Positions 1 through 38,772 of a stretch of 38,772 nucleotides of DNA are shown here, piece by piece. A program made the translations under genes and the position numbers. Under the pieces are notes generated by a model. It was not told the DNA's origin. It made no database searches and saw only the letters and a list, made by a program, of their open reading frames with translations. Position 1 is the stretch's first letter. Each line of letters starts with the position of its first letter. Source of the stretch: Deltaproteobacteria bacterium GWC2_42_11 (GTDB lineage Bacteria; Desulfobacterota; GWC2-55-46; UBA9637; GWC2-42-11); the NCBI GenBank assembly GCA_001797495.1, contig MGPS01000011.1, positions 1-38,772 on the forward strand. The letters run 5' to 3'.

Positions 1-1
1 A

Positions 2-463
2 CACCATGAGGCAGGGCATCCCATGTCAATAATGGACAATGATATTACAACCATAAATGACAGGGTTGTTAAAGGGGATAACCCGATTATGATTCAGGCA
101 ATGGCAGGTGAAAAGATTAAAATAAGACTTGCCAATATCGGGCATCTCCCGCACAAGGTCAGGTATCCTGATGGGTTTATCATTACACATGAGGATGGCT
201 ATCCTGTTCCTAAACATAAGAAGGAACGAATATTAACTATTTTTCCGGGTAAAAGGTATGACATGGTTGTAACTGCAAAGAGAACTGGTAAATTCTTATT
301 CTATCATAGTATTACCATACCACAGGGTTTTAGAGAGGGGCTGTCAAAGGAAGAACCAACCCAAGACTCATCTCATAATGCCCATGAATCTCATGTGGGG
401 CAGGGTGTAGCAGATGTCCCAATAATTATACTGAGTATATCTAAAAAAGGAGATAGACCATGA
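2..463 (+). CDS. Multicopper oxidase / cupredoxin protein, C-terminal part (5' end outside window)
   Basis: The frame is open from the first bases of the window, so this is the 3' end of a longer gene; an internal ATG at 23 is probably not the start. The visible 153 residues look like a later cupredoxin domain of a multicopper oxidase: a beta-rich stretch with 'GEKIKIRLANIGHLPH', then 'DGYPVP' and 'FPGKRYDMVV', which match the second-domain pattern of CopA/CueO-like enzymes. No Cys-His type 1 copper site is seen in this part. The tail is His-rich (SSHNAHESHVG) and may be a metal-binding or linker region. The stop overlaps the start of the next gene by four bases (ATGA), so the two are translationally coupled. 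Family is fairly secure; substrate and copper content cannot be judged from the fragment. Confidence 0.7.
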   Translation, partial: HHEAGHPMSIMDNDITTINDRVVKGDNPIMIQAMAGEKIKIRLANIGHLPHKVRYPDGFIITHEDGYPVPKHKKERILTIFPGKRYDMVVTAKRTGKFLFYHSITIPQGFREGLSKEEPTQDSSHNAHESHVGQGVADVPIIILSISKKGDRP

Positions 464-927
464 GGAGGTATTTGTTAGTAATACTTATTTTAATATTATT
501 TCCTTTCCATTCCTACGCAGGTTTAAGGGGGATGCCCGAGGGTAAACCAAGGGTAGAGGTTGGTGATAAAGCGCCTTTAGAAACCGCTGACCTTAAAAAG
601 GCGCATGAACAAGGAAAGGTGATACTCCTTATGTTCGGCAATATAGACCACTGTATCTACTGCGAGAAGGTATGGGGCAATATAAGAAATCTGCTACCCC
701 AGTACAGCAAAGATGTAGCTGCCATATTAAAGACCCATCGGGCATCCAAATTCTGGGGGCCTGAAGATGAGGCTGTGAAATTAGGCGAAATATATGGTGT
801 GATAGGAGAGCCGTGGCTTTTTATAATAGATAAAAAAGGTATAGTCAGACATATCTTTATGGGTTTTGCAGGAAGAAATGATATAGAAATGGAATTGAAA
901 AAGGTTGTTGATGATAAGACCCGATAA
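460..927 (+). CDS. Secreted thioredoxin-fold protein (CIYC active site)
   Basis: A 155-residue protein with an N-terminal signal peptide (hydrophobic core about residues 4-16, probable cleavage after SYA at residue 20), so it acts in the periplasm. A thioredoxin fold follows: the 'VILLMFG' strand, a CxxC redox pair C65-I-Y-C68, and a cis-proline strand 'GEPWLFIID' (P118), then 'KKGIVRHIFMG'. This layout fits the thioredoxin_7/SoxW-like group of periplasmic thiol oxidoreductases. It overlaps the upstream cupredoxin gene by ATGA, so it may reduce cysteines or help assemble copper sites in that protein or a partner; that role is inferred from position only. No partner DsbD/CcdA gene lies in the window. 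Confidence 0.8.
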   Translation: MRRYLLVILILILFPFHSYAGLRGMPEGKPRVEVGDKAPLETADLKKAHEQGKVILLMFGNIDHCIYCEKVWGNIRNLLPQYSKDVAAILKTHRASKFWGPEDEAVKLGEIYGVIGEPWLFIIDKKGIVRHIFMGFAGRNDIEMELKKVVDDKTR

Positions 928-953
928 GAATAGTTTTAGTATTGGGGTAGATG

Positions 954-1922
954 TTATGCTGTTATACTGGTTCCGCCTTTCCTCTTTGACTCAAAGAGGT
1001 TCTTTTCTGCAGTGCTCACAAGTGTATCCTCGTCCTCGCCGTTTTCCGGGAATGATGCAATGCCTATCCGCAGAGTAAGCGAGGGCTGCTTATCTTTAAA
1101 TACAGATGACTCATTCAGGTCGCTGCATATCCTTTCAGCGACCTTTTTCGCACCATCAGAACCCGTGTCAGGGAAAAGGACTGCGAACCTTGCAGCATAA
1201 CGGCTTGCAGTATCCGTATCTCTCAAACTTGACCTGACAATCTCTGAGATTGCCTTTATCGCCGCATCACCGGCAAGATGTCCGTAAACAGAATTATACT
1301 CTTTTATATGCCCGATTGATGCAATCAGGATGGCAAGAGGCCGATTAGACCTTGATGCCCTCTTCATTTCCTTGCGGAGTTCCTCATAAAAATAATTGTA
1401 GGTGTATGTGCCTGTCATATTGTCCAGTATATGGAGTTCCTCCAGATTCACTTTATTGTCAATAATAAGGGTGCAGAGGTTTGCTATGTCGGTAAATATC
1501 TTCATCTCCTCTTTTGAAAAGAGTGCATCGCTGTTCGTATCCATATACATTATGCCGATTGTCTTGCCGTGGATTGAGAGCGGCACAGCAAAAAGGACTT
1601 TATAGTCATGCTCAAACCTGTAACCGCTTTTGTTGAACATGGGATGCGATTTTGTTATTAAAACCTCTTTGCCTGTCTTCATGATATCGTTCATTATGTC
1701 TGTATCGCACCCTGCATAAAATGATTTTATGTAATCGTTGCTGAGACCCCTTGCAATCCTTATAATCGGACACCCCTTTCTGTCAACAGTGATAATAGCA
1801 CATGTATTATACTTGCAGTAATCCATCAGCCTCTGGACAGCAAGGCTTAATGCCTCGTCATGAGAAAGGCGGCTTGTAAAACTATTTATGACTTCACTTA
1901 CGATATTATTAGGGTTATCCAA
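954..1922 (-). CDS. GAF domain protein with degenerate GGDEF domain
   Basis: The reading frame can begin at GTG 1979, ATG 1958 or TTG 1922. I choose TTG 1922 because an AGGAG ribosome site lies six bases before it and the earlier codons fall inside a repeat element. A GAF-type sensor domain (about residues 10-160 from this start) precedes a GGDEF fold. The signature is broken: where active enzymes read RYGGDEF this one reads RYAARF, one residue short, and the first metal-binding Asp region (usually DxDxFKxxND) reads SIGHIKEYNS. The inhibitory-site motif RxxD survives as RDTD, five residues before the lost signature. It is therefore unlikely to make c-di-GMP and could instead be a c-di-GMP receptor. 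It lies downstream of hypD on the same strand but across a 190-bp repeat-bearing gap, so co-transcription is uncertain. Confidence 0.85.
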   Translation of the reverse strand: MDNPNNIVSEVINSFTSRLSHDEALSLAVQRLMDYCKYNTCAIITVDRKGCPIIRIARGLSNDYIKSFYAGCDTDIMNDIMKTGKEVLITKSHPMFNKSGYRFEHDYKVLFAVPLSIHGKTIGIMYMDTNSDALFSKEEMKIFTDIANLCTLIIDNKVNLEELHILDNMTGTYTYNYFYEELRKEMKRASRSNRPLAILIASIGHIKEYNSVYGHLAGDAAIKAISEIVRSSLRDTDTASRYAARFAVLFPDTGSDGAKKVAERICSDLNESSVFKDKQPSLTLRIGIASFPENGEDEDTLVSTAEKNLFESKRKGGTSITA

Positions 1923-1937
1923 GTTGATCTCCTGATA

Positions 1938-2092
1938 TATTTTTATGCAGAGCGTCATAACTGTGCATACCCGACCCACACTTCGTGTGGGTGCCCCGGC
2001 TCCTCGGCTCGTCGCTGCGACGTAGCGTAAAAACTACGTCTCACCCTCGTCGCGCCTTGATCTGCCTTGTCCTGACGCTGTGTATAAAAACA
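1938..2092. repeat. MITE-like element with imperfect 20-bp terminal inverted repeats
   Basis: The arms at 1938-1957 and 2073-2092 are inverted copies matching at about 18 of 20 positions (core TGACGCT.TG.ATAAAAA). Between them lie two hairpins: ACCCACAC-TTC-GTGTGGGT (1974-1992) and GACGTAG-N8-CTACGTC (2019-2040). There is no convincing coding sequence. It separates hypD from the GAF-GGDEF gene and supplies the possible early start codons of the latter. Confidence 0.55.
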
Positions 2093-2113
2093 ATACCAAA
2101 TAAGAAAAATTTA

Positions 2114-3223
2114 TCAAGTGTTTTTTACGGTGTTTTCAAAACCATGTGCCATTATCCTGCATGTCCCGTCCATTGAAACCATGCACGGTCCGTACGGTCT
2201 GTCAGGGCGGCACCCCTTACCGAATATCGGACACCCTGTCGGATTGATCTTCCCTATCATTACCAGATGGCATGAGCAGTCAGGGTTTATGTCCAGCGGT
2301 CGGGGAATTTCGTGCATATTCTCCGGGAAAAACTTCCTGAAGGCATCATGTTCTGAAAACCTATCTTTCAGTTTAAGCCCCGAACGGGGTATCCTGCCTA
2401 TACCGCGCCAGTAAGCAGGAACAATATCAAATACATCTCCGATAACCTTTTGTGCCTTTTTATTCCCTTCAGGTGCAACAGCCCGTTCATACGCATTTTC
2501 GCAAAGCGGCACCCCATTGTTTATTTGTCTCAATATCTTCAGGACCCCTGTCAATACATCCGCTGGCTCAAAACCTGCTGTCACAACCGGCATCCTGTAT
2601 GCCTCAGGAAAGATATAATACTCTTTCAAACCCATTACAGTTGTTACATGACCGGGTATAAGAAAACCATCTATATGAAGGTCTCCGATACCTAAAAGAA
2701 ATTCCATTACAGGCGGGATAAGTCTATGGGATGTCAGAATGCTTAAATTAGGAGGCAGTCCTCTCTGAACAAGTGCTGCAACACCGCACGCAGTTGTCTC
2801 AAAACCAACTGCAAATAATACGACCTCTTTTTCAGGGTTATTATATGCAATCTTTAGTGAGTCAAATGGACTATACACAGCCCTTATATCAGCGCCATCT
2901 GCCTTTGCATCAGCGAGGCTCCCCTTTGCCGTGGGCACCCGCATCATATCGCCGAATGCTGCAACAATTGCACTATGCTCTAAAGCCAGTTTAATGGCAC
3001 GGCTTATATCAGTCTCAGGGCATACACAGACAGGACATCCGGGTCCTGCTATGACTTCAACATCTTCAGGCAGGAGTTCCCTGAGTCCGTATCTGCTTAT
3101 TGTGTTTTCATGGGTGCCGCAGACATGCATTATCTTTAAAGGGCGGGCAGGTGATTCATCTCCTATCGCTAATGCGAGGTCTTTAATAACAGTTTTATCC
3201 CTGTAACGGTTTGCTGTAAGCAC
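2114..3223 (-). CDS. hypD: Hydrogenase maturation protein HypD
   Basis: HypD is the iron-sulfur scaffold which, with HypC, assembles the Fe(CN)2CO group of [NiFe]-hydrogenases in the cytoplasm. All family marks are present: the 'CGTHE' motif (Cys at about residue 35), 'GPGCPVCVCP' with three cysteines, and the C-terminal [4Fe-4S] region with 'CSCHLVMIG', 'TGCPIFGKGC', 'YGPCMVS' and 'GTC'. Length (369 aa) is normal. Possible starts are TTG 3232 and GTG 3223; GTG has a GAGG ten bases upstream and is preferred. The start overlaps the end of the CODH gene by about 29 bases out of frame, so the two are translationally coupled. No hypE, hypF, hypB or hydrogenase subunit lies in the window. Confidence 0.95.
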   Translation of the reverse strand: MLTANRYRDKTVIKDLALAIGDESPARPLKIMHVCGTHENTISRYGLRELLPEDVEVIAGPGCPVCVCPETDISRAIKLALEHSAIVAAFGDMMRVPTAKGSLADAKADGADIRAVYSPFDSLKIAYNNPEKEVVLFAVGFETTACGVAALVQRGLPPNLSILTSHRLIPPVMEFLLGIGDLHIDGFLIPGHVTTVMGLKEYYIFPEAYRMPVVTAGFEPADVLTGVLKILRQINNGVPLCENAYERAVAPEGNKKAQKVIGDVFDIVPAYWRGIGRIPRSGLKLKDRFSEHDAFRKFFPENMHEIPRPLDINPDCSCHLVMIGKINPTGCPIFGKGCRPDRPYGPCMVSMDGTCRIMAHGFENTVKNT

Positions 3224-5291
3224 CTTTTTCAAGCCTCACTATCCTCTTCAAAAATGTCGGGTCAGGTATAGAGGACAACTGCCAGTTGTTCTGCTCAAGG
3301 ATGGGATTGATTTCATCTCCCATGCCTTCGGGTATATCGTAGTTTGTCCTGACATAAAAATGGATGTCTTCTGGCAGGGTATCTTTTGCACCCCGCTTAA
3401 CGGGGGCACCCTTATAAAGTTCTATATAATTTTTGAGTTTAGTTCGTCTGCCGGATGGAGTATCATTGTGCCTCATTGTAAGTTTTGCTGCTGTATATAA
3501 TGCCTCTTCAAAGTTCTGGACAGAATACAAAAGGCATTCGGGTAATACATGTGTTTTAACCTCATTTCCTGTCCTTGCGTCTATTACTGATGTCTCCTGT
3601 TCACTTTTTACCAGATGGAGTCCATAGTATCTCCCGCGAGGACCAAATATAACAGGTATGCCCAGCCTTGCCGCGCCGACTGCTGTGGCAAATGCCTTTT
3701 GCGTAAATGCCCCCCAGAGGATAATGACAGCGCCGACCTTGTTTATTATATAGTCAGCAATCTCCTCGTAGTTGCCGTTTATTTCACGATGAGACATAAT
3801 CTTTGTTATCTTAATACATGCACCAATAAGATGTGATATTGAAACACATGAACCGAGGTTGGTAATATTCCCGCCGTCGAATATATCAGAGGTCTTTTTG
3901 AATATGCCGCCCCTTGCAGCATCAATAGATGCACATCCACCTGTAGAAACAATATAACCCCTTTTAAGAAATTCATCTGCCATATTGTGAGTAATGCCAG
4001 ACTTCAGACCCCGGACTCCAGGCTGAAAGACAAATCCTCTAGTCTCTGGTCTCAAGTCTCTGGTCTCAAGTTCATTTTTTGCCCTCTGCCCTCCTTCTTC
4101 TTCAGGACATCCGAATATCCCGACAATTCCTGGTATCTCACCCATTATAACAGACGGTGCTACACTTCTTATTTCACCATCTCTTATTGCCCCCCTGCCA
4201 ACAGGCATTTGCCATGTTTCTTGCCCCTTTTGCCCCTTGCCCCCTGACCCCGCTGAGCGGGATGCCCCTATCTTTATTACTGCCTCTGCTGCCTTGTTTT
4301 TGTCTCCTATAAACCCGCTTCTGGTTTCAATGAGGGTACGGGTGATACTCTCAAGTGGAAAACCCGAAATATCATCTAACCCCATAACAGTTTCCTCTGC
4401 TGTTGCTATGATAATGCTGCCTGACTTAACCGCTTCTTCAACAATATCAGCCCTTATGCACTGTGTATCAAGGACAACAACATCAGCAATCCCTGTTTTA
4501 ATAAACTCCAACTGCATTGACTGGCTGCCTATGATTTTAAAACCATGCCCGTGTGAGTGCCTTGAACCATCTATTGCACTGCAGCAAAGACCGCATATCT
4601 CAAAACTATTTGCTGTTTTTTTCTCTTCCAGCATGTGCAAAATATTGTGGCTCACAACAGAATTATGCCCTATAATAAGAACTACAAATTTACTGGTATC
4701 TACTTCTGCTATACCGAAATTTATAATATCTGCTGAACTCCCCTTTGGCATATTCATGGAACTTATCTGGATAATATCTGTCACCTCTGCTGCAAGGTTA
4801 TCAAGCATGCCTGCATGGAGGGTCTTGCTTACAAAATCATCCTTGTCCGCCTCACTGCCGAAACTAACACTGGATAAAAGGTGCGTCAACTGCCTTTCAA
4901 TGTACGAGATAATATCTTCCATGTCAGAAAGCACAGCAGGCTCAATGCCGCAGATAAGGGTTGTCAAAGGCGTGTTTATTGCTGACACATCACCCATATT
5001 AATGCCCCTTGTTCCGCCATACTTATTTATCATGTCCGTCAGGAGTCTTCTTGCATTTGAGGTATGCGCTGATGCGCCAATAACTGCATCAAGGAGGGCA
5101 TACCTTGCCCTGAATGAGTCCTCTGAAATACCGCATTTACCGGGATTTTCATTCAATGGTCTGCATGGACCAAGGCTGCAAAGAGAACAGGTCTTTACAG
5201 GCTTTTTAAAAACCGGTGCGTATCTCTTTAGGAGTATTAAATCCCAGTCTTTCAGGTTTAGTATGTCAGGAAAGGTTGTTCTCACTTCCAT
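3195..5291 (-). CDS. Ni-Fe carbon monoxide dehydrogenase catalytic subunit, CdhA-type, lacking the ferredoxin domain
   Basis: This 698-aa protein aligns by eye with archaeal CdhA (CODH/ACS alpha). The N-terminal cubane motif is present (C35, C38, C43, C53: CSLCSLGPC...GKCGI). The NiFe4S4 C-cluster ligands are all present: H209 (IGHN), C236/C237 (GLCC), C278 (DTQC), C395 (FGC), C453 (TGGC) and C482 (GSCVS), with the catalytic Lys K532 (TQKA). CdhA normally carries a middle domain with two 4Fe4S ferredoxin motifs before 'VGRG'; here it is absent and residues about 344-361 form a Gly/Lys/Gln-rich linker. A second extra segment of about 29 residues (403-433) lies between C395 and C453. Both segments are encoded by repeat DNA. 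The gene starts 12 bp after hypC and overlaps hypD. It probably interconverts CO and CO2, but its electron path must differ from CdhA. No cooC or acs genes are nearby. Hybrid-cluster protein was considered and does not fit. Confidence 0.9.
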   Translation of the reverse strand: MEVRTTFPDILNLKDWDLILLKRYAPVFKKPVKTCSLCSLGPCRPLNENPGKCGISEDSFRARYALLDAVIGASAHTSNARRLLTDMINKYGGTRGINMGDVSAINTPLTTLICGIEPAVLSDMEDIISYIERQLTHLLSSVSFGSEADKDDFVSKTLHAGMLDNLAAEVTDIIQISSMNMPKGSSADIINFGIAEVDTSKFVVLIIGHNSVVSHNILHMLEEKKTANSFEICGLCCSAIDGSRHSHGHGFKIIGSQSMQLEFIKTGIADVVVLDTQCIRADIVEEAVKSGSIIIATAEETVMGLDDISGFPLESITRTLIETRSGFIGDKNKAAEAVIKIGASRSAGSGGKGQKGQETWQMPVGRGAIRDGEIRSVAPSVIMGEIPGIVGIFGCPEEEGGQRAKNELETRDLRPETRGFVFQPGVRGLKSGITHNMADEFLKRGYIVSTGGCASIDAARGGIFKKTSDIFDGGNITNLGSCVSISHLIGACIKITKIMSHREINGNYEEIADYIINKVGAVIILWGAFTQKAFATAVGAARLGIPVIFGPRGRYYGLHLVKSEQETSVIDARTGNEVKTHVLPECLLYSVQNFEEALYTAAKLTMRHNDTPSGRRTKLKNYIELYKGAPVKRGAKDTLPEDIHFYVRTNYDIPEGMGDEINPILEQNNWQLSSIPDPTFLKRIVRLEKGAYSKPLQG
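3993..4085. repeat. Heptad repeat tract inside the CODH gene (second insert)
   Basis: On the plus strand, 4000-4070 reads as successive 7-mers: GACTTCA, GACCCCG, GACTCCA, GGCTGAA, AGACAAA, then AGTCTCT, GGTCTCA, AGTCTCT, GGTCTCA. The last four form a perfect 14-bp duplication. The tract is read in frame on the minus strand as extra residues between the CODH C-cluster cysteines C395 and C453. Confidence 0.75.
4209..4264. repeat. Heptad repeat plus small palindrome inside the CODH gene (first insert)
   Basis: Three TTGCCCC units (4221-4227, 4230-4236, 4237-4243) are followed by CTGACCC and the palindrome CCCGCT-G-AGCGGG (4249-4261). Translated on the minus strand this gives the low-complexity linker that stands where CdhA proteins have their ferredoxin domain. 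A very similar palindrome, CCCCGCT-A-AGCGGGG, occurs at 22824-22838 next to another heptad tract. Confidence 0.7.
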
Positions 5292-5303
5292 ATTAAATTG
5301 GCT

Positions 5304-5489
5304 CTACCATCTGTCTGATATTTCCTCTTCTTCAATCTTACCTATTGCAATACCAGCGTGCACAAGGACATAGTCGCCCTCACTTACATCCACAAGGTCT
5401 AAAAATATCTCCCTCTTTACACCGTTTTTCTCTGCAACACCTGTCTCTCCGTTCTTTTTAATAATCTTCATCGGTATTGCCAGACACAT
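5304..5489 (-). CDS. hypC: Hydrogenase maturation chaperone HypC
   Basis: A 61-residue HypC/HybG-family protein. The N-terminus 'MCLAIP' carries the Cys2 that forms the mixed complex with HypD and binds the Fe(CN)2CO intermediate. The OB-like body follows, with the conserved 'DYVLVHAGIAIGKI'. Its length is at the short end of the family. The GGAG ribosome site is formed by the last codons of hypA, three bases before the ATG, so hypA and hypC are coupled. CooT-like Ni proteins of CODH systems also have an early Cys and are similarly small; the conserved HypC C-terminal half makes HypC the better call. Confidence 0.9.
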   Translation of the reverse strand: MCLAIPMKIIKKNGETGVAEKNGVKREIFLDLVDVSEGDYVLVHAGIAIGKIEEEEISDRW

Positions 5490-5491
5490 AA

Positions 5492-5734
5492 TTACTCCGC
5501 CTCCAGAGAGACTATGTCCAGTTCATTCCCTGAACCCTCATCAATCTCAATATCTGCACCTTCAAACAATGTCTTTTCAGATAATATCTGGAAACAGAAT
5601 GAAAGGGATGACGGCTCAATTGCTGTAAACTGTCCAATCTTGAGTCTTATCTTTGTTATCTTTTTAATATCATGCCGGAGAACCTCTTTTTTAAGTATAT
5701 CCATAAGACTTGCAGCAATTGACAGTTCGTGCAT
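5492..5734 (-). CDS. hypA: HypA-like nickel chaperone lacking the zinc-finger domain
   Basis: HypA delivers Ni to hydrogenase large subunits. The nickel-binding N-terminus Met-His-Glu (MHEL) is intact and fixes the start, although no good ribosome site is seen. The alpha/beta body 'IKKITKIRLKIGQF' and 'SLSFCFQIL' is normal. Family members are about 113-118 aa with a zinc loop of two CxxC pairs; this protein is 80 aa and runs directly from 'ADIEID' to 'GSGNELDIVSLEAE', which matches the strand after the zinc loop. About 35 residues including all four Zn cysteines are therefore missing in frame, with no frameshift. The Ni site may still work but the Zn-dependent structural switch cannot. As first gene of hypA-hypC-CODH-hypD it may serve the CODH as well as, or instead of, a hydrogenase (inference). 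Confidence 0.85.
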   Translation of the reverse strand: MHELSIAASLMDILKKEVLRHDIKKITKIRLKIGQFTAIEPSSLSFCFQILSEKTLFEGADIEIDEGSGNELDIVSLEAE

Positions 5735-5794
5735 GGGGGAAGCATATCATTTTAACTTGATTTTTTACAGGTTTAAAATTAGAGTTTAAACAGC
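5735..5794. promoter_or_regulatory. Divergent promoter region between hypA and acuC
   Basis: Sixty bases separate two divergent genes. On the minus strand a weak sigma-70-like pair TTTAAA-N17-TAAAAT can be read ahead of hypA. No convincing pair is seen for acuC. Neither gene has a strong ribosome site, and I see no clear operator palindrome. Confidence 0.35.
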
Positions 5795-6931
5795 ATGAAA
5801 ACTGCCTTTATATATTCAGATGAGTTCGGGAGTTACAGTTACGGTGGGAGTTACCCAATGCGTCCTGCAAGACTCAAACTGACCTATGAACTCATAAAGG
5901 CATATAGACTGCTGGATTTACCGGATACTCAAATTATTGAGGCAAGAAAGGCTTCTGAAGAAGAAGTCCTTTTATTCCATACAAAGGACTATATCAATGT
6001 CCTGAAAGAGGCAAATGACGGTGTAATACCTGAAAACGGATGGCAGCACGGTCTTGGATATGGAGATAACCCTGTATTCACGGGCGTTTATGATTGGTCA
6101 CTTTATTCTGCAGGTGCATCAGTTCAGGCTGCGGAAACGGTTTTATCAGGGCACACAGATTTTGCATTTAACATCTGCGGCGGACTGCATCATGCAATGA
6201 AGGATAAGGCGTCTGGTTTTTGCTACTTAAACGATGCTGTAATAGCAATAGAATATCTTCTGGAAAGGGGCAAACGAGTTGCATATATTGACATAGATGC
6301 ACATCACGGTGATAGCGTCCAGTTTGCATTTTACGATACAGACAGGGTCATGACCATATCCCTTCATGAAAATGGGGAATATCTTTTTCCGGGAACAGGC
6401 TTTTCACATGAAATCGGCACAGGAAAAGGGAAGGGTTATTCTGTAAACCTCCCATTTCCGCCAGAAACAGATGACATGGTCTTTGTAAATGGGTTTGAAG
6501 AGATTGTGCCTCTGTTTATCAAAAGGTTCAAACCTGACATTCTTGTCACACAACTTGGAGTTGATACATTCAGGACAGACCCGATAACCCATTTAAACCT
6601 TACAACAAACGGCTTTAAGGCAATGGTAAAAAGGTTCAGGTCGTTTAACCTCCCGTGGGTTGCATTGGGAGGCGGCGGCTATAACTTAAGCAATGTTGCA
6701 AGGGCATGGACAATCGCATGGGGTATAATGAACGATGCAGTTCTCACAAACAAAATGCCTGACAGTTTTTCAGAAACAGCAAGAGAGTTCAACATTTCGG
6801 AAAGGATACTAAACGATGCAGAGGATGAACACGCTAAAAACAAATTCTCGGACAAAAAGGAACTTATATGGAAAGAGGTATCTGGAAATATAGACTTCCT
6901 GAAAAGGACAGCATTGCCGCTGATAGGCTAG
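5795..6931 (+). CDS. acuC: AcuC/histone-deacetylase family amidohydrolase
   Basis: A 378-aa class I/II HDAC-fold, zinc-dependent deacetylase. Catalytic features are in place: the tandem His pair H132-H133 (GGLHHAM), Zn ligands D168 and H170 in 'YIDIDAHHGD', the third ligand D257 in 'LGVDTFRTDP', and the transition-state Tyr Y296 in 'GGGGY'. Bacterial AcuC proteins remove acetyl groups from acetyl-CoA synthetase and so control acetate activation; related enzymes act on polyamines. The AcuC-like 'RP.RL..TYELIKAY' N-terminus favours the AcuC group, but the substrate is not proven. It is divergent from hypA, and its 3' end overlaps the convergent bioB end by four bases. Confidence 0.88.
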   Translation: MKTAFIYSDEFGSYSYGGSYPMRPARLKLTYELIKAYRLLDLPDTQIIEARKASEEEVLLFHTKDYINVLKEANDGVIPENGWQHGLGYGDNPVFTGVYDWSLYSAGASVQAAETVLSGHTDFAFNICGGLHHAMKDKASGFCYLNDAVIAIEYLLERGKRVAYIDIDAHHGDSVQFAFYDTDRVMTISLHENGEYLFPGTGFSHEIGTGKGKGYSVNLPFPPETDDMVFVNGFEEIVPLFIKRFKPDILVTQLGVDTFRTDPITHLNLTTNGFKAMVKRFRSFNLPWVALGGGGYNLSNVARAWTIAWGIMNDAVLTNKMPDSFSETAREFNISERILNDAEDEHAKNKFSDKKELIWKEVSGNIDFLKRTALPLIG

Positions 6932-7914
6932 TTTATACGGGGTTTTAATCCAAGGTCTCTAATCATCTTTAAATCTTCTTCCACTTGCCTCCCCATTGTT
7001 GTCAGATAATTACCTATCATCATGCCGTTTGCACCTGCTGCGAATATCAGGCACTGCATATCACGCAGGTTTGCAGGTCTTCCTCCGCATATTACAATAT
7101 CTTTTTGGGGCAGCATAAACCTGTATAAAGCGATAATCTTCAGGCACTCTATGGGTGTCAGGTGGTTTGCATTTTCAAGCGGCGTCCCGGGACGCGGATT
7201 TAAAAAATTTATTGGTATGGAATCAACACCCAGTTCCCTTAATGTCACTGCCAGTTCAACCCTCTGCTCCTTTGTTTCTCCAAGCCCAAAGACCCCGCCG
7301 CAGCAGATATAAAAACCAAGTTCTTTTGCTGTCTTTATTACATTTACATCATCTTCATAGTCATGGGTTGTACATATATTCGGGAAAAAACTCCTGGCGG
7401 TTTCAAGGTTGTGGTGATAACTCTGAAGTCCTGCCTCTTTTAGTTTTAAAAGCACCTCTTTCTTTGTTATTCCAAGAGATGCACACCTTTCAAGAATAGT
7501 CTTTTGCTTTATCCCATGTATCGCATCAATTAGTATGCTTATATCCTCATCACTGCCAACAGCGGTGCCGCTTGTTACTATAGAAAATTCCCTTGCACCG
7601 TTCTTTGCTGCATTTACTGCTGCATTGACAATATCTTTTGGCTCAATCATTGGGTATGTTTGTATATCTGTATTGTAAAACGCAGATTGGCTGCAGAATG
7701 AGCAGTCTTCCTGACACATACCGCTCTTTGCATTTACAATTGAGCAAAGATTTATTTCTATGCCCTTGAAATGCCTTCGGGTTCTTTCAGCAGAGGCAAT
7801 AATCTCAAACAGGGCATCATCCGAAAGATTGATAAGCCTGCACCCTTCCTCATACGATATGTCCTGCCCTGTAAAAACTTTTTTCTCCAGATTTAAAATA
7901 AAATCCCTGTGCAT
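6928..7914 (-). CDS. bioB: Biotin synthase BioB
   Basis: A radical-SAM enzyme that inserts sulfur into dethiobiotin, the last step of biotin synthesis. The SAM cluster motif CxxxCxxC is C-QED-C-SF-C inside 'SGMCQEDCSFCSQS'. Other family marks are 'YHHNLETARSFFP', 'CCGGVFGLGE' and 'PINFLNPRPGTP'. Length from ATG 7914 is 328 aa, normal for BioB; a GTG at 7935 would add seven hydrophobic residues and is less likely. A palindrome matching a biotin-repressor site lies about 30 bp before the ATG, so expression is probably controlled by BirA. No other bio gene lies in the window. Confidence 0.95.
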   Translation of the reverse strand: MHRDFILNLEKKVFTGQDISYEEGCRLINLSDDALFEIIASAERTRRHFKGIEINLCSIVNAKSGMCQEDCSFCSQSAFYNTDIQTYPMIEPKDIVNAAVNAAKNGAREFSIVTSGTAVGSDEDISILIDAIHGIKQKTILERCASLGITKKEVLLKLKEAGLQSYHHNLETARSFFPNICTTHDYEDDVNVIKTAKELGFYICCGGVFGLGETKEQRVELAVTLRELGVDSIPINFLNPRPGTPLENANHLTPIECLKIIALYRFMLPQKDIVICGGRPANLRDMQCLIFAAGANGMMIGNYLTTMGRQVEEDLKMIRDLGLKPRIN

Positions 7915-7943
7915 AATTAGCAAATACCACAGCACATTCTATG

Positions 7944-7977
7944 CTGTCAACCTAAGAATATTTGAACAGGTTGACAG
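7944..7977 (-). promoter_or_regulatory. BirA-like biotin operator of bioB
   Basis: A perfect inverted repeat CTGTCAACCT-N14-AGGTTGACAG lies just before bioB. With nine-base half-sites (CTGTCAACC / GGTTGACAG) the spacer is 16. The known bacterial BirA consensus is TTGTAAACC-N14-16-GGTTTACAA, so both half-sites and spacing fit. The site would overlap the bioB promoter and repress it when biotin is plentiful. No single -35/-10 pair stands out. Confidence 0.75.
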
Positions 7978-8052
7978 GATTATGGTATTATTAAATGCAC
8001 ACATCGTAAAATAGCGATTAAAAACCTCGCTATTGGACAAACCGGGCTCCTA

Positions 8053-8095
8053 AAGGGACAGGCACCTTTTTTACAAAAAAAGTAGCCTGTCCCTC
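8053..8095. repeat. REP-like palindrome upstream of aconitase
   Basis: The arms AGGGACAGGC and GCCTGTCCCT flank 'ACC', T6, 'AC', A7 and 'GTA', giving a long hairpin that could also stop transcription on either strand. It resembles the palindromes scattered by REP-associated transposases, but no such transposase is in the window. Confidence 0.5.
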
Positions 8096-8200
8096 TTACG
8101 TGTCCCTCTTACGTGCTCCAAATTATCCGCCGCCTCGTCTGACAGGCAACTTGCAGGTTTCCCCAAAAATCAATGTCTATTTTTGGGACACAAATTACAT

Positions 8201-8230
8201 TTGACTTACAAGAGGGTTTTTTGGTAGTTT
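8201..8230 (+). promoter_or_regulatory. Possible aconitase promoter
   Basis: TTGACT at 8201-8206 and TAGTTT at 8225-8230 are 18 bp apart, upstream of the AAAGGAGG of the aconitase gene. The -10 box is weak. The inverted repeat CCCAAAAAT-N8-ATTTTTGGG at 8162-8187 lies just upstream and could be an operator. Confidence 0.35.
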
Positions 8231-8268
8231 AAACACCCCAAATCATCTTTCTAAAAGGAGGAATTCAC

Positions 8269-10197
8269 ATGGATAAAAATATTACACAAAAAATATTAGA
8301 GAGCCATCTTGTGTCTGGCGAGATGTCTCCTGGCAAAGAGATCGCCATAAGGGTTGACCAGACCCTGACTCAGGATGCCACAGGCACAATGGCATATCTT
8401 CAGTTTGAGGCAATGGACGTGCCTAAAGTTAAGACAAAACTATCTGTAAGTTATGTTGACCACAATACACTCCAGTACGGCGGTTTTGAAAATGCGGATG
8501 ACCACAGGTTTTTGCAGACTCTGGCAGCGAAATACGGCATATATTTTTCAAGGCCTGGAAACGGAATATGCCATCAGGTTCACCTTGAGAGGTTCGGCGT
8601 GCCCGGAGAGACTATGCTTGGTTCTGACAGCCATACGCCTACATGCGGCGGGCTTGGAATGCTTGCAATCGGCGCAGGCGGGCTTGATGTTGCTGTTGCA
8701 ATGGGCGGGGGACCATTTAATTTAACATATCCAAAGGTAGTCCTCGTAAATCTTAAGGGCAAATTAAAACCTTGGGTTTCTGCAAAGGATGTAATCCTTG
8801 AACTGTTAAGAAAACTGACTGTTAAGGGGGGCGTTGGAAAGGTCATTGAATACGGCGGCGAGGGGGTAAAGAATTTGACCGTTCCTGAAAGGGCGACAAT
8901 AACAAACATGGGCGCTGAACTTGGCGCTACAACATCAATATTCCCAAGCGATGAAGTTACATTGGAATTTTTAAGGGCGCAGAAAAGGGAAGGAGACTGG
9001 AAGGAACTTGTTGCAGATGCAGATGCAAAATACGTCGAGGAGATCAAAATAAACTTATCTAAACTGGAGCCGATGCTTGCAAAACCGCACTCCCCTGATG
9101 CAATCTGCAAGGTGTCTGATGTTGAAGGCATGAGGGTTGACCAGATATGTGTTGGCAGCTGCACAAACTCATCATATAAAGATTTAATGACAGTTGCAGA
9201 GATATTCCATAAAGGCGGTTATAAAGTCCATCCTGATGTCAACTTAACAATATCCCCCGGTTCAAAGCAGGTGCTTGAGATGATAAGTTTAAACAAAGGT
9301 CTTGCACATCTAATAGAGGCAGGCGCCAGAATCCTTGAGGCAACATGCGGACCATGTATTGGCAATGGACAGTCTCCCCCCTCAAAGGGCGTATCTTTGA
9401 GAACATTTAACAGGAACTTTGAAGGAAGGAGCGGCACAAAGGATGCGCAGGTCTATCTTTGCAGTCCAGAGGTTGCAGCAGCAGCAAGCATTTATGGCGT
9501 AATAACAGACCCCAGAAAACTTGGCAAATTCCCAAAGGTAAAGATGCCAAAGGAATTTTTAGTGGATGATTCAATGATTATTCCGCCTGCAAAAGACCCG
9601 TCAAAGGTCAATATACTCCGCGGTCCGAACATAAAGGAACTTCCAAAGGCTCAGACACCTGAAGAAAGTATTAAAGGCAAGGCGCTGATAAAACTTGGGG
9701 ACAACATTACAACAGACCATATAACCCCTGCCGGCACATGGCTTAAATACCGTTCAAATGTGCCGAAGTATTCAGAGTCTGTTTTTTCAGCAATTGACGC
9801 CCAGTTTCATGAAAAGGCAAAGGCTCAGGGGGGCGGGTTTGTTCTTGGCGGTGAAAATTATGGACAGGGGTCTTCAAGGGAGCATGCTGCTTTATGTCCA
9901 ATGTATCTCGGCATAAAGGCGGTAATTGCAAAATCGTTTGCAAGGATACATAAGGATAATCTTATAAACTTCGGGATACTGCCGCTAATATTTGCAAATG
10001 CAGCAGACTATGATGGAATAGAGCAGGGCGATGAACTGGAGTTAAGACTTGATAACCTTGCAACAAGCGGCACGCTTATCTTAAAAAACCTATCAAAGAG
10101 CAAAGACATCTCTTTGAAGCACGGCTTTACACAAAGGCAGATTGAGATAATAATGGCAGGCGGACTCCTGAACTTCACAAAAAGGGCAGCAGCGTAG
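8269..10197 (+). CDS. Aconitate hydratase (short Aquifex-type)
   Basis: Aconitase interconverts citrate and isocitrate in the TCA cycle using a [4Fe-4S] cluster. The cluster cysteines are C298 ('VGSCTNSS'), C360 and C363 ('CGPCIGNG'). Other active-site motifs include 'GSDSHTPTCGGLG' (residues 118-130), 'SPGSKQV', 'NRNFEGRSGT' and, in the swivelling domain, 'GDNITTDHITPAG' and 'YGQGSSREHAA'. At 642 aa it is much shorter than AcnA/AcnB (860-900 aa) and fits the Aquifex-type family of aconitases found in deep-branching and delta-type bacteria. Leu/homoaconitase-type enzymes are related, but the fused swivelling domain argues for aconitase. A strong AAAGGAGG site precedes the ATG. It seems to be a single-gene unit followed by a short repeat tract. 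Confidence 0.93.
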   Translation: MDKNITQKILESHLVSGEMSPGKEIAIRVDQTLTQDATGTMAYLQFEAMDVPKVKTKLSVSYVDHNTLQYGGFENADDHRFLQTLAAKYGIYFSRPGNGICHQVHLERFGVPGETMLGSDSHTPTCGGLGMLAIGAGGLDVAVAMGGGPFNLTYPKVVLVNLKGKLKPWVSAKDVILELLRKLTVKGGVGKVIEYGGEGVKNLTVPERATITNMGAELGATTSIFPSDEVTLEFLRAQKREGDWKELVADADAKYVEEIKINLSKLEPMLAKPHSPDAICKVSDVEGMRVDQICVGSCTNSSYKDLMTVAEIFHKGGYKVHPDVNLTISPGSKQVLEMISLNKGLAHLIEAGARILEATCGPCIGNGQSPPSKGVSLRTFNRNFEGRSGTKDAQVYLCSPEVAAAASIYGVITDPRKLGKFPKVKMPKEFLVDDSMIIPPAKDPSKVNILRGPNIKELPKAQTPEESIKGKALIKLGDNITTDHITPAGTWLKYRSNVPKYSESVFSAIDAQFHEKAKAQGGGFVLGGENYGQGSSREHAALCPMYLGIKAVIAKSFARIHKDNLINFGILPLIFANAADYDGIEQGDELELRLDNLATSGTLILKNLSKSKDISLKHGFTQRQIEIIMAGGLLNFTKRAAA

Positions 10198-10204
10198 ATA
10201 CAGA

Positions 10205-10241
10205 GATTAGTGAGTTAGTGATTAGTGAGATGGTGGTGAGT
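10205..10241. repeat. Degenerate TTAGTGA tandem repeat after the aconitase gene
   Basis: TTAGTGA occurs at least three times with 7-8-bp spacing, then decays into GATGGTGGTGAG. It begins eight bases after the aconitase stop codon. It belongs to the same style of 7-8-bp repeat seen after rplI, ppiD and dxs. Confidence 0.6.
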
Positions 10242-10361
10242 AGAAATTCTATTTATCACTCATCGCCTTTAATTATTTTAGCAGATTATTAAAAAATGTC
10301 TCTTTCGCTCAGAAGGACGAAATTTTTCATTGTATAAATTTGGTTTTTCAACAAACTGTTA

Positions 10362-11096
10362 ATGAGTAAAAAATCAAGATTATTTCCAAAAGACCGCATA
10401 ATATTTCCTCTGGACCTTCCGAATCTGAAAGAGGCAGGAAGGTTTGTTAAACTCCTTAAAAATCATGTCGGAGTTTTTAAAATAGGGCTTGAACTCTTTG
10501 TAGGTGAAGGTCCTGATATTATAAGCTTGGCCAAAAAAGAAAGCAGTGCGAAGATATTCCTTGATTTAAAATTCCACGACATACCTGAAACCGTTCGCCG
10601 TGCATTGACAGCCGCATCTGCATACGGCATTGACTTCCTGACCATCCACTGCGATAGCGGACAGAAACTGATTGAACCTCTTGCTAAGAAGACCTGCCAA
10701 AATCCGATAGTTTTAGGCGTAACGCTCCTCACAAGCCTTTCAGAAAAAGACTTGGCTGAGATGGGTATAAGAAAAGAATTGCAGGATCCATTGAAACTAG
10801 TCCTGCACAGTGCAAAACTTGCAAAGGCAGCAGGCTGTAATGGTGTCGTATGTTCAGGGTTGGAGGTAAAGTCTGTCAAGAAGGCATTGGGCAGAAATTT
10901 TATAACAGTGTGCCCCGGAATAAGACCTCTCTGGGCTATTGTTAAACAGGATGACCAGAAGCGCTTTGTTACTCCGTATGAAGCAGTAAAAAACGGCGCT
11001 GATTATATTGTGGTCGGAAGACCGATAAGGGATGCTGTAAATCCTGTTGACGCAGCAAAAAGGGTTGCTCAAGAAATCGGCATGGCTCTGTCTTGA
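10362..11096 (+). CDS. pyrF: Orotidine 5'-phosphate decarboxylase
   Basis: PyrF catalyses the last step of UMP synthesis. The 244-aa protein has the catalytic Asp-Lys-Asp array D68-x-K70-x-x-D73 in 'DLKFHDIPETV', the substrate Asp D18 in 'FPLDLP', and the phosphate-gripping 'CPGIRP' and 'GADYIVVGRPI'. It belongs to the bacterial class I TIM-barrel family. The ATG at 10362 gives the normal N-terminus, although no ribosome site is evident. It stands alone, 165 bp after the aconitase gene; no other pyr gene is nearby. The gap before it holds the TTAGTGA repeat and AT-rich sequence only. Confidence 0.95.
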   Translation: MSKKSRLFPKDRIIFPLDLPNLKEAGRFVKLLKNHVGVFKIGLELFVGEGPDIISLAKKESSAKIFLDLKFHDIPETVRRALTAASAYGIDFLTIHCDSGQKLIEPLAKKTCQNPIVLGVTLLTSLSEKDLAEMGIRKELQDPLKLVLHSAKLAKAAGCNGVVCSGLEVKSVKKALGRNFITVCPGIRPLWAIVKQDDQKRFVTPYEAVKNGADYIVVGRPIRDAVNPVDAAKRVAQEIGMALS

Positions 11097-11185
11097 TGTA
11101 AAGCGGATTATGAGAACTTAAAGAAATTATTTGGCAACACCTTTAACTTTACAGGACTATTACTTTATTACAAAGAGGATATCTG

Positions 11186-11572
11186 ATGCGCTATTTTAAG
11201 GTAACTATGGAATATGGCCACATGGGGGCTGGTAATGGCATTGATGTGACAAGGTACTTTGTTGCAAAGGATGCTGTTTCTCTCCTTGATAAGGTAAAGA
11301 GGTTGCCTGGAATAAAGTGGAGACAGGGCAAAGGCAGAGCGATAAAGGCTATAGAGGTTATAAACAAGGAGAAATACCTTTCTGGGAAAATGGATGAGTT
11401 AAAGAACCCATACCTCTTAAGGAGAGACTCCATGAAGTCTTCAAAGCGATTCCGCTGTCCTCTATGTGGTAAGGAATTCAGTGCCTTTATTGCCTTAAAG
11501 AAACACATAAAGAAGGTAAAACAAACCCTTGGAGCATCATGTCCCGCCCATTTAAACTTTCAAAGAAGCTGA
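11186..11572 (+). CDS. Hypothetical protein with C-terminal zinc-finger-like motif
   Basis: I do not recognise the family of this 128-aa protein. The N-terminal half (residues 1-60) is a compact alpha/beta sequence beginning 'MRYFKVTMEYGHMGAG'. The C-terminal part has a Zn-finger-like pattern C91-x2-C94-x12-H107-x11-C119, with the C2H2-like core 'CPLCGKEFSAFIALKKH', rich in Lys and Arg. This suggests nucleic-acid binding, which is inference. A GAGG site lies just before the ATG. It is downstream of pyrF on the same strand (89 bp) and convergent with the cytochrome gene. Confidence 0.7.
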   Translation: MRYFKVTMEYGHMGAGNGIDVTRYFVAKDAVSLLDKVKRLPGIKWRQGKGRAIKAIEVINKEKYLSGKMDELKNPYLLRRDSMKSSKRFRCPLCGKEFSAFIALKKHIKKVKQTLGASCPAHLNFQRS

Positions 11573-11643
11573 AGGTGGTACCTTTCAGGTGATAAGGAGT
11601 TAAATAGGTTTACGTTTCCGGGAGAGGGGATATCTCTTAATCC

Positions 11644-12021
11644 TTACTTCTTCAGTGACCTTATATAGGCAATAATGTCATCCATCTGTTGATCGGTCAG
11701 CTTAGACCCACCACCATAAGGCAGCATTGGTGGGGCAGTAGGGATGGAAGGCTTCATATTCCCCTCTGTGATACTCTTTTTAAGGTCAGTATCCTTTCTA
11801 TCAGCCAGTTTTTTGCCTCCAGCAGACTCACCTTTGGCAAAACTTGGGATACCCGGTATCACCGGCTTCCCATCAATCCCGTGGCATACATGACAATTGT
11901 TTGTCCCCATATATATTTTCTTACCCTCTGCCGGATTTCCGGCAGCAAAGACATTTTTAGCGCTGAGTGCAAAAACAAGGGCTGTAGAGATTAACATGCA
12001 GAAGATCTTCAGATAACCCAT
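11644..12021 (-). CDS. Periplasmic class I c-type cytochrome
   Basis: A 125-aa monohaem cytochrome c. It has an N-terminal signal peptide (core about residues 7-20, likely cleavage after VFA at residue 27), one haem-binding motif C43-HV-C46-H47, and a candidate axial Met at M99 in 'APPMLPYGGG', followed by 'LTDQQMDDIIAYIRSL', the usual C-terminal helix. It is probably an electron carrier to an oxidase or reductase outside this window. A GGAGG site precedes the ATG, and a sigma-70-like promoter lies about 60 bp upstream. It appears to be a single-gene unit. Confidence 0.9.
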   Translation of the reverse strand: MGYLKIFCMLISTALVFALSAKNVFAAGNPAEGKKIYMGTNNCHVCHGIDGKPVIPGIPSFAKGESAGGKKLADRKDTDLKKSITEGNMKPSIPTAPPMLPYGGGSKLTDQQMDDIIAYIRSLKK

Positions 12022-12081
12022 TCCTTTCTTACCTCCTTATAAGTTTATGGAAAAACCCCTCAATCCATATTGGGGAGCGAC

Positions 12082-12108
12082 TTTATACCACAGGATATTT
12101 GTTGTCAA
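12082..12108 (-). promoter_or_regulatory. Promoter of the cytochrome c gene
   Basis: On the minus strand TTGACA (12108-12103) is followed after 15 bp by TATAAA (12087-12082). The hexamers are near-consensus, the spacer slightly short. Transcription would begin near 12075 and give a leader of about 50 bases before the cytochrome ATG. Confidence 0.6.
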
Positions 12109-12197
12109 GACCTATTTACCATAAAAAGTGATGATTACATTAATCTATGGACAATTGCAATTTATGCTTAATCCTACATTTTTGTTTACCCTAAAAA

Positions 12198-14711
<2,514 letters not shown>

Positions 14712-14746
14712 TTAAATTAGAGTTCTATGGGCAAGGTGGTAAGGAA

Positions 14747-16153
14747 TTATGCAATGGCACCATAATCTATATGTGCGTGTTCAAGGTTTGCAAAGGTTGT
14801 GAATTTGTTAAGGAATACCAGTTTTATATCACCCGTCGGACCATTTCTTTGTTTTTCAATGAGTATATCGGCAACACCGCGCCTCCCGCATGTGCAGGAA
14901 AGGTCTTTAGGACACTCGCACGGCTTATAGAGCTCCTCCCTGAATATAAAGACAACGACATCTGCATCCTGCTCTAGTGCACCTGATTCTCTTAAGTCTG
15001 CAAGTTGCGGCCTGTTTTTCTCACGGCGCTCAGGGTTCCTTGATAACTGTGAAAGCGCCACAACAGGGACATTAAGTTCCTTTGCCATAGCCTTTAATGA
15101 CCTGGATATCTCAGATATCTCCTGCTGTCTGTTATCCGCAGTTCCCCGACCCCGCATAAGTTGAAGGTAATCAACTATGACGAGACCAAGCCCGCCTTTT
15201 TCTATCCTGAGCCGCCTTGCCTTTGCACGCATCTCAAGGACTGTCATTGCAGGCGTATCATCAATATATATGGGTGAATCAGACAGGACACCTGCTGCCC
15301 TTGTTAATTTAGGCCAGTCCTTCTCTCCCAAAAAACCCTTTCTGAGGTCTGACGAGTCAACTTTTGCTACTGATGAAAGCATCCTTAAAACAAGTTGTTC
15401 TTTACTCATTTCAAGTGAAAATATTGCCACAGGCAGTTTTGACTCTACTGCTGCATACTGGGCGACATTGAGGCAAAAAGATGTCTTGCCCATACTGGGT
15501 CTGCCAGCAACGATAATAAGGTCAGATGGCTGAAGTCCTGCAGTCATCTTGTCAAACTCGGCAAAACCGGTCGCAACACCTGTTATATGTTCTTTTTTCT
15601 CATATAGTTTTTCTATTACCTTAAATGTGTCTTTTAATAATTCGTCTATATGATAAAAGGACTGTTTAATTTTGTCCTCTGATGCCTGCAGTATTATCCT
15701 CTCTGCATCGTCCAGAAACTCGTCAACATTTTCACCGCCATCAAAACCCCGCGTTACTATGTCAGTGGCAGCAGTAATAAGCCTGCGGAGTACAGCCTTT
15801 TCACGGACTATCCTGGCATAGTAAGTTATGTTTGCAGCCGTGGGCACAGAGTCCGCAAGCGCTGCAATGTAAGACGCCCCACCGATCGGGTCAATTAATC
15901 CGGCAGTTTTTAATGCATCGGTCAGTGTAATAACATCTATCGCCGTATCCTTTTCAAGGAGTGCCACCATTGTCCTGAATATCTTTTTGTGGGCATCGCG
16001 ATAAAAGTCTTCACCGTTCCCTCCCAGCACCTCAAGGACTCTATTTATGGCTGTATTATCAAGGAGGATGCCTCCGAGCACAGACTTCTCTGCCTCTAAG
16101 TTCTGCGGCGGGATTTTGTGTAAAGGTGTATCCTGCGAAGACTGGCTAGGCAT
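14747..16153 (-). CDS. dnaB: Replicative DNA helicase DnaB
   Basis: A 468-aa hexameric replicative helicase. The N-terminal DnaB domain (about residues 12-115) is followed by the RecA-like motor with Walker A 'GRPSMGKTS' (217-225), Walker B-type 'GLVIVDYLQLM' (about 322-332), and 'ALSQLSRNPERR'. There is no intein. An oddity is a four-cysteine knuckle, C412-E-C414-x5-C420-T-C422, inserted between 'FIFREELYKP' and 'GVADILIEKQRNG', where most DnaBs have a short acidic loop; it could bind a metal. A GGAG site lies seven bases before the ATG. It follows rplI in the classic rpsF-rpsR-rplI-dnaB order. Confidence 0.97.
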   Translation of the reverse strand: MPSQSSQDTPLHKIPPQNLEAEKSVLGGILLDNTAINRVLEVLGGNGEDFYRDAHKKIFRTMVALLEKDTAIDVITLTDALKTAGLIDPIGGASYIAALADSVPTAANITYYARIVREKAVLRRLITAATDIVTRGFDGGENVDEFLDDAERIILQASEDKIKQSFYHIDELLKDTFKVIEKLYEKKEHITGVATGFAEFDKMTAGLQPSDLIIVAGRPSMGKTSFCLNVAQYAAVESKLPVAIFSLEMSKEQLVLRMLSSVAKVDSSDLRKGFLGEKDWPKLTRAAGVLSDSPIYIDDTPAMTVLEMRAKARRLRIEKGGLGLVIVDYLQLMRGRGTADNRQQEISEISRSLKAMAKELNVPVVALSQLSRNPERREKNRPQLADLRESGALEQDADVVVFIFREELYKPCECPKDLSCTCGRRGVADILIEKQRNGPTGDIKLVFLNKFTTFANLEHAHIDYGAIA

Positions 16154-16168
16154 GATAAAACTCCAAAA

Positions 16169-16222
16169 GAGTGAATGAGTGGATGAGTGAATGAGTTAAA
16201 CCCATCTACCCATAAACCCATT
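16169..16222. repeat. 8-bp-period repeat between rplI and dnaB
   Basis: GAGTGAAT, GAGTGGAT, GAGTGAAT, GAGT on the plus strand are followed by ACCCATCT, ACCCATAA, ACCCATT. The second half resembles, in reverse orientation, the ATGGGTAG/ATGGGTAA units after the PpiD-like gene at 19412-19437. It lies between the rplI stop and the dnaB ribosome site. Confidence 0.65.
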
Positions 16223-16234
16223 GATATTAATGGC

Positions 16235-16678
16235 TTATTCTGCTGCTATAACTACTTTTATACTTGCTGTTACATCAGGATGGAGTTTTACAGGGACTGT
16301 ATGCTCGCCGGTAATCTTTATCGGCTCGTGCAATAAAATTTTTCTGCGGTCTACAGTAAAACCCCTTTCCTTTAAAAAACATTCAATATCCATTGAGGTA
16401 ACCGAACCGAAGAGTTTACCGTCCTCGCCTGCCTTACGGCTGAACTCGCACGATACCTTTTCAATTTCGGCGCATAATTTCAGGGCATCCTCTTTAAGTT
16501 TAAGCAGTTTCTTTTCAACACCCCTTTTCTCGTTTTCCCATATCCTGACATTCTGCGGGGTTGCTTCAACCGCAAATCCCCTTGGAATTAAATAATTTCT
16601 GGCATAGCCGTCTACAACCTTTATTATCTGACCCAACCTGCCAAGTGAATGGATTTCTTCTTTTAGTATTACATTCAT
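16235..16678 (-). CDS. rplI: 50S ribosomal protein L9
   Basis: L9 binds 23S rRNA near the L1 stalk. The reading frame is open upstream, but the true start is ATG 16678, preceded by GGAGGGATGAAACG, giving 147 aa. The N-terminal domain is 'MNVILKEEIHSLGRLGQIIKVVDGYARNYLIP' in type, with the L9 signature 'GYARNYLIPRGFAVEAT'. The long connecting helix and the C-terminal 'KLFGSVTSMDI' domain follow. It is 18 bp downstream of rpsR and part of the ribosomal-protein/dnaB unit. Confidence 0.96.
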   Translation of the reverse strand: MNVILKEEIHSLGRLGQIIKVVDGYARNYLIPRGFAVEATPQNVRIWENEKRGVEKKLLKLKEDALKLCAEIEKVSCEFSRKAGEDGKLFGSVTSMDIECFLKERGFTVDRRKILLHEPIKITGEHTVPVKLHPDVTASIKVVIAAE

Positions 16679-16695
16679 CGTTTCATCCCTCCGTT

Positions 16696-16977
16696 TTATG
16701 TAGTCGCAACCGTAAAAGGAAGGAAGGCAAGCACCCTTGCCCTCTTTACAGCCTGTGTAATCTTCCTCTGATGTTTCGCACAATTCCCTGTAATACGGCT
16801 CGGGACTATCTTCCCGCGCTCGGTAACAAACGATTTGAGTAACCTGACGTCCTTATAATCTATTGACAAAGCAGGGTCAGCACAAAAACGACATATCTTC
16901 TTTTTCTGAATTATCCTCTTGCCGCCCTGTTGTTTATCGTCGGTTCCTGCCCTCCTGGTCCTCTTTTTGTTATACAC
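16696..16977 (-). CDS. rpsR: 30S ribosomal protein S18
   Basis: A 93-aa S18, partner of S6 on the small subunit platform. It has the conserved core '[33 protein letters not shown]'-type motif and a basic C-terminus. It is a cysteine-bearing ('C+') version: C29-x2-C32 and C66-x2-H69 could bind zinc. The start is a GTG at 16977 with AGGAGGT six bases upstream; it overlaps the rpsF stop by eight bases, so translation is coupled. No ssb gene lies between rpsF and rpsR. Confidence 0.96.
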
Positions 16978-17311
16978 TTTTTACCTCCTGTGATTCTCTT
17001 GTGGCTGCAGCACTTTTTTCCCTTATAATACGGACTGTCTGATACCTCAGGACATTTTCATTCAGTCTAAGTGTCCTTTCTACCTCTTTTGGTACAGACG
17101 GGGCACCGGAAAAGGTAACAAGAAAATAGTAGCCATCCTGATAATTCCTGATTAAATAGGCGAACTGCCTCTTCCCCCATTCATCGGCACCTGCAACCTC
17201 CCCTTTCAACCCCCCTATCGTATCCCTTACCTTCTGTAGAATACCCTTTAAGGTCTCCTCAGCGGCATCAGGCTTTACGATAAACACAACCTCGTATGAA
17301 GAATTCTGCAT
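16970..17311 (-). CDS. rpsF: 30S ribosomal protein S6
   Basis: A 113-aa S6 that pairs with S18 in the 30S platform. The family pattern is clear: '[11 protein letters not shown]' first strand, '[24 protein letters not shown]', and '[15 protein letters not shown]'. A strong AAGGAGG precedes the ATG. It is the first gene of rpsF-rpsR-rplI-dnaB-gyrB. Its leader holds two small hairpins (17335-17351 and 17356-17375) that may be regulatory. Confidence 0.97.
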
Positions 17312-17334
17312 CTTTTAAAACCTCCTTCTGGATT

Positions 17335-17375
17335 TTGTCTGTTAAAGACAATTAAGCCCCTGACCATTAGGGGGC
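17335..17375 (-). promoter_or_regulatory. Two hairpins in the rpsF leader
   Basis: The stems are TTGTCT/AGACAA (17335-17340 with 17346-17351) and GCCCCT/AGGGGGC (17356-17361 with 17369-17375), just upstream of the rpsF ribosome site. In many bacteria the S6:S18 complex binds its own mRNA leader. I cannot match the known CCG-bulge motif with confidence, so this is only a candidate. Confidence 0.35.
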
Positions 17376-17531
17376 AGGAGCAAGGATGACAGAAATATCT
17401 ACTACACTTCTATATCAGAAAGCAAGAACTTTTTACACATAGCCTATCTATTTTCTTGACGAATGGTATGGTTTTGTAATATCTTTTTCCATCTGCCGTA
17501 AGAGTCGCACAGCAAAAATAAGGGGGTTTTT

Positions 17532-19412
17532 ATGCTAAAGTTTATGAGAAAAAGGAAAAAATCTGTAGTGGTCTGGATTATCTTCGGGATTATCATAATA
17601 GTATTCGTATTCTGGGGTGTCGGTAATTTCAGGCTTGACAAAAGCGGTATCGCTGCAAGGGTAAACAGGAAGGTTATATCAGCAGTTGAGTTTACAAAGG
17701 CATATCAAAGGCAGGTAGAGTATTACAGGAAAAATCTGGGCAAAGAATTTTCTGATGAACTCCTTGAAAAGATGAAACTTAAAGAGTCAACCCTCGACGG
17801 GCTTATTAACAGGGTCATCATAGTCGGGGAGGCTGAAAAACAGGGCATAAAGATACAGAAAGAAGAACTGCAGAAGTTTATTCAGGGCATACCAGCGTTC
17901 CAGAAAAATGGCGCCTTTGACAAGGATACCTATTTCCAGACCCTCGCGGGTATGCGTATGATGCCGGCTGAGTTTGAGAAGGCGTTGGAAGAAGAACTGA
18001 TTATAGAAAAGTTCCAGAAAAAAATCGCATCCAGTGTTGCCATAAGCGATAAAGACGTCATGGATGTCTTCAGGACTGAAAACAAGGCTATAAATCTGCA
18101 GTATGCATCTATAGGGGGTTCTAAGTTCAGGGGCGGCATTACTGTTACAGAAGAAGAGGCAAAGGCATATTTTGAAAAAAACAAGGATCGTTTTAAAATA
18201 CCTGACAGGGTTAAAGTCTCATATGTTACATTGATATTCAGTGATATGAAATCAAAGTTGAAAATATCTGATGATGACATAAAGGCATATTATGAAAAAA
18301 ATATAAAGGCATTTGAAAAGCCAAAAGAGGTTAAGGCACGGCATATACTCTTCAGGGCTCAGGGCTCGAAAGAAGAGGCAAAAAAGAAGGCGGATGAGAT
18401 TCTCCAGTTGATTAAAAAAGGTGAGGACTTCGGAGAACTTGCAAAGAGACATTCCGATGACCCCGGTTCTGCAAAAAACGGCGGAGACCTCGGCTACTTC
18501 AGAGCAGGTATGATGGTTAAATCTTTTGAAGACGCAGCATTTGCACTTCAGAAAGGTGCGGTAAGCAGTGTTGTTGAAACAGAATTCGGGTTTCATATAA
18601 TAAAGATAGAAGACATAAAAGAGGCGAGGCTTCAGCCGCTGAACGAAGTTAAAAAGCAGATTATAGAACTCGTGGGAACAGCAAAGGGAGTAGGAAAGGC
18701 AAAAGAATTAGCGGATGAGATAAAAAAAGATATTGACAAAGGGGAAAGCCTTAATGATGCTGCTGCAGGGAAGGGTATTAAGGTCAGAGAGACAGGGTAT
18801 TTTTCTGCTGATGATAAAGGTAATGAGATTACGCTTAATGAAGACCTGAACAGGGCTGTATTCTCTCTTAAAAAGGGTGAGACAAGTCAGGTTCTGGATG
18901 GCAAAGACGGCTATTATATTGTAAATATCATTGACAGGACAGACAGCCGTATCCCTTCTTATGAAGATGTATCTAAAGACATAAAGGATGTGATTACCAG
19001 ACAGAAGGCTGTGGAAATGGCAAAGAACGCAGCAGAAGAATTTCTTAAAAACACACAGAATGCAAGTGAAGATTTTGCGAAACTTGCAGAGAAGAACGGT
19101 TACTCTACAGGTGAGACAGGGATGTTCAGTTTAAACGATGGTATTGTCCCGAAGATCGGCATATCTGCAAACCCTGATATGTTTAACATTACAAAAGAGA
19201 GTCCGTATTATCCGAGGGTAATACCTTCACATAGTGAGTTTTATGTATTAAGACTGAGAGATGCAACAGAAGCAGATATGCAGGGATTTGAGTCAAAGAA
19301 AGATGAGATAAAAAAGCGGCTCCTTGAACAGAAAAAAGGGGATACGTTTGTTAAATGGCTGAATGAGGCAAGGGGAAAGGCAAAGATAGAAATAAACAAG
19401 GAAGCAATATGA
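17532..19412 (+). CDS. PpiD/SurA-like membrane-anchored peptidyl-prolyl isomerase
   Basis: A 626-aa periplasmic chaperone anchored by one N-terminal membrane helix (about residues 10-32, 'VVVWIIFGIIIIVFVFWGV' in type), preceded by Lys/Arg residues. A SurA_N-like domain covers about 35-180. A parvulin-type PpiC domain lies at about 265-365 ('VKARHILFRA', 'FGELAKRHSDDPGS', 'GGDLGYF', 'FGFHIIKI'). A second, degenerate parvulin-like region follows (about 385-500). This architecture is that of PpiD, which helps outer-membrane and secreted proteins fold. An AAGGGGG site lies before the ATG. It is divergent from rpsF. The stop codon sits at the edge of an 8-bp repeat tract. Confidence 0.9.
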   Translation: MLKFMRKRKKSVVVWIIFGIIIIVFVFWGVGNFRLDKSGIAARVNRKVISAVEFTKAYQRQVEYYRKNLGKEFSDELLEKMKLKESTLDGLINRVIIVGEAEKQGIKIQKEELQKFIQGIPAFQKNGAFDKDTYFQTLAGMRMMPAEFEKALEEELIIEKFQKKIASSVAISDKDVMDVFRTENKAINLQYASIGGSKFRGGITVTEEEAKAYFEKNKDRFKIPDRVKVSYVTLIFSDMKSKLKISDDDIKAYYEKNIKAFEKPKEVKARHILFRAQGSKEEAKKKADEILQLIKKGEDFGELAKRHSDDPGSAKNGGDLGYFRAGMMVKSFEDAAFALQKGAVSSVVETEFGFHIIKIEDIKEARLQPLNEVKKQIIELVGTAKGVGKAKELADEIKKDIDKGESLNDAAAGKGIKVRETGYFSADDKGNEITLNEDLNRAVFSLKKGETSQVLDGKDGYYIVNIIDRTDSRIPSYEDVSKDIKDVITRQKAVEMAKNAAEEFLKNTQNASEDFAKLAEKNGYSTGETGMFSLNDGIVPKIGISANPDMFNITKESPYYPRVIPSHSEFYVLRLRDATEADMQGFESKKDEIKKRLLEQKKGDTFVKWLNEARGKAKIEINKEAI

Positions 19413-19437
19413 TGAGTAAATGGGTAGATGGGTAAAT
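19412..19437. repeat. 8-bp-period repeat at the end of the PpiD-like gene
   Basis: ATGAGTAA, ATGGGTAG, ATGGGTAA begin right at the stop codon. The units match the inverted ACCCATCT/ACCCATAA units between rplI and dnaB. Confidence 0.55.
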
Positions 19438-19563
19438 TTGTTACCATTTGCGGCTGCCTGCACTGCCGGCAAACCGTCTGAATGGGGGGTTTTTAGAGGC
19501 TACGGGTTTGCAGACTGGGCTGGCAACTGCAAAAAGGGATTTTCGGGGCAAAAGAAAAAGATA
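19438..19563. other. Non-coding gap between convergent PpiD-like and lipoprotein genes
   Basis: No gene is seen. The stretch is more GC-rich than its surroundings and contains related segments GGCAAACCGTCTG (around 19468-19480) and, inverted, CGGGTTTGCAGACT (around 19503-19516), so it could fold. No U-tract follows, so I do not call a terminator. Confidence 0.35.
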
Positions 19564-20286
19564 TTATAGGGAAAATAGTGCCTCATCTACCTCGCTGTTA
19601 ATTTCAACCCTTCCGTACCTCATAACCATATTCAATGAATTACTGGTTATTTTAATGCGGGAAGGGAACTTTATGCCCATATTCTCTGTGTATTCCTCCA
19701 ATAACATGGTGGTTACATTGCCGCTATTATCATACACATCCCTTCGTAGTATTATTATACCTTCATCTGCCTTTAACCACACCCTGTGATGCATACCGTC
19801 ATCAGGGTTCATATCTATTATATACACATCCCCCCTGCTGTCAGGGTCGTGCCTTATTTCAGCAATATCATTAGTCCTGATATTCGACCAACCGATGAGA
19901 AAAAACGGAAGATGCTGCAAATCACTTAACGGAATTTGAGGGGGCAATGCCTCACCCCTATATAAATTGCCGCCATGGTAAAATGAATATTCTTTACCGC
20001 TGCCTGTAAGAACCGCCTCCGGCTGATTAAGGAGATTTAAAAATTCTATTCTGAATAATGACGGCAATTTTGCGACAACAATGACCCTTCCTTTATATCT
20101 GGAAACATTGTCCGAGAGAATTTCAAGACTGCCTGCTGCCCTGATTGTGCTGATTGCCTTAAATTCTTTGATGCTTGCAATCAACGCCTGCCTGTCAATG
20201 TGAGTCAGCGGGATATATGGCTTCTGGTATGAAGCACAACCTGTGAAGAGAATAAGAAGCAATAGGCGAAAAATTGTTATTACCAA
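19564..20286 (-). CDS. DUF4292-like outer-membrane lipoprotein
   Basis: A 240-aa lipoprotein. The N-terminal hydrophobic segment ends in the lipobox-like 'LFTGC', so the mature protein begins at the Cys. The rest looks like the LolA/LolB-related DUF4292 fold: 'STIRAAGSLEILSDNVSRYKGRVIVVAKLPSLFRIE'-type strands, 'VLTGSGKEYSFYHGGNLYRG', and 'KADEGIIILRRDVYDNSG'. It probably binds a lipid or helps place lipoproteins; the function is unproven. The start is a TTG one base after the stop of the TPR gene, so the two are co-translated. It is the last gene of the xseA-to-lipoprotein operon. Confidence 0.75.
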   Translation of the reverse strand: MVITIFRLLLLILFTGCASYQKPYIPLTHIDRQALIASIKEFKAISTIRAAGSLEILSDNVSRYKGRVIVVAKLPSLFRIEFLNLLNQPEAVLTGSGKEYSFYHGGNLYRGEALPPQIPLSDLQHLPFFLIGWSNIRTNDIAEIRHDPDSRGDVYIIDMNPDDGMHHRVWLKADEGIIILRRDVYDNSGNVTTMLLEEYTENMGIKFPSRIKITSNSLNMVMRYGRVEINSEVDEALFSL

Positions 20287-20287
20287 C

Positions 20288-22048
20288 TTACTTGCCCTTC
20301 AACTCCTTTTTCATACCTTCTATCCTGTTTTTTAACTCTGCCTTTTTAGGGTCTAGTTTCAAAGCCCTCTCATATAACTCCAATGCCTTTTTCTTGTTAC
20401 CCTTTTTCAGATATGCGTCCCCGAGATGCTCTGTAACAACAGGGTCTTCCGGAAGGAATTTCAATGCCCTTTCAAGTTCTGTTATTGCCTTATCTATATC
20501 GCCCTTTTTATAATATACCCATCCAAGACTGTCTATAATATGACCGCTGTCAGGTTTCAGGGCAACTGCCTTTTTTATTAATTCAAGCGCTTCATCAAGG
20601 TTTATCCCCTTTTCTGCATAGGTATACCCCATGTAGTTGAGCGCATTTGCGTGGTCAGGGTTAAGTCTTAAGACAATCTTCATCTCTTCTATGGTCTTAT
20701 CACTCATCTTCGCATCATCATAAAATACACCGAGTATAAAATGGAGTTCTGCATTGTCAGGCTCTATCTCTACAGCCTTCTGGATTGCTCCTATAGCATC
20801 ATTGATACGGTCTGCCTCTCTGTAAATAGAGGCGAGTATTCTGTATAGTTCAACATCTGTGCCCTTGACCTTTATAGCATCCATTATCGCATTTACAGCG
20901 TCATCAACCCTCTTCTGCCTCTGGTATATAAATGCAAGATGTATCTTTGCCTCTATATATGTCTCACCGCCCTGCGGTATCTTCCTGAATTCCTCTAAAG
21001 CCTTTTCAAGGTCACCTTTTTCCTCATAGGCAGTTGCGAGATAATATCTGACGCGGTGTGCATCAGTGTCAGACACAAGGATGAGGTTAAACTCTATTAT
21101 TGCATTATCGTACTGTTTCTGCTCAAAATATATCAGCCCAATCTTAGTCCTTGCATCAATGTTGTTTGGTGAAGACCTCACAAGTTCTTTATACTGGGTT
21201 AATGCCTCATCCAGTCTGTTCTGCCGTATAAGTATTTGCCCGACCCTGTTTTTTAAGGCAATATTCTGGGGCTGCAATTCCAGTGCCTTCCTGTATACCT
21301 CAAGCGCCTTATCTGTCTTTTTCTGCAGTTCGTAAACCATGCCGACCTCAACCAATGCGCCTTCAAAGTCTGGATTCATATCAATTGTCTTCAAATAATA
21401 AAACTCAGCATCCTCATACCTTCCCCTCTCAGCCGCTATTCTGCCAAGGTAATAATGAGCCATAATGGATTCAGGATTGATTTTCAGAAGTTCGTTGAAT
21501 ATATTTACTGCATCATCGTATCTCTTGAGGTCAGCGTAAAGCGTGCCCAGAAATATATATGTCCGCTGGTTTTCAGGCTCAAGGCGGATAACCGTTTTAT
21601 ACACATCTACAGCCTTTGTATGGTTCCTGAGGGCGCTGTATATATTTCCGAGCAGGGCATATGCAGGTGCATATTCAGGGTCAATACTCACTGCCCTTTC
21701 AAGTTCCATAACAGCATCCTGGGGCATATTCTTTCTTAGATATAATGCCGCAATGTCCGTATGCAGGACAGGGGATTTCTGGTCAAGTATTATTGCTTCC
21801 CTATATTCCTCTATTGCGCCGTCAATATCGCCTTTAATTGCCTTGATCTGGGCAGTTGCGAAATGGTAATATATGTCAGCATCTGTCTTTGTATCTAGCG
21901 CAGGTGAAACAATCCTTACAGGTATTGGATCCTGTTTGGGAATTGCCTCAACATCCTTTTTTGTGTTATTTATGCCGAATGGGACGCATGACACAGTTGC
22001 AGTAAGCAGTATAACCATAACAATACAGTTTTTAAGTTTTATGCTCAT
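20288..22048 (-). CDS. TPR-repeat lipoprotein
   Basis: A 586-aa protein made almost wholly of tetratricopeptide repeats (about 15 units of 34 residues, for example 'AYALLGNIYSALRNHTKAVDVYKTVIRLEPEN'-type units). The preferred start is ATG 22048, which overlaps the tlyA stop as ATGA; it gives an N-terminal signal 'MSIKLKNCIVMVILLTATVSC' in type, with a lipobox at 'TVSC'. An earlier in-frame start would disrupt the signal. The repeat array suggests a scaffold for an envelope complex. It is followed one base later by the DUF4292-like lipoprotein, so the pair may act together (inference). Confidence 0.85.
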   Translation of the reverse strand: MSIKLKNCIVMVILLTATVSCVPFGINNTKKDVEAIPKQDPIPVRIVSPALDTKTDADIYYHFATAQIKAIKGDIDGAIEEYREAIILDQKSPVLHTDIAALYLRKNMPQDAVMELERAVSIDPEYAPAYALLGNIYSALRNHTKAVDVYKTVIRLEPENQRTYIFLGTLYADLKRYDDAVNIFNELLKINPESIMAHYYLGRIAAERGRYEDAEFYYLKTIDMNPDFEGALVEVGMVYELQKKTDKALEVYRKALELQPQNIALKNRVGQILIRQNRLDEALTQYKELVRSSPNNIDARTKIGLIYFEQKQYDNAIIEFNLILVSDTDAHRVRYYLATAYEEKGDLEKALEEFRKIPQGGETYIEAKIHLAFIYQRQKRVDDAVNAIMDAIKVKGTDVELYRILASIYREADRINDAIGAIQKAVEIEPDNAELHFILGVFYDDAKMSDKTIEEMKIVLRLNPDHANALNYMGYTYAEKGINLDEALELIKKAVALKPDSGHIIDSLGWVYYKKGDIDKAITELERALKFLPEDPVVTEHLGDAYLKKGNKKKALELYERALKLDPKKAELKNRIEGMKKELKGK

Positions 22049-22809
22049 AGAGACCCCGTAGTGCCTTGTATTTTGTCCTTCTCCAGCCATATCCAGAACT
22101 CCTTATTTCCCTTTGCACCTGTTATCGGGGATTCACATTCACCCTTTATATCAAGTCCTATAGACTTTGAAAACATTTTAATATCTTCTAATACACCTTT
22201 ATGCTTGCTGACATCCCTTACGATGCCGCCTTTACCAACCATGCCTTTACCGACTTCGAACTGCGGTTTTACCAATGCAATAATTTTACCCCTGTCTTTT
22301 ACAAACTTCATAACATTGGGTAAAACCTTTTTAAGAGATATGAATGAAACATCTATGACCGCCATATCTGTCATCTCACCGATATTGCCAAATTCAAGGC
22401 ACCTTATGTTCTTTTCTTCTATGACCCTGACCCTTGCATCGTTTCTCAGTTTCCAGTCAAGAATGCCTTTGCCGACATCAACTGCAAACACTATTTTTAC
22501 ACCCCTTTGAAGCAGGCAATCCGTGAAACCGCCTGTTGACGCACCCACATCCATCACGACTATACCATTAACATCTATGTTAAAATTATTCAAGGCGCCT
22601 TCCAGTTTGAGACCGCCCCTGCTCACATACTTTAGTCCTTCCCTTATAACAATTTCTGCATCTTCATTAACATCGGTCCCCGGCTTATCAAAAGTCCTGT
22701 CATTAACAACTACATTGCCTGACATTATCAGTGCCTTTGCCTTCTCACGGCTTGCAGCAAATCCCCTTTCTACCAAAAGAATATCCAGACGCTTCTTCCC
22801 TTTTTTCAT
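22045..22809 (-). CDS. tlyA: TlyA family rRNA methyltransferase / hemolysin-like
   Basis: A 254-aa protein with an N-terminal S4 RNA-binding domain (about residues 4-65, 'RLDILLVERGFAASREKAKALIMSG'-type) and an FtsJ/RrmJ-like SAM methyltransferase domain ('VVMDVGASTGGFTDCLLQRG', 'AVDVGKGILDWKLR', 'DVSFISLKKVLP', 'LVKPQFE'). Characterised TlyA proteins 2'-O-methylate 16S and 23S rRNA. ATG 22809 is preferred over a GTG at 22824 that lies in a CCCCGCT/AGCGGGG hairpin. The position after dxs in an xseA-xseB-ispA-dxs-tlyA unit is widespread in bacteria. Confidence 0.92.
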   Translation of the reverse strand: MKKGKKRLDILLVERGFAASREKAKALIMSGNVVVNDRTFDKPGTDVNEDAEIVIREGLKYVSRGGLKLEGALNNFNIDVNGIVVMDVGASTGGFTDCLLQRGVKIVFAVDVGKGILDWKLRNDARVRVIEEKNIRCLEFGNIGEMTDMAVIDVSFISLKKVLPNVMKFVKDRGKIIALVKPQFEVGKGMVGKGGIVRDVSKHKGVLEDIKMFSKSIGLDIKGECESPITGAKGNKEFWIWLEKDKIQGTTGSL

Positions 22810-22823
22810 AGTTTCCCCGCTCA

Positions 22824-22883
22824 CCCCGCTAAGCGGGGTTTAGAATTACCTTAAAACTTGAGACTAAAAACTAGAGACTAAAA
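22824..22883. repeat. Palindrome plus heptad tract at the dxs-tlyA junction
   Basis: CCCCGCT-A-AGCGGGG (22824-22838) is followed by the 7-mers ACTTGAG, ACTAAAA, ACTAGAG, ACTAAAA (22856-22883). The dxs stop codon and its last codons are inside the heptads. The palindrome-plus-heptad layout is like the first insert in the CODH gene. Confidence 0.65.
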
Positions 22884-24741
22884 CCTTTGCAGCCTCTTCT
22901 ATTCCCCTGCTGTCCAGCCCCAGGAGTCTTCTCAATTCTTCCTGTGAACCATGCTCGACAAACATATCAGGGACGCCAATCCGTTTCACACGGCAGTTCG
23001 TAATATTATTCCTTTCCATGAGTTCAATAACAGCGCTGCCGAAACCGCCCTCCAAGACATTCTCCTCAACAGTTAAAATACCGCCTGTCTTTTTTGCAAT
23101 GGCTATTATAATACCCTCATCAATAGGTTTTACAAACCTTGCGTTTACCACAGTCACTAAAATGCCATCTTTGGCGAGTTTTTCTGCTGCCTCTAAACAC
23201 GGATAGACTGTTGAACCCACAGCAACTATTGCGAGGTCACTGCCCTCCCTCAATACCTCTGCCTGCCCAAGACCTATATCCTTATCAGAAGTTTTCTCAA
23301 AACCAGAACCGCTTCCTCTGGGATAACGGATAACAGCAGGTTTTCCGCACTCAACCGCAGTCTTCAGCAATGTCTTCAGTTCAATCTCATCCTTTGGCGC
23401 CATAACAACAATATTTGGGATATGGCGGAGGTATGAGAAATCAAATACGCCGTGGTGCGTTGGACCATCTGCACCTACAATACCTGCCCTGTCCAGCGCA
23501 AATACCACAGGCAGGTTTTGCAGACAGACATCGTGCAGAACCTGGTCATACGCCCTCTGTAAGAATGTTGAATATATTGCAGTAACAGGGATAAAGCCCT
23601 GACTTGCAAGTCCTGCAGCGAATGTTATTGCATGCTGTTCAGCAATCCCGACATCAAAAAACCTTTCTGGGAATTTCTTTGCAAACCTGTCAAGCCCTGT
23701 CCCCTCAGGCATTGCAGCGGTTATTGCAACCACCTTTGGATTTTTTTCTGCAATCTCAATCAGTGCTTCGCTGAAAACATCTGTGTATGAAGGCAGAGTG
23801 CTTGCGGCTTTTTTTAATCTGCCTGTTTCAATATCAAAAGGACCAACACCATGAAACAGTGAAGGGTGTTCTTCAGCAGGCGGATAGCCTTTACCCTTTT
23901 TTGTAATGACATGTATGAGTATGGGTCCATTCAACTCCTTTGCATCGTTCAGTGTGGAAATGAGTTGAGTCATGTCATGCCCGTCAATCGGTCCGATATA
24001 GTGAAACCCGAGCCCTTCAAAGAGCATCCCCGGTGTAAGCAGGGTTATAAGAGAATCCTCTGCCTTTTTAGCAATGTGCACAAGGCTCTTGCCTATTCCG
24101 GGTATATACTCAAAAAAGGACTCAACCTCTTTCTTTAACCTGGTTGCAAACCTCCCTGTAAGTTTCCTGCTTAAAAATGTTGAAAGTGCACCCACATTTT
24201 TTGATATGGACATCTCATTATCATTCAGGACAACTATCATATCTTTTTTAAGGTGCCCTGCCTGATTCAGCCCCTCAAATGCAATACCTGAGGTCAGTGA
24301 GCCGTCGCCTATTACAGCAGCAACCGAATATCTTTCATGCATTATATCCCGTGCCGCACTTATGCCGAGGGCCGCTGATATGGATGTTGACGAGTGCCCT
24401 GCTATAAATGCATCATACCTGCTCTCCGAGGGTTTTGGGAAGCCGCTTATCCCACCGAACTGACGAAGCGTCCTGAAGGCGTCCCGCCTTCCTGTAAGTA
24501 TTTTATGGCTGTACGACTGATGTCCGACATCCCATATAATCTTATCCTGAGGTGCATTGAACACATAATGGAGTGCGATTGTAAGTTCAACTGCGCCTAG
24601 ACTTGATGCCAGGTGTCCTCCGTTCATTGATACAACTTTTATAATCTCCTGCCTTAATTCCTGTGCGAGGACTTTCAGTTCTTCATGGTTAAGCCTTTTA
24701 ATATCATCAGGAGAATCTATTTTGTTTAATAACTGATACAT
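22864..24741 (-). CDS. dxs: 1-deoxy-D-xylulose-5-phosphate synthase
   Basis: DXS condenses pyruvate and glyceraldehyde-3-phosphate using thiamine diphosphate, the first step of the MEP isoprenoid pathway. The 625-aa protein has the full family layout: '[15 protein letters not shown]', '[16 protein letters not shown]', 'GHSSTSIS', the ThDP motif '[15 protein letters not shown]' (145-159) with 'NDNEMSIS', the catalytic '[12 protein letters not shown]', and the C-terminal transketolase domain. The last few residues and the stop codon are encoded by a heptad repeat tract, so the C-terminus has been remodelled. It is 16 bp downstream of ispA, which provides the partner prenyl-transfer step. Confidence 0.97.
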
Positions 24742-24757
24742 ATGTCCGATATGCCTC

Positions 24758-25648
24758 TTAACGATTCCTTTCTACTATATACCCTGCAATCCTTCGCAGC
24801 GCCTCTGCCCTGTTGTCAAAACCCTCGATAGAATCCATCGCAATATCAATAAGTTCCTTTGCCCTCATCTTCGATTCGTTAATACCCATGACCCGCGGGT
24901 ATGTGGCCTTCTTTTTCTTTGCATCGCCCCCGACTGTTTTGCCGGTAGACTCCTGACTCCCATCAACATCAAGTATGTCATCTGCTATCTGAAATGCAAG
25001 CCCGACCGCCTTGCCATATCTTGTAAGTGCATCAAGTTGCTGCGAAGATGCAGATGACAGTATTGCCCCTGCCCTTACAGATGCACGGATGAGTGCGCCT
25101 GTCTTGTGTATATGGATATACTCAAGAAGCGGTAGTGAACATTCCCTGCCCTCGGACTCTATGTCAACAGCCTGTCCGCCGACCATGCCTGTTGAGCCTG
25201 CTGCCTTTGCGATTTCATGGATAACTGTGAGGGCATTTCCTGCATTGTCTTTATTACCCTGCGCTAAAATATCAAATGCAAGGGTAAGGAGCGCATCCCC
25301 TGCAAGGATCGCCGCAGCCTCTCCAAATACCTTATGGTTGGTTGGTTTCCCGCGTCTTAGGTCGTCGTTGTCCATGGAAGGCAGGTCATCGTGTATCAGG
25401 GAATAGGTGTGTATGAGTTCCACTGCACAGGCAACGTTTGTAACAGATTTCATACTTCCGCCGACAGATTCTGCAGACGCAATCAACAGTACAGGCCTTA
25501 TCCTTTTGCCGCCTGCGAATACGCTGTACCTCATTGCCTTATGGAGGTTCTGCGGGAATTCTCCTTCTCCGTGCAGTATTCCTTCCAGCGCCCTGTCAAC
25601 ATGCTCTTTCTTCTCTTTCAGATATTCTTTGATATCAAACCCTGCCAT
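24758..25648 (-). CDS. ispA: Polyprenyl (farnesyl/geranylgeranyl) diphosphate synthase
   Basis: A short-chain trans-prenyltransferase of about 296 aa. The first Asp-rich motif is '[15 protein letters not shown]' (DDxxxxD type, usual for bacterial FPP synthases), the second 'ADDILD'; 'GGKRIRP' and '[13 protein letters not shown]' complete the pattern. It makes farnesyl diphosphate, probably for undecaprenyl and quinone side-chain synthesis. The start is ATG 25648 rather than TTG 25654; it lies 8 bases after the xseB stop. The chain length of the product cannot be fixed by eye. Confidence 0.93.
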
Positions 25649-25656
25649 GTCCAAGC

Positions 25657-25866
25657 CTATTCAAACGGCTCTGCCTTAACCCTGCCGTCCTTATCCTTCA
25701 TCAGTATCTCCACCTTTTTCTCTGCGTCGTCAAGCAGTCTTGTGCATACCCGTGATAGTTTTACGCCCTCTTCAAATGCCTTCAGGGACTCTTCAAGGGC
25801 AAGGTCTCCCCTTTCAAGTTTATTTACAATTGCCTCAAGTTTTTTCAGCGCCTCTTCAAACTTCAT
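25657..25866 (-). CDS. xseB: Exodeoxyribonuclease VII small subunit
   Basis: A 69-aa XseB: 'KFEEALKKLEAIVNKLERGDLALEESLKAFEEGVKL' in type, a helical hairpin that binds XseA. The ATG at 25866 overlaps the xseA stop by one base (TGATG), so translation is coupled and gives the two subunits in ordered ratio. A TTG one codon earlier is less likely. It is followed closely by ispA. Confidence 0.95.
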   Translation of the reverse strand: MKFEEALKKLEAIVNKLERGDLALEESLKAFEEGVKLSRVCTRLLDDAEKKVEILMKDKDGRVKAEPFE

Positions 25867-27071
25867 CAAAAATCCCCTTGCCTGCCCTTTCCATAAACCT
25901 TACAAAATAACTCACCTTTGGATAAAACTATATTAAGGTCTTCACCCTCAACGACCTCTCCTGAACCCCGTACTATTTTTAGGGACGGGAGTTTCATGGT
26001 TATACTGTATCCCCTCTTAAGAACATTTAAAGGACTTAATGCATTTATGCCTGACATTATTGCATGGAAGTCTTTTCTTGCAGCCATTAATCTATTGGAT
26101 ATTGCAAGACTTAGTCTTTCGGATATGCTATCAATCCGCTGCATGAAATCATGCAGCCTTTGTTTGGGGTCAATAAGGCCTTTTTCTGTCATGTGCTGTT
26201 CAAGTCTTTTATTGTGCAGTATAGCATTAACAGCAGCCAGCGCCCTGACCATGTTATTATTGATATTCTCAAATATCTCCTGCCTGGACATTACGACCAT
26301 CTCTGCTGCAGCAGATGGCGTCGGGGCACGGAGGTCAGCAACCATATCTGCGATTGTAAAATCTATCTCATGCCCTACAGCTGAAACCACAGGGACACAG
26401 GATTCATATATTGCCCGTGCAACTATCTCTTCGTTAAATGCCCGGAGGTCTTCCTGCGAGCCTCCGCCCCTGCCGATTATAATGACATCTACATCATCTG
26501 CTTTATTCAGTTCACGGATGCCCTCTGCAATCTCCTTTGCGGATTCAACCCCCTGAACCCTGACAGGATATATAAGGACACCCATGTTTGCAAACCGTCT
26601 TTTAAAGACCTTCAGTATATCCCTTATTGCAGCGCCTGTTGGAGAGGTTACAACACCGACACGACGGGGCAGCAAAGGGAGATGCCTTTTCCTCTTTTCA
26701 TCAAACAGACCCTCTTTAAGGAGTTTTTCCTTTAACTGTTGTAATGCAATCTGCTGCGCCCCAACCCCTTTTGGCTCGAGATAATCAATGATTATCTGAT
26801 ATTCCCCGCGCTCCGGATAGACTGTTACCATGCCCCTGCAGATTATGTGCATCCCGTCTGCAGGTCTGAATTTCATGTATCTGTTTTGTCCCTTGAATAT
26901 TACACCCTTTATCTGCGAGTATTCGTCTTTCAGCGTAAAGTATAAATGCCCTGATACAGGGGAACGGAGGTTTGACACCTCCCCTTCAACCCATACATAA
27001 TAAAGGCTGTCTTCCAGAAGACATTTTATCTCTTGTGTGAGTTCTGATATACTGAATACTTTTTTAAGCAT
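25866..27071 (-). CDS. xseA: Exodeoxyribonuclease VII large subunit
   Basis: The 401-aa catalytic subunit of a single-strand DNA exonuclease used in repair. The N-terminal OB fold (about residues 5-100; 'YYVWVEGEVSNLRSPVSGHLYFTLKDE'-type) precedes the catalytic domain with 'GVVTSPTGAAIRDIL', 'GRGGGSQEDLRAFNEE' and 'VSAVGHEIDFTIADMVADLRAPTPSAAAE'-type motifs. It is slightly shorter than E. coli XseA (456 aa), the C-terminal coiled coil being reduced. It is the first gene of the xseA-xseB-ispA-dxs-tlyA operon; the upstream gap carries the csp terminator. Confidence 0.95.
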   Translation of the reverse strand: MLKKVFSISELTQEIKCLLEDSLYYVWVEGEVSNLRSPVSGHLYFTLKDEYSQIKGVIFKGQNRYMKFRPADGMHIICRGMVTVYPERGEYQIIIDYLEPKGVGAQQIALQQLKEKLLKEGLFDEKRKRHLPLLPRRVGVVTSPTGAAIRDILKVFKRRFANMGVLIYPVRVQGVESAKEIAEGIRELNKADDVDVIIIGRGGGSQEDLRAFNEEIVARAIYESCVPVVSAVGHEIDFTIADMVADLRAPTPSAAAEMVVMSRQEIFENINNNMVRALAAVNAILHNKRLEQHMTEKGLIDPKQRLHDFMQRIDSISERLSLAISNRLMAARKDFHAIMSGINALSPLNVLKRGYSITMKLPSLKIVRGSGEVVEGEDLNIVLSKGELFCKVYGKGRQGDF

Positions 27072-27102
27072 TTTTAAAACATATCAGAAAATATTGGCAA
27101 AC

Positions 27103-27141
27103 ACAAACAAAAAACCCCCTCCTGACTATGTCAGGAGGGGG
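27103..27141 (-). terminator. Rho-independent terminator of csp
   Basis: A perfect 12-bp stem, CCCCCTCCTGAC with GTCAGGAGGGGG, has a 3-base loop (27115-27141). On the minus strand it is followed by TTTTTTGTTTGT. It ends the cold-shock transcript before xseA. Confidence 0.9.
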
Positions 27142-27167
27142 CATCTGGCACAAAAGAAAATATAAGG

Positions 27168-27368
27168 TTAAGCCCTCACTACTTTTGATGCCTGTGGTCC
27201 CTTGGGACCCTGAGTTATTTCAAACTCAACTTCATCGCCTTCTTTCAGTGACTTGAAACCGTCACCTCCGATGGCGGAGTAGTGGACAAAGACATCTTCG
27301 CCTGATTCCTGCTGGATGAAACCATAGCCTTTGGCGTCATTGAACCACTTTACATGACCTTTTGCCAT
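27168..27368 (-). CDS. Cold-shock protein (CspA family)
   Basis: A 66-aa single cold-shock domain that binds single-stranded nucleic acid. RNP1 'KGYGFI' and RNP2 'VFVHY' are intact, with 'GPKGPQA' near the end. The true start is ATG 27368, preceded by GGAGG seven bases upstream; the longer frame would include the ribosome site. It is a single-gene unit with its own strong terminator. Upstream is a hairpin with a T-tract (27432-27463) and further up a strong promoter, which may make a long regulated leader as in other csp genes, or a separate small RNA. Confidence 0.96.
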
Positions 27369-27419
27369 ATTCCTTACCTCCTTTCTGAAACTTACACGCA
27401 TTAAATACAACGTGTATTA

Positions 27420-27463
27420 TAAAAAATAAAAGCCGTGAAAGATTATCATTAACCTCTCACGGC
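27420..27463 (-). terminator. Terminator-like hairpin upstream of csp
   Basis: On the minus strand 27463-27432 folds into a 14-bp stem (GCCGTGAGAGGTTA with TAATCTTTCACGGC, two G-U pairs) with an ATGA loop, followed by TTTTATTTTTTA. This has the form of a strong intrinsic terminator. It could end a small RNA or act as an attenuator in the csp leader. Confidence 0.75.
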
Positions 27464-27517
27464 ATAATATTATAATCCACTAAAATTACCTTGCTTCTTG
27501 AAAACTGCCATAAACTT
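27420..27517 (-). ncRNA. Candidate small RNA or attenuated csp leader
   Basis: Transcription from the promoter at 27552-27524 should start near 27517 and meet the terminator-like hairpin at 27463-27432, giving an RNA of about 95-100 bases without a convincing reading frame. I do not recognise a known RNA family in it. Alternatively it is the 5' leader of csp, read through under cold conditions. Confidence 0.4.
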
Positions 27518-27523
27518 GCGGAG

Positions 27524-27552
27524 ATAATATCAATATAAATAAAGGCTGTCAA
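27524..27552 (-). promoter_or_regulatory. Strong sigma-70-like promoter between kefB and csp
   Basis: On the minus strand TTGACA (27552-27547), a 17-bp spacer and TATTAT (27529-27524): a perfect -35 with near-perfect -10 and ideal spacing. It is downstream of the antiporter gene and upstream of the terminator-like hairpin before csp. Confidence 0.75.
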
Positions 27553-27601
27553 GTATTTTATTTTTTGTGAGGAGGTTTTGACTCTGTAGGAAAAATGCGT
27601 C

Positions 27602-27621
27602 ATCGTCATAGAATTGACGAT
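27602..27621 (-). terminator. Weak possible terminator after the Kef-type gene
   Basis: ATCGTCA-N6-TGACGAT forms a 7-bp hairpin ten bases after the stop codon on the minus strand. A T5 run follows only after seven more bases, so its efficiency is doubtful. Confidence 0.35.
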
Positions 27622-27630
27622 AAGACCTTG

Positions 27631-29601
27631 CTATCCCTTCATCATCTTTATTGCCCCGTCCAGTTCTGCATGGCTGCCAAGGAGCACAAGTATGTCGCCT
27701 GCCTCTATCCTGAAATCTGCCTGAGGGTTAGCCTTTGCCTTCTCTTTTCTTATGACTGCAATGACTGACATACCTGTCTTTTTTCTTAAATCCATTTCAG
27801 CAAGGGTCTTGTTTGCTGCAAAGGCATTTTCATCTACAAAAAAGGTATCCGTAATGCTCGCTGCAAGGATAGATGAAAGTTCCATGATCTTTTCCCTGGC
27901 AAGGGACGGACTTCTGAACATTGCATAGCCCTCCTGACGAACAATATCAATCTGGTTCTGGATAATGTTTGTGGGTATATGATATTCCTTCAAGACCCTT
28001 GCAAATATCTCTACAGATGTCTCAAACTCCTCTGGTATGACCTGATTTGCACCAAGTTTATAAAGTTCTCCAACCTCCTCTGTATAGCGGGTTCTGACAA
28101 GGATGTGAACAGATGGGTTTATATCCCTTGATATCTTTATTGCCCTCCGTGTGGCAACAGGGTCTGACACTGCAACAACTATCATCCTGGCATTTTCTAT
28201 GCCTACCTTTTTCAAAACATCAGGGTGGCTTGCATCGCCAAAGATTACCCTGTGCCCCTCTTTTTTAGCATGACGAATCCGTGTAATATCCATATCCATT
28301 ATGAGGTAGTGAATCCCTGTTTCTTTAAGCACCCTTGCAAGGTTCTGCCCGTTCAGACCATAACCGACTATTATGACATGGTCTAAAAGATGGGTCCTTC
28401 GGGACAGTTCAGATACTTTGGAATCCCTTATCCTGAATATATGTGCCAGACTCATTGCAATATTCTGACTCTTTTGAAAGATAAAGGGAACGGTTGCCAT
28501 TGTAAGTATTGAGGCAGCAAGGAGTGTCTGATACAGGTCTCTGCTTAAAAGACCATAACCCTCGCCTGTTTTCATAAGAAGAAAGGAAAACTCTCCGATG
28601 CTGGAAATACCTATGCCCACAATTATTGCAAGGCGGAGCGGATACTTAAGCATCTGCCCGATAGATACAATAATCAATGTCTTGAAAATAATAATGCCAA
28701 TGGAAAGCGGGATTATTTTATAGATGTTTGTCAGAAAATAATTGAACTCAAGGAGCATGCCTATAGATATAAAAAAAAGACTTGTAAATGCATCTTTGAA
28801 GGGGAGTATCTCTGCCACTATCTGGTGGCTGTAGTCTGATTCTGAAATAACAATGCCTGCAATGAAAGCGCCGAGTGCAAAGGAAAGCCCCAGTTTGGAT
28901 GTAAACCATGCAATGCCAAGACAGATAAAGAGTATTGTTAAAATAAAAATCTCCCTGCTCCTTATCTTCACCACCTGATGGATAAGACGGGGAACAAGGA
29001 TATAAGACATCCCGAGAACGAGCATTACAGAAAAAAAGGCAATCAGAAGTGTCTTTGCTATTGCTAACGGTGTAACTACTGGAACACTGCCAAAACCCTG
29101 AAGTATAATTACCATCGGGATTACGCTCAAGTCCTGCACCATAACAATGCTCATGGCAGACCTGCCGTAAGGAGAATTCATCTCGCCCCTGTCCATCAAG
29201 ACCTTTAATATAATGGCAGTAGAGCTCTGTGCAATGACAAAACCTATAAGTATGGCAACAGGCAGTGTCGCCCCTCCAAAATATGATATTGCCGCTGTCA
29301 GACCAAATGTCAGGAGAACCTGAAGCCCTCCCATACCAAGCGCCTCACGTCCTATTTTTATTACATCTGACATGGACAACTCCAGACCAATGGTAAAGAG
29401 GAGAAGGACAAGCCCTATCTGCGCCAGAAGTTCTATAGACTGTGCGTCTGTGACCAATCCAAGTCCTGAAGGACCTATCAAAACACCTGTTACAAGAAAA
29501 CCAACAATGGCAGGCACACCAAGACGATAGAAGACTATATTTATCACGATAGATGCGAGGAGGAGGATGACTATCTCTCTTAAAAGCGGAATGTTTTCCA
29601 T
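27631..29601 (-). CDS. Kef-type K+/H+ antiporter with RCK domains
   Basis: A 656-aa CPA2-family monovalent cation:proton antiporter. About 12 membrane helices fill residues 5-385 ('PAIVGFLVTGVLIGPSGLG', 'LFTIGLELS', 'ALGAFIAGIVISES'). A cytoplasmic RCK_N/TrkA-N domain begins near 407 with the nucleotide loop 'GYGLNGQNLA'. A TrkA_C domain (about 565-652) ends the protein. KefB/KefC use glutathione; this single-chain form with TrkA_C is closer to the YbaL/KefB-like group, and its gating ligand is unknown. The promoter box lies so close to the ATG that the mRNA may be nearly leaderless; no ribosome site is seen. Confidence 0.92.
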   Translation of the reverse strand: MENIPLLREIVILLLASIVINIVFYRLGVPAIVGFLVTGVLIGPSGLGLVTDAQSIELLAQIGLVLLLFTIGLELSMSDVIKIGREALGMGGLQVLLTFGLTAAISYFGGATLPVAILIGFVIAQSSTAIILKVLMDRGEMNSPYGRSAMSIVMVQDLSVIPMVIILQGFGSVPVVTPLAIAKTLLIAFFSVMLVLGMSYILVPRLIHQVVKIRSREIFILTILFICLGIAWFTSKLGLSFALGAFIAGIVISESDYSHQIVAEILPFKDAFTSLFFISIGMLLEFNYFLTNIYKIIPLSIGIIIFKTLIIVSIGQMLKYPLRLAIIVGIGISSIGEFSFLLMKTGEGYGLLSRDLYQTLLAASILTMATVPFIFQKSQNIAMSLAHIFRIRDSKVSELSRRTHLLDHVIIVGYGLNGQNLARVLKETGIHYLIMDMDITRIRHAKKEGHRVIFGDASHPDVLKKVGIENARMIVVAVSDPVATRRAIKISRDINPSVHILVRTRYTEEVGELYKLGANQVIPEEFETSVEIFARVLKEYHIPTNIIQNQIDIVRQEGYAMFRSPSLAREKIMELSSILAASITDTFFVDENAFAANKTLAEMDLRKKTGMSVIAVIRKEKAKANPQADFRIEAGDILVLLGSHAELDGAIKMMKG

Positions 29602-29610
29602 AATAAAATG

Positions 29611-29639
29611 ATAGTAAAGAAGGTAAAAGGTATTGTCAA
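29611..29639 (-). promoter_or_regulatory. Promoter of the Kef-type gene, near-leaderless
   Basis: On the minus strand TTGACA (29639-29634), a 17-bp spacer and TACTAT (29616-29611). The expected transcription start (about 29604) is only a few bases before the ATG at 29601, and no Shine-Dalgarno sequence lies in between. Confidence 0.7.
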
Positions 29640-29730
29640 TCCCAAAAATACAATTTCTTTCTTGTAACAGGGTATTTAATATGTTAATTTTGGCAGCCAG
29701 ATTATATGCAGCCGAGCAATAAGGTTCTCT

Positions 29731-31896
29731 ATGCTGACGAAAAGATTAAGACTATTTCATTTGCTTCTTATATGCCTTTTTATTTATATACCTGCCGTAT
29801 CGTTATTAGCCGAAGATACAATTAAAATCACTGGCTCATCTGAACTCCCTGTTTACATAGACGCAGATGTCATTACATATGACAAAGAAACTGATACATA
29901 CCATGCAAAAGGCAATGTTGTTGTAATACAGGGAGGCTCTGTAATAATATCAGAAAAGATGGAAGTTGATATGTTGAGCAATCTAGGTATTGCAGAGGAA
30001 GATGTGGAACTGATTGACGAAGGCGGAAACATCCTGAAAGGGGACAGACTGGAATTTGAGATAGATACAAAGACAGGCATTGTCAAAAACGGGAAACTCT
30101 TTTATAAAAAAGAAAATTTTTATATTAAAGGCGAGGAGATAAGAAAAACAGATAAGGAAACATACGATATAAAAAAAGGTGAATTTACAACCTGCGACTG
30201 CGATGAGGGCGAATCTCCGACATGGAAATTTTCTGCAAGCGAAGCAAATGTTACAGTAGGGGAATATCTCAGGGCATGGCATACCTTCTTCCATATAAAG
30301 GATGTGCCTGTGCTTTATTCACCTTTTGTTACAGTCCCTGTAAAAAGGGAAAGGCAGACAGGGTTTTTATTCCCTGGTTTTGGTTATTCTGAACTCCGTG
30401 GATTTAAGATGGATAATGCCTTTTTCTGGGCAATATCTGACAATACAGATGCTACATTTTACTTAGATATAGAGACAAAACGGGGACTTGGTAAGGGCGC
30501 AGAATACCGTTATGTATTAAGCCGCCAAACAGAAGGGGAAATATACATCTACCACTTTAAAGAGGATGATATAAAACGGGTAAGGGAGTTCAGGAGCGGG
30601 AGCGATAACCTTTCCCGACCTGAGACAGCAGGCGACAACAGGTGGATATTCAAGTTAAAACATAAACAGGCATTCCCTTATAATGTTGCCTTCAAGGCAG
30701 ATATAAACAGGGTAAGCGATGACGAGTATTTTATTGATTTTGCTAAAAAAGAGGATGAAAGGGCGCTTACCAGCCTTGAAAGCAATCTATCCTTAAGCAA
30801 ACAGTGGGACAACTTCAACCTCGTAGCACAGTTCCGTTATTATGATAACCTTTTGAGCGCAGAAGACAAGGACACACTCCAGAAACTCCCTGAAATAACT
30901 CTTACCGGTACAAGCCAGCAGATTTTCAAAACACCGTTCTACTTCGCACTGGAATCATCGTTTACAAATTTTTACAGAGAGACAGGCACAAAAGGAGAAA
31001 GGCTGGATGTGTATCCGAGGATTTCCCTTCCGTTAAGACCCGGCGGGTATGTTGAATTTACACCCTCTATCGGTTACAGGAATACCCACTGGTGGGCTGA
31101 TGACGATTCAACAGATACCAATGTCATGTACTATAATAGATATATCTATGACCTACAGGCAGACCTTACAACAACATTTGTAAGGATATTTACTCTTGAA
31201 GGGGACGAACTCAACAAGATGAAGCATACAATAAGACCAAAAATTAGTTATACATTTATCCCTTATAAAGACCAGCATGATCTGCCTTCCTTTGATGGCA
31301 TTGATCGGATTGGGAAAAGTAGTACAATTAACTACTCTATCAATACAATCCTTACAGGAAAATTTTTTGAAGAGAAAAACACATATACCCGGGATATTGT
31401 ATATTTTGATATAAGTCAGAGTTTCGATATAAACGAGGCAAGAAGGGCACGGATATCAACAGAGGATAAAAGAAAACCCCTCTCTGACATAGTAGCCGAA
31501 GCAATACTTAAACCTTTTCAGTGGATGACATTATCTGCTAAAGAACAGTATGATGTCTATGACAACTGGTTTGAAAAACATGAGGCATCATTAGGTTTAA
31601 ATGATAAAAGGGGCGACAGTCTGGGCATGTCTTACCGCTACACACGAAACGATACAGAGTATCTGGATACATCTGCAATAATTAAAGCAACTGAAACAAT
31701 AAACCTCACATATAAACTGAGATATTCATATAATGACACCCGCGGTCTTGAAAAGGTTTATGGCATTGATTATCACAAACAGTGCTGGGGCGCTCTGTTT
31801 ACATACACGCAGAAACTTGAAGAAAATATATTCATGGTAACATTCAATCTGCTTGGGCTAGGGCAGGTCGGCAGTGTAAGCGGAGGCATGAAATAG
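29731..31896 (+). CDS. lptD: LPS-assembly protein LptD
   Basis: LptD is the outer-membrane beta-barrel that places lipopolysaccharide on the cell surface. The 721-aa protein has a signal peptide (core about residues 8-26), an LptA/OstA-like N-terminal jelly-roll ('IDADVITYDKETDTYHAKGNVVV'-type, about 40-160), the conserved 'PVLYSPFVTVPVKRERQTGFLFPGFGYS'-type start of the barrel and many Tyr/Asp-rich strands. A Cys pair near 'TTCDCDE' and a Cys at 'KQCWGALF' near the end could form the inter-domain disulfide known from LptD. It shows that the cell has an outer membrane with LPS. It is somewhat shorter than E. coli LptD (784 aa). Confidence 0.93.
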   Translation: MLTKRLRLFHLLLICLFIYIPAVSLLAEDTIKITGSSELPVYIDADVITYDKETDTYHAKGNVVVIQGGSVIISEKMEVDMLSNLGIAEEDVELIDEGGNILKGDRLEFEIDTKTGIVKNGKLFYKKENFYIKGEEIRKTDKETYDIKKGEFTTCDCDEGESPTWKFSASEANVTVGEYLRAWHTFFHIKDVPVLYSPFVTVPVKRERQTGFLFPGFGYSELRGFKMDNAFFWAISDNTDATFYLDIETKRGLGKGAEYRYVLSRQTEGEIYIYHFKEDDIKRVREFRSGSDNLSRPETAGDNRWIFKLKHKQAFPYNVAFKADINRVSDDEYFIDFAKKEDERALTSLESNLSLSKQWDNFNLVAQFRYYDNLLSAEDKDTLQKLPEITLTGTSQQIFKTPFYFALESSFTNFYRETGTKGERLDVYPRISLPLRPGGYVEFTPSIGYRNTHWWADDDSTDTNVMYYNRYIYDLQADLTTTFVRIFTLEGDELNKMKHTIRPKISYTFIPYKDQHDLPSFDGIDRIGKSSTINYSINTILTGKFFEEKNTYTRDIVYFDISQSFDINEARRARISTEDKRKPLSDIVAEAILKPFQWMTLSAKEQYDVYDNWFEKHEASLGLNDKRGDSLGMSYRYTRNDTEYLDTSAIIKATETINLTYKLRYSYNDTRGLEKVYGIDYHKQCWGALFTYTQKLEENIFMVTFNLLGLGQVGSVSGGMK

Positions 31897-31908
31897 GAGA
31901 TTTCATCT

Positions 31909-33930
31909 TTGTCCAAAGAACCCTTTCAAGAAAAACTCCTTTCCCTTGTCAGCAAATTTGAAAAGGACAAACACCACTACCTTTCCAAAGAATATCTTGA
32001 GGCGCAGGTTCGGCAGGATTTTATCAATCCTCTTTTTGAGGCGCTCGGCTGGGACATTGAAAATAAAAAAGGGCTTTCACCCTTTGACAGGGAAGTAATC
32101 CTTGAAAAAGGCGAGACCACAGGCAGACCCGACTACAACTTCCGCATAGACGGCGCAACCAAATTCTTTATTGAGGCAAAGTCGCCCTCCGTTGCGCTGG
32201 ACAATGTAAATCATATCCTTCAGGCAAAGACCTATGCGTGGAGCACCAAAGAGGTCTATTTTGTAATACTTACCGATTTTGAGGAATTCAAACTCTTTGA
32301 CGCATCCCTCAAGCCGAACCCCAAATATCCCAACGAAGGACTCATCTTTGATTTCAAATATACAGATTATCTCAAAAACATAGAAAAGCTCTATCTCCTT
32401 TCAAAAGAAGAGGTTGAAAAGGGTTCGCTTGAAAGACTGCTGCCACGGGATGTTAAAAGCAAGAGACTCCGTATCCCTGTTGACAGGGCATTTCTTGAAG
32501 ACATGACGCAGTGGAGGGAAGAACTTGCAAAAGACATCCATAAGAGAAATTTCCCCTCTCCCCTTGCGGGAGAGGGTCAGGGTGAGGGGGGATTTGATGT
32601 CAGACTTTTAAACGATGTTGTTCAAAAACTCCTTGATAGAATCATCTTCATCCGCATTGCTGAAGACAGGAAAATCAGAGACCCACGCGAACTTCAGGAG
32701 ATTGTTGAGGTATGGAGGCACGAGGGCAAACGAAAGCCTCTTTTAACGCATTTAAAAGACCTTTTCTCAGAAGTAAATTCAGACTTAAACGGCGATATAT
32801 TCAAACCCCATGCATGCGAAACAATAGATATAGATTCCAATCTCCTTGCAGACATAATCGAAAACCTCTATTTTCCAAAATGCAGATACAGGTTTGATGT
32901 CATAGGCGTAGAACTCCTTGGCAGCATCTATGAGCGGTATCTCGGCAATACCATAAGGGTTACGCCAAAACGGGTGGTGGTTGAGGAAAAGCCAGAGGTA
33001 AGAAAGGCAGGCGGAGTATATTATACGCCCAAATATATTGTTGATTACATCGTCAAAAACACAGTCGGCAGACTCATCGAAGGCAAGACGCCGAAGCAGA
33101 TTGAAAAAATCAAAATCCTTGACCCTGCATGCGGCTCAGGCTCATTCCTTCTCGGCGCATATCAATATCTCCTTGATTATCATCTTGAATACTACCGCAA
33201 GCATCCGAAAGAGGCGCAGACCATATCCTTTGATTTTTACCAGAAGGTAATGCCTGAAGACCTGTCTCTGCCTCTGCACACAAAGGCAAGGATTTTAAAG
33301 AACAACATCTTTGGCGTTGACCTTGATGCACAGGCAGTCGAAATCACGATGATGAGTTTATATCTCAAGGCTCTGGAAGGCGAAAGAAGTTTACTGCCAA
33401 AGAAACAGGCGCTCCTGCCGAGTCTGACATATAACATAAAATGCGGAAACAGTCTGATTGGATATGATTTCTTTGATAACACTCAATACTCACTACCTGC
33501 CGTCATTCCTGCGGAAGCAGGAATCCAGAGAAAAACAAAAGGACTGGATTCCCGTTTGCACGGGAATGACAACGAACTCAAATCCCGCATCAACCCCTTT
33601 GACTGGAATTCAAAGACCGCGGGCTTCGGCGAAATAATGAACCCCTCTCAGTCCCCCCTTAGTAAGGGGGGAAGTGAAGGGGGGTTTGATGCGGTCATCG
33701 GCAATCCGCCGTATATTCAGCAGTCGATGGCCGAGTATTACAATGAAGGAGTTAACGAGTATTTGTCAAAAAAATTATTCTTCTTCCATGGGACGATTAA
33801 ATACTTTTGGTCTATTTATAGAAAAAGGGTTGGAGTTCCTTCTTGCGAAAAAGGGGTTTTTGAGTTTCATCGTGCCAAACACTTTATTAACTCAAGAGTA
33901 TTATCAATCTCTCAGAAAGACGATCCTTAA
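31909..33930 (+). CDS. Type IIG restriction-modification enzyme, N-terminal part (frameshifted)
   Basis: This 673-aa frame holds the nuclease and most of the methyltransferase of an Eco57I/type IIG-like enzyme. A PD-(D/E)xK site is seen as P74-D75...E89-A-K91 ('GRPDYNF', 'FFIEAKSP'). SAM motif I 'LDPACGSGSFLLGA' lies near residue 405, and the catalytic 'NPPY' near 598. After residue about 623 the sense breaks: the frame reads an A7 run and ends with about 50 unrelated residues, while the family sequence continues in the +1 frame. Removing one A at 33768-33774 would join both. Three dispersed repeats (32553-32591, 33501-33570, 33642-33684) are translated in frame within it. The start is TTG with AGGAG eight bases upstream. 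As sequenced it is a broken gene; a homopolymer error or phase variation is possible. Confidence 0.88.
   Translation: MSKEPFQEKLLSLVSKFEKDKHHYLSKEYLEAQVRQDFINPLFEALGWDIENKKGLSPFDREVILEKGETTGRPDYNFRIDGATKFFIEAKSPSVALDNVNHILQAKTYAWSTKEVYFVILTDFEEFKLFDASLKPNPKYPNEGLIFDFKYTDYLKNIEKLYLLSKEEVEKGSLERLLPRDVKSKRLRIPVDRAFLEDMTQWREELAKDIHKRNFPSPLAGEGQGEGGFDVRLLNDVVQKLLDRIIFIRIAEDRKIRDPRELQEIVEVWRHEGKRKPLLTHLKDLFSEVNSDLNGDIFKPHACETIDIDSNLLADIIENLYFPKCRYRFDVIGVELLGSIYERYLGNTIRVTPKRVVVEEKPEVRKAGGVYYTPKYIVDYIVKNTVGRLIEGKTPKQIEKIKILDPACGSGSFLLGAYQYLLDYHLEYYRKHPKEAQTISFDFYQKVMPEDLSLPLHTKARILKNNIFGVDLDAQAVEITMMSLYLKALEGERSLLPKKQALLPSLTYNIKCGNSLIGYDFFDNTQYSLPAVIPAEAGIQRKTKGLDSRLHGNDNELKSRINPFDWNSKTAGFGEIMNPSQSPLSKGGSEGGFDAVIGNPPYIQQSMAEYYNEGVNEYLSKKLFFFHGTIKYFWSIYRKRVGVPSCEKGVFEFHRAKHFINSRVLSISQKDDP
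32553..32591. repeat. Dispersed palindromic repeat within the restriction gene (1)
   Basis: CCCCTCTCCC-CTTGC-GGGAGAGGG followed by TCAGGGTGAGGGG. This sequence family is widely scattered in bacterial genomes. It is translated in frame as 'SPLAGEGQGEGG' near residue 220. Confidence 0.7.
33501..33570. repeat. Dispersed palindromic repeat within the restriction gene (2)
   Basis: The arms GTCATTCCTGCGGAAGCAGG... (33502-33528) and ...CGTTTGCACGGGAATGAC (33544-33570) are inverted and each is itself a small palindrome. It is a common dispersed element; it is read in frame as 'VIPAEAGIQ...LDSRLHGND'. Confidence 0.8.
33642..33684. repeat. Dispersed palindromic repeat within the restriction gene (3)
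   Basis: CCCCCCTT-AGT-AAGGGGGG (33653-33671) flanked by CCCCTCTCAGT and GAAGTGAAGGGGGG. It is read in frame just before the NPPY motif. Confidence 0.7.
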
Positions 33931-34870
33931 GTTCAGATTAGACAGCATTACGGCTTATCAATATCCAGTTTTTGATAATGCTGTAGTGGAGACTGTCGTT
34001 CTTGTCATCCAGAATATTGGTCAAACGGGCAATAAAATTGACATTATCCACTGTGATAACAAAACAATGAACTTTCAGATCCATCAGATTGAGCAAAATA
34101 TTTATTTGGATACCCACAGCAATGCTTTCTTAGTTAAGATTGATAAATCTATTTTTAAGCTAAAAGCAAAACTCGATAAGGCTGGTCTACTATTAAAAGA
34201 GCTTGTAAATATAAATCAGGCCATTGCTCTCAAATATGACAGAAGCAAATCACTCTTTAAAGATAGAAAAGCGGCCAATTATAAACCAGTCATTGATGGT
34301 CGGAATATTCAACGATACACATTGGATTGGGATGGCTATTATTTGGCTTACGATGTTAAAAAAATCCATTCATGTAAAAGAACGGATATTTTCGAGGCTA
34401 AAGAAAAAATATTTTTCCGTCGAGTTGGAGACCGTCTCATTGCTACATATGACAATGCTCAGTTTTATGCATTAAATACACTGGTAGTTATTACACTTTT
34501 CGAAGAAACATCTGTGTCGCTAAAATACTTACTTGGGCTGCTTAATTCACACCTTTTAAACTTCTATTACTTGACCTATCTGAAGTCAACCAAGAAAGTA
34601 TTTTCGGAAATACAAGCGAGACAACTTGCAGAAATTCCAATACGAATAATAGACTTCAGCAACCCCTCTGAAAAAGCCATCCACGATAAACTCGTCTCAC
34701 TCGTAGACAGGATGCTTGACTTGCACAAAAAGAAAAACTCAATGCCGCCATCGTCAGAGCGGGAAAAGGTGGAAAGGGAGATTGCAGTTACAGATGAGAA
34801 GATAGATAATATTGTTTATGGGCTTTATGGGGTGAGGGAGGAGGAGAGGAAGGTAATTGAAAGTGAATGA
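33776..34870 (+). CDS. Type IIG restriction-modification enzyme, C-terminal part (after frameshift)
   Basis: This is the continuation of the preceding gene in the +1 frame. It is open further upstream (ATG at 33674), but family-like sense begins only after the A7 run at 33768-33774: 'FGLFIEKGLEFLLAKKGFLSFIVPNTLL', then 'VFDNAVVETVVLVIQ', and a target-recognition-like region ending with 'LLGLLNSHLLNFYYL' and 'ARQLAEIPIR'. Coiled-coil-like residues and 'DEKIDNIVYGLYGV' close it. As in TaqI/Eco57I-like enzymes this part completes the methyltransferase and gives DNA sequence specificity. Alone it should be inactive. Joined, the full protein would be about 986 aa, a normal type IIG size. Confidence 0.8.
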   Translation, partial: YSSSMGRLNTFGLFIEKGLEFLLAKKGFLSFIVPNTLLTQEYYQSLRKTILKFRLDSITAYQYPVFDNAVVETVVLVIQNIGQTGNKIDIIHCDNKTMNFQIHQIEQNIYLDTHSNAFLVKIDKSIFKLKAKLDKAGLLLKELVNINQAIALKYDRSKSLFKDRKAANYKPVIDGRNIQRYTLDWDGYYLAYDVKKIHSCKRTDIFEAKEKIFFRRVGDRLIATYDNAQFYALNTLVVITLFEETSVSLKYLLGLLNSHLLNFYYLTYLKSTKKVFSEIQARQLAEIPIRIIDFSNPSEKAIHDKLVSLVDRMLDLHKKKNSMPPSSEREKVEREIAVTDEKIDNIVYGLYGVREEERKVIESE

Positions 34871-35684
34871 ATTTAAAAAACAACTTCAAGATTTAGTTAC
34901 GCATGGCTTGATTGCCGATATCTTCAAGATGGAAAGGTCATATATGCTACTAAAAAACATCGGCACAAATGCCCATGTTATCAATGCTCCGAGTGCTGGA
35001 AATTTTGGTGAATTGTTTGGCTCTATCCAAGTGGCTTTACAGACGGATATAATTTTGGCAGTAACTCGCCTTTATGATCCGCCTGACAAGAAATATCCGA
35101 CTCGTTGCATCAGGAGATTGTTATATTTAATTGAGGAAAACAGGAACAAACTGCCAAGTATAATAGAAAAGTATAATCTTAAAAAAGAACTACAACGAAT
35201 TGGAATGGATGAGAATGCAATTTCACTGGTTGATACGGATGAGCCCGCTTTTGCATTGGAGCTGGTTAAATATTTCCTAAATATTCTCGACCATCCGCTG
35301 ACAATTAATACACTTCAAAAACTCAAGGTGATAAGAGACAAATCTATTGCCCATAACGAACAGTGCACAGAGATTCAAGGCCCGGCATGGCTGGAGCTTG
35401 AACGACTTATACAACATGCAAAAGAATTTGCAGGTATATTAAGATGGGCTTATTTTAGCACTGTTTACATGCATGATGGCAATTATATTCTGACATCCGA
35501 TGCAGAGAGACCATCCAGAGCATTAAATCGTCTGTTAAGGCAAATTATCCCAATGGAAAAGGCACCTGATTTATTTCTCGGCGCAAAGAACATGGATTCA
35601 GGAAAGTCCGTAGGGTGGGCTGCGCCCACCGCCAATCTACGCCACAAAACCCTTGATTATTGGAATATTATAGCATATGCTTAA
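34863..35684 (+). CDS. AbiU2-like HEPN domain protein
   Basis: A protein of about 273 aa that I place in the HEPN_AbiU2-like group on pattern: 'AVTRLYDPPDKKYPTRCIRRLLYLIEE' early, then the HEPN signature R160-DKSIA-H166 ('RDKSIAHNE', residues counted from TTG 34857). HEPN proteins with an R-x4-6-H site are often metal-independent RNases in phage defence and toxin systems. The start may be GTG 34863 or TTG 34857; either overlaps the end of the restriction gene, so they are probably co-expressed. The C-terminal residues 'VGWAAPTANLR' are encoded by a GGTGGGC/GCCCACC repeat (35614-35630), so the natural C-terminus has been replaced. The function in defence is inferred. Confidence 0.7.
   Translation: MNEFKKQLQDLVTHGLIADIFKMERSYMLLKNIGTNAHVINAPSAGNFGELFGSIQVALQTDIILAVTRLYDPPDKKYPTRCIRRLLYLIEENRNKLPSIIEKYNLKKELQRIGMDENAISLVDTDEPAFALELVKYFLNILDHPLTINTLQKLKVIRDKSIAHNEQCTEIQGPAWLELERLIQHAKEFAGILRWAYFSTVYMHDGNYILTSDAERPSRALNRLLRQIIPMEKAPDLFLGAKNMDSGKSVGWAAPTANLRHKTLDYWNIIAYA
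35614..35630. repeat. Dispersed palindrome in the 3' end of the HEPN gene
   Basis: GGTGGGC-TGC-GCCCACC, preceded by GTAG. This belongs to a common dispersed repeat type and supplies the final codons of the HEPN protein. Confidence 0.65.
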
Positions 35685-35736
35685 TTTATTGTTGGGACAG
35701 CACGAGATAAGATATACGAAATAAGGAGAGTGTATT

Positions 35737-35958
35737 ATGGGAATGATAAGTGATGAATTTGCAGCAAAGATTAAATCTTTGCCGGACAGCGAAAAGATAG
35801 CACTGGTAGATTCCATCTTGATGCAGCTTGACAAACCCGATCCGGAGATTGACCGTATTTGGGCAGATGAGGCGAGAAAACGCTGGCAGGCATACAAGTC
35901 GGGGGAAATAGAGGCAGTGTCCTATGAGCAGGTAATGAATAAGTATCGTGTCAGATGA
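35737..35958 (+). CDS. Addiction-module antitoxin (unstable antitoxin family)
   Basis: A 73-aa protein of the short addiction-module antitoxin family (Unstab_antitox type): 'KIKSLPDSEKIALVDSILMQLDKPDPEID'-type start, followed by 'WADEARKRWQAYKSGEIEAVSYEQVM'-type end. It would neutralise the toxin encoded next. AAGGAG lies before the ATG, and the stop overlaps the toxin start as ATGA, the usual coupling for such pairs. Confidence 0.9.
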   Translation: MGMISDEFAAKIKSLPDSEKIALVDSILMQLDKPDPEIDRIWADEARKRWQAYKSGEIEAVSYEQVMNKYRVR

Positions 35959-36257
35959 AAATCCGCTTTTTAAAACCCGCACAAATTGAGGTTGATGACG
36001 CTGTTGCATGGTATGATTCCCAATCTCGCGGTCTGGGGATACAATTTTTAGACGATATTGACCGTGCAATCAGGAGAATCGCTGCATACCCTTTCTCAAG
36101 TGTGGAAATAGAGCAAGATCTTCGCCGTTGCCTGCTTTCACGGTTTCCCTATGGAATCATCTATGGGACTGATTCTGAAACAATTATCGTTGTTGCAGTA
36201 GCGCATTTGCACAGGGAGCCGCGATATTGGATTGACAGAATGCTCGGTAAAAAATAA
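35955..36257 (+). CDS. ParE/RelE-family toxin
   Basis: A 100-aa plasmid-stabilisation/ParE-RelE-fold toxin: 'FLKPAQIEVDDAVAWYDSQSRGLG' at the start, 'RCLLSRFPYGIIYG' in the core, and 'VVAVAHLHREPRYWIDR' at the end. ParE members poison gyrase, RelE members cut mRNA; the lack of clear RelE catalytic residues and the family of the partner make ParE-like more likely, but this is not decided. It is coupled to the upstream antitoxin by ATGA. Confidence 0.9.
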   Translation: MKIRFLKPAQIEVDDAVAWYDSQSRGLGIQFLDDIDRAIRRIAAYPFSSVEIEQDLRRCLLSRFPYGIIYGTDSETIIVVAVAHLHREPRYWIDRMLGKK

Positions 36258-36443
36258 AGGGGAAACGTTTCTCTATTACACTCTTGGAGTCATAGGAAAA
36301 AGGAGTCTGATTTATTTTTGGCGTAAAGAAATAGATTCAGAGGGCGAATATGATTGGCGGACGCAGCCAGCCTGTTTTGAATGCAGCAATTGATTTTATA
36401 AAAGGATTAGGGTAAAGTAAAACGAAACGAGGAGGCGAAATAT
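36258..36443. other. Gap between toxin and HicB-like gene with a diverged duplicate
   Basis: No gene is seen. The piece 36293-36343 resembles 35553-35605 of the HEPN gene (shared core CTGATTTATTT, GGCG, AAAGAA, GATTCAG; roughly 80% identity by eye over about 45 bases). It looks like a decayed copy. It does not contain a hicA-like gene. Confidence 0.45.
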
Positions 36444-36632
36444 ATGCTCGTAAAGATGGATACATATTTTGACGGAGAGTATTGGTGCGCAAGGGGAGTT
36501 AATGAAGACATATTTACTCAGGGTGAGACATATGATGAGCTTTTAAAAAATATTAAAGAGGCGGTAACTTTGCATCTTGAGGATGAGTTGAAAAAAGGAA
36601 AAACAGCAGAGATACTCGATTACCGTGCCTAA
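36444..36632 (+). CDS. HicB-like antitoxin, orphan
   Basis: A 62-aa protein with the HicB RNase-H-like core: 'DGEYWCARGVNEDIFTQGETYDELLKNIKEAV' in type, ending in an acidic/basic helix. HicB normally pairs with the small RNA-cutting toxin HicA (about 60-80 aa), encoded next to it. Neither the 185 bp before nor the 38 bp after contain one, so it is an orphan. It lacks the C-terminal DNA-binding domain of longer HicBs. GGAGG lies before the ATG. Confidence 0.8.
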   Translation: MLVKMDTYFDGEYWCARGVNEDIFTQGETYDELLKNIKEAVTLHLEDELKKGKTAEILDYRA

Positions 36633-36670
36633 CCATAAAGTTGTTGCAAAGGGAACTTTGAATGACATTG

Positions 36671-38770
<2,100 letters not shown>

Positions 38771-38772
38771 AA

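Follow-up and report, generated by a model that had tools for sequence, protein, structure and literature searches.

The DNA analysed here (the window) comprises 38,772 nucleotides of contig MGPS01000011.1 from Deltaproteobacteria bacterium GWC2_42_11, and encodes a CdhA-type carbon monoxide dehydrogenase (CODH) that lacks a domain and is placed between the genes hypC and hypD. The locus raises the question of what such a shortened enzyme does among hydrogenase maturation genes, and how it came to be short.

The protein, hereafter the short CdhA, matches the NCBIfam model TIGR00314 (cdhA) in three stretches with 567.5 bits, below the curated cut-off of this equivalog (781.3 bits). The best solved relatives are 8riu_A (1.2e-122) and 3cf4_A (6.7e-107). 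The structure alignments stop near query residues 326-340 and restart near 353-360, and the ~100 skipped target residues hold two 4Fe4S clusters (E and F). Query residues 340 and 360 correspond to residues 373 and 473 of 8riu, ~19 residues standing in place of ~100. When full-length CdhAs are aligned with the short forms by MAFFT, the eight cysteines of the E/F clusters are all placed within this gap; the corresponding columns of the short forms are empty save for a few aligned linker letters, none of them Cys. The original prediction, made from the sequence of the window, had described the middle domain as absent and replaced by a linker at residues 344-361, with the CdhA sense resuming at VGRG (residues 364-367), and is borne out on each of these points. 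The two D-cluster positions carry no Cys in any of the 12 short forms (V32 and S36 in the window protein), a loss that the prediction had overlooked, as it had the hyp gene surroundings.

The C-cluster ligands H209, C237 (of the C236/C237 pair), C278, C395, C453 and C482, together with the catalytic H76 and K532, are invariant in the 11 aligned members, and the C-cluster columns are conserved with the full CdhAs as well. The ligands were assigned from the alignment and the signature table of Inoue et al. (PMC6344411), not from coordinates. With these residues and the B-cluster (N-terminal cubane) cysteines all present, the enzyme should be able to hold the Ni-Fe-S centre, as had been proposed. 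A sixth ligand might seem to be missing at the GAC/TGC positions around residues 521-540; this was ruled out, since cysteines in this region vary among the full CdhAs too and the five C-cluster Cys columns are invariant. The AF2 model built on a 25-sequence alignment (pLDDT 84.8, pTM 0.90), which supersedes a shallow model with a pLDDT of 61, shows a confident fold with a TM score of 0.87 to both 8riu_A and 3cf4_A, the latter being the M. barkeri CdhA with which the original prediction had suggested a superposition. The pLDDT falls below 50 only at the two inserts and at both ends of the chain. The coordinates of all features are collected in Table 1.

Table 1. Features of the short CdhA locus (positions in the window).
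Feature	Position	Strand	Evidence and remarks
hypD	2114..3232	-	TTG start; overlaps the end of the short CdhA gene by 38 nt; PF01924, 1.6e-131
Short CdhA, clade A Ni-CODH without D-, E- and F-cluster	3195..5291	-	698 aa, ATG start; TIGR00314, PF03063, AF2 model
C-cluster ligand span	3846..4667	-	H209 4665-4667, C237 4581-4583, C278 4458-4460, C395 4107-4109, C453 3933-3935, C482 3846-3848
Second repeat-filled insert (residues 400-429)	4005..4094	-	14-nt tandem; predicted disordered
Linker (residues 344-361) replacing the E/F ferredoxin domain	4209..4262	-	TTGCCCC units and palindrome; low pLDDT at 348-353
B-cluster C35, C38, C43, C53 and D-cluster positions V32, S36 (no Cys)	5133..5189	-	alignment with full CdhAs; B-cluster Cys invariant in 11 members
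hypC	5304..5489	-	12 bases upstream of the short CdhA gene; PF01455, 3.5e-22
hypA, 80 aa, without zinc-finger part	5492..5734	-	PF01155 matches only at positions 1-66 of 112

Among the 63 genomes of the class that were searched, the short form is present in 11 genomes of one order (two families; the copy in G201 is a fragment) and in G196, which belongs to a different family. It is the sole CODH-like match within the order of the window. A single-sequence scan of genome_contigs gave no matches; the alignment-based scan gave 9 loci, with one new contig, L057 (genome G205), labelled Thermodesulfovibrionia. No more short forms were found in the phylum of the window (395 genomes), nor in the phylum (296) or the class (231) of G205, and the family is rare and narrow. 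Those relatives that have names are MAGs carrying the label Deltaproteobacteria or Thermodesulfovibrionia, and several came from groundwater. The 12 short forms with full-length ORFs make up a single clade (support 100/100), with pairwise dN/dS of 0.10-0.20 over ungapped columns; the short form is thus an old monophyletic family under purifying selection. An assembly error joining two fragments, which the original prediction had kept in mind, is unlikely, because the same short form occurs in other genomes under such selection. Among the other CdhA-like proteins encountered, several divergent paralogues of ~830-840 aa per genome are present in family f42 (L013-L016; G075, G108, G039, G137), and CdhA-like proteins of more than 900 aa in G077 and G041 (L018, L019) have an extra cysteine-rich N-terminus and no N-terminal B-cluster Cys motif at the aligned place.

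Pfam matches confirm the order hypA-hypC-short CdhA-hypD in the window. The arrangement hypC-short CdhA-hypD is found again in G197 (L036), G196 (L045) and G205 (L057), and in three of the four genomes with this order the CdhA and hypD ORFs overlap; opposite-strand ORFs lie inside the block in G197 (one small) and G196 (two). The block of G196 adjoins two [NiFe] hydrogenases, and that of G205 closes the series hydrogenase large subunit, cytochrome b, peptidase, hypA, hypB, hypF, hypC, short CdhA, hypD. A hypC gene lies two genes upstream of the short CdhA in G054, and a hydrogenase large subunit adjoins it in G199. Within the stretch read, no hyp or hydrogenase gene is found near the short CdhA in G198, G203, G147, G200, G202 and G204; all of these except G203 have hypD elsewhere in the genome. 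In family f2 (L038-L044), where the hyp genes are missing, the short CdhA is flanked by a recurring block of UbiA-like prenyltransferase, radical-SAM-like and AhpD-like genes, named by reading of their sequences only. The place of the CdhA gene among hyp genes recurs in independent lineages, namely the window genome (G000), G197, G196, G205 and the full-length sisters G469 and G746, but not in all members.

Two further features of the hyp genes were noted. HypA has 80-81 aa and no zinc-finger part in three genomes of family f1 (the window, L036:7832-8074 and L066:5061-5306), from which the domain seems, on sequence, to have been cleanly excised; the CxxC pairs are retained in G196, G205 and G195. 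In L057:8928-11032, hypE and hypD converge, their ends overlapping by 4 nt, an unusual arrangement for a hyp operon.

The link to hypD is not confined to the short form. G469 and G746, which belong to the same class as G205, encode a full-length CdhA with the E/F domain and without the D-cluster cysteines; hypD comes directly after it, with overlaps of 4 and 20 nt, respectively. These CdhAs are the sister of the short clade (99/99), and both share the C-terminal IPDPTLL motif. Since a sister that still has the ferredoxin domain also directly precedes hypD, the link is older than the domain loss. The HypD proteins of the CdhA-hypD genomes make up a clade separate from the remaining HypDs of the class, and genomes with long and with short CdhA part deeply within it, as they do for CdhA itself. 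The marks MHVCGTHEN and GPGCPVCVC are present in 12 of 12 of these proteins and in 1 of 31 others, in a sample of related sequences drawn from one class and three other genomes; the Fisher value for this difference takes no account of kinship. The exception is G195 (L115), an 88% complete genome with hypA-hypC-hypD, the same type of HypD and no short CdhA, which would serve well as a natural control, provided that the genome is sufficiently complete.

ACS (PF03598) is missing throughout the 12 class genomes that carry the short form; in G205 it is present on a different contig, and it is also present in the two genomes with full CdhAs that were tested. With no ACS in the genome (12 class genomes) or in the operon (G205), the short CdhA does not qualify as an ACDS alpha subunit, and its role is not carbon fixation. 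All 12 class genomes with the short form have [NiFe] hydrogenases, G000 having a four-subunit operon elsewhere in the genome. The cyanide branch is there too: of the 13 short-form genomes searched for HypF, 12 have it. Since most genomes of the class have both hypD and hydrogenase, the mere presence of either alongside the short CdhA carries no information. The hydrogenase large subunits of L048 and L049 (G199:C187, G204:C76) and of G202:C87 have two in-frame TGA codons each, possibly for two selenocysteines.

In hydrogenase assembly, one CO is needed per active site. In aerobes this CO is made by HypX from formyl-THF, and the anaerobic source is unknown (PMC12134894). CO2 has been proposed, on other grounds than those given here, as the precursor, in a CO2-reductase-like step on HypCD for which CODH chemistry was cited (PMC4161419). 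We consider it slightly more probable than otherwise that the short CdhA is a dedicated low-flux partner of HypC and HypD, a candidate maker of the CO ligand of [NiFe] hydrogenases from CO2 without oxygen. After loading of Ni into the C-cluster, the B- and C-clusters would hold low-potential electrons, and CO2 would be slowly reduced to CO, one molecule per hydrogenase. The CO would be handed over to the iron that HypC and HypD hold between them, which would also receive the two cyanides from HypE/HypF. The reductant could dock near the B-cluster, and could be the [4Fe-4S] cluster of HypD itself or a ferredoxin. The CODH activity, its direction, the delivery to HypCD and the electron donor are what we infer in this scheme. 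As the need for CO would be tiny and stoichiometric, the D, E and F electron wires would be dispensable; a slow stoichiometric step with delivery to HypCD fits the intact C-cluster, the missing outward wiring and the shared operon.

The intact ligands, the clade-wide loss of the D-, E- and F-clusters, the hyp linkage, the separate HypD clade, the absence of ACS, the presence of HypF and hydrogenases, and the dN/dS values all fit the synthesis of the CO ligand. Counted against it are the six genomes with no hyp genes nearby, the genome G195, the very low potential needed for CO2 reduction, the purely hypothetical donor, and labelling in R. eutropha, by which added CO2 was excluded in that organism as the direct source of the CO ligand (PMC12134894). 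Most hydrogenase makers, including other class members and E. coli, have no such gene, and the short CdhA is therefore at best one of several solutions.

The hyp linkage would be equally explained if the short CdhA aided hydrogenase maturation non-catalytically, as a scaffold, a store of Ni or Fe-S, or a sensor of redox state or CO. The loss of the electron wires is compatible with such a protein, and CODHs of clades C and D have been proposed as auxiliary (PMC13056359). This is unlikely, however, as all catalytic and C-cluster residues are kept in 11 of 11 aligned members, unlike in A-4, A-6 and clades C and D (PMC6344411). The complete C-cluster and catalytic residues would also serve an enzyme that oxidises CO, either passing the electrons to a co-encoded hydrogenase or removing CO that inhibits it. 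Operons of clade E and F CODHs with hydrogenases work in this way (PMC13056359), and hydrogenase genes lie near the short CdhA in G196, G205 and G199. We regard CO oxidation as improbable, since the outward electron clusters D, E and F are all lost, no CooF-like ferredoxin partner was seen beside the short CdhA, and it is hypC and hypD, not the hydrogenase subunits, that are conserved next to it.

The two inserts bear on the origin of the short form. The linker DNA consists, as described in the original prediction, of TTGCCCC units (three, at 4221-4243) and a small palindrome, CCCGCTGAGCGGG. Its tandem unit matches 12 positions in the genome, against 0 for a reversed-pattern control, and is thus a dispersed genome-wide repeat. 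The 14-nt tandem of the second insert has no further exact match elsewhere in the genome. In the relatives, the loops lie at the same places and contain repeats of different sequence, with no repeat in the linkers of G196 and G205. The domain was thus not deleted by repeats, which the loops tolerate; different repeats entered the disordered loops later, separately in different genomes. That the short form was made by repeat spread in the window genome, or is a decaying gene, is very improbable despite the filling of both loops and the genome-wide linker unit, given the single clade of 12 genomes (two with repeat-free linkers), the dN/dS of 0.10-0.20 and the confidently predicted fold with disorder at the inserts. 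An old family of relatives with the short form is also what the original prediction had named as an outcome that would refute repeat-driven loss. The suggestion that the electron path was remade by repeat spread, domain loss or both is accordingly retained for the domain loss, by which the electron route must differ, and dropped for repeat spread as its cause. The most economical order of events, as read from the sequences, would be loss of the D-cluster and coupling to hypD, then loss of the ferredoxin domain, with the repeats last. There is about an even chance, in our estimate, that this is a CODH lineage specialised for hydrogenase cofactor synthesis, an anaerobic CO-ligand synthase acting with HypC and HypD, whose full-length CdhA ancestor was coupled to hypD before the outward electron clusters were shed.

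The cluster signature of the short CdhA (C-cluster His and five Cys, catalytic His/Lys, no D- and no E/F-cluster cysteines) is that of the known structural group A-3 of Inoue et al. (2019, PMC6344411; representative OGW06734), as judged from signature and description. This group likewise belongs to clade A, has a complete C-cluster and acid-base residues, and lacks the D- and E/F-clusters; it occurs in bacteria only and was not found with ACS. The text describing A-3 names no hyp context, whereas the short CdhA is linked to hypC and hypD; only E-1, F-1 and F-2 are named there as coexisting with [NiFe] hydrogenase catalytic subunits (PMC6344411). A 2026 survey of gene contexts ties clade A to one-carbon genes and finds association with hydrogenases almost only in clades E and F (PMC13056359). 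The CODH-hydrogenase operons of those clades, e.g. that of C. hydrogenoformans CODH-I, likewise place a Ni-CODH gene close to genes for [NiFe] hydrogenase and for maturation, but their CODHs are of the CooS type, with D-clusters, and are tied to the hydrogenase complex, while the short CdhA is inserted between hypC and hypD. With the ACDS CdhAs (M. barkeri 3CF4, M. thermophila 9C0Q, Ca. Ethanoperedens 8RIU) it shares the fold (TM 0.85-0.87) and the B- and C-clusters, but not the ferredoxin domain, the D-cluster or the ACS partner. HypX would do the same job, supplying CO to HypCD, by means of an unrelated protein and chemistry, as an aerobic formyl-THF decarbonylase (PMC12134894). A literature search covering the main texts of openly readable papers found none in which a CODH is connected with HypD or with the CO ligand, and both the hyp link and the proposed role appear to be new.

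A CODH gene between hypC and hypD offers a concrete, testable candidate for the long-sought anaerobic source of CO, and the proposed role suggests a function for the orphan group A-3. If true, anaerobes would for the first time have a specific candidate enzyme for the CO ligand, and the short CdhA would be an enzyme of carbon fixation reduced to a tool for building a cofactor.
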